Assembly (NCBI RefSeq): GCF_015143595.1
Contig: NZ_WYEU01000002.1
Span: 620,001 to 684,000, forward strand
DNA length: 64,000 nt
Reading direction: 5' to 3'
From: Sneathiella sp. P13V-1
GTDB lineage: Bacteria; Pseudomonadota; Alphaproteobacteria; Sneathiellales; Sneathiellaceae
Shown here: piece after piece, positions 1 through 64,000 of the stretch
How positions within the stretch are numbered: position 1 is the stretch's first letter
How the letters are laid out: each line of letters starts with the position of its first letter
Program-made: the position numbers and the translations under genes
The notes under the pieces: model-generated
What the model saw: the letters and a program-made list of their open reading frames with translations, nothing else
What the model was told of the DNA's origin: nothing
The model's database searches: none

Positions 1-744
1 CAACTGCTTCATACGGGCTTGCGGGATGGCACCAGGTGCCAACTGTCCACCAATGATAAAAGCAGGTGTTCCTGTAATGCCGAGAGCCTGCGCCAGATCA
101 TATGTCCGGCGAAATTCTGCGGTAATTTTCTCTGATCCCATATCTTTTTCAAGTTTTGCAGCATCCATTCCCAGATCTTTTGCAATATTCATCAGACGAT
201 CTTTTGTAATGCCGCCACGAAGCTGCATTAGCGCATTATGAAATTCCATATACTTGCCTTGCTCGCGTGCTGCGGTAACGGCGCGGGCTGCCAATACTGA
301 TTGCTCTCCCAGAATTGGGAATTCTTTCATCACAAGGCGAATGTTGCCGTCATCTTCGACAGTTTTCATCAGATCCGGAAAACTGCGTTTACAATAGCCA
401 CAACGATAGTCAAAAAATTCTACAATCGTGACATCACCGTTCGGGTTGCCACCAACAAAGCTGTACCCATCATTTTCAATTTCATCTTTAAGGTCTGTCA
501 GAAGGCGTGCTTTACGAATTTCCTCTTCTCGTGCTTCCGCCAGTTGAAGACGTTCTACTGCTTCACGAATAACTGTCGGATTTTCAAGCAGATAAGCGCG
601 TACTTGCGCACCAAATTCCTTGTCGGCCGAGGCTACATATTCCTGTTTTGGTGTGATTTCCCGATAAAAGAGGAATATCAGAGCACCCACAATTGAAATC
701 GCAACTGCGGCGAGGATAGGGGCAGGTAGGCTGTTTTTGTTCAT
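1..744 (-). CDS. DsbA-family thiol:disulfide oxidoreductase, 3' end beyond window
   Basis: Thioredoxin-fold oxidoreductase that probably makes or shuffles disulfides in the periplasm. The reading frame starts at ATG 744 and runs off the left edge after 248 codons. An N-terminal membrane anchor or signal segment covers about residues 8-26. A charged helical stretch follows (about 40-90), then the thioredoxin fold with active-site C115-G-Y-C118. The cis-Pro loop is seen as GITGTPAF near residue 230. The helical N-terminal extension before the fold resembles the Com1/BdbD-like group rather than classical DsbA. It lies 82 bases downstream of the M48 protease gene on the same strand, so co-transcription is possible. 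The family is clear; the specific substrate is not. Confidence 0.88.
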   Translation of the reverse strand, partial: MNKNSLPAPILAAVAISIVGALIFLFYREITPKQEYVASADKEFGAQVRAYLLENPTVIREAVERLQLAEAREEEIRKARLLTDLKDEIENDGYSFVGGNPNGDVTIVEFFDYRCGYCKRSFPDLMKTVEDDGNIRLVMKEFPILGEQSVLAARAVTAAREQGKYMEFHNALMQLRGGITKDRLMNIAKDLGMDAAKLEKDMGSEKITAEFRRTYDLAQALGITGTPAFIIGGQLAPGAIPQARMKQL

Positions 745-782
745 TTGTACGTCTCTATACTGAGGGAATGTTCCTAAAAGGT

Positions 783-823
783 ATCTGGAAATGATCCAGA
801 TTCAATTAACAAGCTCGTGAGCT
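783..823 (-). other. Two small hairpins between the M48 gene and the DsbA-like gene
   Basis: ATCTGGA at 783-789 pairs with TCCAGAT at 795-801, and the palindrome AGCTC-GT-GAGCT lies at 812-823. Both fall in the gap downstream of the protease stop codon. Neither has a good T-run in the minus direction, so they are weak terminator or RNA-processing candidates only. Confidence 0.3.
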
Positions 824-826
824 AAC

Positions 827-2170
827 CTATTTGTTAAGCTGGCGACTGGCAATTGTAATGATATCGTCAGCCCGCAGATAACCAGGAGAACCCGCAGACA
901 TGTTCTCTTGCACTCGTTTGGCATGAAAGATGGCTTTATCCCACTTGCCGAGCAATGCAAACCGTTCTGCTGTTGCCAGAGACAGATTCCCTGTGTCCCC
1001 TAAACGGTTATAAGCGATCGCGAGCTGGTTCCAGCTATTCGTTGCATAAGGATCATAAGCAGTTGATGTCCTTAAAATTCTCACCGCTTCTTCTAAATAC
1101 TGGTTGTCGCCCGTAGCCAACAAAACTGTCCCGTAAAGGGTTAGGATGAGAGGTTGGTACGGGGCCACATCTGCTGCAATTTTCAAGGAAGGAACTGCGC
1201 TATAAGGATCACCATTTTCAAACAGCATTTGCCCTTTCAATTCATGGAAATAAGGATCAGCTGGATATTCCAGAAGAAGGTTGTCGATCTCTTTCAGACC
1301 TTTTTCAAGGTCAGGGTATTTGAAATACGCGATCGAGCGGGCATAGCGAGCACCAAGAGATTTATCTGATACTGGGTATTTCCGCAGTGTTTTTCTAAGA
1401 CCCTTTGTGAAGCCGTAGAGTTTGGCTTGCATACGCTCCAATGCAATCCAATCCTGTTTAGAGGCTGGTTTATCTTTATACGGGGAGGCATCCACTGCCG
1501 AGCGCAGCGCTGCAATACGTTCACCGCTAATCGGGTGACTTCTCCAGTAAGGATCAATTTTACCGTAAGCTACTGTTTCCTGTTCACCCAGAATTTCTAG
1601 AAATTCTACCATTCCCTGACCTGATGATCCTGTATCAGTCAGGTATTTAATGGACGCCTGATCCGCAGATGATTCTTGTTCGCGGCTATATTTCAGGAAG
1701 GATTTCTGTGCTTCAGCCTGTGCTCCCCCAATTACTGCGGCACCGGCCTTGCCGCCACCCGCAAAAATAACAGCGGCCCCCAGCAGATATCCTAAAATTG
1801 ATTTGGTAGAGGCATTGCGCAACGCTTCCTGAGTTCTGGCAAGGTGCCCACCGGAAATATGGCCGGTTTCGTGAGCTATCACGCCCTTTAGCTGGTTAGG
1901 ATTCTCGACCCTTTCCAGCAGTCCTGTAAAGAAGAACATACGCTGACCACCAGCAACAAAAGCGTTGATGACCTTGCTATTGACCAGATGAATGGAGACG
2001 TCTTCTGCATTTAGTCCCGCAGAGGTGAAGAGAGGGGTTGCGTAGGACCTCAGGGTATGCTCAATTTCAGCATCACGGATAAAGGACAGTTTGGACTGGG
2101 CCATAACTGTCTGGATCTGGAGCAACATTACCAGAAAGACCGAAAAAGATATAAATATGCGCTTGATCAA
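827..2170 (-). CDS. M48-family periplasmic metalloprotease with TPR-like C-terminus (BepA-like)
   Basis: Zinc metallopeptidase, 447 aa, close in length and layout to the BepA/YfgC group that helps outer-membrane protein quality control. A signal peptide covers residues 1-24, ending VMA-Q. The peptidase domain has HETGH at 100-104 as zinc site and catalytic base, with the third ligand probably E166 in the E-x-x-A-D motif. The second half (about 230-440) is made of helical pairs of TPR type. The start codon is TTG at 2170, supported by AGGGG about 8 bases upstream. This start overlaps the start region of the divergent gene at 2157. Outer-membrane maintenance is inferred from the family. Confidence 0.85.
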   Translation of the reverse strand: MIKRIFISFSVFLVMLLQIQTVMAQSKLSFIRDAEIEHTLRSYATPLFTSAGLNAEDVSIHLVNSKVINAFVAGGQRMFFFTGLLERVENPNQLKGVIAHETGHISGGHLARTQEALRNASTKSILGYLLGAAVIFAGGGKAGAAVIGGAQAEAQKSFLKYSREQESSADQASIKYLTDTGSSGQGMVEFLEILGEQETVAYGKIDPYWRSHPISGERIAALRSAVDASPYKDKPASKQDWIALERMQAKLYGFTKGLRKTLRKYPVSDKSLGARYARSIAYFKYPDLEKGLKEIDNLLLEYPADPYFHELKGQMLFENGDPYSAVPSLKIAADVAPYQPLILTLYGTVLLATGDNQYLEEAVRILRTSTAYDPYATNSWNQLAIAYNRLGDTGNLSLATAERFALLGKWDKAIFHAKRVQENMSAGSPGYLRADDIITIASRQLNK

Positions 2171-3677
2171 GAACTTTACCCCTAGTGTATCCTCTAAAGT
2201 TAAGAACTGTCTGTCGCCGCGTCAATGGTCCCGTACCGCAATTACCGCTGCAATGGGATCACTTTTAATTTTATCCGCTTGCGAGACAGCAGAACAGGAA
2301 CAGCTTGGGGTTATTGACAGTGTTGAAGGCCCGCTGGGGGGGATCGCAGCGGATGAGCCGCGTGCAACGCTTGTGGCCCAAGATATCTTGTCAGCGGGCG
2401 GTAGTGCGGCAGATGCTGCAACAGCGCTCTATTTCACGCTTTCTGTGACCTATCCAATTGCCGCATCCCTTGGCGGGGGCGGGGAATGTGTGGTTTACGA
2501 CAATAAGACAAGTAGCCTCGAAGCGCTGTCTTTCCCTGTAGGTAAGCCAAAAAATGGCGGTGAAGTCGGTGTTCCAGGCAATATTCGCGGATTTGCCGCG
2601 CTTCATGCCCGTTACGGTAAGCTGCCTTGGTCTTCGCTGCTTGCACCTGCTGAGAAACTGGCAAATTTTGGGGAAAATATGTCCCGTGCCCAGCATGTTG
2701 CCATGCTTAACAGCGAAAAACGGGTTTATATGGATGAACGCCTTTCTGCTGTTTTCAAGAAAAAAGACGGAACATTCTATCCAGAAGGTACAAGAATTGA
2801 ACAAATTCGGCTTTCTAGCGTCTTGACCAACATTCGCTCAAAAGGAGGGGCATTCTTTTATGGGGGCGCTCTGGCACGTTCTTTCGTTGAAGAAGTGAAC
2901 CTTGCAGGTGGAAATCTTGTCACACGTGATTTGATCGATTATCGCCCTGTATGGCAAGAAGCCAGAACTTTTGATTTCGACGTTCTGACCGTTGGCCTGT
3001 CTACAGGTGAGCAAGGGCGTGTCATGCAAAATATCTGGCAAAGCGTCTTTTCAGGCAAAGGCTTCCTGCAATTGGAGCAGGACCTTCCTTTGTCAGCGCT
3101 GGTGGCAGCAACAGCAAAGGAATTTGGGCAGTATACGCAAAGCAATGCCTATGGATCAGGCGCTAATACGTCTTTTGTCACAACGGATAAAGAAGGCAAC
3201 GCTGTCGCCTGTAGCGTTGGTATGGGTAAGCCTTTTGGCACCGGCAAGATGGGTCGCGTGACTGGTATTATTTTGGCGCCAGTTCTGAAACCGGGCGAGG
3301 GTGAGTTTCCAACTTCTCCAATGTTGATTGTCAATAATCCCAACAAAGACTTCTACTTCGCGGCAGGCGGCAGCGGCGGGGCAACCGGCACATTGGCCTC
3401 TGTCTATACTGCTTTGGGTGTTTTTGCCAAGGATCGCGGGCTTGAAGTGGCGCTAGATGCAGCGCGGGCCTTTACCTTGGGGCCGGGCCTTCCACTTCTG
3501 TATGAAAGAGGCGTGCAACCCGCCGAAATTCAAGCGCTTGCCAATACCAACCCAATTCCCATCGAAGTGCAGCGTATCGGCGTCGCCAATGCCATTTATT
3601 GTGCTGAAGGCAAGTTACCCAACTGCATGTCCCGCGCGGACCGCCGCGGATATGGGCTATCTCTTATTCAACGTTAA
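2157..3677 (+). CDS. Gamma-glutamyltransferase-like lipoprotein, activity uncertain
   Basis: Relative of gamma-glutamyltranspeptidase, 506 aa from ATG 2157. This is shorter than the usual 560-590 aa. The N-terminus is basic, then hydrophobic, and ends in a lipobox LSAC with Cys42, so a lipid-anchored periplasmic protein is likely. Family marks include GGSAADAATAL, a glycine-rich SLGGGGE, and FPTSPM followed by GGSGGATG near the substrate loops. In the region where the family self-cleaves, this protein reads GANTSFVTTDKEGNAV. Aligning it with the usual TTHxS segment puts Asn337 at the nucleophile and Thr338 one place later, so cleavage and activity are doubtful. The frame is open to 2091, but 2157 gives the better signal sequence. 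Confidence 0.72.
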   Translation: MRLIKNFTPSVSSKVKNCLSPRQWSRTAITAAMGSLLILSACETAEQEQLGVIDSVEGPLGGIAADEPRATLVAQDILSAGGSAADAATALYFTLSVTYPIAASLGGGGECVVYDNKTSSLEALSFPVGKPKNGGEVGVPGNIRGFAALHARYGKLPWSSLLAPAEKLANFGENMSRAQHVAMLNSEKRVYMDERLSAVFKKKDGTFYPEGTRIEQIRLSSVLTNIRSKGGAFFYGGALARSFVEEVNLAGGNLVTRDLIDYRPVWQEARTFDFDVLTVGLSTGEQGRVMQNIWQSVFSGKGFLQLEQDLPLSALVAATAKEFGQYTQSNAYGSGANTSFVTTDKEGNAVACSVGMGKPFGTGKMGRVTGIILAPVLKPGEGEFPTSPMLIVNNPNKDFYFAAGGSGGATGTLASVYTALGVFAKDRGLEVALDAARAFTLGPGLPLLYERGVQPAEIQALANTNPIPIEVQRIGVANAIYCAEGKLPNCMSRADRRGYGLSLIQR

Positions 3678-3701
3678 CAGTACCAAGTCATAGGTGTCAT
3701 T

Positions 3702-4844
3702 GTGAAAGTAGCCAATCGAGGTGACGTTAAGCCTTTCTATGCGATGGAGGTTATGAAAGCCGCCAACAAACTGGAAAGTGAAGGGCGTCGTATCTATCAT
3801 ATGGAAGTAGGTCAACCGGCCACATCAGCACCTCAAGCCGTTCTGGATGCCGCTGAAAAGGCGCTTAAAGATAACCCCATCGGTTATACTGAAGCCCTCG
3901 GTATCCCAGAGTTGAGATCAGCGATCGCCAAGCATTATGGGGATATGTACGGGTTGGATCTGGACCCTAAACGCGTCGTGGTGACAACAGGCTCCTCCAC
4001 CGGATTTCTTCTGACATTCCTGTCCCTGTTTAATACAGGGGACAGGGTTGTTCTGGCAGAGCCTGGCTATCCGGCATATCGCAATATTCTTGGTGCTTTG
4101 GACATTGAGGCGGTTGGACTGCCCTGCGGGCCCAACACAAATTTTCAGCCATCTCCTGACTTGATGGCAACAATCAAGGATCCGGTTCAAGGGTTACTGG
4201 TTGCAAGTCCGTCCAATCCTGCGGGAACCATGCTGACATCAGCCGAGCTTGAAAAGCTCATAGGATACTGTGAGGAACGGCATATCAGTTTCATTTCTGA
4301 TGAGATTTATCACGGGCTTACCTATGAGCAGGATGCAGCGACAGCCCTTCAGTTCACAAATGATGTGGTGGTGATTAATTCCTTCTCCAAGTATTTTTCC
4401 ATGACAGGGTGGCGTTTGGGCTGGATGATTGTTCCAGAACAACTGGTGACCACCGTTGAAAAACTTGCTCAAAGCATGTTTATTTCTGCTCCTTCCGTTA
4501 GCCAGCACGCGGCTGTCGCCGCCTTTGACTGCAAGGGAGAGGTTAAGGGCTATATCAACGCTTATGCAAAGAACAGGGAGCTTTTACTGAGAGAACTTCC
4601 AAAAATTGGTTTTGATAAACTGGCTGCTGCCGATGGGGCGTTCTACATTTACGCCAATGTAAATCACTTAACAGATGACAGCATGGAGTTCTGCCAAAAA
4701 ATGCTGAACGAATGTGGGGTCGCGGCGACTCCGGGTATCGATTTTGACCCTCATAGAGGGCATGAATATATTCGTCTGTCGTTTGCTGGGGCTTATGAGG
4801 AAATGGAAGGGGCTATAAACGCTCTTCGTCAATGGCTCATTTGA
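3702..4844 (+). CDS. PLP-dependent class I/II aminotransferase
   Basis: Fold-type I aminotransferase of 380 aa, a normal family length. The PLP lysine is K230 in NSFSKYFSMTGWR, and D200 in ISDEIYH should hold the pyridine nitrogen. SPSNPAGT (170-177) contributes the conserved Asn near the cofactor. The start codon is GTG 3702, which lies 25 bases after the stop of the gene upstream, so the two may share a transcript. The sequence resembles AspC/AAT-type subgroup enzymes, but the amino-acid substrate cannot be read from the sequence. Confidence 0.85.
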   Translation: MKVANRGDVKPFYAMEVMKAANKLESEGRRIYHMEVGQPATSAPQAVLDAAEKALKDNPIGYTEALGIPELRSAIAKHYGDMYGLDLDPKRVVVTTGSSTGFLLTFLSLFNTGDRVVLAEPGYPAYRNILGALDIEAVGLPCGPNTNFQPSPDLMATIKDPVQGLLVASPSNPAGTMLTSAELEKLIGYCEERHISFISDEIYHGLTYEQDAATALQFTNDVVVINSFSKYFSMTGWRLGWMIVPEQLVTTVEKLAQSMFISAPSVSQHAAVAAFDCKGEVKGYINAYAKNRELLLRELPKIGFDKLAAADGAFYIYANVNHLTDDSMEFCQKMLNECGVAATPGIDFDPHRGHEYIRLSFAGAYEEMEGAINALRQWLI

Positions 4845-4861
4845 TATCAAAAACAACCAAT

Positions 4862-4892
4862 AAAAAAGGCCGCTTTTCAGCGGCCTTTTTCT
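4862..4892. terminator. Bidirectional terminator between the aminotransferase and rne
   Basis: GGCCGCT (4868-4874) pairs with AGCGGCC (4879-4885) around a TTTC loop. A-run and T-run flanks lie on either side, so it can serve both convergent genes. Confidence 0.9.
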
Positions 4893-7661
4893 CTAGTCTT
4901 TCTTGCGGCTCCACCAACCAGCCCGGCGGCTGGTTCTAGGGGCTTCTGAAACATCTTTCACAACTGTTTCAACTGAAGAAATTGGGCCTTCAGGGACAGG
5001 TGTTGGTTTTGGAGCCTCAACCTTAGGAGTTTCAACAGGCTTTTCAGCTTTAACTTCTTTAGGTTCAGAAGGTTGCTCAGATACTGCTTCTTTCTTAGGT
5101 TTGCGTCCGCGGCGCTTTTTAGGCTGTTCTTCCGCTTCTTCACCATCCGTCTCAGGTTTTTCAACTTTCTTACGGCGGCCGCGTTTTGGCTTTACTGCCT
5201 CTTGGGCTTCGTCAGTAGGAGCGTCAGCAGAGGCTTCTGCTACTTCTTTTTGCTCCACAGTCTGTTCACCAGCCTCTTCAGCAGGCTTCCTTGTCCGTCT
5301 GCGGCGTCGGGGACGCACCTTTTCTACGCCCTCTGCTTCTTCTGACGCTTCTTGAGGAGCTGGTGCAGCCTCAGAAATTTCAGTTGCGGCTTCCTCTTCA
5401 ACAGCATTTTCTTCTTTACGGCGGCGACCTCGGCGGCGCGCAGGTTTCTTCTTCTCCTCGCTTTCGTTATCAGCCGATGCCTCAGTTTCTGTAACATCCT
5501 TTGCTTCAAGCGCAACGGCCTCAATAGAGGTTTCTGCTTCTGGGCCTGAAATCGGAATCACTACAATTTCCGGCTCAACATCAGTATCGGCACCTAATGT
5601 TTCAAACTGGTCGCTGTCTGTGTTGCTGCCACGAGAGCGGCGACGTCCACCACGTTTACCACGGCGCCGGCGGCGAGGCTCTTCGTCCTGATTTTCAGAA
5701 GAGGTTTCAGTATTTTCTTCATCTGAATCGGTTGCTTCAACTGGTATCTCATCACGATCTTCATCATCACGGTTCTTCCGGCGACGACGGCGGCGGCGAC
5801 GTTTAGCAGAACTGCTTTCTTTCTCCAGTTCTTCCTCTTCACCTTCAAGGGATCCACCTTGTACCGCGTCAGGTACTGTGCCTTCCGTAATCTCAGCAAC
5901 AGGTTGGCGAGTGCCTTTTTCGCGATCAATCTGGTGATCGTTCTGGTCAAGTGTCGGATCCGCAAGGATAAGGATCGTCAATCCATAAGTACTTTCCAGG
6001 TCCTGAATAACGGAACGTTTCTGGTTCAGCAGATAAATGGCGACGTCTGTATGAACGGTAACAGTGATTTTAGCACTGCGTCCACGAACGCCTTCTTCTT
6101 CCAAAGCGCGGATAATCAACAATGCTGTTGATTCAGTAGAGCGTACAAAGCCTGATCCACCGCAAGTTGGGCAGATATTGGTACTTGTTTCCAAGAAGGA
6201 AGGGCGCAAACGTTGGCGCGACATTTCCAGAAGGCCAAATGGGCTGATACGTCCCACCTGAATACGCGCACGATCCGATTTCAGGCAATCTTTAAGGCGG
6301 CGTTCAACCGCTTTATTATTGCGATTGTCATCCATATCGATGAAGTCGATGACGATAAGACCTGCTAAATCCCGAAGGCGAAGCTGACGGGCAATTTCCT
6401 CAGCTGCTTCAAGGTTAGTCTTCACCGCAGTCTCTTCGATGCTGCGCTCTTTGGTGGCTTTACCAGAGTTCACGTCGATGGAAACAAGCGCTTCCGTTGG
6501 GTTGATCACGATGTAGCCACCAGATTTCAGGGTGACTTCCGGATTGTACATGGATGCAAACTGCTGCTCCACCTGGAAACGGTGGAAAAGAGGGATGCGG
6601 TCCCGGTATGGCTGTACCTTCTTCGCGTGGCTTGGCATCAATTTCCGCATGAAATCTTTGGCTGTCCGGTATCCGCCATCACCTTCAACAAGGATCTCGC
6701 TGATATCCTTGGAGTAGAGATCTCGAATGGAACGTTTGATCAGATTTGCTTCTTCATAGATGCAGCAAGGCGCCATTGATTTGAGTGTTAGTTCGCGAAT
6801 GTCATCCCACATACGTAGCAAGAATTCATAGTCGCGACGAATTTCAACCTTCGTCCGGTTAAGGCCCGCGGTGCGAATAATAACACCCACACCTTCTGGA
6901 ACTTCCAGTTCAGAGGCAATTTTCTTCAGGCGTTTGCGATCACTTGGATTGCTGATTTTACGGCTGATACCACCACCACGACCGGTGTTTGGCATTAGAA
7001 CGCTGTAACGTCCTGGTAATGAAATGTATGTGGTAAGAGCGGCACCTTTGTTACCGCGCTCTTCTTTAACGACCTGAACCAGAAGGATCTGACGACGCTT
7101 GATCACTTCCTGAATTTTATAGGTGCGTTTAATGTCAGTTTTATGTCCAGGCTCGGCTTCGTCATCGCCGCCCAGATTTTCAACAACATCCTGATCTTCA
7201 CTGTCTATGGTTTCAAGACCACCAAGAGTGTCGCCTTCATCATCCACAACACCTTCTTCATCGTCATCTGATGTTTCAGAGGCTGCCGCATCAATTTCTT
7301 CAGTCTCTGTTTCAGTTTCACTTGAGGTCAACTCATCTACATTCAAATCTTCCGCTTCAAGAGCTTCTTTTTCAGCAAGGCTATCTTGCTCTATTAGCTC
7401 TTCACGGTCTGAGACTGGAATTTGATAATAATCGGGATGAATTTCTGAGAAGGGAAGGAAACCGTGGCGATTGCCACCATATTCAACAAAGGCCGCCTGA
7501 AGCGAGGGTTCAACCCGTGTCACCTTTGCGAGATATATATTTCCTTTTAATTGTTTTTTTGAGGCCGTCTCGTAATCAAATTCTTCAAGACGGGTACCTT
7601 TAACAATAACTACCCGCGTCTCCTCATCATGAGACGCGTCTACAAGCATACGCGTAGCCAT
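4893..7661 (-). CDS. rne: Ribonuclease E/G
   Basis: Endoribonuclease that starts mRNA decay and processes rRNA and tRNA precursors, 922 aa. The S1 domain begins near residue 36 (GNIYLAKVTRV). It is interrupted by a very acidic insertion at about 92-175 before it resumes at YKIQEVIKRRQILLVQ; such insertions are known in alphaproteobacterial RNase E. The catalytic aspartates match D396 (SIDVNS) and D439 (IVIDFIDM), 43 residues apart as in E. coli. The zinc link is C497-P-T-C500. The tail from about 600 is disordered with alternating acidic stretches and Arg/Lys blocks, typical for RNA and degradosome-partner binding. The start at 7661 has GGAG just upstream. A long leader (7662-8157) precedes it. 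Confidence 0.96.
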   Translation of the reverse strand: MATRMLVDASHDEETRVVIVKGTRLEEFDYETASKKQLKGNIYLAKVTRVEPSLQAAFVEYGGNRHGFLPFSEIHPDYYQIPVSDREELIEQDSLAEKEALEAEDLNVDELTSSETETETEEIDAAASETSDDDEEGVVDDEGDTLGGLETIDSEDQDVVENLGGDDEAEPGHKTDIKRTYKIQEVIKRRQILLVQVVKEERGNKGAALTTYISLPGRYSVLMPNTGRGGGISRKISNPSDRKRLKKIASELEVPEGVGVIIRTAGLNRTKVEIRRDYEFLLRMWDDIRELTLKSMAPCCIYEEANLIKRSIRDLYSKDISEILVEGDGGYRTAKDFMRKLMPSHAKKVQPYRDRIPLFHRFQVEQQFASMYNPEVTLKSGGYIVINPTEALVSIDVNSGKATKERSIEETAVKTNLEAAEEIARQLRLRDLAGLIVIDFIDMDDNRNNKAVERRLKDCLKSDRARIQVGRISPFGLLEMSRQRLRPSFLETSTNICPTCGGSGFVRSTESTALLIIRALEEEGVRGRSAKITVTVHTDVAIYLLNQKRSVIQDLESTYGLTILILADPTLDQNDHQIDREKGTRQPVAEITEGTVPDAVQGGSLEGEEEELEKESSSAKRRRRRRRRKNRDDEDRDEIPVEATDSDEENTETSSENQDEEPRRRRRGKRGGRRRSRGSNTDSDQFETLGADTDVEPEIVVIPISGPEAETSIEAVALEAKDVTETEASADNESEEKKKPARRRGRRRKEENAVEEEAATEISEAAPAPQEASEEAEGVEKVRPRRRRRTRKPAEEAGEQTVEQKEVAEASADAPTDEAQEAVKPKRGRRKKVEKPETDGEEAEEQPKKRRGRKPKKEAVSEQPSEPKEVKAEKPVETPKVEAPKPTPVPEGPISSVETVVKDVSEAPRTSRRAGWWSRKKD

Positions 7662-8157
7662 TCATTAGCTCCGTGACGGTCAGATTTTCTGTGAGTCGAA
7701 AACACGAACCGTCTATGTTTTTAGGGAAATCGCTGGCGCCGGTCCCATTTACTCTTGCTGGAAATTTCCAGTGCACTTAGGGGCTTTATCGGCTGCCGAA
7801 CCCGCGTAACATACTTCGCCGCGGAACGATTTCAGTTTCTACCTATTGCTTTTGCATTGTCTTGAGCACTGCATACAGACGCTTGAGGGGATCGAACAAG
7901 ATGCCGGCACAAGCTGTCGTAATACGGCGCCGCCCAATTTTCTCGTGCCGTTCTTTTAACGGTAGAGGATCAAATGGGACTGACCACAAAATCTCACATA
8001 CACAATGATAGTTACTTGTTGGCAACATGCCAAACGAATAATTGCCTTCAAACAAAAAAACTTTTGACCATGAAATGGTTATCAGGGATTGCCTTTAAGT
8101 TATCATGATTTTAAACCATCATAGGATGGGAACGGAATTTAAGGTTAATCAAGTCTA
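7662..8157. promoter_or_regulatory. rne: Divergent intergenic region and probable rne leader
   Basis: About 500 bases between the divergent rne and amidase genes, with no convincing gene. Near rne, GACGGT (7673-7678) can pair with ACCGTC (about 7708-7713). A perfect palindrome CTGGAAATTTCCAG lies at 7758-7771. In E. coli rne the 5' leader folds and is cut by RNase E itself for autoregulation; the length and inverted repeats here suggest something similar, but that is inference. A 70-codon minus-strand frame at 7843-8055 lacks any family resemblance and I do not call it. Confidence 0.45.
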
Positions 8158-8160
8158 GTG

Positions 8161-9366
8161 ATGCGATCAGGAAAGCGACAATACAGGACAAGTGTCATAA
8201 CCTTTGTAACGATGATCGTTGCGTGGCTTATGTCTATGAGCGTCGCATGGTCAGCCACAAAAGTGGACGCTATTCGCATTGGCGTTCATCCTGATAAGAC
8301 CAGATTTGTTGTGGAGCTACAGCAAAAGCCGGATCACAGGATTTTCTACCTTCAAAACCCCGATCGCATTGTTATTGATATGCAGGAGTTGGACTGGCAG
8401 GGGGTAAACACAGCCCGCCGTAAAGTAGGTCTGATATCAAACTATCGATATGGTCTATTTCGCAAAGGGACGAGCCGACTGGTTCTGGATCTGAAACAGC
8501 CTGTTAAGATCACCAAAAAAGTCGTTCTGCCGCCAGCCGCAGGTAAGCCTTACCGTTTTTTTATTGATATTACCTCAACAGATCGAAATACCTTTGCAGA
8601 GTTGGTAACCGAGAGCCGTAAACAACAGGCAAAGAAACTGAAACCTGTTGTCGTTGCGACTGAGGCCGGTAACAGTAGAAAGAAATGGACCGTGGTTGTC
8701 GATGCTGGACATGGTGGCATTGACCCCGGGGCGATTGGTCAAAGCGGCGTTTATGAAAAACAACTGACCTTGGCGGTTGCCAAAAAGCTGAGGGCCTTAC
8801 TGCACAAGAACCCTAGTTATAAGGTGATCATGACCCGTGACAATGACACCTTCCTTAGCTTGAGGGAGAGGGTAAGCGTGGCGCGTAGAGCCAAGGGCGA
8901 CTTGTTTATCTCCATCCACGCAGATTCCATTGGGCGCCCTGAGTTTAGAGGGTCCACCGTTTACACTTTGTCTGAAAAAGCATCGGATAGAGAGGCGGAC
9001 GAACTTGCACAGGTCAATAACAAATCAGATGTGATCGCCGGCGTTGATCTGGAGGAACAAGACGATACGGTGCAAGGTATTCTGATTGATCTTGCACAGC
9101 GCGAGACCATGAACTTCTCGGTTCGATTTGCGAAAATTCTACTGCCTGAGATTTCGCGTTCAGGTATGAAAGTGGGCAGTAAATCCCATCGTTTCGCTGG
9201 ATTTAGGGTGCTAAAAGCACCAGATGTTCCGTCTGTACTGGTAGAGCTTGGATATTTGTCTAACCGCACGGACGAGAGAATTATGAAATCCAATGAAGGG
9301 CAAACGAAATTGGCAAATTCTCTGGCAAAAGCCATTGATAGATATTTTGCTGACTTGGAATCATAA
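8161..9366 (+). CDS. N-acetylmuramoyl-L-alanine amidase (AmiC type)
   Basis: Zinc amidase that cuts the stem peptide from peptidoglycan in the periplasm, mainly to split the septum. It has 401 aa. A signal peptide covers about residues 1-31 (ends VAWSA), followed by an AMIN domain (about 33-140) that targets peptidoglycan or the septum. A linker leads to the Amidase_3 domain (about 176-395). Zinc ligands and catalytic residues appear as H184 (DAGHGG), E199 (VYEKQ), H253 (ISIHAD) and E362 (VLVELGYLSN). GTG at 8158 directly precedes ATG 8161; I chose the ATG. The PBP1A gene follows on the same strand, which groups wall remodelling with wall synthesis. Confidence 0.93.
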   Translation: MRSGKRQYRTSVITFVTMIVAWLMSMSVAWSATKVDAIRIGVHPDKTRFVVELQQKPDHRIFYLQNPDRIVIDMQELDWQGVNTARRKVGLISNYRYGLFRKGTSRLVLDLKQPVKITKKVVLPPAAGKPYRFFIDITSTDRNTFAELVTESRKQQAKKLKPVVVATEAGNSRKKWTVVVDAGHGGIDPGAIGQSGVYEKQLTLAVAKKLRALLHKNPSYKVIMTRDNDTFLSLRERVSVARRAKGDLFISIHADSIGRPEFRGSTVYTLSEKASDREADELAQVNNKSDVIAGVDLEEQDDTVQGILIDLAQRETMNFSVRFAKILLPEISRSGMKVGSKSHRFAGFRVLKAPDVPSVLVELGYLSNRTDERIMKSNEGQTKLANSLAKAIDRYFADLES

Positions 9367-9451
9367 TCGTGCCTTATCTTTATATTAGATTAAGCCTTCA
9401 TGGGCAGAATAGACACCGCTTTGGGCCGATCCGAAAAGAGCAAATATCAGA

Positions 9452-11890
9452 ATGAAAAGACTACTGAAAGTACTGTTGATCCTATTTTGTCTCGTAATTC
9501 TGGGAGGAATTTTTGCTGCGGGTGGCGTTCTTTGGGGGTTCTGGCACTTTGGTAAGGGTTTGCCTGATTATGAACAGCTGGCAAGTTATGAACCTGCGGT
9601 GATGACCCGGGTTCACGCCGCAGATGGCAGCCTTATCGCCGAATATGCGCGTCAACGTCGCTTGTTTGTACCGACTACCGCCATTCCTAAGAAGGTCAAG
9701 CAGGCCTTCATCGCCGCTGAAGACCAGAATTTCTATAATCATTTTGGTATTGACCCGATCGGTATCATTCGTGCCGCTGGTATCAATGTCATGAATGTGG
9801 GGAAGGGCCGGCGTCTGGTGGGGGCATCCACCATCCCGCAGCAGGTTGCCAAGAACATGCTGCTGACTAATGAGGTTTCTTACGAGCGTAAAGCCAAAGA
9901 AGCCATTTTAGCGATCCGCATTAACAGAAGTCTTTCCAAAGAGCGCATTCTGGAGCTCTATCTGAATGAGATCTATCTGGGATATCGGGCCTATGGTGTT
10001 GCCGCAGCAGCGCTTTACTATTTTGATAAACCGCTCAATGAGCTGACTGTTGCCGAGATTGCCTATATAGCGGGTCTGCCAAAGGCACCCAACAACTATG
10101 ACCCGTTCCGTTACCATGAACGGGCCGTGACACGCCGTAACTATGTGGTCGGGCGTATGCTGGAAGATGGGTATATCTCAAAAGAAGAAGCAGATGAGGC
10201 CATTGCTAGTCCATTGGAAGTAAAGCGTGGTCGTGATGCTGAGGTTATTCAGGCGGAATGGTTTGTTGAGGAAGTTCGCCGTGAACTATACGACCTTTAT
10301 GGAGTGGAAGGCCTTTATGATGGTGGTCTGTCCGTTCGCACCACAATGAATAGTGATCTTCAGCGAGCAGCAGAACAGGCTTTGCGGGCTGGTCTGCGTC
10401 GTTATGACCGCAAGCATGGCTGGCGTGGTCCTATTTATCGTTTGAAAGACGTTGAGAACTGGCAGGACGGATTACCGAAGATTGCCGATCCTAAAGGCTT
10501 GAAGCCATGGAAGCTCGCTGTTGTTCTTGAGCTGCATCAGGAGTATGCGGAAATTGGCCTTAAAACCGGAGATCGCGCAAAGATCTTATTTGATGACATG
10601 AAATGGGCACGACCGTGGCGCGAAAAGCAGCGTTGGGGACCATTCCCAAAGAAACCATCTGATGTGTTGGAAGTCTCAGATATTGTTGCTGTGGCGCCGC
10701 TCGAAGGGGAACGGGCAAGGGATGATCTTTACCAGCTTGAGCAGATGCCAGATATCTCAGGTGGTCTTGTTGCCATGGACCCGCACACAGGCCGTGTTTA
10801 TGCGATGGCAGGTGGGTGGAGTCACGAGATTTCAGAATTTAACCGCGCCGTTCAAGCGCAGCGCCAACCGGGATCCTCGTTTAAGCCGTTTGTTTACGCG
10901 GCTGCACTGGATAATGGCTTCACACCTGTAAGCAAGGTCATGGATGGTCCCTTTGTTCTGACACAGGAAAACGGGGAACGCTGGAAGCCACGCAATTACA
11001 CCAAAAAATTCTATGGTCCCAGTACCTTACGCCTTGGACTTGAGAAATCCCGCAACCTGATGACGGTACGCGTGGCACGCTCCATCGGGATGGAAAAAGT
11101 GGCAGATTATGCGGCCGAATTTGGTATTCACAATAATCTTCAGCAAACATTGGCCATGTCCCTTGGGGCGATGGAAACCACATTGTTGAAGATGACAACG
11201 GCCTATTCCGAATTTGTAAATGGCGGCAAGGAAATCGTTCCAACCTTGATCGACCGTGTTCAGAACCGTCGTGGCATTGCGATTTACCGCCATGATACCC
11301 GTGAATGCAAAGGGTGCCGGACTGCTACCTGGCATGATCAGGAAAAGCCCGAAATCGAAGATGACCGCGCGCAGATTATTTCACCGGCAACCGCCTATCA
11401 GATCGTTTCCATGCTGGAAGGTGTTGTCCAGCGGGGAACGGGACGTAAAGTTCTGGAAGTGGGTAAACCGCTTGCCGGTAAAACAGGAACCACCAATGAT
11501 GCAAAAGATACCTGGTTCGTTGGTTTTTCCCCTGATCTTGCGGTCGGCGTATACATTGGTTTTGACCAGCCAAAAACACTAGGCCCAAAAGAGGGTGGCG
11601 GCAGTGTTGCCGCCCCTGTTTTCAGGGACTTCATGAAGGTTGCGTTGAAAGATCAGCCAGCTATTCCGTTTCGTGTTCCCGAAGGGGTGCGTTTGGTCCG
11701 TGTAAACGCCTCAACCGGCGAACTTGCGCGCACCGGAGACAGAGGTGTCATTCTTGAGGCCTTTAAATCCACTGACAAAATTGGGTCCAACAGCGTTGTT
11801 ATTGACGGCTCCGAAACGGGTTCTTCTTCTGGAATTAATCTGCAAGCACCAAAAGATCCTGTGACTTTTGGTACAGGTGGGCTTTACTGA
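9452..11890 (+). CDS. mrcA: Penicillin-binding protein 1A
   Basis: Bifunctional peptidoglycan synthase, 812 aa. One N-terminal membrane helix lies at about 7-30. The glycosyltransferase domain (GT51, about 50-230) carries catalytic E90 in AAEDQNFYNHFG. An OB-like insert (about 320-425) is typical of class A PBP1a. The transpeptidase domain shows S475-S-F-K478 as nucleophile motif, SRN as second motif and KTGTT as third motif. A Cys pair in CKGC lies near residue 617. It polymerises lipid II and cross-links stem peptides on the periplasmic face. It lies 85 bases after the amidase gene and 60 bases before prfB, all on one strand. Confidence 0.95.
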   Translation: MKRLLKVLLILFCLVILGGIFAAGGVLWGFWHFGKGLPDYEQLASYEPAVMTRVHAADGSLIAEYARQRRLFVPTTAIPKKVKQAFIAAEDQNFYNHFGIDPIGIIRAAGINVMNVGKGRRLVGASTIPQQVAKNMLLTNEVSYERKAKEAILAIRINRSLSKERILELYLNEIYLGYRAYGVAAAALYYFDKPLNELTVAEIAYIAGLPKAPNNYDPFRYHERAVTRRNYVVGRMLEDGYISKEEADEAIASPLEVKRGRDAEVIQAEWFVEEVRRELYDLYGVEGLYDGGLSVRTTMNSDLQRAAEQALRAGLRRYDRKHGWRGPIYRLKDVENWQDGLPKIADPKGLKPWKLAVVLELHQEYAEIGLKTGDRAKILFDDMKWARPWREKQRWGPFPKKPSDVLEVSDIVAVAPLEGERARDDLYQLEQMPDISGGLVAMDPHTGRVYAMAGGWSHEISEFNRAVQAQRQPGSSFKPFVYAAALDNGFTPVSKVMDGPFVLTQENGERWKPRNYTKKFYGPSTLRLGLEKSRNLMTVRVARSIGMEKVADYAAEFGIHNNLQQTLAMSLGAMETTLLKMTTAYSEFVNGGKEIVPTLIDRVQNRRGIAIYRHDTRECKGCRTATWHDQEKPEIEDDRAQIISPATAYQIVSMLEGVVQRGTGRKVLEVGKPLAGKTGTTNDAKDTWFVGFSPDLAVGVYIGFDQPKTLGPKEGGGSVAAPVFRDFMKVALKDQPAIPFRVPEGVRLVRVNASTGELARTGDRGVILEAFKSTDKIGSNSVVIDGSETGSSSGINLQAPKDPVTFGTGGLY

Positions 11891-11950
11891 TCGGGCTTAA
11901 GTCTCTATTTTCTCGCCAACAAATAAATACCGAATTTGAATGGAGTAATT

Positions 11951-13061
11951 ATGCGCGCCGAGCATCAGGTTGTCGTGGATGAAATCAAGCAGGCGATGGA
12001 CCTGCTGAGGAGGCATCTTTAACTGGGATACAGCTGTTAGAAGACTGGATGAGCTGAATTCCCTCGTTGAAGATCCTGAGCTTTGGAATAATGCCACCAA
12101 AGCTCAAGGCCTGATGAGAGAGCGCACAACTCTCGATACCGCTATCAACGCCTATAAGCGCATTTCGCAAGATCTGGAAGATACGGTTGAACTGATCGAA
12201 CTTGCGGAGATGGAAGAGGACGAAGATACATTGAACGAGGCGGAAGAAGCCCTCAATGATCTTCGTGTTGAAGTTGATAAGCGCCGTCTTGAAAGCATGT
12301 TGTCCGGCGAAGTGGATGGGAACGATTGTTACCTTGAAATCCACGCCGGTGCGGGCGGTACGGAAAGCCAGGACTGGACGCAGATTCTGCTGCGCATGTA
12401 TATGCGTTGGGCGGATCAGCATGGCTGCAAGACCAAAGTGCTTGAGGAAAGCGCAGGCGAGGAAGCAGGTCTTAAATCCGTAACCATTGAGATCTCCGGT
12501 GAGAATGCGTATGGCTGGTTGAAGACAGAATCTGGTGTACATCGCCTTGTGCGAATTTCACCATTTGATTCAAATGCCCGCCGCCATACGAGCTTTTCAT
12601 CTGTTGGCGTGTATCCGGTTATTGATGACGATATTGATATTGAGATCGAAGAAAAAGATCTTCGTATTGATACATACCGCGCTTCCGGCGCCGGTGGTCA
12701 GCACGTGAACCGGACGGAATCTGCGATCCGTATCACCCATATTCCGACAAATATTGTGGTGCAATGTCAGAACGATCGCTCCCAGCATAAGAACAAAGCG
12801 GCGGCGATGAAGATGTTGAAATCTCGCCTTTACGAAGCTGAGCTGCAAAAGCGTGAAGAAGCGGCAGCCGAAGCGCGCGGAACGCAAACCGATATTGGGT
12901 GGGGGCATCAGATCCGATCTTACGTTCTGCACCCATATCAGATGGTCAAAGACCTTCGCACCGGCGTTGAAAAAGGAAACGCCCAAGGTGTTCTGGATGG
13001 TGATCTGGATGATTATCTTGCCGCGGCCTTGTCACAGCGAGTTGGTGAGGGGGACGACTAG
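11951..13061 (+). CDS. prfB: Peptide chain release factor 2, programmed +1 frameshift
   Basis: Class I release factor for UGA and UAA stops. The gene is read as 11951-12019 joined to 12021-13061, skipping T12020, and gives 369 aa. The start ATG 11951 has TGGAG seven bases upstream. The first frame ends at TAA 12020-12022, and the +1 frame continues as N-W-D-T-A directly into the rest of the protein. Stop-recognition tripeptide SPF lies at about 203-205 and catalytic GGQ at about 248-250, almost the same as in E. coli RF2. A caller that ignores the frameshift would start at ATG 12114 and lose 54 residues. The odd point is TAA in place of the usual TGA (see findings). Confidence 0.95.
12008..12023 (+). 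promoter_or_regulatory. prfB: prfB +1 frameshift site with TAA stop
   Basis: The sequence is AGGAGG-CAT-CTT-TAA-C. AGGAGG is a strong internal Shine-Dalgarno-like element ending three bases before the slippery CTT, the same spacing as in E. coli prfB. Slipping from CTT to TTT moves the ribosome to the +1 frame. The stop is TAA, so Asn (AAC) follows where Asp (GAC after TGA) is typical. Confidence 0.92.
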
Positions 13062-13084
13062 GTCATATCCCTTAAAATTAACTC

Positions 13085-13119
13085 AAAAGCCGGCCTTATG
13101 CAGAGGCCGGCTTTTTTAT
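13085..13119. terminator. Bidirectional terminator between prfB and the nucleoside-recognition gene
   Basis: AGCCGGCC (13088-13095) pairs with GGCCGGCT (13105-13112), flanked by A-run and T-run. The stop codon of the minus-strand gene lies in the loop, so the hairpin serves both convergent genes. Confidence 0.9.
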
Positions 13120-14076
13120 TTTATACAAATATTTAAAATACTTATCGGGCATTGGTTTGATCATCATGGCGATCGGAACGACCATAATGATAGTCAGAAG
13201 AACCCGGCCGATCAGCACACCACTCCAATGGCCACCGCAAGCGATGATGATGATGGTATCTTCAACTAGACTGTGACCAAGGCAAATAAAAATCATGGAT
13301 AAGAAAACACTTTTCGGCTGCAGGTGATCTTTTTCAACTTCCCGAATAATCAAGCCCCCTCCAAAAGACAATCCCAGCAAAATACCGACCATGGCAAGCG
13401 GGGCTGCGTTTGGGCCAATTCCGATTAAGCGCAGCAGTGGCGTGAGGAGTTTGATCAGCTGCTTGGTAATACCTGTGATATCCAGCAATTTCATCAGGGT
13501 AATCAGGCCAACAAGAATGACAAATATCATGGCCAGCCCCTGCAAGGAGGAAATACCCCAATCCAACCAGCTTTCAGGACCCTCAGAGGCGCTATCAAGA
13601 GCGATTAGGATATTCGCAGGTCCTTCGAACATTCCCACCGATGTGATGATTACATGGGCAAGCCATCCGTAGATCACCATGGCAAGTAGGCGAATAAAGG
13701 TTGAAAAGACAATGGAGACGCCCGTTTTCTTCACGATGAGCTGTTCAACCGGCAACACATGTGCAAATAACATCATCCCGCCAAGAACGGTCATATCAGC
13801 GGTGGTAAAGGCCACTTCTGGGGCAAGGGCCATTAGGACTGCGGCAGCGGGGTATAGGCCCACAAGGATCGTTGTCACCAGAATAAGCGATGCCTCCGCT
13901 GGCAGGCCGAAGATCGCCATAAAAGGCGCGCTCCATTCACCCAATATCTCAACAATTCCGTGGCGGATGGCAAATTCCACAACAATCATCACAGGCACGA
14001 TGATTTTGATCAGAGCCCAGTAGACCGCCACGGATTCAGTGGCAATCTCTTTGGCAAGGGATTTAAGTCGGGTCAT
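13096..14076 (-). CDS. Nucleoside-recognition (Gate) domain membrane protein
   Basis: Integral membrane protein of 326 aa with about eight hydrophobic segments. Its two glycine/isoleucine-rich blocks, one around MVGILLGLSFGGGLII and one in the N-terminal third, are typical of the Gate/nucleoside-recognition family (SpmA/SpmB and YjiH relatives). The transported or sensed compound is unknown in most members. Its stop lies three bases before the start-side end of the esterase gene upstream on the same strand, so the two are probably one transcript. The substrate cannot be inferred. Confidence 0.75.
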   Translation of the reverse strand: MTRLKSLAKEIATESVAVYWALIKIIVPVMIVVEFAIRHGIVEILGEWSAPFMAIFGLPAEASLILVTTILVGLYPAAAVLMALAPEVAFTTADMTVLGGMMLFAHVLPVEQLIVKKTGVSIVFSTFIRLLAMVIYGWLAHVIITSVGMFEGPANILIALDSASEGPESWLDWGISSLQGLAMIFVILVGLITLMKLLDITGITKQLIKLLTPLLRLIGIGPNAAPLAMVGILLGLSFGGGLIIREVEKDHLQPKSVFLSMIFICLGHSLVEDTIIIIACGGHWSGVLIGRVLLTIIMVVPIAMMIKPMPDKYFKYLYKIKKPASA

Positions 14077-14079
14077 ATA

Positions 14080-15114
14080 TTATTCTGCAAAGGCGGATGC
14101 AACAGCAGTTGCTGCGGTTTTGAGGGCTTTGTCCGCGTCTTCAAATAACCCGCTTAAGGACATGAAGCCGTGAACCATCCCTTCATAGCGTATTACGCCC
14201 ATCGGTACACCTGCTTCTTTCAAAGCCGCCGCATATTCTTCTGCTTCATCCCGCAACGGATCAAACCCTGCTGTCATGATCAGGGTAGGGGCCAAGCCTT
14301 CCAGGTCTTCTGAAATACTGGGGGAGGCCCGCAAATCATTCATATCTTCAGGCGTGTTCAAATAATGACCGCGGTACCAATGCATCCGCTCTTCCGTCAG
14401 GAAAAAACCGTTGGCAAATAGTTTATGGCTGTTGGCAGTAAAATGGCTGTCAGTTGTTGGATAGATAAGTAGCTGGAATTTAGGTTGAGGTGTCCCGTTG
14501 CGCTTTGCATCCTGCGCGGCAACAGCCGCCAAATTACCACCAGAACTGTCACCCCCCACGGCGACATTATTCTGATCCAACCCTTTACTAAGGCCGTTTT
14601 CCTGAACCCAACGAAGCGCCGCATAGGCATCATCAACAGCAGCAGGGAATTTGTTCTCAGGCGCGAGGCGATATTCCACGGATAGAACCGCAAAATTCCC
14701 GAATTTAGCGAGACGGCGGAACATGCCATCGTGGGATTTGATGGACCCCCGAATAAACCCGCCCCCGTGATATCCGACAAGGACCGGTATGGGGTTGCTT
14801 TCATCGCTTTGGCGCGGTTTGTAAAGCCGGACAGGAATATCCCCACCAGGGCCGGGGATGGTGAAATCCTCTACATGCGGAAGGTCAACGAAATCACCGG
14901 CAAAGGTCACGCCAAGCGTTTCGATTTGCTCCCGTGCACGCTCAACGGTTTCCTCATCAATAGGTGGGGTTTGTTTATCAACAATTTTGCAAAGAAACTG
15001 CGCTTTTGCGTTCAGGATCTGCCCATCTTTTTTAACCCGGCGACCAAGATATAGAAGGTTAAACACCCCTTCAGGTATCTTACACAAAATATCCGCAAGC
15101 TTGGCCTGATCCAT
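14080..15114 (-). CDS. Alpha/beta hydrolase, hormone-sensitive-lipase family
   Basis: Carboxylesterase-type hydrolase of 344 aa. The oxyanion-hole motif HGGG lies at 116-119 and the nucleophile is S190 in GDSSGG. The acid is probably Asp in TAGFDPLRDEA and the base His in MVHGF near the C-terminus. No signal peptide is visible, so it should be cytoplasmic. I chose ATG 15114 because it has a GGGGGG run five to ten bases upstream; a TTG at 15126 is open but sits inside that run. The natural ester substrate is unknown. Confidence 0.87.
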   Translation of the reverse strand: MDQAKLADILCKIPEGVFNLLYLGRRVKKDGQILNAKAQFLCKIVDKQTPPIDEETVERAREQIETLGVTFAGDFVDLPHVEDFTIPGPGGDIPVRLYKPRQSDESNPIPVLVGYHGGGFIRGSIKSHDGMFRRLAKFGNFAVLSVEYRLAPENKFPAAVDDAYAALRWVQENGLSKGLDQNNVAVGGDSSGGNLAAVAAQDAKRNGTPQPKFQLLIYPTTDSHFTANSHKLFANGFFLTEERMHWYRGHYLNTPEDMNDLRASPSISEDLEGLAPTLIMTAGFDPLRDEAEEYAAALKEAGVPMGVIRYEGMVHGFMSLSGLFEDADKALKTAATAVASAFAE

Positions 15115-15197
15115 TTTTCCCCCCAATTCAGGTAATCAATTTACCCTAAAATATTATAGGCATAAATATGATCATATCTCAGGAAATCGTCAAAGGC

Positions 15198-16487
15198 TTA
15201 TCTGATGTACTTATTGTTTGCTTTAAGTGTATGCAAGATCCAGGCTCGATCTGCCTCACTTAAGTCTTCTGCAAAAGTGTGTAGTTTGCCGTTTCTGTTG
15301 AAGATGATCTTATTTCCCGACAGATGTAGGTTCTTCAAATCACTGAGCAACAGTGAGAATGTTTCTTTCCTGGCAAACGGGTTATGGAAGATGCTCGTTG
15401 AGCTTCCCCCTTTTTCCACAAAGATCTCCAGACCGGATATATGGATCTTTTCTTTACGTTGTGGGATGCCCGCAATAATCATCCCAATAAAGCAGAGTAT
15501 TGCACCGGCAACGGGCATATAAATCTGTTCTAGTAAGGCATGGGAACGTGGGTGCGCCAAGGTTTCGTCATATCCGATGGCTTTATATAGTTTCCAGAGG
15601 ACCGTCACTTCATCTGTCGTTTGATACAGACAGATGCAGAACGCGATAAAAAGCGCAATGGCCGCATAAACGCGCAAAAAGCCAGCTTCTTTTATACCCG
15701 CAGCATATTTAAGGGTTATGCCTCGATGATCTTTGATTTTCTGGATGGCGGAATTTGCGGGAAGGGCAACATCCTTTAATTCTGGAGCAGGAGGCTCGTC
15801 TGCGTCCAATGGAGCTGGCTGCTCTTTTTCTTTCTCTTCCAGTTTTCTCATACGCTCCAGAAGCGGAGTATGGTCTTCCTCAGGCAAGGTATCTTCTGTT
15901 GGAACATTTTCAGGGGAGCCCTCATCAACTTGATCTTTCAGCAATTCATACACCCACTTTATGTCACTTACGGGCATTTCATCGCTGATCATCAATTCAT
16001 TTTTGGAATTTTTCAGCTGAATGGCTTCTCCGCTCCGGGTTCGAAGCAGTTCCGCTTCTGATGCCTGTTTTGGGGTAACATAAAACAGATTTTTGGGGGG
16101 CAGGGCAGGTTGGCGATGTTTGCTTTCCAATCTGCTCACTGATGGGGCCTTGTATCCACCGGTGATTACAATGGCATTCTTAAAAGGACCACTTGAATAA
16201 ACACCCCCGACAAGCACGAAGGGCACCATCATAGCGATATAAATCTCAAACATAAATTCGCGGAAAAAAGGCAGGGGGAGGGCGTTTTGAAAAAAGAATA
16301 GAAAAACCAAGAAGAAGAGTATGATTGACGAGACAAATCTGATTTTTCGCGCGAGCGCTGATATTGGGTATGAAATCTCTAACCCCTCATCTGTTTCTCG
16401 CACCCTTACATAGGTGAAAGTCACCAAATTCAGAATAAAATCCCCACCTGAGCTAATTTTATTCGCGCTGTTTTCGCCCGTTGTCAT
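15198..16487 (-). CDS. Membrane protein of unknown family with two similarly built halves
   Basis: I do not recognise this 429-aa protein. It has two pairs of membrane helices. The first pair is at about 47-70 and 80-103, and the second at about 262-285 and 310-335. Each pair is followed by a soluble segment ending in a helix with a conserved-looking Trp (SDIKWVYELL in the first half, ADRAWILHTL in the second). The first soluble segment ends in an acidic, Glu/Pro-rich linker (about 195-245). The build suggests an internal duplication of a two-helix unit plus a small cytosolic domain. It stands alone on its strand; upstream lies an AT-rich gap. Function unknown. Confidence 0.7.
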   Translation of the reverse strand: MTTGENSANKISSGGDFILNLVTFTYVRVRETDEGLEISYPISALARKIRFVSSIILFFLVFLFFFQNALPLPFFREFMFEIYIAMMVPFVLVGGVYSSGPFKNAIVITGGYKAPSVSRLESKHRQPALPPKNLFYVTPKQASEAELLRTRSGEAIQLKNSKNELMISDEMPVSDIKWVYELLKDQVDEGSPENVPTEDTLPEEDHTPLLERMRKLEEKEKEQPAPLDADEPPAPELKDVALPANSAIQKIKDHRGITLKYAAGIKEAGFLRVYAAIALFIAFCICLYQTTDEVTVLWKLYKAIGYDETLAHPRSHALLEQIYMPVAGAILCFIGMIIAGIPQRKEKIHISGLEIFVEKGGSSTSIFHNPFARKETFSLLLSDLKNLHLSGNKIIFNRNGKLHTFAEDLSEADRAWILHTLKANNKYIR

Positions 16488-16816
16488 TTAGTTTCTCTTT
16501 CAAGGGAAATAAACAGCCACGGTATGGTGTTCGGCATGATTGTTTCTGTGATGCCGCCTTTTTGTCCTATCTGTATATCTGATGACCGTGATTGCATATT
16601 TTCCCCTCAATGCAAAATCATCGTTTGTTATTATGGTGAGTCCATTCAACTATATGGCGGGTGGTAAGGCAATAAGAAAACAAAATCTTATTAAGCCTCT
16701 TAACAACTAGAATTTAGAATGGTTAGCGATGGAAGAGAAGTTCATTTTATTCAGGAAAAAAAATCAAAAAAATATAAAACCTATATTTTTCAGTTAGTTA
16801 TAGGAAAATATTTGGT
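16488..16816. other. AT-rich intergenic stretch without a gene
   Basis: About 330 bases upstream of the small-gene promoter. It contains A-rich runs and no reading frame with family resemblance. It probably also carries the promoter of the divergent membrane-protein gene that starts at 16487, but I cannot place it. Confidence 0.5.
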
Positions 16817-16845
16817 TTGGCCCTGAGCGGTGTATTCTTTATAAT
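16817..16845 (+). promoter_or_regulatory. Sigma-70-type promoter for the small gene at 16973
   Basis: TTGGCC at 16817-16822 and a perfect TATAAT at 16840-16845 are separated by 17 bases. Transcription would begin near 16852 and give a leader of about 120 bases. Confidence 0.65.
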
Positions 16846-16871
16846 TAGAGAACACTCAAAGAACACGAGTG

Positions 16872-16941
16872 GCCCCTCCCTACTGCTTGCCGGCTGAATA
16901 GGGAAGGGCAATTTTCGCGCATGCAAGGAAAATTTTGCATG
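16872..16941 (+). promoter_or_regulatory. Structured RNA leader with two hairpins
   Basis: GCCCCTCCCTA (16872-16882) pairs with TAGGGAAGGGC (16899-16909) with one mismatch. CATGCAA (16920-16926) pairs perfectly with TTGCATG (16935-16941). Both lie between the promoter and the start of the small gene. A short frame begins at ATG 16921 (in-frame ATG also at 16939), ends at TAG 16990 and overlaps the gene start in another frame. I do not match the structure to any known riboswitch. Confidence 0.5.
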
Positions 16942-16972
16942 AATACGTTAACTCATCATCCAGAAAGGTTTT

Positions 16973-17227
16973 ATGATGAGAAACAAAGATAGTATAGTTA
17001 CATTTCGTAACTCTGTAAATGTCAACATGTCAAGAGAACAGCGGAAATGTTTAGAGCTGAAGCTTAGGCTAGTTAACTCCGCTAGGCTGACTTATGGCGT
17101 GAAAGACGCTCAGGATTTGTGGAAAAAGTTGAATTTACCTCAAACTGATGGAATGTCATTTCCTGCACAGCTAGAGTTACCATTATCTACACTAGCTCGT
17201 AATGATAATGGTCCAACAGTGATTTAG
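16973..17227 (+). CDS. Small protein of unknown function (84 aa)
   Basis: I do not recognise the protein. It is basic in the first half with a helix-forming stretch (about 19-50, with REQRKCLELKLRL) and a Pro/Leu-containing tail. It has no signal peptide or membrane segment. GAAAGG ends five bases before ATG 16973 (ATG 16976 is an alternative). Its own promoter, structured leader and terminator make a compact monocistronic unit of about 420 bases, which supports it as a real gene. Base composition is more AT-rich than the neighbours. It could be a regulator or stress protein, but nothing in the sequence shows this. Confidence 0.65.
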   Translation: MMRNKDSIVTFRNSVNVNMSREQRKCLELKLRLVNSARLTYGVKDAQDLWKKLNLPQTDGMSFPAQLELPLSTLARNDNGPTVI

Positions 17228-17246
17228 TTACGACTTGTTGCAATAA

Positions 17247-17274
17247 AAAACGGCGCTTGAGGAAGCGCCGTTTT
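17247..17274. terminator. Bidirectional terminator between the small gene and grxD
   Basis: CGGCGCTT (17251-17258) pairs with AAGCGCCG (17263-17270) around GAGG, with A-run before and T-run after. Confidence 0.9.
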
Positions 17275-17296
17275 GAAAAATGAGTCCAAGGGCAGT

Positions 17297-17632
17297 TTAG
17301 CTTGCCATTGTGACCTGTTTTTCGTCGAAAAGGCCTTGTAGTTCGCCTGTTTCAAACATTTCACGCATGATGTCACAGCCACCGATAAATTCGCCTTTGA
17401 CGTAGAGCTGAGGAATTGTTGGCCATTGGCTGAATTCCTTGATGCCTTCGCGGATGCTTGGGTCGCTCAGTACGTCAATGCTGCTGAATTTAACATTCAG
17501 GTGTGACAGGATTTGAACCGCAGTTGCGGAGAAACCGCATTGTGGAAATACTGCGGAACCTTTCATAAACAGGACGACGTCGTTAGAGCCGACTTCCTGC
17601 TTAATGCGTTCTTCTGTTGCTTGATCAAGCAT
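17297..17632 (-). CDS. grxD: Monothiol glutaredoxin, Grx4 family
   Basis: CGFS-type glutaredoxin of 111 aa. The active-site motif is C32-G-F-S, followed by the glutathione-binding segment SQWPTIPQLYVKGEFIGG with cis-Pro and the GGCD motif. Proteins of this family carry and transfer [2Fe-2S] clusters, usually together with BolA proteins. The bolA gene lies 17 bases upstream on the same strand, which supports that partnership. It is cytosolic. Confidence 0.95.
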   Translation of the reverse strand: MLDQATEERIKQEVGSNDVVLFMKGSAVFPQCGFSATAVQILSHLNVKFSSIDVLSDPSIREGIKEFSQWPTIPQLYVKGEFIGGCDIMREMFETGELQGLFDEKQVTMAS

Positions 17633-17649
17633 TATTAGCCCTTTCTAGA

Positions 17650-17886
17650 TTAAGTGTTAGGTACAGAGGTTTGCAGTGCCAGTGCGTGAAGATCACCGCC
17701 CATCTTGCCTTTCAAGGCTTGATAAACCAGTTGATGTTGCTTCACACGAGGCAGGCCTTCAAAAGCGGAAGAGATAACAAGCGCCGCATAATGGTCACCA
17801 TCACCGCGCAGGTCGGTGATTTCCACCTGCGCATCAGGTAGGCTTTCCATAATCAGGCGTTCGATTTCACTCGCATCCATTGCCAT
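17650..17886 (-). CDS. BolA-family protein
   Basis: Small BolA-like protein of 78 aa with the class II KH-like fold: E-R-L-I at the N-terminus, then GDGDHYAALVISSAFEG, and the helix PRVKQHQLVYQALKGKMG. It is shorter than BolA1 and resembles the IbaG/YrbA group. His residues near GDGDHY and KQHQ are the usual cluster-ligand candidates when paired with a CGFS glutaredoxin. It lies between purL (6 bases upstream) and grxD, all on one strand. Confidence 0.92.
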   Translation of the reverse strand: MAMDASEIERLIMESLPDAQVEITDLRGDGDHYAALVISSAFEGLPRVKQHQLVYQALKGKMGGDLHALALQTSVPNT

Positions 17887-17891
17887 GCAAA

Positions 17892-20099
17892 TTACTCCTT
17901 TTCGCTTCCAGGGGCGGCCATCAGGCCAGGAAGCCAGTTTGTATGTGCGTCCCTAATGTCATTTAGGGATACGGTTACAGATTTTCCAACCTTGATTTCA
18001 TTATGACCGGTCGTTCCAACAATTTGAAGAGGCACATTTTCATTTTTGGCCAATTCCGCAATCTTTTCCGCATTTTCTGCGGTGGCGGTCACAATATAAC
18101 GGGCCTGATCCTCGGCATAAGCCGCCACATGAAGCGGCAGATCATCACCAAGATCCAATTGGGCACCCATTTTACCAGCCAATGCCATTTCAGAAAGCGC
18201 TACCAGAAGGCCGCCATCTGCAATGTCGTGACAGGCGGTGACTTTGCCGTCATGAATTAGGCCACGAACGAAGTCACCATTTTTGCGTTCGGTCGCCAGA
18301 TCAACAGAAGGCGGCGCACCTTCTTCACGGCCTTCGATTTCCTTCAGGTAAATGGTTTGACCCATCTCACCTTTGGTTTCACCAACAACCATGATGGTCT
18401 CACCGGCGTCTTTCAGCGCCAATGTCATCATATGTTCGGATTTTTCAAGAAGCCCCACACCACCAATGGCTGGTGTTGGGAAAATGCCCGTACCGTTGGT
18501 TTCATTGTACAAGGACACGTTACCGGATACGACAGGGTAGTCGAGGGCATTACACGCATCACGCATACCATCGATACAGCCCACAAACTGACCCATAATC
18601 TCAGGGCGTTCAGGGTTACCGAAATTCATGCAGTCTGTGATGGCAAGTGGTTTTGCACCCGTTGCCGTCAGGTTCCGCCATGTTTCGGCAACTGCCTGTG
18701 CTCCACCTGTTTGTGGATGGGCAAAACAGTAACGTGGTGTACAGTCAGTAGTGACAGCCAGCGCTTTATCTGTGCCGTGAACACGGACAACACCCGCATC
18801 ACCACCCGGGCGCTGAATGGTGTCACCCATCACCATGTGGTCATACTGCTCCCAGATCCATTTGCGGCTGGCGATGTTGGGGGATCCCATCATTTGAACC
18901 AGTGTTGCACCCAGATCATTTGGGGCCTGAACATCATCTGCGCCCAAAGAAGCAGGAAGTTCAGTTGGAACCCAAGGACGATCATATTCTGGGGATGAAT
19001 CTGCCAATGGGGCAACAGGCAGGTCCGCAACTGTCTCACCATGCATGGTCAGAACCATACGGCCAGTGTCGGTCACTTTACCGATAACGGCGAAATCCAG
19101 TTCCCATTTATGGAAGATGGCGCGTGCTTCGTCTTCACGGCCAGGTTTCAGGATCATGAGCATCCGTTCCTGGCTTTCAGACAGCATGATCTCATATGGC
19201 GTCATGCCTTCTTCACGCATTGGAACATTATCCAGATCAAGCTGGATACCAACGCCGCCTTTATCTGCCATTTCGAAAGAGGAGGAGGTGAGACCCGCAG
19301 CACCCATATCCTGAATGGCAACGATGGCGTCTGTTGCCATTAGCTCAAGACAGGCTTCCAGAAGAAGTTTTTCAGTGAACGGGTCACCAACCTGAACGGT
19401 TGGACGCTTTTCTTCACTGTCATCGTCAAATTCTGCAGATGCCATTGTGGCACCGTGAATACCGTCACGACCCGTTTTGGAGCCCACATAAACAACAGGG
19501 TTTCCAATACCCGCCGCAGCGGAATAGAAAATATTGTCTGTTTCAGCCAAGCCAACAGTCATGGCATTGACGAGGATATTTCCATCGTAGGATTCATGGA
19601 AATTGGTCTCACCGCCAATTGTCGGAATACCCATGCAGTTACCATAGCCGCCAATACCCGCAACAACACCAGATACAAGGTGACGTGTTTTCGGATGATC
19701 CGGGCGCCCAAAACGCAAAGCATTCATGTTGGCAACCGGGCGCGCACCCATTGTGAATACGTCACGCAGGATACCACCAACACCAGTCGCAGCGCCTTGA
19801 TATGGTTCGATATATGAAGGGTGGTTATGGCTTTCCATTTTGAAAATAGCAGCCTGACCATCACCAATGTCAATGACACCAGCATTTTCACCCGGACCAC
19901 AGATCACCCATGGGGCTTCTGTTGGCAGGGTTTTCAGCCATTTCTTGGATGACTTGTAGGAACAGTGCTCACTCCACATCACAGAGAAAATACCAAGCTC
20001 TGTTAGATTTGGGGTGCGGCCCAGAATTTCCAGGGCCAGTTCGTATTCGCTTTCCGACAGGCCGTGTTCAGCGACGATTTCTTTTGTAATTTCCGTCAT
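17892..20099 (-). CDS. purL: Phosphoribosylformylglycinamidine synthase, large subunit
   Basis: ATP-dependent enzyme of purine synthesis step four, converting FGAR to FGAM with ammonia supplied by PurQ. It is the small form of 735 aa that needs PurQ and PurS, both encoded just upstream. Family marks include SEHCSYKSS (His and Ser near the N-terminus), [10 protein letters not shown], and two AIRS-type halves. The start ATG 20099 lies 8 bases after the purQ stop. The purS-purQ-purL-bolA-grxD order is common in alphaproteobacteria. Confidence 0.97.
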
Positions 20100-20107
20100 G
20101 GTGCTAC

Positions 20108-20797
20108 TCAGCTCAGGGAATTGATCAGGTTATCAAAGAAGGTTTTGCCATCAGTGCCGCCCAACTGTTCACTAATCAGGCGCTCAGGATGCGGCATCAG
20201 GCCCAGAATATTGCCAGCCTCGTTGTAGATGCCGGCGATATTATTGCGTGATCCATTGATATTTGTGGCGTCGTTCACGTTGCCATCTTCGTTAGCGTAG
20301 CGGAACGCCACCTGACCTTCACCTTCAAGACGCTTTAGGGTCTCGTCATCAGCGTAGAAGTTACCGTCATGATGGGCAACAGGGAAGCGAACGATCTGAC
20401 CTTGTTCAAATGAGCCAACAAAGCGTTCATTTTCGGAAACAACCTGAAGGTCTACATCTTTACAAATGAATTTCTGGTTGGCGTTGCGAAGCAGGGCGCC
20501 TGGTAGCATGCCTGTTTCTGTTGCCACTTGAAAACCGTTACACACGGCAAGAACAGGGACACCTTCGGATGCTTTCTTCACAACTTCACGCATGATCGGG
20601 GAATTACCTGCGATGGCGCCACAGCGAAGATAGTCGCCGTAGGAAAAACCGCCGGGAATTGCGATTAGGTCAGTTTCAGGAAGTTCACTATCACCATGCC
20701 AGACCATTGCGGGGGCGCTCCCCATGGACTGCTCAATGGCAACTTTCATATCACGGTCACAATTTGAACCGGGAAAAACGATAACTGCGGCCTTCAT
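20108..20797 (-). CDS. purQ: Phosphoribosylformylglycinamidine synthase, glutaminase subunit
   Basis: Class I glutamine amidotransferase of 229 aa that hydrolyses glutamine and feeds ammonia to PurL. The start [16 protein letters not shown] at 20797 has AGGAG upstream and matches the family. The nucleophile Cys lies in AVCNGFQV, and the His/Glu pair appears as MPHPER near the C-terminus. The frame is open to 20854, but the extra residues have no family counterpart. Confidence 0.97.
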
Positions 20798-20822
20798 CGG
20801 GCTCAGTCTCCTATAGTTGGGA

Positions 20823-21065
20823 TCAGTCCAGAAGTTCGATTGCGTAATTTTCAATTACAGTGTTGGCCAGCAGCTGTGTGCACATTTTGTCAACAGTTGC
20901 CGGGGCGTCTTCTTTGGAAATATCGCCCAGATCCAGTTCAATAACTTTTCCCTGACGGACGTCATTTACACCCTCAAAACCCAGGCCATGCAGCGCATGT
21001 TCAATAGCTTTACCTTGTGGGTCCAAAACACCGTTTTTCAGTGAAATCGTTACACGAGCTTTCAT
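20823..21065 (-). CDS. purS: Phosphoribosylformylglycinamidine synthase, PurS subunit
   Basis: Small subunit of 80 aa that bridges PurL and PurQ. It has the expected [18 protein letters not shown] start and the [18 protein letters not shown] core. It lies 25 bases upstream of purQ on the same strand. Confidence 0.96.
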
Positions 21066-21094
21066 CGTCTATTACCTTGTCGTATCTAGCCAAG

Positions 21095-21123
21095 AAAAAA
21101 GGCGCAAATATTGCGCCTTTGAA
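21095..21123 (-). terminator. Terminator after purC
   Basis: GGCGCAA (21101-21107) pairs with TTGCGCC (21111-21117), and the A-run on the + strand gives a U-run in the minus transcript. It lies between purC and purS, so purSQL either has its own promoter or is reached by read-through. Confidence 0.8.
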
Positions 21124-21124
21124 T

Positions 21125-21889
21125 TTATTGAATTGCAGTTGAGCCTTTCAGGTCGCCGGGGCCACCCTCTGGCATGATGCCAAGTCGCCGGGCAACTTCC
21201 TGATAAGCTGCTTCAACACCACCAAGATCGCGCCGGAAACGGTCCTTATCCAGTTTCTCATTCGTCTCTAGATCCCAGAGGCGACAGTTGTCGGGGCTGA
21301 TTTCATCCGCGAGGATGACCTGCATCTCGTCACCATTGAAATAGCGACCAAATTCCAGTTTGAAATCAACGAGGCGAATGCCGATACCCGTGAACAGGCC
21401 ACAAAGGAAATCATTGACGCGAAGAGACATGTTCATAATTTCATCAAGCTCGCGCGGGGTAGCCCAACCAAATGTCGTGATATGCTCTTCCGCGATCAGC
21501 GGGTCATTCAACTCATCTGACTTGTAGCAGAACTCAACCAGCGACCGGGGCAATGCGTTCCCCTCTTTCAAGCCAAGGCGCGTACAGATGGAGCCTGCGG
21601 CCACATTGCGTACGATGACCTCAACGGGAATGATCTCAACCTCTTTGATCAACTGCTCGCGCATATTCAGGCGGCGGATGAAGTGGTTTTGAACACCAAT
21701 TTCCGTCAGACGGTTCATCAGATGCTCAGAAATTCGATTGTTGAGAACGCCCTTGCCGGTAACAGTGGATTTCTTCTCACCATTAAACGCAGTTGCGTCG
21801 TCTTTAAAATATTGAACTAGGGTTCCTGGCTCAGGTCCTTCAAAAAGGACTTTGGCCTTGCCTTCGTAGACACGTCTACGGCGGGTCAT
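21125..21889 (-). CDS. purC: SAICAR synthetase
   Basis: Phosphoribosylaminoimidazole-succinocarboxamide synthase, 254 aa, which joins CAIR and aspartate using ATP in purine synthesis. The N-terminal glycine-rich strand is [19 protein letters not shown]. Other marks are the [13 protein letters not shown] loop and [12 protein letters not shown] in the C-terminal half. I chose ATG 21889 because GGAG lies about 8 bases upstream; GTG at 21898 sits too close to that site. Confidence 0.96.
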
Positions 21890-21936
21890 ATGCGCCACTC
21901 CAACATAAGGGCCAGATCAATTGGCCGAGCGGAAAT

Positions 21937-21965
21937 TACCTAAAAGGGGGCGGGGGAGACGTCAA
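21937..21965 (-). promoter_or_regulatory. purC: Candidate purC promoter
   Basis: On the minus strand TTGACG (21960-21965) and TAGGTA (21937-21942) are 17 bases apart. The -35 is good and the -10 is weak. Transcription would start about 40 bases before the purC start codon. Confidence 0.45.
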
Positions 21966-22204
21966 AAATTTGCCATATCCATCTGCCATACCTGTTACTG
22001 GATTCGGGAATTAATCTCGAATCTGAGCGGACCATAGTTCAGATGTTGAATAAAGACAATATCCCGTAACAGTTTTGACATAGAAATTGGAAAAAAAACC
22101 AAGTCGACTATGGCGTTTGCTCACTTTTGATGTATATAGAAAGCAGAAAGGCCGGGGGTGGCAAAAGCCCGGTATCATTTTAGGGAATTCAGAAGGACCG
22201 GAAG
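21966..22204. promoter_or_regulatory. Divergent intergenic region between purC and the ATPase-inhibitor gene
   Basis: No gene seen. An inverted repeat GATTCG-N11-CGAATC lies at 22001-22023. A small GC hairpin CCGGG...CCCGG lies near 22153-22174, just ahead of the downstream gene. I find no clear purine riboswitch or PurR site. Confidence 0.4.
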
Positions 22205-22528
22205 ATGTCAGGTATTGATGATCTTGGAAAAGCACATGAAGGCAAATTCGCCCTTGATGAAGAGCAGGAATTTAAAGCGGTTGCACGTCGCAATAAATTG
22301 CTTGGTCTCTGGGCAGCAGATCTGATGGGTCTGACAGATGATGCCGCTCAGGAATATGCCAAAGAAGTTATCGTTGCTGACCTTGAAGAAAAAGGTGATG
22401 ATGACGTATTCCGCAAAATTCGCGGTGATCTGGATGCGAAAAGTGTCGAGATGTCTGACCACCGTATCCGCCGCGAAATGGAAGAGCTCCTTGCAACAGC
22501 ACGCGAACAGATCCATAACGGTGAATAA
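22205..22528 (+). CDS. DUF1476 protein, F1-ATPase inhibitor zeta-subunit family
   Basis: Small helical protein of 107 aa that matches the alphaproteobacterial DUF1476 family: start region DDLGKAHEGKFALDEEQEFK, then RRNKLLGLWAA. In Paracoccus denitrificans this family is the zeta subunit, which binds the F1 part of ATP synthase and blocks ATP hydrolysis through its N-terminus. The ATG 22205 has AAGGA upstream. It sits divergently beside purC, a common arrangement in this class. Function here is inferred from the family. Confidence 0.9.
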   Translation: MSGIDDLGKAHEGKFALDEEQEFKAVARRNKLLGLWAADLMGLTDDAAQEYAKEVIVADLEEKGDDDVFRKIRGDLDAKSVEMSDHRIRREMEELLATAREQIHNGE

Positions 22529-22550
22529 TTAGGTAATCGACCAGATTACG

Positions 22551-22580
22551 AAAAAGGCCTGCTGAAAAGCAGGCCTTTTT
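22551..22580. terminator. Bidirectional terminator between the zeta-subunit gene and the MCP gene
   Basis: AAAAAGGCCTGCT (22551-22563) pairs with AGCAGGCCTTTTT (22568-22580) around a GAAA tetraloop. Confidence 0.92.
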
Positions 22581-22598
22581 TATTGGTGGTTTGAAAGT

Positions 22599-24368
22599 TT
22601 ATACCGACCTGACGTCTTCCAGGAATACTGAGATATTTTGTTGTAGATCATCAGACAGAGCACTGAGATTGGTGGATGCATTCAATACTTTGGACGAAGA
22701 ATCTTTTGTCTCATGCGCTTTTTGAGAGACTACTTCGATTTTTGATGAAACCTGTTCCGTGCCGCGAGAGGCTTCCTGTACATTTCGGGATATTTCACCC
22801 GTCGCGGCTGTCTGCTCTTCAATCGCGGATGATATACCGACATTGGCTTCCCTGATTGATTCAATCACCTTGCTGATTTTCTCAATCGCCTCAACCGTAC
22901 CATCAGAGGCGGACTGCATATCTCCGATCTGGCTTGCAATCTCTTCTGTCGCTTTCGCAGTTTGGTTTGCAAGGGATTTAACCTCGCTTGCAACGACAGC
23001 AAAGCCTTTGCCAGCTTCACCTGCACGAGCCGCCTCAATCGTGGCATTCAACGCCAACAGGTTGGTTTGAGAGGCGATGTCGTTGATGATATTAATAATT
23101 TCGCCAATTTTGCGGGTGGATTGAGCAAGCGAAGATACAGAAGCGCTCGAATTTTGAGCTTCTTCCACAGCTTCTTCAGATACACGTGATGCCTGGGATA
23201 CCTGTCTGTTGATTTCTGCGATTGAAGCGGAAAGTTCTTCTGCTGCTGCGGCCACTGTATGAGTGTTGCCGGATGCTTCACGAGCGGCATTTGCAACCAC
23301 TTCAGCAATCTCCTGAGAGCTATCAGCATTTCCAACCATTTGCTGCGCAGTCCCTTTAAGGTCACCTGCAGAATGTTCTAACTGGGACATTTGGGCAGAA
23401 ACTTTCTCTTCGAATTTTCGCACGATTGAAGTGAGTTGCTCTGCCCGGGCTGTTTTCTCTGCTGCGATCTGTGCTTCGCGTTCGCGTTCCTGGGCTAGTC
23501 TTGCTTCTTCTTCTGCTCTCGTTTTTCTTCTCTGTTCTGTCTCCTCAGCTTCCCGCTGCCTTCTTTCTTCCCGCATTCTTTCTTGTTCAATGGCTCCATC
23601 TTTAAAGATGGAAACAGATCTTACCATCTCTCCAATTTCATCTTTTCGTTGGGTTTTCTCCAACTCAATTTCAAGATTACCACTCGCCAGCTCTCCCATG
23701 ATATTGGTCATGGAGGAGACGGGGCCCGCAATGGATTTGGTCAGGACAAATGCAAGAAGGATGGAGATCAGAACGAGAGCCGTCACGGATCCCGTAATAA
23801 CGTATGTAAATTCCTGATTGGCAGTTTCTTTGGTGATAAGTGTCTCACTCAGAATGTTCTTGATTGCATTGTTCAGCTCATCCGCTGCTGCATAGAACTG
23901 ATCTACCTTCATCTGAGGTTCACCTGATACTTCAATAGCGCGCGCTTCATTTACGGTGAGGTGATTTCTCATTAACGAAAGTTGCTTTGAAGCAATTGAA
24001 TCGCACCAATCCAATTGAATTGACCTGACTTTAGATGCCAATTCTAGCAGAGTAGCGTCTTCGACGGCGTCGACGAGAGAGTTATAATGCACTGTGGCTT
24101 GAGCGTGGGCATCCTGCAAACTTGTTTCAAAAGACCTGTCGGCAGTCAGCAAATAAGAGGACATACTACTTACTTCAATTTGAAAGCTCTTTTGGTACGC
24201 GTTGTTAATTTCAGCAACTCGCTGAGCCTTTTGACCAACTTGGTCTGCTTCTCTGATGTTGGAAATTGAAATAAATGCAGCAACTACCATTGCAATTGTA
24301 ATCACAATCAACAGGGCGAAGCTGACTGATAGCTTTGAAGCTATTTTGAGATTTTGAAAAAAATTCAT
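22599..24368 (-). CDS. Methyl-accepting chemotaxis protein
   Basis: Chemoreceptor of 589 aa. TM1 lies at about 13-33, followed by a helical periplasmic sensor (about 34-188) resembling the four-helix-bundle type. TM2 lies at about 189-209, and a HAMP domain follows to about 262. A highly charged Arg/Glu coiled coil (about 262-320) leads into the signalling domain. The conserved tip is seen as [20 protein letters not shown], where CheA and CheW bind. It lacks a C-terminal CheR-docking pentapeptide; the protein ends EDVRSV. The gene for a secreted sensor-like protein lies 23 bases upstream on the same strand, which suggests a ligand-binding partner. Confidence 0.93.
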
Positions 24369-24391
24369 AGTCGTTCCGTTCTTATTGATTG

Positions 24392-25006
24392 TCAGGAATT
24401 GCCAGCGCGGCGAGATAACTCTGTCAGGTTAAATTCCACAGTAATTGCCCCAATTGGGCTGCCGGATGCATCGGCTACTGTGGCATTAAACTGGGCTTTC
24501 CAAATACCCCGCTCATCGTCGAATTCAGCCTCATCAACGAAGTAGGCCTTTGCTCCATTTGGGAAAGTTTTTTGGAATTTAGCTTCATCTCCTTGCCAGT
24601 AATCAGAGGAGATGGAACTTTGTCCCACATTCAACCCCTTCGCATCCATAACAAAAATCTCTGTATACAGACCGAGAGATGCTGCTTGGATTTGCGTTAG
24701 ATAACTGGAGAGAGGGTTAGTCAATGTAGAGGCGATAAGGGGCTGGTCTTCCAGTTTTCGCTCTGCGCGCCATTGTTTATCAAGGCGATCAATTTCAGCC
24801 TGATCAATATTTTTATGTCGTTTGTTCTGTGAATGAACCGAAATTCTTAGAACTGGTTTATTGAAGATATCGTTGATTTTACTGATGACCTGTTGGTCAA
24901 TTAAATCTGTGCTGGGTGCAGGAGGTTGAGCATTCGCGGAGACTGAGGAAATGATGGTGCAGATTACCAGTAGACCGGCGAATTTCACGTAGTCAAAGAC
25001 ACACAT
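24392..25006 (-). CDS. Secreted PDC/Cache-like sensor protein, probable chemoreceptor partner
   Basis: Protein of 204 aa with an N-terminal signal segment (about 1-26, ending SANA-Q) and no other membrane helix. The mature part resembles a single PDC/Cache sensor fold: an N-terminal long helix, then [18 protein letters not shown] and the strand pair ending [12 protein letters not shown]. Such domains usually sit inside receptors or kinases; here the domain is a free periplasmic protein. The start ATG 25006 has AAGGGA upstream. It directly precedes the chemoreceptor gene, so it may bind ligand and present it to that receptor. The fold assignment is by eye. Confidence 0.65.
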
Positions 25007-25135
25007 GTTAGGTCCCTTATTTAACTAGAACAGAGAGCAGTGGCTCCCCGATCTCATTTGTTTACTTGGACCATATTGACCATCAAGAGTTAATGGTCAG
25101 TTAATAATATTATTTAGTAATATATTGAGAGCTTC

Positions 25136-25678
25136 CTATTTCTGGGTAGTTCGGTAAAGAATATGGCGTTTCAATGGATGCCCATTGTCGAGGGCGGGAT
25201 GGTCAAAATATTCCCCTTCATGGGTCATTCCAATCCGTTGCATGACTTTCTGGGAAGGTTCGTTGATTTCTGCAGTGAAAGAGATGACTTCGTCAACACC
25301 CAGTTTATCAAAGGCGTATTTAAGAACGCCTTTGGCGGCTTCAGATGCATATCCTTTCCCCCAATAGGGCTCATCCAGACGCCAACCGATTTCAACAGAA
25401 GGCGAGAAGGGCATATTGTCACCGGTTTTGTTAAGGCCAACAAATCCGATAAACGCACCATCTTCTTTGCGCTCAGTCGCCCAGAAGGTGTATCCGTTTT
25501 TCTCCTGCCGACGTCCAAGTTCATCCACCATCGAATTACTTTGTTCAACGGTTAGTGTGGATGGAAAATAACGCATGACTGTCGCATTGCCGTTAAGGCG
25601 TGCAAACGGTTCGCGGTCACTGTCCCGAAAAAGGCGACAGATGAGGCGTTCCGTTTCAAAAATGATATCGGCAGTCAT
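25136..25678 (-). CDS. GNAT-family N-acetyltransferase
   Basis: Acetyltransferase of 180 aa of the RimJ/RimL-like group, with ETERLICRLFRDSD at the N-terminus. The acetyl-CoA loop is in DEPYWGKGYASEAAKG, and the end segment SQKVMQRIGMTHEGE is typical. I chose ATG 25678, which has GGGAGAAG upstream; the longer frame to 25861 runs into the purB end and has no family match. The acceptor amine is unknown. Confidence 0.88.
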   Translation of the reverse strand: MTADIIFETERLICRLFRDSDREPFARLNGNATVMRYFPSTLTVEQSNSMVDELGRRQEKNGYTFWATERKEDGAFIGFVGLNKTGDNMPFSPSVEIGWRLDEPYWGKGYASEAAKGVLKYAFDKLGVDEVISFTAEINEPSQKVMQRIGMTHEGEYFDHPALDNGHPLKRHILYRTTQK

Positions 25679-25698
25679 AAATGGCTTCTCCCAATAAA

Positions 25699-25730
25699 AA
25701 AAGCTGCCCGAATGAAACATCGGACAGCTT
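25699..25730 (-). terminator. Terminator after purB
   Basis: On the minus strand AAGCTGTCCGA pairs with TCGGGCAGCTT (one G-U) and is followed by a run of seven T. It ends about 20 bases before the acetyltransferase start. Confidence 0.85.
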
Positions 25731-25748
25731 CCATTCAGATTGAATTCC

Positions 25749-27044
25749 TTATTCGCCGAAGACGCGCTTGAACAAAGTGTCCACATGTTTTGTGTGGTAT
25801 TCCAAGTCAAACACGCTTTCGATCTGCTCATCAGACAGGGCTGCGCTGACTTCTTCATCATTTTTCAGCAATGTCATGAAGTCTTCGCGCTCACGCCAGA
25901 CGACCATTGCGTTACGCTGTACCAGACGGTAGGCATCTTCACGGCTTACACCAGCTTGTGTCAGGGCAAGAAGAACACGTTGAGAGTGGATCAGACCACC
26001 CAGCTTGTTCATGTTGTCGAGCATATTTTGTGGGTAAACAACCAGCTTCTCAATCACACCGGTCAGACGCGCCAGTGCAAAATCAAGTGTGATAGTTGCA
26101 TCTGGACCGATACCACGCTCAACGGAGGAGTGGGAGATATCGCGTTCGTGCCATAGCGCCACATTCTCCATGGCAGGTGTTACCGCCATACGAACGAGGC
26201 GGGCCAGACCTGTCAGATTTTCTGTAAGAACCGGGTTGCGTTTATGCGGCATCGCGGAGGAGCCTTTCTGACCTGGAGAGAAATACTCTTCCACTTCCAA
26301 AACTTCCGTCCGTTGGAGGTGACGAATTTCAACGGCCAGACGCTCAACAGAGCTTGCGATGACGCCGAGAATGGCGAAGAACATGGCGTGGCGGTCACGT
26401 GGGATAACCTGTGTGGAAATCGTTTCTGGCTCAAGGCCCAATGATTTCGCCACATGCTCTTCAACATACGGGTCAATGTTGGCGAAAGTGCCAACGGCAC
26501 CGGAAATAGCACAAGTTGCGATTTCTTTACGGGCCATTTCCAGACGTTCACGATTACGATCAAATTCTGCGTAGGCTTGCGCCATCTTAAGACCGAAGGT
26601 TACCGGCTCAGCGTGAATACCGTGAGAGCGACCAACACAAACATCGTCTTTATGCTCATGCGCTTTTTTCTTCAAGGCAGCAAGCAGGTCATCCATGTCT
26701 TTTAACAGAATGTCAGCCGCTTTAGTTAGCTGAACATTCAAGCAGGTATCCAGAACATCGGATGATGTCATCCCCTGGTGGACGAAACGGGCTTCGTCAC
26801 CCACATATTCCTGAAGGTTAGTCAGAAACGCAATCACATCATGCTTGGTTTCGCGTTCAATTTCGTCAATGCGGTCGATTTCAAAATCGCCACGCTCCCA
26901 TACAGCTTTTGCAGCTTCTTTTGGGATAACCCCCAGTTCAGCCTGTGCATCACATGCATGAGCTTCAATTTCGAACCAGATTCTAAATTTGCTTTCTGGT
27001 TCCCAAATAGCGGTCATTTCCGGGCGGGCATAGCGGGGTATCAT
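25749..27044 (-). CDS. purB: Adenylosuccinate lyase
   Basis: Fumarase-superfamily lyase of 431 aa that splits SAICAR and adenylosuccinate, releasing fumarate. The signature loop is GSSAMPHKRNP, with the catalytic Ser. The general region TSSDVLDTCLNVQL and GRSHGIHAEPVTFG carry the second and first conserved blocks with catalytic His. Length and start (MIPRYARPEMTAIWEPESKF) match alphaproteobacterial PurB. A perfect inverted repeat lies 30 bases upstream of the start. Confidence 0.97.
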   Translation of the reverse strand: MIPRYARPEMTAIWEPESKFRIWFEIEAHACDAQAELGVIPKEAAKAVWERGDFEIDRIDEIERETKHDVIAFLTNLQEYVGDEARFVHQGMTSSDVLDTCLNVQLTKAADILLKDMDDLLAALKKKAHEHKDDVCVGRSHGIHAEPVTFGLKMAQAYAEFDRNRERLEMARKEIATCAISGAVGTFANIDPYVEEHVAKSLGLEPETISTQVIPRDRHAMFFAILGVIASSVERLAVEIRHLQRTEVLEVEEYFSPGQKGSSAMPHKRNPVLTENLTGLARLVRMAVTPAMENVALWHERDISHSSVERGIGPDATITLDFALARLTGVIEKLVVYPQNMLDNMNKLGGLIHSQRVLLALTQAGVSREDAYRLVQRNAMVVWREREDFMTLLKNDEEVSAALSDEQIESVFDLEYHTKHVDTLFKRVFGE

Positions 27045-27285
27045 GGCAATTCACCTATTTTGAATGCGGCAGATAGTGTAAAAAGTCGTTACACTAATCC
27101 GTAAAAGTCTATTCCGATGGGCGTTCACTAGCAGACGATAAAAAAAATCACAACAACTTCTGCTCTTTGATTTGCCTAGAAATTATATCAAGTTGTTTAT
27201 ATTGGTAACGGTCAACGTGAATAGAGGTGGATATAATTCTTGTGTTTTTCGTATTTGATTCCGATTTTTTCAGTTAAAAAATAAT
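27045..27285. promoter_or_regulatory. Divergent region with a perfect inverted repeat (27074-27096)
   Basis: TAGTGTAA (27074-27081) and TTACACTA (27089-27096) form 8-base perfect arms around a 7-base spacer, between purB and the TetR-like gene. It may be an operator for the TetR protein or a hairpin in the purB leader. The remaining bases are AT-rich with no gene. Confidence 0.45.
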
Positions 27286-27831
27286 ATGGTTACTGAGAGA
27301 GATATACTGGAAGCGACGATTACCGTGTTGGCATATAAGCCGGATGCGACCATGCATGACATTGCCAATGAGGCAGGGGTCACCAGGATAACAATAAATA
27401 GAAAGTTTGGCAGCAAGGCAGATCTCATCGAAGCCGCTGCCCGACATAGCTTGCAAGAACTTCAAAGAATTGTACGTCGCGCTCTGTCAGGGAAAAAGCC
27501 CCCGATGGAGAAATTCTTCCGAATAATGCGGGATTATTACCGTTTAAGGAATCATCACTTGTTCTGGATGAGAACAATGATTGATGACAGCGACAGAAAT
27601 CGAAAAGCCTTTTTAAGGCAGTTGGAAAAAATAGAAACACTGGTTAAAGAAGCCCAAGAAAACGGAGAGGTTAAAAGTGATCTGCCTTCAGGATGGGTTG
27701 CCTGCTTTTTTGATTACATCGTCATGACGGCCTCGATGACGAGGTATCGTGGAATAGTTGCAGAGCGGGATGTTCTAAACACTGCCTGGAACACCTTCAT
27801 GTATGGGGTTGCTCATCAGCGTGCATTTTAG
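27286..27831 (+). CDS. TetR/AcrR-family transcriptional regulator
   Basis: Regulator of 181 aa. The N-terminal helix-turn-helix appears as TMHDIANEAGVTRITINRKFGSK interrupted in the usual way by a Thr-Ile recognition helix; the ligand domain follows from about 50. It is a little short at the N-terminus, with no extended arm. The target is unknown; the inverted repeat at 27074-27096 is one candidate. Its stop overlaps the stop of the convergent XRE gene by four bases. Confidence 0.85.
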   Translation: MVTERDILEATITVLAYKPDATMHDIANEAGVTRITINRKFGSKADLIEAAARHSLQELQRIVRRALSGKKPPMEKFFRIMRDYYRLRNHHLFWMRTMIDDSDRNRKAFLRQLEKIETLVKEAQENGEVKSDLPSGWVACFFDYIVMTASMTRYRGIVAERDVLNTAWNTFMYGVAHQRAF

Positions 27832-28250
27832 GGCTGACTATCCAAGATGGTATCAATTAAGTCTCTGACTTCTTTGCGAAGCTTGTCATCCGTAATTCTG
27901 GAATAGGCCCGGACCAGTTCAAGGGTCTCTCTTGTGTTGGCCGGATCGTGTTTTTCCTGATCCTCACTTGTGGAATTGTCATCAACAGATTGTTCGGTCT
28001 TAAAAAAGTAGCTTATGTCAGTCTCAAGCGCTTTCGCAAGGCTGTAAAGCCGACTGGCGCCGATCCGGTTTATGCCTTGCTCATACTTTTGCAACTGCTG
28101 AAAAGTAATGCCCACTTTTGCCGCAACTTCAGCCTGACTAAGGCCCAAAAGTGTTCGTTTTTGACGTAGTTTTTGACCGACGAGACGATCAGTAATCTGC
28201 TGATTGCCTTCACGTTTATCGCGGTTATGAGTTGTCTTATCCCGTTCCAT
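27828..28250 (-). CDS. XRE-family helix-turn-helix regulator
   Basis: DNA-binding protein of 140 aa. The HTH (about 22-76) shows LRQKRTLLGLSQAEVAAKVG and FQQLQKYEQGINRI, typical of the Cro/C1 type. The C-terminus is acidic, then has a helical end (RAYSRITDDKLRKEVRDLIDTI). This layout is common in alphaproteobacterial XRE proteins of about 140 aa. The regulated genes are not evident. Confidence 0.88.
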   Translation of the reverse strand: MERDKTTHNRDKREGNQQITDRLVGQKLRQKRTLLGLSQAEVAAKVGITFQQLQKYEQGINRIGASRLYSLAKALETDISYFFKTEQSVDDNSTSEDQEKHDPANTRETLELVRAYSRITDDKLRKEVRDLIDTILDSQP

Positions 28251-28352
28251 TTTATAAGCACAATTCCCCCAAATGAACCAACATCAGCCATGTGCCAACA
28301 GCGGTTGTCTGCTTAAATTTATAAAATGGAATATTTAAAGAAGCCTAAACTG

Positions 28353-29186
28353 CTACATTAGACCGAGGGATTTTAAGCTAGTGCTTTCATTGCGGCTGAC
28401 AATTAAGTGGTCATGCACTTTAATATTAAGGGCATCTGCAGCTTTAACAATTTCACCTGTCATCTGGATGTCAGCGCGGGAAGGGGTTGTGTCCCCAGAT
28501 GGGTGGTTGTGAACCAGAATGAGGGAGCTTGCATGTAGTTCAAGTGCTCGCTTTACCACTTCTCTTGGATAAACGGCGGTGTGGTTTACTGTGCCGGTTT
28601 GCTGAATTTCATCGGCGATAAGATGGTTTTTATTGTTGAGGAACAGAATACGGAAATTCTCAACCTCTTTGCGACCCATAACAACTTGGCAGTATTCCTG
28701 TAAGGCCTGCCAGGAGCTTAAGACGTTCTTTTCTTTAAATTCGCCGCGAAGAAGTTTTTCACCCAATTTTTCAGAAATGCGAATTGTTGCAATTGCAGCA
28801 TCGCCAACACCATCTATTTTTTTTAGTGTTTCGTTTGAAGCGCTCATCACCCCAGACAAATCACCAAATTCATTTATCAAACGTTTAGCGAGAGGTTTGG
28901 TGTCACCGCGAGGGGAGGCCGCAAAAAGGAGCATTTCAAGAAGTTCGTAATCCGCTAGACTCTCGACCCCAAGAGTTAGGACTTTTTTCCTCAAGCGTTC
29001 ACGATGGCCTAATTTGTCATCGAATTTTATTTTTTTTGCGGTTGAGCTGTCGGAAAGTCCCTCATGATCGTTCTTGTCGTGAGGGGTATAAGGAATATTG
29101 GGACCTTTGACATTGGACGGTAGCAAGTCGCTTTGAACAACTTGCTCTTTAAAACCAGTGTTTTTAGAAGTTCCCTCAGACGTCAT
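28353..29186 (-). CDS. radC: RadC-family JAB/MPN protein
   Basis: Protein of 277 aa with an N-terminal low-complexity part, a helix-hairpin-helix region (about 100-140, ETLKKIDGVGDAAIATIR) and a C-terminal JAB/MPN domain. The metal motif HNHPSGDTTPSRAD carries the His-x-His and the downstream Ser and Asp. The biochemical role of RadC proteins is unsettled in spite of the name. The start is uncertain: the frame is open to 29264, but that would overlap map by about 90 bases, so I chose ATG 29186, which overlaps map by 11. Confidence 0.88.
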   Translation of the reverse strand: MTSEGTSKNTGFKEQVVQSDLLPSNVKGPNIPYTPHDKNDHEGLSDSSTAKKIKFDDKLGHRERLRKKVLTLGVESLADYELLEMLLFAASPRGDTKPLAKRLINEFGDLSGVMSASNETLKKIDGVGDAAIATIRISEKLGEKLLRGEFKEKNVLSSWQALQEYCQVVMGRKEVENFRILFLNNKNHLIADEIQQTGTVNHTAVYPREVVKRALELHASSLILVHNHPSGDTTPSRADIQMTGEIVKAADALNIKVHDHLIVSRNESTSLKSLGLM

Positions 29187-30000
29187 ATGGTGGATGATCC
29201 AAGCCTTTAGGCGATTTTGTGAAGATCTCGTATCCGTCAGCGGTAACACCCAAGGAATGTTCAAACTGTGCGGATAAAGACCTGTCGCGGGTTACAGCGG
29301 TCCAGCCATCTTCCAGCACTTTCACCTGCCACTTACCCAGATTGATCATTGGCTCAATGGTGAAAATCATACCCTCACGAAGTTCAACACCTTCGCCCGG
29401 GGTGCCGTAGTGAACCACATTAGGAACGTCGTGGAAAACCTGACCCAGACCGTGGCCACAAAAATCACGAACAACAGAGCAGCGGTTCTTTTCAGCAAAC
29501 GACTGAATGGCATAGCCAATGTCACCCGTTGTTGCGCCGGGTTTGACAACTTCAATACCCCGCATCAGGCATTCATATGTGATGTCGATCAGGCGACGTG
29601 CTTTTACATTTGGTTTGCCCGCAATGAACATGCGGCTTGTATCACCATGCCAGCCATCCACAATTGGTGTCACATCGATATTGATGATGTCGCCATCTTT
29701 CAGTTTCTTATCACTTGGAATACCATGACAGACAACATGATTGATGGACGTACAGATGGATTTTGGAAACCCGCGATAGCCAAGCGGTGCACAAGTGCCG
29801 CCGCGTTCCGTAATGAAGTCACTGCAAAGCGTGTTCAGCTCGTCCGTGGAGACACCAGGGACTACATGTTCCGCGATCATGTCCAGTGTTTCAGCAGCCA
29901 ACTGCCCAGCTTTGCGCATACCCTCAAAGCCCTCAGGACCATGAAGTTTGACAACGCCGGTATTTTCGACGGGTGTTTCTTTGCTGCTGATATATTTCAT
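29176..30000 (-). CDS. map: Methionine aminopeptidase, type I
   Basis: Metalloenzyme of 274 aa that removes the initiator Met. Metal ligands are visible in order: Asp in NIDVTP, Asp in WHGDTSRMF, His in GHGLGQVFH, Glu in FTIEPM and Glu near AQFEHS. The Gly/Cys-type pocket segment is SINHVVCHGIP. It has an N-terminal extension of about 25 residues compared with E. coli. It is followed by radC in an overlapping arrangement. Confidence 0.96.
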   Translation of the reverse strand: MKYISSKETPVENTGVVKLHGPEGFEGMRKAGQLAAETLDMIAEHVVPGVSTDELNTLCSDFITERGGTCAPLGYRGFPKSICTSINHVVCHGIPSDKKLKDGDIINIDVTPIVDGWHGDTSRMFIAGKPNVKARRLIDITYECLMRGIEVVKPGATTGDIGYAIQSFAEKNRCSVVRDFCGHGLGQVFHDVPNVVHYGTPGEGVELREGMIFTIEPMINLGKWQVKVLEDGWTAVTRDRSLSAQFEHSLGVTADGYEIFTKSPKGLDHPPYDV

Positions 30001-30059
30001 CTGTCTAATTGGTCTTTTCTGAATACTATACTGGTTTCTATCATTAAGGGAAGTTGAAG

Positions 30060-30767
30060 TTAATCATTTTCTATCAATGAGATAGTATGATTTATTCCAA
30101 TCCGCTCTGGTGTTATATGGCAATCATAGCAAATGATTTCCACACCTGCAGCCACAGCTTCCTTAAAGGCTTCCGAATAAGCCGGATCAATGTCAGATGC
30201 AAGCCTGAAACGATCACAATCGGTGCGCTGAACCAGATAAAACATGGTGGCCCGATGGCCTTGTTCAACCATATTTGCCAGTTCTTTCAGATGTTTCGTG
30301 CCGCGTGCTGTGACGGCATCTGGAAATTCTGCCAACCCGTCTTCACGGGAGAGGGTGACGTTTTTCACCTCAACATAGCAGTCTGCCTTGCCTTCAGACT
30401 GAAGCAGAATATCAATACGGCTGTTCTCTCCATATTTTACTTCATTACGAAGTGTATCATATCCGGCGAGTTCAGGAACTTCTCTGTTTGAAATCGCTTC
30501 TGAAACAATCTTATTGGGATGAGAAGTATTGACGCCAACAAGGGCGGGGCCTGTATCCACAAGTTCCCAAGAGAATTTCAGTTTTCTTTTCGGGTTGTCA
30601 GATTTTGAAAGCCAGACTTTGTATCCGGGTTCTTTCAGCCCCATCATGGATCCGGAATTGGCGCAATGGGCAGTCACGACCTCGCCATTTTCCAACGTGA
30701 TATCGCTCAAGAACCGTTTATAACGTTTGATGAGAGTGCCTGAAATTAAAGGGGTTGGAAAATCCAT
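30060..30767 (-). CDS. sfsA: SfsA family nucleic-acid-binding protein
   Basis: Protein of 235 aa that matches SfsA: an N-terminal OB-like part (GTLIKRYKRFLSDITLENGE) and the nuclease-like core with Asp/Glu-x-Lys seen as DCYVEVKNVTLS. The mark THPNKIV and FPDAVTARGTKHL are also typical. In E. coli it was named for sugar fermentation stimulation and binds DNA; nuclease activity is suggested by its fold. It lies 59 bases upstream of map on the same strand. Confidence 0.92.
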   Translation of the reverse strand: MDFPTPLISGTLIKRYKRFLSDITLENGEVVTAHCANSGSMMGLKEPGYKVWLSKSDNPKRKLKFSWELVDTGPALVGVNTSHPNKIVSEAISNREVPELAGYDTLRNEVKYGENSRIDILLQSEGKADCYVEVKNVTLSREDGLAEFPDAVTARGTKHLKELANMVEQGHRATMFYLVQRTDCDRFRLASDIDPAYSEAFKEAVAAGVEIICYDCHITPERIGINHTISLIEND

Positions 30768-30889
30768 GATATATGCCGTCCGGTTTTATTCTTAATTTCG
30801 TCTGCATGAAAAGGCTTTGTGTTTTTTGACATTCTCGTCAAAAATGCCTGCAAACAGAAAGACAATAGGCATTCAGCTGGAAAAATCAA

Positions 30890-31660
30890 ATGTCAGAAAC
30901 AAAAGAAAAACCGATCATCAAAACCGCAGCAATGGTTGTCATTGGGGATGAAATCCTCTCTGGTCGCACCCAGGACATCAACGTGGCGCATGTGGCAACC
31001 AAGATCGGCGAGATTGGCATTCAAATGCGAGAAGTTCGCATTATTCCAGATATTGAGCAGGAAATTGTGGATGCGGTGAATTATTGCCGTGCCAAATATG
31101 ATTACGTCTTTACAAGTGGTGGCATTGGCCCAACCCACGACGATATTACAGCTGATTCCATTGCGGCGGCGTTCGGGGTTGGCATTGGTTACCATCCGGA
31201 AGCTTTTGACATTCTAACGAAACACTACGAACAAGCTGGCGTCGAGTTTAACGAAGCGCGTAAAAGAATGGCACGTGTTCCGGATGGCGGCTCTTTGATT
31301 GATAACCCGGTGAGTAAGGCACCCGGTTTCAGAATGGAAAATGTCTTCACCATGGCTGGTGTGCCCGCAGTACTGCAAGCGATGATGGAAAGCATTGTTC
31401 CAACCCTTGAAGGCGGGGCAAAGATGCTTAACCGGTCAGTACAGGTATCTCTGCCAGAAGGTCGTGTAGCTAAAAATTTGGGCGAACTGCAGGAAAAATT
31501 CCCTGAAGTTTCAATGGGTTCTTACCCATACTTCAAGGCGGGTAAAGTCGGCACCAATCTGGTGCTTCGTTCTGTTCACCCGGATTTATTGGATCAAGCC
31601 CAAGCTGAGCTTATTCAAATGCTTGAAGCAGAAGGTGCGGAATATCAGGCGGAAGAATAG
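30890..31660 (+). CDS. Molybdopterin-binding-domain protein, CinA N-terminal type
   Basis: Protein of 256 aa with the MoCF-binding (MoaB/MogA-like) domain: MVVIGDEILSGRTQDINVAH at the start and TSGGIGPTHDDIT at the molybdopterin/nucleotide loop. It corresponds to the N-terminal half of CinA, whose members split ADP-ribose or nicotinamide mononucleotide depending on domains present. The C-terminal deamidase domain of full CinA is absent. The function of stand-alone forms is unclear. Confidence 0.88.
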   Translation: MSETKEKPIIKTAAMVVIGDEILSGRTQDINVAHVATKIGEIGIQMREVRIIPDIEQEIVDAVNYCRAKYDYVFTSGGIGPTHDDITADSIAAAFGVGIGYHPEAFDILTKHYEQAGVEFNEARKRMARVPDGGSLIDNPVSKAPGFRMENVFTMAGVPAVLQAMMESIVPTLEGGAKMLNRSVQVSLPEGRVAKNLGELQEKFPEVSMGSYPYFKAGKVGTNLVLRSVHPDLLDQAQAELIQMLEAEGAEYQAEE

Positions 31661-31663
31661 AAG

Positions 31664-31689
31664 AGGGGCGTAAATCCGCCCCTTATTTT
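31664..31689 (+). terminator. Terminator after the molybdopterin-binding-domain gene
   Basis: AGGGGCG (31664-31670) pairs with CGCCCCT (31677-31683), followed by TATTTTT. In the other direction, at the end of pxpA, the T-run is missing. Confidence 0.8.
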
Positions 31690-32462
31690 TAGCTGAAGAT
31701 TTCAGGCAAGGTTGCCAGTCTATAACCTTCTTTTGTTAGTCGCTCTTTGACACCGTTGGCGATATTAATGGCCCCATCAGAATCTCCATGAACACAGATA
31801 CTGTGGATTTCAGCTTCAATCCCTTTACCTTCAGGGGTGAGGATTTTACCGCTATCAAGAAAGGACAGGATCTGATCCGCTGCCTGATTGGCATCATGGA
31901 TCATGGAGCCCGGTTGTGATCTTGGTGCGAGATTTCCATTTTCATCATAAGTGCGATCCGCAAAAATCTCACCTGCCGTAGGAAGCCCCGCGTTAATACC
32001 GCCTTTAAACAGGCAGGATCCAGCTGTTGCCAGAAGGATAAGATTGCTATCGACGGCCTTGATCGCACGTGCAATGGCATCTGACATGTCCTGATCCACT
32101 GATGCCATATTGTTAAGCGCGCCGTGCGGTTTGACATGCGTAACCACCGTGTCGTTCATCGCAGCCATGGCCATAATGGCACCGATCTGATAGGCGACCA
32201 TGGCCTCCAATTCATCTGATGAAAGATGCATTTGGCGGCGGCCAAAACCCTGATGATCCGGAAAGGAAGGATGCGCGCCGATACTCACGCCGTTTTGCTT
32301 GGCGCGGGCAATGGTTTCGCGCATCACCAAAGGATCGCCAGCATGATAGCCACAAGCAATATTGGCAGAATTGACAGTTGCCAGCATGGCCTCATCATTG
32401 CCGATGCTATACATGCCGTAGCTTTCACCCAAATCTGCGTTCAAATTCACCTGTTTTGTCAT
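31689..32462 (-). CDS. pxpA: 5-oxoprolinase subunit A (LamB/YcsF family)
   Basis: Protein of 257 aa of the LamB/YcsF family: NLNADLGESYGMY at the N-terminus, ANIACGYHAGDP, and VKPHGALNN. PxpA works with PxpB and PxpC in ATP-dependent opening of 5-oxo-L-proline to glutamate, as shown for B. subtilis and E. coli. Its start overlaps the pxpC stop by four bases, so it is translationally coupled. It is the last gene of the operon. Confidence 0.94.
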   Translation of the reverse strand: MTKQVNLNADLGESYGMYSIGNDEAMLATVNSANIACGYHAGDPLVMRETIARAKQNGVSIGAHPSFPDHQGFGRRQMHLSSDELEAMVAYQIGAIMAMAAMNDTVVTHVKPHGALNNMASVDQDMSDAIARAIKAVDSNLILLATAGSCLFKGGINAGLPTAGEIFADRTYDENGNLAPRSQPGSMIHDANQAADQILSFLDSGKILTPEGKGIEAEIHSICVHGDSDGAINIANGVKERLTKEGYRLATLPEIFS

Positions 32463-33535
32463 AGCTCTTCCTCTAACTGTCCGGTTATGCGCCCCGGATC
32501 CATCGCGTTTACCACGCCATCAATGATATTTTCTTCATAGAGGGCTTTCACGTTTATCTTTCCAACTTCGATATAGGTATCAATCGAAGAAATGCACTTC
32601 TCAATTTGGGCATATCTGGCAAGTCGAAGCTCACTGGCCTGTTCAAGGCTGACAAATTCAAATTGCATGCTTTGATTAGGTAGGACTTGCCCAAGACGAT
32701 GCATATCTGCAGCAATCACAGTGCCGATTTTGGGGTATCCACCAATTGTCTGGCAATCCATAAACAGGATAATGGGTTGTCCACTTCCAGGGACCTGAAT
32801 GGTGCCGGGAACAGATCCATCAGAAATCAGATCATGTCCTTTTTCGGGAAGGGCAGCAATTGCGTCCCCTTCAAGCCTGATCCCCATGCGATCCACATCT
32901 TTTGTGACCGCAAAAGTTTGGTTGGCAAACCTACTCAGTGTCTCCTCTGAGAAATAGTCGTCTTGAGGCCCTTTGATAATGTGAATTGGGGTGTTATCAG
33001 CCGTAAGGGGTGATTTTACAATCTGGTCCTCACCATGAACAGACGCCTGATTTAAAGGAAGTTGATCTCCTTCGTTAAGGACGCTGCCATTTAGTCCACC
33101 AAGGCTTGCGCGGGCATAGGTTGATTGACTTCCCAATACGGTTGGCAGGTTAAATCCGCCTTCAACAGAGAGATAACCTGTTGCAACGCCTTTCAAAGGA
33201 TGAAGATGCAGTTCATCTCCATCATGCAAGGTCACGCTCCGCCATGCGACAATCTCAATTGGATCCTCGTCAGATTTACGGATTAATGTCGCGGTTGTGT
33301 CAGCGGCAAGGCCAAGGCGAAGGGGACCGCCAATGGCTTTTACTTTGGGTCCCATAAAGCGAAATTCGATGGCCGCCGTAAAAGGCTCATTGCCCACAAG
33401 CGCATTACCGATTTGCAGAGATACCGGGTCCACAGCACCGCTTCTTGGAACGCCGGAACTTGCCATTCCGTATCGACCTTTATCCTGTATGGAGGACAGA
33501 AGGCCCGGGTGGAGAATTTCCAGATGAGCCGTCAT
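32459..33535 (-). CDS. pxpC: 5-oxoprolinase subunit C (biotin-dependent carboxyltransferase domain family)
   Basis: Protein of 358 aa, AHS2 domain family: HPGLLSSIQDKGRYGMASSGVPRSGAVD at the N-terminus (shown in shorter form as LLSSIQDKGRYG and GVPRSGAVD), and SGQPIILFMDCQTIGGYPKIG split around the conserved QTIGGYPK. With PxpA and PxpB it forms 5-oxoprolinase. It overlaps both neighbours by four bases. Confidence 0.93.
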   Translation of the reverse strand: MTAHLEILHPGLLSSIQDKGRYGMASSGVPRSGAVDPVSLQIGNALVGNEPFTAAIEFRFMGPKVKAIGGPLRLGLAADTTATLIRKSDEDPIEIVAWRSVTLHDGDELHLHPLKGVATGYLSVEGGFNLPTVLGSQSTYARASLGGLNGSVLNEGDQLPLNQASVHGEDQIVKSPLTADNTPIHIIKGPQDDYFSEETLSRFANQTFAVTKDVDRMGIRLEGDAIAALPEKGHDLISDGSVPGTIQVPGSGQPIILFMDCQTIGGYPKIGTVIAADMHRLGQVLPNQSMQFEFVSLEQASELRLARYAQIEKCISSIDTYIEVGKINVKALYEENIIDGVVNAMDPGRITGQLEEEL

Positions 33536-34281
33536 TTCTGCACCTCAGTTGTTGAGGCCAGATCTTCTAGGGATAACTCACCACTTTTATAGGCGGCATC
33601 AAGTTCTTTGAAAACCTCCTCGCTCACTGGCTTAAAACGGATCAGGTCGCCCGGGGCCATTAAGGCCGGGCGGCTTCTGTTCTGATCGAAAAGAGGCACT
33701 GGGCAGCGTCCGATTAGATGCCAGCCACCTGGGCTCTCCCACGGATAAATAGCCGTTTGTGCATTGGCAATGGCAACGGATCCCGGCGGAACTTTCACGC
33801 GTGGGGATTGGCGACGCGGAAAACGAATGCGTTCGTCAATTTCCCCAAGGAAAGGAAAACCTGGCAAAAAACCGATCAGCAATACGTCATAATCCTGTCC
33901 AGTGTGTATATCGACCACTTCGGAAGTGGACAGACCACTCCGTTCTGCGATTTCTTGCAAATCCGGTGCGTATTCCCCTTCATAACAGGCGGGCAGGGTC
34001 CATAAGGTTCCTGCGCTCTCGGTTGTGTTACTTTCAGCGCCTACCAAGGATTTAACAACAGCAAGGTTTGCGCGGAAATCTGCCAGATCCGGGTCCATCA
34101 CCAGGGTGAGGGAGCGCACAGCGGAGATGATATCCAGAACACCACCAATAGCACCGTCTTCAATTTTCTGATCGATCGCGACGCGCAAGGCCCGAATATG
34201 ACGGGCGCCGACCACACCGCTGAGATCTGGAAATTCAACCGTGAAGGCGGAATCCCCGAGCATCAGAAATCGCGAGTTCAT
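33532..34281 (-). CDS. pxpB: 5-oxoprolinase subunit B (AHS1/KipI family)
   Basis: Protein of 249 aa, AHS1 domain family. Visible marks are GDSAFTVEF at the N-terminus, FLPGFPFLGEID, SPRVKVPPGSVAIAN and the end segment ESPGGWHLIGRCP. It is a partner of PxpC in 5-oxoprolinase. It lies 56 bases downstream of the TRAP large permease gene, with an inverted repeat between them. Confidence 0.93.
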   Translation of the reverse strand: MNSRFLMLGDSAFTVEFPDLSGVVGARHIRALRVAIDQKIEDGAIGGVLDIISAVRSLTLVMDPDLADFRANLAVVKSLVGAESNTTESAGTLWTLPACYEGEYAPDLQEIAERSGLSTSEVVDIHTGQDYDVLLIGFLPGFPFLGEIDERIRFPRRQSPRVKVPPGSVAIANAQTAIYPWESPGGWHLIGRCPVPLFDQNRSRPALMAPGDLIRFKPVSEEVFKELDAAYKSGELSLEDLASTTEVQK

Positions 34282-34310
34282 TTTCTTATCCGTTGTTTTT
34301 CAGCACACTG

Positions 34311-34335
34311 ACAGGGGGTGATCCCACCCCACTGT
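34311..34335 (-). other. Hairpin between dctM and pxpB
   Basis: ACAGGGGGTG (34311-34320) pairs with CACCCC and CTGT (34325-34335) with one bulge. It has no T-run in the direction of transcription, so it looks like an mRNA processing or stabilising element and not a terminator. Confidence 0.5.
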
Positions 34336-34337
34336 TT

Positions 34338-35621
34338 TTAGTAGAAAAGTTGCGGTAACCACAAGGCCAATTCTGGGAAGGCAATCAAAAGCGCGATCAT
34401 GGCAAACATGGTTGCCACGAACGGCAATGCACCAATCATTAGGTCTTTAAGCTGTCCCGATGACCGAATGGATTGCACCACAAACAGGTTGATCCCAATG
34501 GGTGGTGTGATCAGCGCGGTTTCAAGAAGCACCATCAACAGGATACCAAACCAGACCGGATCATAGCCCATGCTGACAACGATCGGGGTGACGATGGTTG
34601 CCGTGGTGATCAACATGGAGAAAGTTTCCATAAAGCAGCCTAGAATAATATAGAAGGCCACAATCAATAGAAGCGTTCCAAGCGGTCCTAGACCCAGTCC
34701 AACAATAAAATCAGTAAGTTGCGTAGTCAGCCCAATGGCGGAAAGTACAAAGTTCAGGAATACAGCCGCCACGATAATTAGCATGATAATGCCGGTGGTG
34801 CGCATAGTGCCTTTGAAGACTTCCTTCAACATTGAAATGCTGAGACTGCGGTGGAAGGCTGCCAGAATAAGGGCTGCCACCACACCTAATGAGGCGGCTT
34901 CGGTTGGTGTCGCCCAGCCAGCGTAAATCGATCCCACTACAACAAGGAAGATCAAAATCGGGGGTCCTAAATGGACAAGACTTTTGATCTTTTCAGACCA
35001 GGTGTAAGTGATTTTCTCACCGCCCCATTGCGGTTTGTAGAGACAGGCAATGATCACTGTCGCCATAAACAGGCCCGCCAGAAGAAGACCCGGTACAAAA
35101 CCCGCCAGATATAGCTCTGATACGGATGTATTGGTGAGCAATCCAAAGACGATCAGGTTAATGGAAGGCGGGATCAGAATCCCGAGCGTTCCACCAGCCG
35201 CAATGGTGCCGAGGAACATAGGCTCATTATATTTGCGTTTATGCATTTCAGGCTCTGCCACAGTGCCGATGGTGGCGGCCGTTGCAACGCTGGAACCAGA
35301 TGTGGCAGCGAATAAGGCGCAGGCGCCAATGTTGGAATGCATCAAGCCGCCAGGAAGCCAGGAAAGCCATTTCGCCATGGCGTCATACATTCGGGTTGCA
35401 ATGCCGGAACGCAGCAGAATTTCACCGAGCATGACAAACATCGGGATGGCAACGAGCAGAAATTCAATGGAGTTTTGCCAGAAAATATCTCCGATCGCGC
35501 GGTGCACGGGCATCATCGTAAAGAAGTGACCCAAGATCAGGCCAAGCCAACCGAGTGCAGCCGCAACAGGAATACTGAGCGCGATCAGGACAAGAAGAAT
35601 TAGAATAGCAGCGGGAAGCAT
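34338..35621 (-). CDS. dctM: TRAP transporter large permease (DctM)
   Basis: Membrane protein of 427 aa with about 12 helices. It carries the family's glycine/proline-rich repeats (TIAAGGTLGILIPPSINLIVFG, here noted by its core GTLGILIPPS, and the second-half counterpart ALITPPIGINLFV). It moves a small acid with sodium, fed by the periplasmic DctP. Its start follows the dctQ stop without a gap. Substrate is inferred from context to be a 5-oxoproline- or glutamate-related acid. Confidence 0.93.
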   Translation of the reverse strand: MLPAAILILLVLIALSIPVAAALGWLGLILGHFFTMMPVHRAIGDIFWQNSIEFLLVAIPMFVMLGEILLRSGIATRMYDAMAKWLSWLPGGLMHSNIGACALFAATSGSSVATAATIGTVAEPEMHKRKYNEPMFLGTIAAGGTLGILIPPSINLIVFGLLTNTSVSELYLAGFVPGLLLAGLFMATVIIACLYKPQWGGEKITYTWSEKIKSLVHLGPPILIFLVVVGSIYAGWATPTEAASLGVVAALILAAFHRSLSISMLKEVFKGTMRTTGIIMLIIVAAVFLNFVLSAIGLTTQLTDFIVGLGLGPLGTLLLIVAFYIILGCFMETFSMLITTATIVTPIVVSMGYDPVWFGILLMVLLETALITPPIGINLFVVQSIRSSGQLKDLMIGALPFVATMFAMIALLIAFPELALWLPQLFY

Positions 35622-36224
35622 TTAATCACCCTTCACATCAGAATTTGTGTGGGAGCGAAGCTTGTCTGCTTCTTCTCCGAGTTCAGTGGCAATTTCCTCA
35701 TCCAAGGACGGGATGCCCATAAGTTGATCCACTTGATTCTGCTTGCCTTTCAGCATGTAGAAAACCGCAGTAATCAGCAGCAAAAACGAGGTGAGCGCCG
35801 CGAAACAAAGCCCCACATACCAAAGCGTCTGCGGATAGACGAGAGGGGTCTGAAGCGGGGTGATGGACCGGCTGTCATAGAGGAAGGCGTCTGAGACAAT
35901 GTTGTAGGAGAAGTAACAAACAACACCGAAGAAGCCGAACATGGCCGCCATGCTCAGGATATCCAGCACGCGTTGAACGGGCGCTGGCAAGACGTTATAC
36001 AGCAAATCAATTCGGATATTTGCCCGTGTGACCAAGGCGTATGAGTATGCGCAAGCCGTTGCCACTGCAAAAACATAGCCTGAGATTTCATCTGCACCCG
36101 CGATGGAATAGTTAAATACCTTCCGGGTGATAATGTCATAGGTCACCAGACACGCCGCGGCCATTAAGGACCAGCCGCCAACCTGTACAAGTGCGTTAAT
36201 GACACGATTAAGTGGGCCAAACAT
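35622..36224 (-). CDS. dctQ: TRAP transporter small permease (DctQ)
   Basis: Membrane protein of 200 aa with four helices (about 14-33, 47-66, 85-110, 130-155) and an acidic C-terminal tail. Segment GADEISGYVFAVATACAYSY lies in the second helix region, with the family's E in the membrane. It stabilises DctM and docks DctP. Confidence 0.9.
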   Translation of the reverse strand: MFGPLNRVINALVQVGGWSLMAAACLVTYDIITRKVFNYSIAGADEISGYVFAVATACAYSYALVTRANIRIDLLYNVLPAPVQRVLDILSMAAMFGFFGVVCYFSYNIVSDAFLYDSRSITPLQTPLVYPQTLWYVGLCFAALTSFLLLITAVFYMLKGKQNQVDQLMGIPSLDEEIATELGEEADKLRSHTNSDVKGD

Positions 36225-36252
36225 TGATCTGCCTTTTCTAAATCGATTGGAG

Positions 36253-36292
36253 GAAGCAGGATCGGTGAGTGGCTCTCAACCGATCCCGCTTC
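36253..36292 (-). other. Strong hairpin between dctP and dctQ
   Basis: GAAGCAGGATCGGT (36253-36266) pairs with ACCGATCCCGCTTC (36279-36292) over 14 positions with one G-U in the RNA. No T-run follows. Such a loop behind a binding-protein gene usually protects the upstream mRNA and gives more binding protein than permease. Confidence 0.65.
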
Positions 36293-36301
36293 AAGGGTTC
36301 C

Positions 36302-37369
36302 TTATTTGGAAACCGCTTTCATGTTCAGTACTTTACCAACTGTGTCATTCCAGTTGTCAGCACAATCTTTACCGCAACGCTCTGCCCAGCGGGACAGAAC
36401 AACGTCATTTGCGATTTTGTCGCGGGCTTTCAGGTCGTCAGCGCTTGGCTCAACCAGTGTCATGCCGCCAAGTGGCGCATCTGCACCAAGAGGGCAAGAT
36501 TTACCTGTAAGACATTGAATTGCAACATCATCTTCTTTTGCAGTTGCTTCCCACATGCTGTCGGTCAGCTTATCAAGACGGGCTTTCATGTCTTTCTGCT
36601 GATCCGCAGACATGGAGTTCCACTTGTCCATATTCATGGCACCGAAAGCAAGGCCCCAACCCACACGCATTGTGTAGACATAGTTTGCAGCTTGATACCA
36701 TTTCGCTGTGTAAGCGGACATGGTGCCGGTGATCGCGCAATCTACAACGCCTTTTTCAAGGGCCGGAATAACTTCACCGAAGGATACAGTGACGGATGTG
36801 CCGCCAACACCTTCAACGAAATCACCAAGAGTTGTCGCGTAAACGCGGATTTTCTTACCTTTCAGGTCCTGAATGCCTTTGATTTCGTTTTTGCAGTAAA
36901 GGATCTGGGATGGGAAAGGATATAGCTGCAGCAGTTTTGCGTTATAGTATTTGGCAAACGCTTTTTCCAAAGTCGGGAAGTAAGCTTCAGCAACTTTCCG
37001 CTCTGTTCCGATATCCTGTGTCACGGAAGACAGATCACCACCTTCAAACACCGCGTTTTCAGCAGCCACATATCCCGGCAGACCATAGGCATAGTCAAAC
37101 ACGCCGGATTTCAGCATACGCATCACTTCAAAGCCCTTAAGGCCGAATTCAGAGTAAGACCCGATTGTAGAGATAACGCCACCTTTGGTTTCCTTTGCAA
37201 TGCCGCGCCAGAAAGGGGCCTCACGGTCGTTATAGTTAGTCATGCTGTTCCATGTACCAATAACGCTCATTTTAACTGGTTTGTCTGCGGCATTGGCAGA
37301 TGCCACACCCAGTGCAATCGTTGCTACCGCACCCGCGGCAAGGCCGATCGCCTTTACTTTGTTCAACAT
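36302..37369 (-). CDS. dctP: TRAP transporter substrate-binding protein (DctP)
   Basis: Periplasmic binding protein of 355 aa with a signal peptide (about 1-28, ending SANA-A). It has the DctP-family domain: DLKGKKIRVYATT places the Arg that usually pairs with the ligand carboxylate, followed by the VSFGEVIPALEKGVVDC helix. Several Cys residues near the C-terminus (Cys pairs about 280-340) may form disulfides. I chose ATG 37369 with GGAGG upstream. Ligand unknown; context suggests 5-oxoproline, glutamate or a similar acid. Confidence 0.92.
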   Translation of the reverse strand: MLNKVKAIGLAAGAVATIALGVASANAADKPVKMSVIGTWNSMTNYNDREAPFWRGIAKETKGGVISTIGSYSEFGLKGFEVMRMLKSGVFDYAYGLPGYVAAENAVFEGGDLSSVTQDIGTERKVAEAYFPTLEKAFAKYYNAKLLQLYPFPSQILYCKNEIKGIQDLKGKKIRVYATTLGDFVEGVGGTSVTVSFGEVIPALEKGVVDCAITGTMSAYTAKWYQAANYVYTMRVGWGLAFGAMNMDKWNSMSADQQKDMKARLDKLTDSMWEATAKEDDVAIQCLTGKSCPLGADAPLGGMTLVEPSADDLKARDKIANDVVLSRWAERCGKDCADNWNDTVGKVLNMKAVSK

Positions 37370-37405
37370 TGTAGATACCTCCGTGTATGAAAATTTGAAC
37401 ATTTC

Positions 37406-38221
37406 TTAAAATTCACTAATGGCCCCACGTCCGACATTCGCGCTCGGTATGTCCGTGATCAGCATGTGACCCGGTGCGTGGGTAATACAGATACTGGGTT
37501 TGGCGTTGGTGATGGCCACTTGCGGGGTCACGCCGCACGCCCAGAAAACAGGAATTTCGCCGTCTTTGATGGTCGTTGGGTCACCAAAGTCGGGTTTGGA
37601 GACGTTCTGAATACCGATCTCGGCCGGGTCCCCCATATGCAGGGGCGTGCCGTGGGCTTCAGGAAAGCGACTGGTAATCTCGATCGCCCGGATCGCATCT
37701 TTCACGGGCAGGGATCTCATGGATACCACATATTGACCAGAGAAGGGACCCGCAGGTTCCGCCTCGATATTGGTGCGGTACATGGGAACGGTGGTGCCTT
37801 CTTTAATGTGGCGGATTTCCATGCCGTCATTCATCAAGGCTTCTTCGAAAGAGAAAGAACAGCCCAGAACGAAGCTCACAAAATCTTCCTGCCAGATATC
37901 AGTCACATCCGTGACAATTTCCTGGAACTCGCCATTTCGGAAGATTTTATATTTTGGCACATCCGTGCGGATATCCACATCATGGCCCAAGGTCTGAACC
38001 ACCGGGTTCCCCGTATCGGACACACCAACAAGCGGGCAAGGTTTGGGGTTCCGCTGACAAAAGCGGAGGAAGTCGGTGGCATATTCCGCCGGAAGAACCG
38101 CAAGGTTGCCCTGAATAAAGCCACCCGCAAGACCTGCCGTATCGCCGTCATAATCCCCAGCTCGGATTGCCTGCCTTACGGCAACCGGGGTTTCATCCTT
38201 TAGATCATCCCAACTCTTCAT
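37406..38221 (-). CDS. DUF1445 protein, D-glutamate cyclase family (putative hydro-lyase)
   Basis: Protein of 271 aa of the DUF1445 family. Visible marks are [15 protein letters not shown] at the N-terminus, [25 protein letters not shown] with the conserved Cys, and the C-terminal [10 protein letters not shown] and [11 protein letters not shown]. In mammals the homologous DGLUCY converts D-glutamate to 5-oxo-D-proline. Bacterial copies are annotated as hydro-lyases. It lies directly upstream of dctP in an operon that ends with 5-oxoprolinase, which fits a role in making or handling 5-oxoproline. ATG 38221 is the likely start. Confidence 0.85.
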
Positions 38222-38353
38222 CTGTCCGTCCCGCTCATCTCCGTGCTTTTGATGCACTTTTTATGGAAGATCGAACGATGACAGTTTTATTCGATAAAGG
38301 CGAACTGAATAAATTTTGCAGATGTGATAAGTTTTTTTTATCAAGGGAGCCCG
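38222..38353 (-). promoter_or_regulatory. Intergenic region with LysR-box candidate
   Basis: TTTAT-TCG-ATAAA at 38286-38298 fits the T-N11-A form of LysR-type sites and lies about 65 bases upstream of the DUF1445 start. A second repeat TGATAA-N7-TTATCA lies at 38325-38343, right behind lysR. Both are candidate operators for the neighbouring regulator. Confidence 0.45.
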
Positions 38354-39232
38354 TTAAAACTCCCACGCGGTTGTGATCGCAAGTTCTGCCATTTTTTCCA
38401 CGATTGGGTTGAACGGCTCCCGTGAATAAGACGCTGTGAACTCTAGATTGGAAGGCTGCCAGTTACTTTCAATGACTTTCAGCCGCCCCTTGGCAATTTC
38501 TTCCTCCACCATGGTGGTTGGCAACATGGCAATGCCAAGGCCATCCAGCGTCATGCGCATAATCGCCGCCAATGACGTTGAGGGAAACAACCTCAAATTT
38601 TCGATATCAATCCCACGGGCGAAGGCCTGCACCTCTGCAAAGGGACGGGTGTTGCGGGCATAGGTCATGATGGGATGGGCGAACATTTCCTCGATGGAGA
38701 CAATATCAGAAATGTCAAAATCGGAGGAGCAAACCCACTTCAATTCAAAGGATTTAAGTTCCTCATTATGGATGCTGTATTCTGAAATAGGCCCCATCAA
38801 AAACGCCAGATCCAAGGACCTTGCCACTAGTTCGTTGCGCATATTGGCGGTCACATCCACACTCACCTCAATATTCACATTGGGGAACTGTTTATGGGCC
38901 TTGTTCAGGAAATCTGACAGCCATGTATGGACAATGGTTTCCGATGCGCCAAGGCGAAGGATGCCGGATAACGCATTGCTTTCACATGCTTTTTCCTTAA
39001 ACCGCTCTGCCTGAAGAATAAGTTTCTGGGCTTGGGGGAGAAGCTCCACCCCTTTGGCGGTCAGCTCAAACGACCCGGCATGGCGGCGAAACAGCTCAAC
39101 CCCCAGCGTCTCTTCCAAGGCGACAATGCGCGATGAAATGGCAGGCTGACTGGTGTTCAGTTTTTTAGCGGCTTTACGAAAGCTGCCAAGGGTGCTGACC
39201 CAGACAAAGGTTTCCAGTTGCTTTAGGTTCAT
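38354..39232 (-). CDS. LysR-family transcriptional regulator
   Basis: Regulator of 292 aa with the N-terminal winged HTH: LKQLETFVWVSTLGSFRKAA, then LNTSQPAISSRIVALEE. The C-terminal part is the periplasmic-binding-protein-like effector domain. ATG 39232 is chosen because the longer frame adds residues ahead of the conserved MNLKQLETF start. It reads in the same direction as the DUF1445-TRAP-pxp operon and most likely controls it, sensing one of its metabolites. Confidence 0.9.
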   Translation of the reverse strand: MNLKQLETFVWVSTLGSFRKAAKKLNTSQPAISSRIVALEETLGVELFRRHAGSFELTAKGVELLPQAQKLILQAERFKEKACESNALSGILRLGASETIVHTWLSDFLNKAHKQFPNVNIEVSVDVTANMRNELVARSLDLAFLMGPISEYSIHNEELKSFELKWVCSSDFDISDIVSIEEMFAHPIMTYARNTRPFAEVQAFARGIDIENLRLFPSTSLAAIMRMTLDGLGIAMLPTTMVEEEIAKGRLKVIESNWQPSNLEFTASYSREPFNPIVEKMAELAITTAWEF

Positions 39233-39553
39233 AAGAGATGACTCTAACGGCGATAAAGAGCCAAGTATAGCCACATTGAACGCCTTCGATCTAGATGTAG
39301 GTCGTATCAGAACAACTTTATCTGAAGCTAGGTGAACTGAACTACAGATTGACCGGTTAAGTTTTCATCTCTTTATAAATCAGGAATTTAAAACGCAGAA
39401 AATTGACCAGTTTTTGTGGTTATAGGGAAAATGCAACCGTAGATACTACAACCATAGAGATAAGAGAAAGTTAGAGATCTTTGAAATGTGATGAATAGAA
39501 AACATATATATAAATTAGATATTAAAAATATAAAATAATTAAATATCAATAAG
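39233..39553. other. AT-rich intergenic stretch without a gene
   Basis: More AT-rich than the rest of the window. A minus-strand frame of 83 codons (39388-39639) is Phe/Ile/Leu-rich, a product of composition, and I do not call it a gene. Confidence 0.5.
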
Positions 39554-39582
39554 TTGACAGAAATAGAGTTAAACTTTATTGC
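39554..39582 (+). promoter_or_regulatory. Promoter of the outer-membrane barrel gene
   Basis: A perfect TTGACA (39554-39559) and a weaker TATTGC (39577-39582) lie 17 bases apart. The leader would be about 50 bases. Confidence 0.55.
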
Positions 39583-39639
39583 ATTTAAAAAAGATTGAAA
39601 CAAAACAAATAAATCAATTCTGAGTGGGAAAACAACCAA

Positions 39640-40614
39640 ATGGCAAAACAGATTGCAGCGCTATTTTGTGCAACAGCGATGTTGATGGGAACATCCGCAA
39701 TGGCGGATGAAAATAATCATGATTTCACCTTTTCCCTGAACGGAGATTTGAAGGAATCCTGGGTTCCAACCACAGCATATACGGTTGATAGGAATGCGAA
39801 TACAGAAGCTAAAACTGATGACAATATAACTCTTTATGGATTTAGTGCGGATGCCGCCTATCGTTTGTCAGAAGATAACTTTCTAAGTGGGTCTTTTCTT
39901 GGAAACCGTCCGTCAATCGGGATTTCAATCTTACATCTTACCGGGGAATCTAAAGCCAAAGATTTCTATGCAGTTTCAGGGGTTAATTCAGTCTTGGGTA
40001 TCGACGGCGCCACTCCAAACACGTTTTGGGCAGCGGGCACCTGGACAAGTGAAAATGATGTGAAACTGTCTGATGTTTCTTTAACACTCTCTGGTACTGA
40101 AAACGCCAAGACTTGGTCTTTTATTCCTGAATTTGGGTTGTCATTTCGCCGGCATGATCTGGAATATAAGGCGAGCAGAAAAGGAGCTGTGACAGGTAAC
40201 TACTTTGAAGTTGTTAATGGTGGCCTGGATACAAATATGTATGGTGGTACTCTTGGATTGAATGTACTTAGCCCTGTATCAGACGGCTGGCGGTTTGGAG
40301 TGCGTGCAGGGGTCACAGCAATGGTGACCTCGACAGATATGAGCCTTACTCAGGATGCAAATAGTGCTCTTCCAACGATCCCTGACGTTTCAGTGAAGGA
40401 TAATGATAATTCTGGTTTTTACGAGGGCTCGCTTAGTCTTTCTGTTGAAAAAACGTTTGGCGCAGTCAGTATCTCATCTGAGGTCTATGGCAATGCCAAT
40501 TACGGATTGCCTTATATTGACGGCACGTCCCAAGCAGGTGTTGCTACGAAAATTGCAAATGACAAAACTGCCTATGATCTAGGTGGTAGGTTGTCTTTGA
40601 ACATCAAATTCTAA
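39640..40614 (+). CDS. Outer-membrane beta-barrel protein of unknown role
   Basis: Protein of 324 aa. A signal peptide covers residues 1-22 (ends SAMA-D). The mature part is rich in alternating polar and hydrophobic strands with aromatic residues and ends in SLNIKF, the terminal Phe typical of barrels recognised by the BAM complex. It resembles autotransporter-like barrel domains in its strand pattern, but no passenger is present. The upstream DNA is unusually AT-rich. Function is not evident; it may be an adhesin-related or porin-like protein. Confidence 0.65.
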   Translation: MAKQIAALFCATAMLMGTSAMADENNHDFTFSLNGDLKESWVPTTAYTVDRNANTEAKTDDNITLYGFSADAAYRLSEDNFLSGSFLGNRPSIGISILHLTGESKAKDFYAVSGVNSVLGIDGATPNTFWAAGTWTSENDVKLSDVSLTLSGTENAKTWSFIPEFGLSFRRHDLEYKASRKGAVTGNYFEVVNGGLDTNMYGGTLGLNVLSPVSDGWRFGVRAGVTAMVTSTDMSLTQDANSALPTIPDVSVKDNDNSGFYEGSLSLSVEKTFGAVSISSEVYGNANYGLPYIDGTSQAGVATKIANDKTAYDLGGRLSLNIKF

Positions 40615-40785
40615 GTTTTAAAAGTGGACGCGGCTTTACTTGAGCTTTCACAAGAGCAGGTTATTCGCGTCTTCTTAACTTGTGGAGTTTTGTCAGGACC
40701 GCGTGATGAAACCAGAATGTAAGCGCCCGTCCTGACGAGTTTGCAGTATCGCCGAAATAAAAATCGCAAAGACGCATTTTCCCAC

Positions 40786-40814
40786 TTGTCTGGGTGTGTA
40801 ACTCTGAGTAGGTT
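40786..40814 (+). promoter_or_regulatory. Candidate tRNA-Leu promoter
   Basis: TTGTCT (40786-40791) and TAGGTT (40809-40814) are 17 bases apart, placing the transcription start just before the tRNA 5' end. Confidence 0.4.
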
Positions 40815-40823
40815 AGCGCTGTT

Positions 40824-40910
40824 GCCCGCATGGTGAAATTGGTAAACACAGTAGACTTAAAATCTGCCGCGCGTATGCGCTTCCCGGTTCAAGTCCGGGT
40901 GCGGGCACCA
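40824..40910 (+). tRNA. tRNA-Leu (anticodon UAA)
   Basis: 87 bases including the encoded CCA. The acceptor stem pairs GCCCGCA (40824-40830) with TGCGGGC (40900-40906). The anticodon stem GTAGA/TCTGC encloses the loop CTTAAAA with anticodon TAA at 40858-40860. A long variable arm (GCCGCGCGTATGCGC region) and the TTCAAGTCC T-loop are those of a class II leucine tRNA. Confidence 0.97.
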
Positions 40911-40926
40911 TCCTTCCAAAGAAAAA

Positions 40927-42141
40927 CTATTCCACCGGAACCGCGTAGATCGTGATCCAGAGAAGGATCAGGGCGAGGGTGGTGAAGCCGGTGATGCGCA
41001 AGCTATTTCCGTTTTTATTGTCTGATCGTCTTGCCGCGATAATGGCGACGAGGCATTGGGTGAAATAGTAGAACGCGAAGGCGCGAGAGGCGTAGGCGAC
41101 GATTTCGAAGATGTTGATCTGCCAGATCAGGATGATCGCGCCGATGGTGATGATGGCGTATCCGGCGCGGGCTGGGGCCATGCCCTGACTTTCCTCCCGC
41201 ACGATGCCGCCACCGCTTAACGTATCGGCAACGGCGGCGCTGAACTGGCTGAAGGTGGCGGCGATAATCATCATTATAGGCAGGATGAAGGACACATGCT
41301 CCAACATGCCGATAATGGCGGTTTCTTCCGGCGGGACGTCCTGCACAAGCCCGAGGAGTGGCATAAACAGAAGCACAAACCCGATATAGATAGCCCCTGC
41401 CAGGATTTGGGCATATTTCATGCTGCGGATGCGGGTGGGGCCGTCATATTCATCCCCCAGATACCGGGATGTTTCAAACCCTTGCACCATCAACAACATG
41501 CCGCCTAACAGACGCAGGCTGTCCAGATCAAATTCCGTTTCCGCAACGGCGGGCAGGCTGCTGCCATTTTCAAGGGAGAACCACATCAAACCGGCGCAGG
41601 CCGCCCCGATAATGGCGAGTTTGATGCTGACGGAGTATTCTTCCAGCAATTCCAGCGTTTTAAGGCCTCGAAGCAGGCCGGCAACACAAATAAGAACCAG
41701 CACCAAGCTGGTGAGGATATTGGCGTTCGTCTCTGTGTTCATATCGACGCTGCGCAAGATAAAGGCGGACATGACACGAAGATAGAAGGCCACGGAAATC
41801 AGATATGCCGCAAATACCGCTAAGTTAGAGGCAAACTCCATGCTCTTTAAAAGATGCGGTGGGGCCTTGGTGTTGAGGAGCGGTTCCGCATGGGCGATGT
41901 TAAAGCGGATCACCCAGCCGATCAGATAAGAGAGGGCGATGATCCCCGCCATGGCGATGGGGGTCCATGTCCCCATACTTTCCCCAAGGATAGGGGCGGC
42001 AATGAGAAAGCCACTTCCGATGATGGAGGCAAGCGGTGTGACGGTCGCCCGCCAGAGATTATTTTCACGGATCGGTCGCCAGAAAAGAACGCCGAGAAGG
42101 ACCAGCGCAACAAAGAGAAGAAAATAATCTATTATTTCCAG
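40927..42141 (-). CDS. Multi-helix permease, APC/LeuT-like, probable CTG start
   Basis: Membrane protein of 404 aa with about 11-12 helices. The first ATG is at 41976, but the reading frame upstream is clearly coding: it adds a membrane helix (DYFLLFVALVLLGVLFW) and a segment GSGFLIAAPILGES that resembles the glycine-rich first helix of the APC superfamily. The frame is closed by TAA further up, and no ATG, GTG or TTG suits. CTG 42141 lies about 8 bases after GGGAG. The segment QGFETSRYLGDEYDGPTRIR also fits amino-acid permeases. It is the last gene of an aminotransferase-RidA-permease run. Confidence 0.7.
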   Translation of the reverse strand: MEIIDYFLLFVALVLLGVLFWRPIRENNLWRATVTPLASIIGSGFLIAAPILGESMGTWTPIAMAGIIALSYLIGWVIRFNIAHAEPLLNTKAPPHLLKSMEFASNLAVFAAYLISVAFYLRVMSAFILRSVDMNTETNANILTSLVLVLICVAGLLRGLKTLELLEEYSVSIKLAIIGAACAGLMWFSLENGSSLPAVAETEFDLDSLRLLGGMLLMVQGFETSRYLGDEYDGPTRIRSMKYAQILAGAIYIGFVLLFMPLLGLVQDVPPEETAIIGMLEHVSFILPIMMIIAATFSQFSAAVADTLSGGGIVREESQGMAPARAGYAIITIGAIILIWQINIFEIVAYASRAFAFYYFTQCLVAIIAARRSDNKNGNSLRITGFTTLALILLWITIYAVPVE

Positions 42142-42206
42142 TGGCTTGCTCCCTTTGTTTTAAGTGATACAGGATCGCACTTTGCACGATCCTGTATGTC
42201 AGGAGA

Positions 42207-42554
42207 TTACTCTGCTGCTGTGATCATGATCTCAACAGTGAAGCCCGGTGCTGCCAGTTTGGCTTCACCACAGGCGCGTGCTGGTGGGTTTTCTGGGTCC
42301 ACCCATGCATCCCAAACTGCGTTCATTTCCGCAAAGTCGGCCATATCCGCCAGCCAGATTGTCGCCATCAACAGCTTGGATTTGTCGGAGCCGCAACGCT
42401 CCAGAAGGCTGTCGATCTGGGACAGGATCTGTTTTGTCTGATCAGTAACGCTCTCGCCCGGTGTTCCCACCTGACCTGCCAGATGGATTGTGCCATTGTA
42501 GACAACGGCCTGGCTCATACGGGGGCCTTTATCCAGACGGGTAATTTCTGTCAT
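42207..42554 (-). CDS. RidA-family enamine/imine deaminase
   Basis: Small protein of 115 aa of the YjgF/YER057c/UK114 family. RidA proteins hydrolyse reactive enamine or imine intermediates set free by PLP enzymes. The end segment ARACGEAKLAAPGFTVEIM holds a conserved-looking Arg (in PPARACGEAKL), which binds the carboxylate. ATG 42554 has AAAGG upstream. It sits just downstream of a PLP aminotransferase gene, which fits the family role. Confidence 0.9.
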   Translation of the reverse strand: MTEITRLDKGPRMSQAVVYNGTIHLAGQVGTPGESVTDQTKQILSQIDSLLERCGSDKSKLLMATIWLADMADFAEMNAVWDAWVDPENPPARACGEAKLAAPGFTVEIMITAAE

Positions 42555-42618
42555 AATTATCACCTTTGAAATTAGATTGGATCCAAACGATTAGCATCAA
42601 GTGGACGTGCCCTCAATC

Positions 42619-43818
42619 CTAAATCTTTATATATTTCAATCGCTCAGGGATTTGCCTGATAGACGTCGCATCTTCGTTGGCGAATGCAAAGCGCAGATAT
42701 CTTTCCTGTCCGGGGCCGAAAAACTCCCCCGGAATGGTAAGCAGCCCGCACTCTTTCGCGAGCTTTTCCGCAACCTCGATAGAAGACTTATCTGCAAAAG
42801 GGTGGCGGATGTAGCTAAAATACGCCCCGATGGCGATGATTTCCCACTCCGTTGCCTGTTGCATGGCTTCAACCATGGCCTCCGCGCGATTTGAAATCTC
42901 CTGCCTGTTGCCTTCGCGCCAGTCTTTCAAGTCATTCATCAGACGGGCAATGGCAATTTGTGGCGGGCGCGGGGCGCAGATCTGAATATTGTCCATGACC
43001 TTACCCATTTGCATCACAACATGGTCACCTGCGACCACAGCCCCAAGGCGGAGGCCCGGAATGCAGAAGGATTTGGAAAAGCTGTAAAGCTGGATCAAAG
43101 TTTCCTGCCAGCCGTAGCGGTTAAACAGGGTGTGAGGGCAACTCTGTTCACCTTTCAGAAAATCGCGATATGTCTCATCCAGAATAAGCCAGATGCCTTT
43201 TTCCTGACACAGGTCAAAGATTTGTGTCAGAAGATCGGGTGAATAGACCGCACCTGTTGGATTGTTGGGGGAGACGAGCGCAATGGCCTTTGTGTTATTT
43301 TCAATCGCGGCCGCAAGTGTCGCGATGTCCGGCACCATGCCATTATCGGCGCTTAAGTCAAAGCTGCCAACTTCAATTCCCAGCATCTCCATGGAGGTTT
43401 CATGGTTGAAATAGAAAGGGTTGGACAGAAGAATCTGATCACCTGCCTTGGCAACCGTCATAATCGCGGTAACAAAAGCCTGATTGCATCCGGATGTGAT
43501 AAGTGTCTGATCGGCGGTAACTTCAGTCCCATAACGTGCACTGACATTTTGGGCGTACACATCCCGAAGTTCATCTTCCCCTTCAATAGGGCCATATCCA
43601 TAAACAGATAGGTCTTCTGCAATTTTTGCCAGTTCTTCCCTCAAACTTGGGTGAGGGGGATAGTTAGGCACCGCCTGAGACAAATCAATAATAGGGCCCG
43701 CTTCGCCTGAATAGGCATCCAGCCACGCCTTTACCAAGGGAATAGGCGGTACACTTAAGGTTTCGATATTTTTATTGAGGGCAGGGGCAGTCAAGGCGTG
43801 GGTACTTTTCTTTTCCAT
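42619..43818 (-). CDS. PLP-dependent class I/II aminotransferase
   Basis: Fold-type I enzyme of 399 aa. The PLP lysine is in YSFSKSFCIPGLRLG, and the conserved Asp in LILDETYRDF. SPNNPTGA supplies the conserved Asn-Pro-Thr-Gly. The N-terminal part GYGPIEGEDELRD binds phosphate and substrate. It is the first gene of a run with ridA and a permease; the substrate could be the amino acid imported by that permease, but nothing in the sequence identifies it. Confidence 0.9.
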   Translation of the reverse strand: MEKKSTHALTAPALNKNIETLSVPPIPLVKAWLDAYSGEAGPIIDLSQAVPNYPPHPSLREELAKIAEDLSVYGYGPIEGEDELRDVYAQNVSARYGTEVTADQTLITSGCNQAFVTAIMTVAKAGDQILLSNPFYFNHETSMEMLGIEVGSFDLSADNGMVPDIATLAAAIENNTKAIALVSPNNPTGAVYSPDLLTQIFDLCQEKGIWLILDETYRDFLKGEQSCPHTLFNRYGWQETLIQLYSFSKSFCIPGLRLGAVVAGDHVVMQMGKVMDNIQICAPRPPQIAIARLMNDLKDWREGNRQEISNRAEAMVEAMQQATEWEIIAIGAYFSYIRHPFADKSSIEVAEKLAKECGLLTIPGEFFGPGQERYLRFAFANEDATSIRQIPERLKYIKI

Positions 43819-43873
43819 TGAAAGAGGGAAGGCCCTTTATAATGGAAGTAGGAAGGCCACTGCAAAAGATTTT

Positions 43874-43905
43874 CCGCCTGAGATGTTGTGGAACCTCTCA
43901 GGCGG
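43874..43905 (-). terminator. Terminator-like hairpin after the TPR-SPOR gene
   Basis: CCGCCTGAGA (43874-43883) pairs perfectly with TCTCAGGCGG (43896-43905). The T-run in the minus direction is poor, so termination strength is uncertain. Confidence 0.6.
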
Positions 43906-43915
43906 GATTGTCTGC

Positions 43916-45649
43916 TTAATATCCGATAGATGCTGTGGAACGTGACAGTTCTTTAGACAGATCTGTTTTGGCAATCATTTTGCCGTAATCGCGCGGTGGC
44001 ACACTGCTTTGCTGATCTTCGGATTTGATCGCAGCTGCAACCGTTGTGTAACCCCCGTTTAGCGGGACACGGGACAGGTAACAATCCTGACCGTTTGCTT
44101 GCAGGGTTTCACACAGTTCAATTGGTTCCTGACGACTTGTAAAGCTGCCGATGCGAACGCGGTAATAGACACCTTTTTCAGGTCCAAGATCCGTAACCGC
44201 ATAGACTGGTGAATACTCTCCAATCAGGTCTTTCTGACTTTGGCTGATTTCTTCCCAGCCGCGCATTGCCCGTTCTTTTGATCGGAAGGAAGCCAATTGC
44301 AGGAAGTAGAGGTTATCACCAGATGGTTTCTTGAAGGAAACTGTTGGGCTTTTGAAAACGGCTTTTTCAAGTTTGATATTTTCTGCAACCGTCTCCCGTG
44401 CGTCAACACGCGCGGTAATTTCCTGTTTCACGACCTCTGGCTTCTTCGCCACTGGTTCGATGATTTTACGAACAGGTTCCGCTTTTTGGGCGACTTTAGG
44501 TTCCGCCATTTTCTGAACTTCCACACTTACAGATGGGGCCGCTGCAACTGCAGTTGGCTCAGTTGAAGGGGCTACGCTTGCCCGTGCAAGGTCAATTTCG
44601 CGGCGTTTGCGGTCAACAAATGAAGAGGCGGCTGTATCTTCTTTTGCGACAACAACGGGTTCAGTACTTAAATCCTGCTCGGCATCATTCGTCCCGATAT
44701 AGCTTTCCTGCTCCAACGGTTTGGACGCAACCGAGCGTGATTTAGGGGCTTCTTTTTTGGCGCGGGCAACTGCTGTTGCTGCATTATTTTGGGAAGGTGT
44801 GCCGTTTAAGGCTTCAAAATACATGGCGTTGTTGCGCGCCGCGGATTCGCTCAAATCCATGCGGGAATATTTCATGGCTTCTTTGGCTTTACCTGCCATG
44901 CCATATACCAATGCCAGATTTTGACGATGTTGAGCTGTTGCTTTTGGATGTGCTGTCACCACTTTCAGCAAAGCAATTGCCTGATCCGTCCGGCCTGTCA
45001 GCGCCAAGGAAAGGGCCAGGTTATTCTGATAGGTCAGGTTGTTTGGGGCCTGCTGAATGGCGAGGCGGTAATATCCGTGAGCTTTGTCATGCTCACCGGC
45101 CGTATCAAGGGCCAGCGCAAGACCACCAAGTGATTTCGCATTTTCCGGATCAATTTCTACTGCCGCTTCAAAGGCTTTTGCTGCCATATAGGGTTTGTCC
45201 TGGGTCAGCAGAATGTAACCAATGCCGGTATGTGGTTCTGCAATTTCCGGAAAACGTGCGGAAATGCGTTTATATAGATCCAGTGCGCCGTCTACCTTCT
45301 TGCTTTTGCGGAGGAGGTCAGCCATCGCAAGCGCGGGTTCCGGGTTGTTGGGGTCTTTCTGGCCTGCCATGGCGTAAAGCTGCATGGCTGTTCCTGTATT
45401 CCCTTTTTTGTAGGCATGAGCCGCAATGCGCATTAGACGCTTGGTGCCAAGATCCTCGCCACTGTAATCATTATCGTCCGCTTCGACTTCAACAGATGCA
45501 GTTGATGACAGTTCCGTCGTTTCAGTGTCCTGCATGTCATTATGCGAAACGTCCGCTGTCGTCGTGCTTCCGCAGCCCGCCAACACCAACGCAGTCCCCA
45601 TCATCAGAACTGATTTGTTTGCTTTAAGAATATCTTCGAATGTCGCCAC
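43916..45649 (-). CDS. Lipoprotein with TPR repeats and C-terminal SPOR domain
   Basis: Protein of 577 aa. A signal segment ends in the lipobox LAGC (Cys at about 26). TPR-type helical repeats cover about 70-270 (PEPALAMADLLRKSKKVDGAL, seen in pieces). A Pro/Glu/Lys-rich linker follows (about 285-440). The SPOR domain is at about 445-535 (LYFLQLASF at its start and YYRVRIGSF in its second half). SPOR domains bind peptidoglycan lacking stem peptides, mainly at division septa, so a role at the septum or in envelope organisation is likely. The start is GTG 45649 with AAGGAG nine bases upstream. Confidence 0.85.
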   Translation of the reverse strand: MATFEDILKANKSVLMMGTALVLAGCGSTTTADVSHNDMQDTETTELSSTASVEVEADDNDYSGEDLGTKRLMRIAAHAYKKGNTGTAMQLYAMAGQKDPNNPEPALAMADLLRKSKKVDGALDLYKRISARFPEIAEPHTGIGYILLTQDKPYMAAKAFEAAVEIDPENAKSLGGLALALDTAGEHDKAHGYYRLAIQQAPNNLTYQNNLALSLALTGRTDQAIALLKVVTAHPKATAQHRQNLALVYGMAGKAKEAMKYSRMDLSESAARNNAMYFEALNGTPSQNNAATAVARAKKEAPKSRSVASKPLEQESYIGTNDAEQDLSTEPVVVAKEDTAASSFVDRKRREIDLARASVAPSTEPTAVAAAPSVSVEVQKMAEPKVAQKAEPVRKIIEPVAKKPEVVKQEITARVDARETVAENIKLEKAVFKSPTVSFKKPSGDNLYFLQLASFRSKERAMRGWEEISQSQKDLIGEYSPVYAVTDLGPEKGVYYRVRIGSFTSRQEPIELCETLQANGQDCYLSRVPLNGGYTTVAAAIKSEDQQSSVPPRDYGKMIAKTDLSKELSRSTASIGY

Positions 45650-45765
45650 GATCCCGACTCCTTAAGATACTTGGATCCCATTGTGGAGCACCGTAGCGCA
45701 ATCATCCTTAAAAACCGTTAATTATAACGGGCCGATTTTGGATAAATTTTCATAAAAACAGGGCT

Positions 45766-46194
45766 TTACTCGGATAACCTGCGTTTTTGAGGAGGATACC
45801 CGGCATATGAGGGTGTGAAACTCTGCTGCACCGGATCCGATACCGAATAGTGGTGTGGTGTTGGAGTTGCATTTGGTGGTACGAAATTCTGTGGCAATGT
45901 CGCGTGATTATAGCTTTGCCCTTGCGCGACTGTCGGCATGGCTGGTGGCGGTGCAACGGGTGCCGTGTTCGTATTTGGATCGATATATTTATCAAAAATC
46001 CCAGAAGAGAATTGCTGAGGTATAGCTTGAAACAAGGATACGGTGTTTTGCATTCCCAAACGGTTTACAAAGTTGGCGATGGTGATGGTCAAAAGGCCTG
46101 TTCTAACGCTTGCTTCATCAACACCCTTTTGTTTGCAGCGGGCCAAGGCATCGGAAAGTTCTTTGGCGACTATCTGATTTGCATTTGGGTTCAT
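45766..46194 (-). CDS. Small protein of unknown function with Pro-rich tail
   Basis: I do not recognise this protein of 142 aa. The N-terminal two thirds are predicted helical (QIVAKELSDALARCKQKG, TGLLTITIANFVNRLG), and the tail from about 90 is rich in Pro, Ala, Thr and Tyr. No signal peptide is visible. I chose ATG 46194 because GGAG lies eight bases upstream; the frame is open to 46296 without a good site. It lies divergently next to the sirtuin gene. The function is not evident. Confidence 0.6.
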   Translation of the reverse strand: MNPNANQIVAKELSDALARCKQKGVDEASVRTGLLTITIANFVNRLGMQNTVSLFQAIPQQFSSGIFDKYIDPNTNTAPVAPPPAMPTVAQGQSYNHATLPQNFVPPNATPTPHHYSVSDPVQQSFTPSYAGYPPQKRRLSE

Positions 46195-46331
46195 GTTTCC
46201 GTCTCCATATCCTTGTATGAACAAATTTGATGTCGGCATATGGACGTCTGCAAAGAAGAAATGTGAATTTTGGGCAGGCTGCTTTTTCTTATCCAAGAAT
46301 TCACGTATAGTTCCTTAAAAAAGGAAGAGCT

Positions 46332-47075
46332 ATGAGTGACATAGAAAAACTGGCCCACTTTATAGATGCGAGCCAAAATATCGTCTTCTTTACAGGGGCA
46401 GGGATCAGTACTGAATCCGGTATCCCTGACTTTAGAAGCCCCGGCGGCCTTTGGGAAAAGAACCGACCCATAGATTTCTCAGAATTTATCGCCTCGGAAG
46501 ACGCGCGTCGGGAAGCCTGGCGACGTAAGTTCAATATGGAACGCGTTATGAAAGGGGCGGAGCCGAATATCGGTCACAAGGTCATTGGAGAGCTTTATAG
46601 CGCCGGAAAAGTAAACGCGGTAGTTACGCAGAACATTGATGGGCTTCATCAGCTGGGCGGTGTGGCAGATGAAGATGTGATCGAAATTCACGGAAATGGT
46701 ACTTACGCCAAATGCCTTGAATGTCACAAAAAGATGAGCCTTGATGCGGTCAAGAAGATCTTTGCGGTAAATGAAACCCTTCCAACCTGTTCACAATGTG
46801 GGGGGATTGTTAAAACGGCGACCATATCTTTTGGGCAGGCCATGCCCGAAGAAGAGATGCGGCGCGCAGAGATGGAAGCCATAGAAAGTGATCTATTTAT
46901 TGTTGCAGGCTCATCATTGGTCGTTTTCCCGGCGGCGAATATTCCGGTCATTGCCGCCCAACATGGTGCAAAGCTGGTCATTATCAATCGCGAAGAGACA
47001 CCGCTCGATCCATATGCGGAACTAACCATAAATTCAGAGATTGGGGAAACATTAAGCGGCGTCACAAAAATGTAA
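46332..47075 (+). CDS. cobB: NAD-dependent protein deacylase, sirtuin family
   Basis: Sir2-type enzyme of 247 aa that removes acyl groups from lysine using NAD. The NAD motif GAGIS lies at 22-26 and TQNIDGLH at 99-106. Catalytic His is H120 in IEIHGNG. The zinc-binding Cys are C128, C131, C153 and C156. The Tyr-x-x-Arg pair that marks desuccinylases is not obvious, so deacetylation is more likely. ATG 46332 has GGAAGAG upstream. Confidence 0.93.
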   Translation: MSDIEKLAHFIDASQNIVFFTGAGISTESGIPDFRSPGGLWEKNRPIDFSEFIASEDARREAWRRKFNMERVMKGAEPNIGHKVIGELYSAGKVNAVVTQNIDGLHQLGGVADEDVIEIHGNGTYAKCLECHKKMSLDAVKKIFAVNETLPTCSQCGGIVKTATISFGQAMPEEEMRRAEMEAIESDLFIVAGSSLVVFPAANIPVIAAQHGAKLVIINREETPLDPYAELTINSEIGETLSGVTKM

Positions 47076-47110
47076 TAACCCGCCGTCATATTAGCCAACC
47101 ATTAAATTTA

Positions 47111-47128
47111 CTGTCATGGTTTGGTCAT
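47111..47128 (+). promoter_or_regulatory. phoR: PHO box upstream of phoR
   Basis: CTGTCAT-GGTT-TGGTCAT shows two PhoB-type 7-base direct repeats spaced by four bases, 45 bases before the phoR start. The second repeat is degenerate. PhoB control of its own cluster is likely. Confidence 0.6.
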
Positions 47129-47172
47129 AAATTGAGGATTTGCTCCTTTAGCAGTCAGAAAGCTAACCCAAA

Positions 47173-48528
47173 ATGTTGAAATTTGTTGGTTTACTCGCAA
47201 CCCCAGTTTTTTTGGTGTTGATGTGGTTTTTGTTTAAGGGAGAACTCCCCTTTGAATATGCCGCAGTGATCCTTTTTACCATTTTGGTTACGGCTTTCCT
47301 GATTTTTAGTCGTATTAACCGGGAAATGGTTGGACTGGCACGCAGATTGGAGCAGGCGACCGAAACCCCTTTAAGGCAGCGCGGTATTTCTTCGATGGGG
47401 CGCTCAGGTATTCTGCCATATGATGAATTGCTTCTGAGTATGCAGCAATATAAGCGTGTCTTGCAGAGCCTGCTAAAAGATGCCAAGTCACATCAACAAG
47501 ACGCGATGCTTCTTTTTGATATGCTACCAAACCCAGTTCTTGTGTTGGACTCTCGCCGTCAAATCAGTCGGTCCAATGTTGCAGCGAAAGAGTTTTTCGA
47601 TACAGATCATATGCAAGGGGACCTAACCACCTATCTTCGGCATCCAAATCTTTTGAAAGCTGTGGAAGCGGCCTTTAAAGGTCACACAGAAAATGAACGT
47701 GTGGAATTTGAGCTGGCGGGAAGTGTTTCGCGGCATATTGCGGCTTATGTTGTGAACCTCGAAGGGGAAGGCGGGGAGGATCTTAGGGTTATTCTAACCG
47801 TTCATGATCTTACCAGGGCCAAGAAAACAGAGCAGATGCGCGTTGATTTTGTGGCAAATGCCAGCCATGAACTTAGAACACCACTTGCCATTCTTATTGG
47901 GGCCATTGAAACACTGCAAGGTCCGGCGTCTAAAGATGAAGAGGCCCGTCAGCGGTTTCTTGGGATGATGCATGTCCAAGGCAACCGGATGTCACAGCTC
48001 ATTGATGATCTGCTGTCATTGTCGCAAATTGAGATGAGCGAGCATGAACGCCCGTCTGAACCTGTGAACATCAACGATCTTCTACAAAGCGTAGCACATA
48101 TGCTGTCTGTGAAGGCAAATGAGCTTGGTAAGGGGCTTCAGCTTAATCTGCAGGATGATGTTCTATTTGCAATTGGCGAAAAGAAGCAGCTTTATCAGGT
48201 CTTTATCAATCTGGTCGACAACGCCCTGAAATATAGCCGTGAAGATACGACGGTAACGATTAACCTTTTTGAGGAAGAAGGAGAGATCAATATCGCTGTA
48301 GAAGATCAGGGCGAGGGTATTTCAGCTGATCACCTTCCAAGGCTTACTGAACGCTTCTATAGAGTGGATAGTGATCGTAGCCGTGAAATGGGGGGCACAG
48401 GTCTTGGCCTTGCCATTGTAAAACACATCGTGAGTCGCCACAGAGGACACCTTGATATCGACTCAGTACTGGGTGAGGGATCCACTTTTACAGTTCGCCT
48501 TCCAAAAACCACCTCTACAAATGGCTGA
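47173..48528 (+). CDS. phoR: Phosphate-regulon sensor histidine kinase PhoR
   Basis: Kinase of 451 aa. Two membrane helices cover about 5-22 and 28-46, followed by a PAS domain (about 105-215). The HisKA helix carries phosphorylated H232 in ASHELRTPLA, and the ATPase domain shows DNALKYS, DQGEGI and GTGLGLAIVKH. It phosphorylates PhoB under phosphate limitation and is kept in check by PhoU and the Pst transporter, all encoded downstream. Confidence 0.93.
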   Translation: MLKFVGLLATPVFLVLMWFLFKGELPFEYAAVILFTILVTAFLIFSRINREMVGLARRLEQATETPLRQRGISSMGRSGILPYDELLLSMQQYKRVLQSLLKDAKSHQQDAMLLFDMLPNPVLVLDSRRQISRSNVAAKEFFDTDHMQGDLTTYLRHPNLLKAVEAAFKGHTENERVEFELAGSVSRHIAAYVVNLEGEGGEDLRVILTVHDLTRAKKTEQMRVDFVANASHELRTPLAILIGAIETLQGPASKDEEARQRFLGMMHVQGNRMSQLIDDLLSLSQIEMSEHERPSEPVNINDLLQSVAHMLSVKANELGKGLQLNLQDDVLFAIGEKKQLYQVFINLVDNALKYSREDTTVTINLFEEEGEINIAVEDQGEGISADHLPRLTERFYRVDSDRSREMGGTGLGLAIVKHIVSRHRGHLDIDSVLGEGSTFTVRLPKTTSTNG

Positions 48529-48557
48529 ATTTGTAGAGATTTCGCGTTGTAACATTA

Positions 48558-48577
48558 CTGTCATATAACTGTAGTAA
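48558..48577 (+). promoter_or_regulatory. pstS: PHO box upstream of pstS
   Basis: CTGTCATATAACTGTAGTAA matches the PHO-box consensus closely: CTGTCAT, a four-base spacer and CTGTAGT. It lies about 95 bases before the pstS start. Confidence 0.8.
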
Positions 48578-48653
48578 TCCGGTCACCGAGCAGCGTCATT
48601 GTCCCGGCCATCGACAGGAGACGCTGTCGTTCAAGATGAACGGAGAATTAGAC

Positions 48654-49685
48654 GTGTTGAAAAAAACTCTCGGAATGGCTGTCGTTGCGACAGCAGTATT
48701 TGCAGGTCAGGCAGAAGCTCGCGATCAGATTCGCATCGTAGGTTCTTCTACTGTATTCCCATTTGCAACAACTGTTGCTGAAACTTTCGGTAACAAAGGT
48801 ACTTTTAAAGCGCCTGTTGTTGAAAGCACAGGTTCAGGCGGTGGTTTGAAATTGTTCTGCGCCGGTATCGGAACTGAGCACCCAGACATCACAAACGCTT
48901 CACGCCGGATCAAAAAATCCGAAGTTGAAAAATGTGCGAAAGCTGGCATCACTGAAATCACTGAAGTTAAAGTTGGTTTCGACGGTATCGTGCTTGCTAA
49001 CTCAAAAGCTACTGCACCAGTTCAGTTGACCAAGAAGCAGATCTTCATGGCACTTGCTAAACAGGTTCCGGTAGACGGCAAACTGGTCGATAATCCATAC
49101 AAAACATGGAAAGACGTTGACGCCTCTCTGCCAGCTACAAAAATTGAAGTACTGGGCCCACCTCCAACCTCCGGTACACGTGACGCATTTGTTGAACTTG
49201 CTATGGAAGGCGGCGCGAAGAAATTCCCAAGCCTGAAAGCACTTCGCAAATCTGACAAAAAAGCATTTAAAGCAATCGCTCATTCCGTACGTGAAGATGG
49301 CGCATACATCGAAGCAGGTGAAAATGACAACCTGATCGTTCAGAAGTTGGTTGCTAACAAAGATGCTATCGGCATCTTCGGTTTCAGCTTCCTTGACCAG
49401 AACGCTGACAAAATCCAGGGTGGCATCATCGGTGGTGTTGAGCCAACTTTCGAAAAAATCTCAGCTGGTGAATACGGAATTTCCCGTTCCTTGTACTTCT
49501 ATGTGAAAAACGCTCACGTTGGAACAGTTCCAGGCATCAAAGAATTCGTTGCTGAGTTTACAAGTGAAGATGCATTCGGTGAGTTTGGTTACCTGACAGA
49601 AAAAGGTTTGATCCCACTGTCTGAAGCTGAGCGTGCAAAAGTTCGCGCTGACGCGACAAGCCTGACAAACCTGAAAATGATGTAA
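48654..49685 (+). CDS. pstS: Phosphate-binding protein PstS
   Basis: Periplasmic phosphate-binding protein of 343 aa. The signal peptide begins LKKTLGMAVVATAVFAG and ends near AEA-R. Ligand-contact segments RIVGSSTVFPF, STGSGGG and PTSGTRDAF are typical of PstS. I prefer GTG 48654 with CGGAG upstream; ATG 48636 is open and gives six extra residues ahead of the signal. It delivers phosphate to PstCAB. Confidence 0.94.
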   Translation: MLKKTLGMAVVATAVFAGQAEARDQIRIVGSSTVFPFATTVAETFGNKGTFKAPVVESTGSGGGLKLFCAGIGTEHPDITNASRRIKKSEVEKCAKAGITEITEVKVGFDGIVLANSKATAPVQLTKKQIFMALAKQVPVDGKLVDNPYKTWKDVDASLPATKIEVLGPPPTSGTRDAFVELAMEGGAKKFPSLKALRKSDKKAFKAIAHSVREDGAYIEAGENDNLIVQKLVANKDAIGIFGFSFLDQNADKIQGGIIGGVEPTFEKISAGEYGISRSLYFYVKNAHVGTVPGIKEFVAEFTSEDAFGEFGYLTEKGLIPLSEAERAKVRADATSLTNLKMM

Positions 49686-49759
49686 TCATTGATCGTTAAG
49701 TGGCCGGGGATGACTCGGCCACTTTTTCATGTTTCTCCAGCCAATGTAGGCATAAATTT

Positions 49760-51004
49760 ATGAGTATTTCCCCACTCATCATCGTACTGCTCGCCTTGTG
49801 TGCCGCCGGGTACTGGTTCGGCAGTAAAAAAGCTCTCGCCATCAATACAAATAGAACCAGCAGAGTTTTTTCCAGCAGACCTCACCAGTACGGTATGTAT
49901 GTTGTTGCCTGGGGTGCTGTGCCTTCAGTTGTGTTACTTGTTCTCTGGTTTGTGTTATCCATAACACCAGTCGGCGCCTCCGCAACATTTACAGAACTTG
50001 TAGAGCGGATCCTGTTCCCGGTCGTCATCCTTCTTGCCGCAGTTGGCGGTGTGTTTTTTTCCTTTAAGAAAATTGACGCTGATTTGCGTGTCAGAAAAAC
50101 ATTGGAAGGTGTTGTCTACGGCGTTTTGATCCTGGCATCTACACTTTCTATATTCACGACTATTGGAATTGTATTCTCGCTGCTGTTTGAAACCCTGCAG
50201 TTCTTTGAAAAAGTTCCTCTATCAGAATTTTTCTTAGGTCTGGAATGGAGTCCCCAAACTGCCCTTCGTGCAGATCAGGTGGGATCTTCCGGAGCCTTTG
50301 GTGCTATTCCGCTTTTCGCAGGCACTATGCTGATTACGCTGATCGCCATGATCGTGGCTGTGCCTCTTGGGCTGATGAGTGCTATTTATATGACAGAATA
50401 TGCCAGCAGTAGATTTCGCGCGACTGTGAAACCAATCCTTGAGATCCTGGCAGGGATCCCAACCGTTGTTTACGGTTTCTTCGCTGCTTTGACCGTTGGC
50501 GTCTTCTTCCGCGACGTCGGTACGTCATTGGGCCTTAGTGTTGTATCCGAAAGCGCGCTTGCTGCTGGTGTTGTGATGGGAATGATGATCATTCCATTTA
50601 TTTCATCCTTGAGTGACGACATCATCATGGCAGTCCCTCAAAGCCTTCGCGATGGCTCTTACGGACTGGGTGCGACCCGTTCAGAAACTGTTGTCAAAGT
50701 TATTATACCTGCTGCGCTGCCAGGTATTGTCGGTGCGATCTTGTTGGCGGTTAGTCGCGCAATTGGTGAAACAATGATCGTGGTGATGGCCGCTGGATTT
50801 GCCGCCAACCTGACGGCAAACCCGCTAGAGGCGGTAACAACCGTAACAGTGCAGATTGTCGGCCTGTTGGTTGGTGACCAGGAATTTGATAGCGCCAAGA
50901 CGCTTGCTGCCTTTGCACTTGCACTGGTTCTCTTCGCTATCACCCTTGTACTTAACGTGATTGCCCTTGTGGTTGTCCGGAAATACAGAGAAAAATATGA
51001 CTGA
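49760..51004 (+). CDS. pstC: Phosphate ABC transporter permease PstC
   Basis: Permease of 414 aa with an N-terminal helix pair and a membrane core of six helices. The EAA-loop segment DGSYGLGATRSETVVKVIIP contacts the ATPase. ATG 49760 is chosen over the open frame from 49700, since its product begins directly with the first helix. Its stop overlaps the pstA start by eight bases. Confidence 0.93.
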   Translation: MSISPLIIVLLALCAAGYWFGSKKALAINTNRTSRVFSSRPHQYGMYVVAWGAVPSVVLLVLWFVLSITPVGASATFTELVERILFPVVILLAAVGGVFFSFKKIDADLRVRKTLEGVVYGVLILASTLSIFTTIGIVFSLLFETLQFFEKVPLSEFFLGLEWSPQTALRADQVGSSGAFGAIPLFAGTMLITLIAMIVAVPLGLMSAIYMTEYASSRFRATVKPILEILAGIPTVVYGFFAALTVGVFFRDVGTSLGLSVVSESALAAGVVMGMMIIPFISSLSDDIIMAVPQSLRDGSYGLGATRSETVVKVIIPAALPGIVGAILLAVSRAIGETMIVVMAAGFAANLTANPLEAVTTVTVQIVGLLVGDQEFDSAKTLAAFALALVLFAITLVLNVIALVVVRKYREKYD

Positions 51005-52307
51005 TATTTCTTCTTCAAATAAAGCTGTAAAAGATTGGGCATCTGCGGAGACAGTATCCAATCTGAAGAAGCGTCATCGTTCAGAAAAACGTTTCCGTAT
51101 TCTGGGCATTGGAGCAATCTTTACAGCTTTGACCCTGCTGGCCATTCTGATTGTCAGTATTGTTGGTAAGGGCGCGACAGCCTTCTTGCAGACAACCGTA
51201 ACACTTGACGTCACCTTTAAAGAGCAGGTCATTGATCCTAAGGGAACACGTGACGAAGCCACAATGAGAGCTGCGTCTTATGGTGGGCTTGTACGTGATG
51301 CGCTTCGCGCGGAATTTCCCGATGTAAAAGGACGCCGTGACCTCAGAGTTCTTTTTGGCTTTGTAAGTAAAGGCGCGCCGCTGCAACTTCGTGACATGGT
51401 TCTGGAAAATCCTGACCTGATCGGCCAAACAATACCAGTGACTCTGGTCGCCAGTGATGACATCGATATGTTCAATAAAGGATATATCCCTCGAGATGTT
51501 CCTGAAGGGGATCGCCGGGTTAAGGACAAGGAAATTACCTGGTATGACCAATTGGCTGAGAAGGGCCATGTTGAAACACGTTTCAATGTAGACTTCTTTA
51601 CCAGTGGTGATAGCCGCGAGCCTGAGATTGCTGGTATTTGGGGTGCAATTGTTGGATCAATGTACACCTTGTTTGTCACTTTCATTATCTCATTCCCAAT
51701 TGGGGTAATGTCTGCCATTTATCTTGAAGAGTTTGCACCTAAGAACAAGCTGACAGACTTGATTGAGGTGAACATCAATAACCTGGCTGCTGTGCCGTCT
51801 ATCGTATTTGGTCTCTTAGGTTTGGCGCTCTTCCTGAACGTGGCACATTTACCAAGGTCGGCCCCATTGGTGGGTGGTTTAACCCTTGCACTGATGACGT
51901 TGCCAACGATCATTATTGCGGCGCGTGCGTCAATTCGTTCCATTCCAGACAGTATTCGTGACGCGGCTTTAGGACTTGGTGCCTCCAGACAACAGATGGT
52001 TTTCCATCACGTCTTGCCGCTTTCGATGCCGGGTATCATGACAGGCACAATTATTGGCCTCTCGCAGGCTCTTGGTGAAACTGCTCCGCTATTGATGATT
52101 GGTATGGTCGCGTTTATCGTGGATATACCAGGTGCCGTTACAGATCCTGCAACCGTGCTGCCCGTCCAGATTTTCCTTTGGGCCGATAGTCCGGAACGTG
52201 CTTTTGTTGAGAAAACCTCTGGTGCCATCATTGTGTTGCTTGGTTTCCTCGTCTTTATGAACGCGCTTGCAGTTGTGCTTCGCAAGAAATTTGAACGTCG
52301 CTGGTAA
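50997..52307 (+). CDS. pstA: Phosphate ABC transporter permease PstA
   Basis: Permease of 436 aa, longer than E. coli PstA (296) because of an N-terminal soluble part and an extra periplasmic segment between TM1 (about 40-65) and the membrane core. The core shows IPDSIRDAALGLGASRQQM, the EAA-type loop. ATG 50997 overlaps the end of pstC, which suggests coupled translation. Confidence 0.92.
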   Translation: MTDISSSNKAVKDWASAETVSNLKKRHRSEKRFRILGIGAIFTALTLLAILIVSIVGKGATAFLQTTVTLDVTFKEQVIDPKGTRDEATMRAASYGGLVRDALRAEFPDVKGRRDLRVLFGFVSKGAPLQLRDMVLENPDLIGQTIPVTLVASDDIDMFNKGYIPRDVPEGDRRVKDKEITWYDQLAEKGHVETRFNVDFFTSGDSREPEIAGIWGAIVGSMYTLFVTFIISFPIGVMSAIYLEEFAPKNKLTDLIEVNINNLAAVPSIVFGLLGLALFLNVAHLPRSAPLVGGLTLALMTLPTIIIAARASIRSIPDSIRDAALGLGASRQQMVFHHVLPLSMPGIMTGTIIGLSQALGETAPLLMIGMVAFIVDIPGAVTDPATVLPVQIFLWADSPERAFVEKTSGAIIVLLGFLVFMNALAVVLRKKFERRW

Positions 52308-52319
52308 AGGATATTTGTT

Positions 52320-53120
52320 ATGCAAATGCTGGCAGAAGTGGATACACCCGTGAACAACGAAGAAAAAGCTATTATCACCGCACGCGACGTAAGCGTTTAT
52401 TACGGCGATAAGCAGGCGTTGAATAAAGTTTCTCTGGATATTCCAGAGAATAAGATTATTTCCCTGATCGGCCCCTCCGGTTGTGGTAAGTCAACATTCC
52501 TGCGTTGCTTGAACCGCATGAACGACACTGTGGAAGGGTGTCGTGTTGAAGGTGAAATCCTTATGGATGGTCACAATATCTATGACCCGAAAGTAGACGA
52601 AGTGTTGTTGCGCGCGCGGGTTGGTATGGTGTTCCAAAAGCCAAATCCTTTCCCGAAATCAATTTATGACAACGTGGCATATGGCCCTCGAATTCACGGT
52701 TTAGCCCAGAATAAAGACGAACTTGACGATATCGTTTTGACCAGTCTTGAAAAAGCAGGCCTGCTGAAAGAAGTACGTGATCGTCTGACATCAACGGGTA
52801 CTGGATTGTCCGGTGGTCAGCAGCAGCGCCTCTGTATTGCGCGAGCGCTTGCCGTTCAGCCTGATATCATTCTGATGGACGAGCCTTGTTCTGCCCTTGA
52901 TCCGATTGCAACGGCCAAAGTTGAAGAGTTGATCGAGGAGCTTCGTGAGAATTACACGATTATCATTGTGACGCACTCCATGCAGCAGGCGGCGCGTATC
53001 TCCCAGAAAACTGCGTTTTTCCACTTGGGAGAAATTGTAGAAGTCGGAGATACAGAACAGCTCTTTACAAGTCCGAAAGATGAGCGGACACAGGGCTATA
53101 TTACAGGCCGTTTCGGTTAA
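52320..53120 (+). CDS. pstB: Phosphate ABC transporter ATP-binding protein PstB
   Basis: ATPase of 266 aa. Walker A is GPSGCGKST (51-59), the signature LSGGQQQR, Walker B IILMDEP, followed by the D-loop SALDP and the switch His in VTHSM. It energises phosphate import through PstCA and takes part in signalling to PhoR. Confidence 0.97.
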
Positions 53121-53143
53121 TTGTCGGATAAGGGATAAGAAAG

Positions 53144-53860
53144 ATGAATGATACAAAACACATCGTGCAATCCTTCGACGAAGATTTGCAGAAAATGCGC
53201 AATTCCATCATTGAGATGGGGGGATTGGCCGAGTCCCAATTGGAGGCAGCCATTCGGGCATTGACCGACAGAGATTCTGATCTGGCACAGAGAACAATCG
53301 AAGCCGATGTTGAAATCGATGAACTTGAGAAAGAGATCGATAATATGGCTGTGCGCATTCTGGCGCTTAGAAATCCGGTTGCGGACGATCTCCGTCGCGT
53401 GATTTCAGCGTTGAAAATTGCGTCCTTGCTGGAGCGTGTTGCTGACTATTCTGCTAATCTTGCCAAACGGGTGATCGCGCTTAACCTTGCACCGACTGCA
53501 CGCCCGGTTGCCGCTATCCCACGGATGGGTGAATTGGTTCGCCATATGATCCACGACACACTGTCGGCATATGCGCAAGGTGATGTAGATCTTGCTTTTG
53601 ATGTTTGGCGTCGGGACAAGGAAGTTGATCAGCTTTATAACAGCATGTTCCGTGAACTGCTGACCTATATGATGGAAGATCCGCGTAGTATCACAAGCTG
53701 CACGCATTTGATCTTCATGGCAAAAAATATCGAGCGTATAGGTGATCATATGACCAATATCGCGGAAATCATCATCTATCAGATTACTGGTGAAACACCG
53801 AAGGAAAGCCGTCCAAAAGGTGACAAAACCAGTATCACGATGATTGAAAAAGAAGATTAA
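53144..53860 (+). CDS. phoU: Phosphate signalling regulator PhoU
   Basis: All-helical protein of 238 aa made of two similar three-helix bundles, each with the metal-binding E/D-x-x-x-D pattern (IEADVEIDELEKEID in the first, WRRDKEVDQLYNSMF in the second). It links the Pst transporter with PhoR and keeps the kinase off when phosphate is plentiful. It lies 23 bases after pstB. Confidence 0.95.
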   Translation: MNDTKHIVQSFDEDLQKMRNSIIEMGGLAESQLEAAIRALTDRDSDLAQRTIEADVEIDELEKEIDNMAVRILALRNPVADDLRRVISALKIASLLERVADYSANLAKRVIALNLAPTARPVAAIPRMGELVRHMIHDTLSAYAQGDVDLAFDVWRRDKEVDQLYNSMFRELLTYMMEDPRSITSCTHLIFMAKNIERIGDHMTNIAEIIIYQITGETPKESRPKGDKTSITMIEKED

Positions 53861-53884
53861 GTAGACACAACGGATTGTAATGTT

Positions 53885-54586
53885 ATGAAAATTCTGATTG
53901 TCGAAGACGAACCGTCTATGGTTGAGCTGCTTCGTTATAATCTTGAAAGCGAAGGCTTTGAGGTTTGCTCTGCATTGGATGGTGAAGAAGCCTGGCTTTG
54001 CATTGAAGAGCAAAAACCAGATATGGTCCTGCTGGACTGGATGCTGCCAAAGCTGTCTGGTATAGAAATCTGTCGCCGCCTTCGCCGGGATCAGGAGTTT
54101 AGAAACCTACCGGTCATCATGATCACGGCACGCGGCGAAGAAAGTGATCGCGTTCGTGGTCTTGATGTGGGCGCGGATGACTATGTCTCAAAACCATTTT
54201 CACCGGCTGAATTAATGGCCCGCATTCGTGCGGTGCTTCGTCGTCATAATCCAAATATGTCAAATGATAACATCACTGTTGCTGATGTGGTGATGGACCT
54301 CGTGGCATATAAGGTGAGCCGTGATGGCCGCGAATTACATCTTGGTCCAACAGAGTTTAAACTCCTTCGCTTCTTTATGGAGCGGGCAGGGCGTGTCCTG
54401 ACGCGTGAGCAGCTTCTTGATGGTGTCTGGGGACAGAATGTCTATGTGGAAGACCGCACAGTAGATGTTCATATCCGACGTCTTCGCAAAGCCTTGAACG
54501 AAGACAATGACGTAGATCTTATAAGAACCGTTCGCGCTGTAGGCTATTGCTTTGAAAAAGGGGATAGCAATAAAAAAGCCTCCTGA
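53885..54586 (+). CDS. phoB: Phosphate-regulon response regulator PhoB
   Basis: OmpR-family regulator of 233 aa. The receiver phosphorylation site is D51 in MVLLDWMLP, with T in ITARGEE and K in SKPFS. The C-terminal winged helix ends in VDVHIRRLRKAL. It binds PHO boxes; two candidates lie in this cluster (47111 and 48558). Its stop codon lies in the middle of the terminator palindrome. Confidence 0.96.
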   Translation: MKILIVEDEPSMVELLRYNLESEGFEVCSALDGEEAWLCIEEQKPDMVLLDWMLPKLSGIEICRRLRRDQEFRNLPVIMITARGEESDRVRGLDVGADDYVSKPFSPAELMARIRAVLRRHNPNMSNDNITVADVVMDLVAYKVSRDGRELHLGPTEFKLLRFFMERAGRVLTREQLLDGVWGQNVYVEDRTVDVHIRRLRKALNEDNDVDLIRTVRAVGYCFEKGDSNKKAS

Positions 54587-54600
54587 TCAGGAGGCTTTTT
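54573..54600. terminator. Bidirectional terminator between phoB and mlaC
   Basis: A perfect palindrome with GCCTCCTG and CAGGAGGC, flanked by A-run and T-run, serves the two convergent genes. Confidence 0.92.
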
Positions 54601-54601
54601 C

Positions 54602-55243
54602 TTAGCTTTTCTCTTCAATATGACTTTTGAGCTTCTCGATAAGTCCGCTGACCTTGCCGCCATTTGAACTGATCACCGCTGAGAATTCTTCCCGGTGGGT
54701 GAGCGCCATACTCACATTTTCAACAATAATGTCGACAATTTTAAGCTCGCCGCTTTTCTTGCGGCGAACACGCCAGTCGAGTTTGATAGGAGGGCCACTT
54801 GGACGCACAATCTGTGAGTTCACAAGTTCCTCTTTCTTGTTGAGTTCCTGAGATTTAATAATCTTGAGATTTTCACCTGAATATTCGCCAATCCGCTTTT
54901 GATAGGTGTTGACGATATATTTCTGGAAAAGAGCCAGATACTCTTCCTGCTCTTCTTTGCTGGCGTTACGCCAGTGTTTTCCAAGAACGAAACGTCCAAT
55001 GAGACGCATGTCGAAGTCGCGCTCCAACAGACGCGTAAATCCTTCGCGTTTCTTGGTTTCGTCTAAATCAGCATTTGCCAGAAGCTTTACAGCTTCCTGC
55101 CCCAATTCATTGACAAGAGAAGTCGCAGACTTGGTTTCTTCTTTCGCATACGCGTGAGCGGGGCTTAGTACCCCGTCAACAGCAGGTGATGCTAGAATAA
55201 AAGTGGCAGATAGTGCCAGAGTTGCAAAACGCAGCATCTTCAT
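54602..55243 (-). CDS. mlaC: Phospholipid-binding protein MlaC
   Basis: Periplasmic protein of 213 aa with a signal peptide (about 1-30). It has the Ttg2D/MlaC domain: FTRLLERDFDMRLIGRFVLG, then WRNASKEEQEEYLALFQKYIV in pieces, and the end part LDWRVRRKKSGELKIVDI. It ferries phospholipid from MlaA at the outer membrane to the inner-membrane Mla transporter. mlaA lies 24 bases upstream in the same operon; mlaFEDB genes are not in this window. Confidence 0.93.
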   Translation of the reverse strand: MKMLRFATLALSATFILASPAVDGVLSPAHAYAKEETKSATSLVNELGQEAVKLLANADLDETKKREGFTRLLERDFDMRLIGRFVLGKHWRNASKEEQEEYLALFQKYIVNTYQKRIGEYSGENLKIIKSQELNKKEELVNSQIVRPSGPPIKLDWRVRRKKSGELKIVDIIVENVSMALTHREEFSAVISSNGGKVSGLIEKLKSHIEEKS

Positions 55244-55267
55244 CCTCTACCTCGCAAGGAAATCAGT

Positions 55268-56122
55268 TTAGTTCGTTGATTTCTTGACTGAAGGTGAGGC
55301 TTCATCATCTTCTTCGATAAGAAGAGAGATGCTGTCTTTTTTGGTAGGCTCATCATCCAGTTCGAAAGAAATATCGGGTAACGGTGTCAATTTATTTTCA
55401 CCGTCCATAATCAGACTTTTACGATTTTGGCGATACAAGCTACGAACTGCTGCGTAGAAATCGATTGAGTTCTTTTCAATTTCATCCAGAGGCTCAATAG
55501 AAGGGGCCCGTTTATCAACGGCTGATACTCCTGCACGAATAAGTGCAAAATTATCGACGTCGTTGTTTCTGGCAACGAGATTGGCTGGATCGATGAAATA
55601 TTCACCAACGATACCTACAGCTTCGCGAGTTGTATTTGGTCCTAGAATTGGCAGCACAAGATATGGTCCCTCAGGAATACCCCATACGGCAAATGTTTGT
55701 CCCAAATCTTCGTCATCAGTATCGAGTTGAGCAATGTCAAACAGACCACCGAAGCCAAGGAATGTGTTCGTAAAGAAGGCGCCCATGTTATCGCCAGCAC
55801 CGTTCAGGTCGCCCTGAAGGATGTTGTTGATGAAATAGATAGGCTGAGACAGGTTTGTCAGGAAGTTGCTGACACTGTCTTTAACACCTTCAGGAAGAGC
55901 GTCACGATAGATATGTGAGACTGGTTTCAAAGCCAGTGCATCAAGCGCGTAATTGACGTCAAAGAAGTAACGGTTTAGCGGCTCAATAGGATCCTGCACT
56001 TCGTTGTATGTCACGTTTTTAGGATCTTCTCCTGGAGGAGTGGTACAACCACTAACCAAACCAGCAAAAGCGATTGCAATACATCCACCTAAAAGAGTCG
56101 ATTTGAACTTCTTCGAAATCAT
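55268..56122 (-). CDS. mlaA: Outer-membrane lipoprotein MlaA (VacJ)
   Basis: Lipoprotein of 284 aa. The signal ends in lipobox VSGC, with Cys at about 26. Family marks are DPIEPLNRYFFDVNYALD, NFLTNLSQPIYFINNILQGD (seen as NFLTNLSQP), and the QTFAVWGIPEGPYLVLP segment. In E. coli MlaA sits in the outer membrane and removes mislocated phospholipid from the outer leaflet. I prefer ATG 56122; the longer frame starts 16 codons earlier. The C-terminus is acidic and probably disordered. Confidence 0.93.
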   Translation of the reverse strand: MISKKFKSTLLGGCIAIAFAGLVSGCTTPPGEDPKNVTYNEVQDPIEPLNRYFFDVNYALDALALKPVSHIYRDALPEGVKDSVSNFLTNLSQPIYFINNILQGDLNGAGDNMGAFFTNTFLGFGGLFDIAQLDTDDEDLGQTFAVWGIPEGPYLVLPILGPNTTREAVGIVGEYFIDPANLVARNNDVDNFALIRAGVSAVDKRAPSIEPLDEIEKNSIDFYAAVRSLYRQNRKSLIMDGENKLTPLPDISFELDDEPTKKDSISLLIEEDDEASPSVKKSTN

Positions 56123-56371
56123 ATTTTCAGCTCTTCCCAACTTGTCGCTAAGAGTGACCATAAAACACATTAAAGGTTACGTATTCCTTTATGTCACATC
56201 ACATTTAGTAACAAGCTCAGTAATTCTTTTTAATCTTAGAAAAATACTCACTCCAGATCAGTGTCTATCACACTCCTAAGTTATTGGCTAGGCGTTGTTT
56301 TGTACACAAACAGCGACTCACTTCACTGTTGCGAAAAAGTCGCGAAAGAGACTTGAAACTCAATTTAAAAA

Positions 56372-56393
56372 GATATAAAGATATGTTTATATC
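56372..56393 (+). promoter_or_regulatory. Candidate ArsR-type operator, perfect inverted repeat
   Basis: GATATAAA and TTTATATC form perfect 8-base arms around GATATG, 22 bases before the regulator gene. ArsR-family proteins bind such AT-rich palindromes, so self-regulation and control of metF-metH are likely. No SAM riboswitch is seen here. Confidence 0.6.
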
Positions 56394-56415
56394 ATGAAAA
56401 TGACGGGGTAAATGT

Positions 56416-57384
56416 ATGGAAGCGATGCTACAAGGATTGAGAGCTGCAGGCGAAGAGACAAGGCTTCGTCTGTTGGTTTTATGCGCTCACTCCGAGCTTA
56501 CTGTAAGTGAGCTTCTTCAAATACTTGGCCAAAGCCAGCCAAGGGTTTCAAGGCATCTGAAGCTCTTGTGTGAGGCGGGGCTTCTCGATCGCTTTCAAGA
56601 GGGCAGTTGGGTTTATTACCGCCTGGCAAATCGAGGCTCAAATGCTCTACTTGCTCGCTACCTCGTTGATTTAACACCGGAAGATGACGTTACGATTGCG
56701 CGTGATCTGGATCGTTTGGATGCTGTGCGCCAAGCAAGAAATGACGCAGCGATGGCATATTTCAAGAAAAACGCCTCTCAGTGGAACGAGATTCGCTCCC
56801 TTCATGTGGCTGAAAAAGAGGTGGAAACCCGCTTAATCGACATTTTGGATAAATGCGAGAAAAGCAGACAAGGCAAGTTTCGTGATTTCCTTGATATAGG
56901 AACAGGTACCGGCCGAATGCTGGAACTGTTTGGTCCGCGTGTTGCAAACGCGGTTGGAATCGATAATAGCAGAGAAATGTTAAGCTATGCCCGTGCCATG
57001 ATTGAAGATAAAGGGTTGCGCAATAGTCAGGTGCGTTTGGGCGATATGTATACATTACCCGTTGCGAGCCAGTCTCAGGATCTGGTGATGGTGCATCAGG
57101 TTATGCATTACGCGGACCGGCCCAAGATAGTCCTTGAAGAAGCACGCCGAGTTCTACGTGAAGATGGCATATTGATTGTTGTCGATTTCGCGCCACATGA
57201 CTTGGTCAATCTGAAAGAAGATCACGCGCACCAGCAATTGGGATTTGATTTATCCCAGATGGAGCTTTGGTGCGATGAAAACAACTTTGAAACATTTGAA
57301 ACACATAGTCTTCCGGGACAACCACTTACTGTAAATATTTGGGTAGCTCGCGCGAAACCGAGTGAATTGGGAGTAATAAAATGA
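56416..57384 (+). CDS. ArsR-family regulator fused to SAM-dependent methyltransferase domain
   Basis: Two-domain protein of 322 aa. The ArsR winged HTH (about 8-85) shows SELTVSELLQILGQSQPRVS and RHLKLLCEAGLLDR. The methyltransferase domain has the SAM motif DIGTGTGR at about 160-167 and the motif II region LRVLREDG in pieces. Similar fusions are found ahead of methionine genes in proteobacteria, where the SAM-fold domain may sense SAM or SAH, as the ArsR protein SahR does. Its stop overlaps the metF start by four bases. Whether the second domain still methylates anything is unknown. Confidence 0.85.
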   Translation: MEAMLQGLRAAGEETRLRLLVLCAHSELTVSELLQILGQSQPRVSRHLKLLCEAGLLDRFQEGSWVYYRLANRGSNALLARYLVDLTPEDDVTIARDLDRLDAVRQARNDAAMAYFKKNASQWNEIRSLHVAEKEVETRLIDILDKCEKSRQGKFRDFLDIGTGTGRMLELFGPRVANAVGIDNSREMLSYARAMIEDKGLRNSQVRLGDMYTLPVASQSQDLVMVHQVMHYADRPKIVLEEARRVLREDGILIVVDFAPHDLVNLKEDHAHQQLGFDLSQMELWCDENNFETFETHSLPGQPLTVNIWVARAKPSELGVIK

Positions 57385-58304
57385 AATTGCCTGGTAAAAA
57401 AGGATCTCAAGCGGAAAATACGCCGTTGAATCTTTCAGGATCCAGCCCGTTGCAGGTGTCGTTTGAGTTCTTTCCGCCTGCGACAGAAGCAGCGACGAAG
57501 AAACTCTGGACAACATTGGAGCGGCTAGCACCACTTGATCCATCATTTGTTTCTGTCACTTACGGGGCAGGTGGCTCAACCCGCCAAACCACCCATGATG
57601 TGGTTGCTCGTATCAGACAGGAAACGGACCTAGAGCCCGCAGCGCATCTAACATGTGTCGGTGCCTCAAAAGCTGAGATTGAAGAAGTGGCCCATGCTTA
57701 TTGGGAGGCTGGTGTTCGGCATATTGTGGCTCTCCGTGGTGATCCGCCTCAAGGTGAAACCGAATTTAAACCCCACCCAGATGGTTTTTCAGGATCGGTT
57801 GAGCTCATCGAGTTTCTGAAAAAACTGCATGATTTTGAAATCACTGTGGGTTGTTATCCTGAAATCCATCCAAACGCCCATTCCAGTCAATCGGATCTGG
57901 ATTACTTGAAGCGCAAAATGGACGCAGGGGCGACCCGCGCTATTACGCAGTTTTTCTTTGATCCGGAAACCTATTTGAATTTCGTGGAGCGGGCTGCTTC
58001 CAACGGTGTGGATATTCCAATTGTTCCAGGCATTCTGCCGATCACAAGTTACTCTCGCATTAAAAGTTTTAGTGCCCAATGCGGAACTCAAGTTCCTGCT
58101 TGGCTAACGCACTTGTTTGAAGGGTTAGAGGATGATCCCGCCACAAGGGATTATAATGCAGCGATTGTGGCCTCTGAATTATGTCGCAGACTTCAGTATG
58201 AGGGGGTCAAGAATTTCCACTTCTATACCTTAAACCGGGCTGACCTTGTTTACGGCGTCTGTCATTCCATTGGTGTGCGCCCTAAATCTTCGATCATTGA
58301 GTAA
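57381..58304 (+). CDS. metF: Methylenetetrahydrofolate reductase
   Basis: FAD-linked TIM-barrel enzyme of 307 aa that reduces methylenetetrahydrofolate to methyltetrahydrofolate, the methyl donor for MetH. Marks are [22 protein letters not shown] with the catalytic-site residues, and LRGDPP. The family's QFFFD segment appears as TQFFFDPE. It lies 47 bases before metH. Confidence 0.95.
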
Positions 58305-58351
58305 AAATTCGTAACTCGCCTTGCCGCGATAAGTTGAAAAGGTTCTGTAAC

Positions 58352-61300
58352 ATGCAGAAATCAAAATCATATCAGACTATTATTGATGCCTTGTCCCGTA
58401 AGATACTGGTTCTTGACGGTGCTATGGGAACCATGATTCAGGGCTTTAGTTTGACTGAGGAAGATTATCGCGGAGATGCGTATCGCGGATCCAATATCGA
58501 CCTGAAGGGGAACAGTGATCTTCTGACTATCACACGGCCGGATGTGATTGACAGCATCCATGATCAGTTTCTGGCCGCGGGTTCAGATATCCTTGAAACG
58601 AACACCTTCAGCGGGACGTCAATTGCGCAGGCTGATTATGGCCTGGAAGCTGAAGTCTACAAGATTAACAAAGAAGGTGCCGCTCTTGCCCGTAAAGTCG
58701 CGGATCGTTGGACGGAAAAAACACCGGATCAGCCGAGGTTTGTTGCAGGTGTCCTCGGGCCAACCAACAGAACCGCGTCTATTTCACCGGATGTAAATGA
58801 TCCGGGTTATCGTAATGTGACTTTTGATCAGCTGGTTGAAGCCTATTACGAGGCAACACAAGGTCTTGTTGATGGTGGCGCCGATATCATCCTGATCGAA
58901 ACCGTGTTTGATACGCTAAATTGTAAAGCGGCTATCTATGCGGTTTTGAAGTATTTTGATGATACGGGTGTAGAGTATCCCGTGATGATTTCCGGTACCA
59001 TTACAGATGCCTCAGGACGTACGCTGTCCGGGCAAACCGCGGAGGCCTTCTGGGCGTCTATCTCTCACGCCAAACCGATTACTGTTGGGTTCAATTGTGC
59101 ATTGGGTGCCAAAGACTTACGTCCACATGTTCAGGCAGTATCTTCAATTGCAGATACAGGTATCAGTGTTCATCCAAATGCGGGCTTGCCCAATGAATTG
59201 GGGGAATATGACGATACGCCAGAATATATGGCGTCCATGCTGAAAGAATTTGCTGAAAGCGGACTTGTCAATATTGTTGGCGGTTGCTGCGGCACGAGGC
59301 CAGAGCATATCAAAGCCATTGCAGAGGCCGTTTCTTCGGTTAAACCGCGAACAGTTCCGGAAAAAAATACGATTTGCCGTCTAAGTGGGTTGGAGCCTTT
59401 GTATCTGGATGACACAGTTGGTTTTGTAAATGTGGGAGAGCGCACCAACGTTGCCGGCTCCGCACGTTTCAAAAAACTGATCATGGAAGGCGAGTATGAT
59501 ACCGCCCTTGATGTAGCCAGAAGTCAGGTGGAAAACGGCGCGCAAGTCATTGATATTAATATGGATGATGCGATGCTTGAGGCTGAGGAGGCAATGCCGA
59601 CATTCCTCAATCTGATTGCATCGGAGCCAGATATCAGCCGTGTCCCGATTATGGTGGACAGTTCCAAGTGGGACGTCATCACAGCTGGCCTTAAGACCGT
59701 TCAAGGCAAGGGGGTGGTGAACTCGATTTCCCTAAAAGAAGGGAAAGAGGAATTCATTGAACATGCGAGAGAAATCCGCCGTTTTGGTGCGGCCACGATC
59801 GTTATGGCCTTTGATGAGAAGGGACAAGCTGACAGTTACGAGCGGATGATCGAAATCTGTGAAAAATCCTACAAGATTTTGACAGAGGAGGTCGGTTTTC
59901 CACCAGAAGATATTATATTTGATCCAAATATTTTCCCGATCGCTACTGGGATTGATGAGCACCGGAATTTCTCCAAGGACTTCATCGAGGCAACCAAATG
60001 GATTAAGGAAAATCTACCTTACGCTAAGATCAGCGGCGGTGTCAGTAACATGTCCTTCTCGCTTCGGGGCAATAACCCGATGCGCGAATCCATGCACGCT
60101 GTTTTCTTGTATCATGCCGTTCATGCGGGCATGGACATGGGCATCGTGAATGCCGGTCAGCTTGCGGTTTATTCCGATATCCCTGAGAAAATTCGCGATC
60201 GTGTAGAGGACGCTGTTCTCAACCGGCGGGAAGATGCCACAGATCGTCTGCTGGAAGTCGCAGAAGAAGCGGTCGGGCAATCCAAGGAAAAAGGGCAGGA
60301 TCTCAGTTGGCGTGAAGGCGATGTACAGTCACGGATCACTCATGCCTTGGTGAAAGGTATTTCTGAATTTATTGAAGAAGATGCTGAAGAAGCGCGGCAA
60401 ATGGTGGATCGCCCCATTCAGGTGATTGAAGGGCCACTTATGACAGGCATGAATGTGGTTGGTGACCTATTTGGTGACGGTAAGATGTTCCTGCCGCAAG
60501 TGGTGAAAAGTGCCCGTGTGATGAAACAGGCGGTTGCCTATCTGCTTCCCTTTATCGAGGCGGAAAAAACCGGTGATGAAGTCAATGACAGCAAAGGTAA
60601 GATCTTGCTGGCGACGGTGAAAGGGGACGTTCACGATATTGGTAAAAACATCGTGGCGGTTGTCTTACAGTGTAACAACTTTGAAGTGATCGACCTTGGT
60701 GTCATGGTGCCATATACGACCATCCTCGAAACGGCCAAGAAGGAAAAAGTGGACATCATTGGCCTGAGTGGTCTGATCACACCATCCCTTGAAGAAATGT
60801 CCATTGTCGCATCTGAAATGCAGCGCGGGGATTTTGAAGTGCCGCTGTTGATTGGTGGTGCCACTACATCAAAAGTCCATACGGCACTAAAGATTGCCCC
60901 AAATTATGAAGGGTCGACCATCTACGTCACCGACGCGTCCCGTGCGGTGGGTGTAGCCACGCGCCTGACAAGTGACGAACAACGCTCTGTTCTGATTGAG
61001 GAAATTAAGTCTGAATATGAAACGGTTCGGGATAATTACTACAAAAAAGACCGCAAAGACGCTTTGGCACCATTTGAAGAAGCAACTCAAAATGGTGTTG
61101 GTGTCTCCTTTGACGGCTATACGCCACAAGTGCCAACCTTCCTTGGGGAGCGGGTATTTGAAGAAGTAGATCTTCAGATATTGACCCAATATTTTGACTG
61201 GTCACCTTTCTTCCGCACATGGGAGCTTGCAGGGCATTTCCCAAAAATTCTGGAAGATGAGGTTGTCGGAGAGACCGCGACAGAGCTTTACAACGACGCG

Positions 61301-62050
61301 AAGACGATGCTGAAAAAAATCATCGATGAAAAATGGCTCACCGTAAATGCGGTGGTTGGATTTTATCCTGCTGCGCGTGATGGGGAAGATGTCATCGTTT
61401 ACGACGATGAAGATCGCAGTTCCGAGAAACACAGGTTCCATTTCCTGCGTCAACAAATGAAACGTGGGGAAGGGCGCTCCAACTATTCGTTGGCTGATTT
61501 CATCGCGCCCGTTGGGTCTGGCGTAAAAGACTATATCGGTGGTTTCACGGTGACGGGCGGTCTTGGAATTGAAAGTAAACTTGCTGAGTTTGAGAAAACT
61601 CATGACGATTACAGCAGTATTCTTCTGAAAGCGCTGGCAGACCGTTTTGCTGAGGCCACAGCTGAGTATTTCCATGAACTCACAAGGCGTGAGCTGTGGG
61701 GGTACGCCTCAGGTGAAAGTCTGGATAACGACAGCCTGATCCGGGAGAAATATCAAGGCATCCGTCCGGCGCCTGGCTATCCTGCTTGCCCGGATCACAG
61801 TGAAAAAACAGGGCTATTTGATCTGTTGGGATCAAAAGAAAAAATCGGTGTCAGCTTGACCGAAGGCTACGCGATGTATCCTGCGGCCTCTGTCTCCGGT
61901 TACTATTTCGCTCATCCGGAAGCGCGTTATTTCGGTGTTGGTAAGGTTGGCCAAGATCAGGTGAAGTCTTATGCGGAGCGCAAAGGTGTTAGCATGGAAC
62001 AGGCGGAGCGTTGGCTCGCGCCGAATTTGGGGTATGACCGGGGCCGATAA
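58352..62050 (+). CDS. metH: Cobalamin-dependent methionine synthase
   Basis: Full-length four-module enzyme of 1,232 aa. The homocysteine domain has zinc Cys in GFNCALG (about 248) and the pair in [10 protein letters not shown] (about 310). The pterin domain starts near [13 protein letters not shown]. The cobalamin domain has DVHDIGKN with the axial His at about 758. The reactivation domain (from about 900) carries [18 protein letters not shown] for SAM. It moves the methyl group from methyltetrahydrofolate to homocysteine. ATG 58352 has AAAAGG upstream. Confidence 0.97.
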
Positions 62051-62083
62051 TCACAATCACCTGACAGAATTGTGATTATATTT
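62047..62083 (+). terminator. AT-rich terminator-like hairpin at the end of metH
   Basis: ATAATCACAA (62047-62056) pairs perfectly with TTGTGATTAT (62070-62079) and is followed by ATTTCCC. It includes the metH stop codon. The T-run is short. Confidence 0.55.
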
Positions 62084-62133
62084 CCCAATCATTTTGTGTG
62101 ATTTTCGGAGCATGTTTTTCATGGGAGAGATAC

Positions 62134-62595
62134 ATGTTCCGAAAGTTCACAACTGTTTTTGCCTTCCTTATCCTGTTTGCAGGTACAAATACGGCCTTCG
62201 CTTTTGAGGAAATAAATACCGGCTATTTCAACGACCTGGCCCTGCATGGTTTTGATAGCGCAGGTTATCACACAAGCGGTAAAGCCATGGAAGGAACAGG
62301 AGATCTGGTCTTTAATTGGAAAGGGGCTGAATGGCGCTTTGCCAATAAAGAAAGCCGTGATCTGTTCGCAGCAAACCCTGAAAAATACTCCCCACAGTAT
62401 GGCGGATATTGTTCCAATCAAATGAGCCTTGGAAATCTGGCGGATGTTGATCCGGGGGTTTGGCTTATTCACAAGGAAAAACTCTATTTCTTCGGACATC
62501 AGGCTGGCAAAGATCGCTGGCTTCGCACCGGTGTGGATGCGCGCATTCAGGATGCGGAAAAGAACTGGAAAAAGTATCTGGCGCAGAAAAACTAA
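62134..62595 (+). CDS. Secreted YHS-domain protein
   Basis: Protein of 153 aa with a signal peptide (about 1-22, ending AFA-F). The YHS-type segment reads YFNDLALHGFDSAGYHTSG in its first part (start of domain) and WRFANKESRDLFAANPEKY, ending at YGGYCSNQ. YHS domains are small, often metal-related; in this secreted form the function is unknown. ATG 62134 has GGGAGA upstream. Confidence 0.85.
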   Translation: MFRKFTTVFAFLILFAGTNTAFAFEEINTGYFNDLALHGFDSAGYHTSGKAMEGTGDLVFNWKGAEWRFANKESRDLFAANPEKYSPQYGGYCSNQMSLGNLADVDPGVWLIHKEKLYFFGHQAGKDRWLRTGVDARIQDAEKNWKKYLAQKN

Positions 62596-62617
62596 ACGTC
62601 TACTTGTCTTCAATCTT

Positions 62618-62660
62618 CCCTGTCGTTACGTTCAACCCCACAGTTTGATTTACGACAGGG
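62618..62660 (+). promoter_or_regulatory. Inverted repeat that can cover the ribosome site of the next gene
   Basis: CCCTGTCGT (62618-62626) pairs with ACGACAGGG (62652-62660). The AGGGA ribosome site of the gene at 62668 lies in the second arm, so the hairpin could hide it. It may also act as a weak terminator for the YHS gene; no T-run follows. Confidence 0.4.
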
Positions 62661-62667
62661 ATTAATC

Positions 62668-63600
62668 ATGAAAGTTATCGGCTACGAAGAAGCGGATTCT
62701 AAACTCAACTGGTCAGAAATGGCCGATGCCATGGAAGCCGGACATAAGCTGGAACCTGCAGAAATTGGGGATCTTCTTCTTGCGAAAGGGGATCGCAGTA
62801 TCCTGAACCGGGCCGCCTGGATTGATGGCATGGGGATTGCCCTGAAATCCGTTACGATCTTTCCTGAAAACAATAATCGCGTACCGCCAATCCCGTCCAT
62901 TCAAGGGGCGATGTTTGTCTTTGATTCAGATACGGGCGCCCTTGAAGCCATCGTTGATGGTCCGTTGGTGACCAAATGGAAAACAGCAGGGGATAGTGTC
63001 TTGGGTGCACGTCTCTTGGCGCGGAAAGACAGCGAAAATTATTTGGTGGTTGGTGCTGGAACTGTGGCCAAAACACTGTTGCAGGCGTACCGGGAAGTTT
63101 TCCCGTCATTGAAGAAATTTACTGTTTGGAACCGAAGCAAGGGCCGAGCAGAAGAGCTGGCCGAAGAAATGAAATCAGAAGGTTTTGAGCTGATTGTGGC
63201 AGATGATCTGGAAGCCGCAGCTCGTGAAGCCGACATCATTTCTACGGCCACAATGGCAAAAGAACCGGTATTGAAGGGTGAATGGGTGCAGGAAGGCACA
63301 CATGTTGACCTTATTGGCGCGTTTCGACCTGATATGCGTGAAGCGGATGATGACTTGATGTTGAAAGGGCGTTTGTTTGTGGACGCCCGCGAAACAACTA
63401 TTGGCGAAATTGGAGAGTTGATGATCCCGATGGCGGCGGGTTTGTTCGCTGATGATCACGTGGTGGCGGATTTCAGGGATCTTTGCAATGGCGCACCCGG
63501 CAGGGGGGCAGATAGTGAAATTACCCTGTTTAAAAATGGTGGCGGAGCACATCTGGATTTGATGACCGCCCGTATGATCGTTGAGAAGATGAACTCATGA
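62668..63600 (+). CDS. Ornithine cyclodeaminase / mu-crystallin family protein
   Basis: NAD(P)-dependent enzyme family, 310 aa. The Rossmann part shows LVVGAGTVAKTLLQAY and VWNRSKGRAEELAEE. The substrate region contains KWKTAGDSVLGARLL, where Lys and Asp are typical. Members include ornithine cyclodeaminase, alanine dehydrogenase and ketimine reductase; the reaction here cannot be fixed. Its stop overlaps the LysE start by four bases, so an amino-acid-linked function shared with the exporter is likely. Confidence 0.87.
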   Translation: MKVIGYEEADSKLNWSEMADAMEAGHKLEPAEIGDLLLAKGDRSILNRAAWIDGMGIALKSVTIFPENNNRVPPIPSIQGAMFVFDSDTGALEAIVDGPLVTKWKTAGDSVLGARLLARKDSENYLVVGAGTVAKTLLQAYREVFPSLKKFTVWNRSKGRAEELAEEMKSEGFELIVADDLEAAAREADIISTATMAKEPVLKGEWVQEGTHVDLIGAFRPDMREADDDLMLKGRLFVDARETTIGEIGELMIPMAAGLFADDHVVADFRDLCNGAPGRGADSEITLFKNGGGAHLDLMTARMIVEKMNS

Positions 63601-64000
63601 CAATTGAATTTCTCCTGACATCTCTTGTCGTGGTTCTGCTTCCTGGCACAGGTGTGATCTACACTTTGGCTGTGGGGCTCGGGCGTGGTTTTAAGGCAAG
63701 CGTTGCGGCGGCTTTTGGATGCACGATGGGCATTCTACCCGCAGCAATTGCCAGTATCGTTGGGCTTTCCGCACTTCTGCACACAAGCGCCCTTGCGTTT
63801 CAGGTTATCAAATATCTTGGGGTGGTTTATCTGTTTTACATGGCATGGAACATCTTGAAAGATGGTGGCGCCATGGATGTCAAAGAGGAGAAAACGTCAA
63901 AAAGCTATGGAAAGATTGCGGTCACGGGAACGCTCATTAATGTTCTCAATCCAAAATTGTCTCTTTTCTTTCTTGCCTTCTTGCCGCAATTTATTTCGGC
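63597..64000 (+). CDS. LysE/RhtB-family exporter, 3' end beyond window
   Basis: The reading frame starts at ATG 63597 and runs off the right edge after 134 codons. Three to four helices are visible. The family marks are LLPGTGVIYTLAVGLGRGF (first helix and loop) and LGVVYLFYMAWNILKDGG, followed by a soluble loop and NVLNPKLSLFFLAFLPQF. It exports amino acids or related compounds. It is translationally coupled to the upstream cyclodeaminase-family gene. Confidence 0.9.
   Translation, partial: MTIEFLLTSLVVVLLPGTGVIYTLAVGLGRGFKASVAAAFGCTMGILPAAIASIVGLSALLHTSALAFQVIKYLGVVYLFYMAWNILKDGGAMDVKEEKTSKSYGKIAVTGTLINVLNPKLSLFFLAFLPQFIS

Follow-up and report, generated by a model that had tools for sequence, protein, structure and literature searches.

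The window, which is the whole 64,000-nucleotide stretch of Sneathiella DNA analysed here, carries on its forward strand a prfB gene (11951-13061) that is read in two frames. The zero frame opens at the ATG at 11951 and forms a leader of 23 codons plus a TAA stop (11951-12022). The open-frame list takes this frame from an upstream TTG (11936-12022), and the ATG at 11951 fits the MRAEHQ start that is common to the genus relatives. Near the end of the leader are an internal SD-like AGGAGG element (12008-12013), the spacer codon CAT (12014-12016) and the slippery codon CTT (12017-12019), and these are followed by TAAC (12020-12023), in which the in-frame stop TAA (12020-12022) and the C at the +4 position (12023) replace the usual TGAC. 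The RF2 body lies in the +1 frame and extends from AAC (Asn24) to a TAG at 13059-13061 (12021-13061). The product of the joined zero and +1 frames, 369 residues in length, matches the NCBIfam prfB model TIGR00020 at 528.6 bits (cut-off 370) and hence is RF2. On the 3' side of the gene is a terminator-like stem-loop (13085-13115) with 13 pairs, 7 of them GC, followed by a T-rich tail; the region contains two terminator-like sites, both at this stem, compared with a mean of 1.1 in shuffled sequences.

A frameshift is needed to make RF2 from this gene since the earliest ATG, GTG or TTG in the +1 frame is at 12114, and a start at that position would delete 54 residues. A frameshift-free restart downstream is thus ruled out, as this first start falls within conserved RF2. 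The site has the AGGRGG element three bases 5' of CTT, the CTT is followed directly by the T of the in-frame stop, the +4 base is C, and the +1 frame encodes a complete RF2. The stop is also one that RF2 can read, which in the definition given by Prince et al. (2025; PMC12421855) means TGA or TAA and excludes TAG. It is not the RF2-specific TGA, which is common at such sites without defining them, as the published family includes TAA. Compared with the E. coli-type TGA frameshift of prfB as described in the same paper, the SD-like element, three-base spacer, CTT codon, position of the in-frame stop near codon 24, +4 C and RF2 body in the +1 frame are all the same, whereas the stop in the window is TAA, readable by both RF1 and RF2, and Asn takes the place of Asp. 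The layout AGGAGG-CAT-CTT-TAA-C with RF2 encoded in the +1 frame, as set out in the earlier note, is therefore borne out by the sequence, the reading frames and the TIGR00020 match. The novelty of TAA that the note implied does not hold, because CTTTAA at this same site has already been published, and the window site is a minority form of the prfB frameshift site. In the results of Prince et al. (2025), the stop is TGA in 98.6% and TAA in 1.4% of 8,164 genomes with the motif, with none reported as TAG, while their discussion puts TGA at over 99%. The note's description of the stop as almost always TGA thus stands, also in the genus of the window (19 of the 21 genomes with the site). The same authors report CTTTAA in multiple phyla with retention within species, state that TAA is poorly tolerated and has not reached broad fixation within clades, and use the near-universal TGA as a main comparative argument that RF2 autoregulation is the purpose of the frameshift. 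A literature search judged by titles and abstracts returned no other paper on TAA at the prfB site.

Within the genus, 24 genomes including that of the window were available and the site is present in 21, two with TAA and 19 with TGA. The codon that overlaps the stop in the +1 frame is AAC in the two TAA genes and GAC in the 19 TGA genes, which confirms the change from Asp to Asn described in the earlier note. The second TAA gene is in a separately assembled genome, Sneathiella sp. HCUG1435-5 (record JAEPMY010000007.1), which has TAAC exactly as in the window in a prfB gene with 84.5% DNA identity, so the unusual base recurs in a related genome. The two genes form a clade (100/99) when the CTT codon and the stop-overlapping codon are left out of the tree. 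The simplest reading is that TAA is derived within the genus, where one G-to-A change in the ancestor of both genes would explain both. All members of the Sneathiella set, 22 genes picked with a pattern that demands AGGRGG, have AGGAGG as their SD-like element. Since the 20 TGA genes in this set all carry the same AGGAGG, and the eight TAA genes of Magnetococcales have AGGGGG just as their 27 TGA relatives do, a stronger SD-like element is not compensatory, contrary to what the earlier note had suggested for AGGAGG. Of the three remaining genus genomes, one has no match (G010) and one a single match at 38% identity that we take for RF1 (G007). In the third (G016:C87, L290, at about 1476-1512) the site reads AGGAGG-CAT-CTT-TGG-C, with the stop replaced by TGG and the frames still offset; this genome is 56% complete and a base error is likely.

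TAA at the prfB site is found well beyond Sneathiella. When 84,980 species genomes were scanned once with the pattern AGGRGGYMTCTTTAAYTDNGA, 72 loci matched. Verification as prfB with TAA succeeded for 64 of them and failed for the other eight, in the case of Acetobacter farinalis (L050) perhaps because the locus ends there. The loci include Acetobacter, Gluconobacter, Neokomagataea, Bartonella and Magnetococcales, several Hyphomicrobiales, a few Gammaproteobacteria, Enterococcus timonensis and others. The patterns used for the genus and order counts accept either TGA or TAA, with any base at +4. These gave 30 TAA and 15 TGA in Acetobacter (45 of 49 genomes matching), 11 and 15 in Gluconobacter (26 of 26), 8 and 63 in Bartonella (71 of 71), and 8 and 27 among the 35 verified genes of Magnetococcales (36 of 48 genomes, with one match unverified as prfB). 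Of the four other Acetobacter genomes, two have matches at 38-39% identity only, taken for RF1 (G512 and G521), and one has none (G517). The fourth, a small-genome Acetobacter (G281:C23, L291), has TAAC together with an altered SD-like element, CGGAGG. When the site is left out of the gene trees, all 30 TAA genes of Acetobacter form one clade (100/99), and the eight Magnetococcales TAA genes lie on one side of a 100/100 branch in a tree that is midpoint-rooted only. The Bartonella distribution needs four changes, likewise on a midpoint-rooted tree, and the best tree of Acetobacter and Gluconobacter needs three changes over both genera. A reversal from TAA to TGA in Gluconobacter is not claimed, as joining its 11 TAA genes was not rejected (p-AU 0.32). 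When the class was sampled evenly, the pattern was matched in 92 of 230 genomes; one match is unverified as prfB (G056, L012), and the other 91, mostly taken at the pattern level, include two with TAA, namely the window genome and one other whose gene was checked (G547). TAA is therefore rare overall, yet it is not limited to isolated tips of the tree. In one Acetobacter clade (30 genes) and one Magnetococcales clade (8 genes) every sampled gene carries it, which qualifies the statement of Prince et al. (2025) that TAA is not broadly fixed in clades. At one further prfB site (G559:C6:84030-84048) the stop and +4 base read TGAA rather than the near-universal TGAC, giving Glu in the +1 frame; the prfB match above cut-off in this genome begins at 84037.

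The base that follows the stop gives an indication of whether the frameshift is still under selection. A +4 C makes a weak stop (Prince et al., 2025) and favours frameshifting (PMC13245932, citing Poole et al., 1995). Among 274 verified gene copies, 227 of them non-identical (77 TAA and 150 TGA), the +4 base is C in all, even though the scan and the genus and order patterns admitted T. After TAA this C is the third base of the Asn codon, so that a change to T would be silent. The Acetobacter TAA clade, with a tree of 30 tips spanning 4.43 substitutions per site, provides 29 genes of full length, and every one of the 29 has AAC at the site. At 10 other positions Asn is conserved (at least 90% Asn), and at each of these both AAC and AAT occur. 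Of the 11 conserved Asn codons the site alone is free of AAT, and thus the C of the weak stop, and by inference frameshifting, is still under selection. This constraint speaks for frameshifting and not for its control by RF2. AAC is also present at the site in the TAA genes of Bartonella, Serratia symbiotica, Tokpelaia, Legionella and Enterococcus, in which the other Asn codons are mostly AAT (10 AAC to 79 AAT in a Bartonella clade of five, and 0 to 14 in Serratia symbiotica). For young changes in such AT-rich lineages, however, inheritance from TGAC is the simpler explanation, and the argument from constraint rests on the old Acetobacter clade because young TAA genes inherit the C without selection. 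The product of the AAC fractions over 21 lineages, from which Serratia symbiotica was left out as its fraction is zero, is 1e-9, but this is not a probability since the C is inherited from TGAC and independence of the lineages is not established. What is new here is the persistence of TAA at the level of a clade with continued constraint.

We propose with good confidence that the window contains a standard programmed +1 frameshift of prfB with one natural TGA-to-TAA change (Asp24 to Asn), in which RF2 represses itself with a lower gain and RF1 adds repression of its own, and that, as part of this same explanation, TAA is a tolerated and recurrent variant able to persist through a clade. The site elements, need for a frameshift, sharing with the sister genome, recurrence elsewhere and +4 C constraint in a TAA clade can all be read from sequences. 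In the proposed mechanism the ribosome would pause over the SD-like element with CUU in the P site, and would then either terminate at UAA or slip from CUU to UUU. Termination at UAA would be carried out by RF2 with help from RF1, and RF2 would still repress its own synthesis with a somewhat lower gain, while RF1 would now repress RF2 synthesis as well. The genome encodes an intact RF1 (362 residues; TIGR00019 at 509.6 bits, cut-off 423.25), and RF1 could therefore read UAA, in support of the competition at TAA that the earlier note had foreseen. It also encodes ArfB (141 residues; NF006718 at 188.1 bits, cut-off 100). In E. coli K-12, RF1 is reported to be 100-fold and RF2 12-fold less abundant than ribosomes (Baggett et al., 2017; PMC5373646). 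With equal rate constants assumed for each factor and an RF2:RF1 ratio of 3 to 10, a competition model starting from 30% frameshifting at UGA predicts that the log-gain to RF2 would fall from 0.70 to 0.57-0.65 and that a gain to RF1 of 0.19-0.07 would appear. From a 50% start the log-gain to RF2 would fall from 0.50 to 0.43-0.48. The predicted loss of RF2 gain is about 4-19%, and in the absence of RF2 frameshifting would top out at 56-91% instead of 100%. RF2 feedback is probably kept but diluted by RF1.

More tentatively, and with rather less than even confidence, we suggest that in TAA lineages the prfB switch might sense the joint capacity of RF1 and RF2 at UAA, with cross-repression of RF2 by RF1, and that this rewired loop might be stable through the whole Acetobacter clade. 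If so, a prfB frameshift could be maintained without any need for an RF2-specific stop, as in the 30 Acetobacter species genomes that were sampled. Among autoregulatory loops the prfB frameshift is a textbook case, and clades that combine a selected frameshift site with a stop readable by RF1 are natural experiments on the argument for autoregulation that is based on TGA. Some of these clades belong to acetic acid bacteria that are in culture and can be compared with close relatives that have TGA, and the clades also qualify the recent statement that TAA is poorly tolerated (Prince et al., 2025).

A more radical view is that the TAA site is indifferent to which factor reads it, such that RF1 suffices for rapid termination, next to nothing is left of RF2 feedback and the frameshift serves as a constant attenuator whose sole effect is a basal level of RF2. 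As reported by Lalanne et al. (2021; PMC8073009), the rsbV system of B. subtilis ceased to respond to RF2 knockdown once the native UGA had been changed to UAA, and ribosome queues at UAA were seen in neither depletion. By analogy, this favours the weaker RF2 feedback expected in the earlier note, and the feedback may even be nearly lost rather than merely diluted. The persistence of TAA through the Acetobacter clade would likewise suggest that this clade may manage without strictly RF2-specific control. Nevertheless, we regard such indifference as unlikely in view of evidence cited by Prince et al. (2025) that RF2 may be the main reader of UAA in most bacteria, and because the RF2 of the window has Ala246 (RAS-GAGGQ), the form to which a major share of UAA reading is ascribed (Baggett et al., 2017); most of the gain also remains in the model, where RF2 is assumed to exceed RF1. 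A tie between the TAA site and low UGA usage was considered as well, with ORFs picked mechanically from 19-20 stretches per genome. TGA shares of ORF ends differ little in the Sneathiella pair (31.3% of 252 in the window genome, G000, and 33.6% of 247 in G005), and the larger difference in the Acetobacter pair (46.1% of 241 in the TAA genome G240 and 64.3% of 221 in the TGA genome G487) goes along with a difference in GC content; two such pairs prove nothing.

It is also conceivable that the driver was the protein change and not the stop codon, as a G-to-A change at the first base of the overlapping +1 codon gives Asn while keeping an in-frame stop. Asn is found at this position in one of eight sampled alphaproteobacterial RF2 genes that lack the frameshift site (L318, G549), where no stop is at stake, and in sequence terms Asn at the Asp24 position is tolerated regardless of the stop. 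Asp is kept in the other seven, however, and we consider it quite improbable that selection for Asn explains the change. Lastly, a sequencing or assembly error with G as the true base, to which the one-base difference from the 19 genus relatives might point, is extremely improbable because the separately assembled sister genome has the same TAAC in a prfB gene that is 84.5% identical and that pairs with the window gene (100/99) in the tree built without the site codon.
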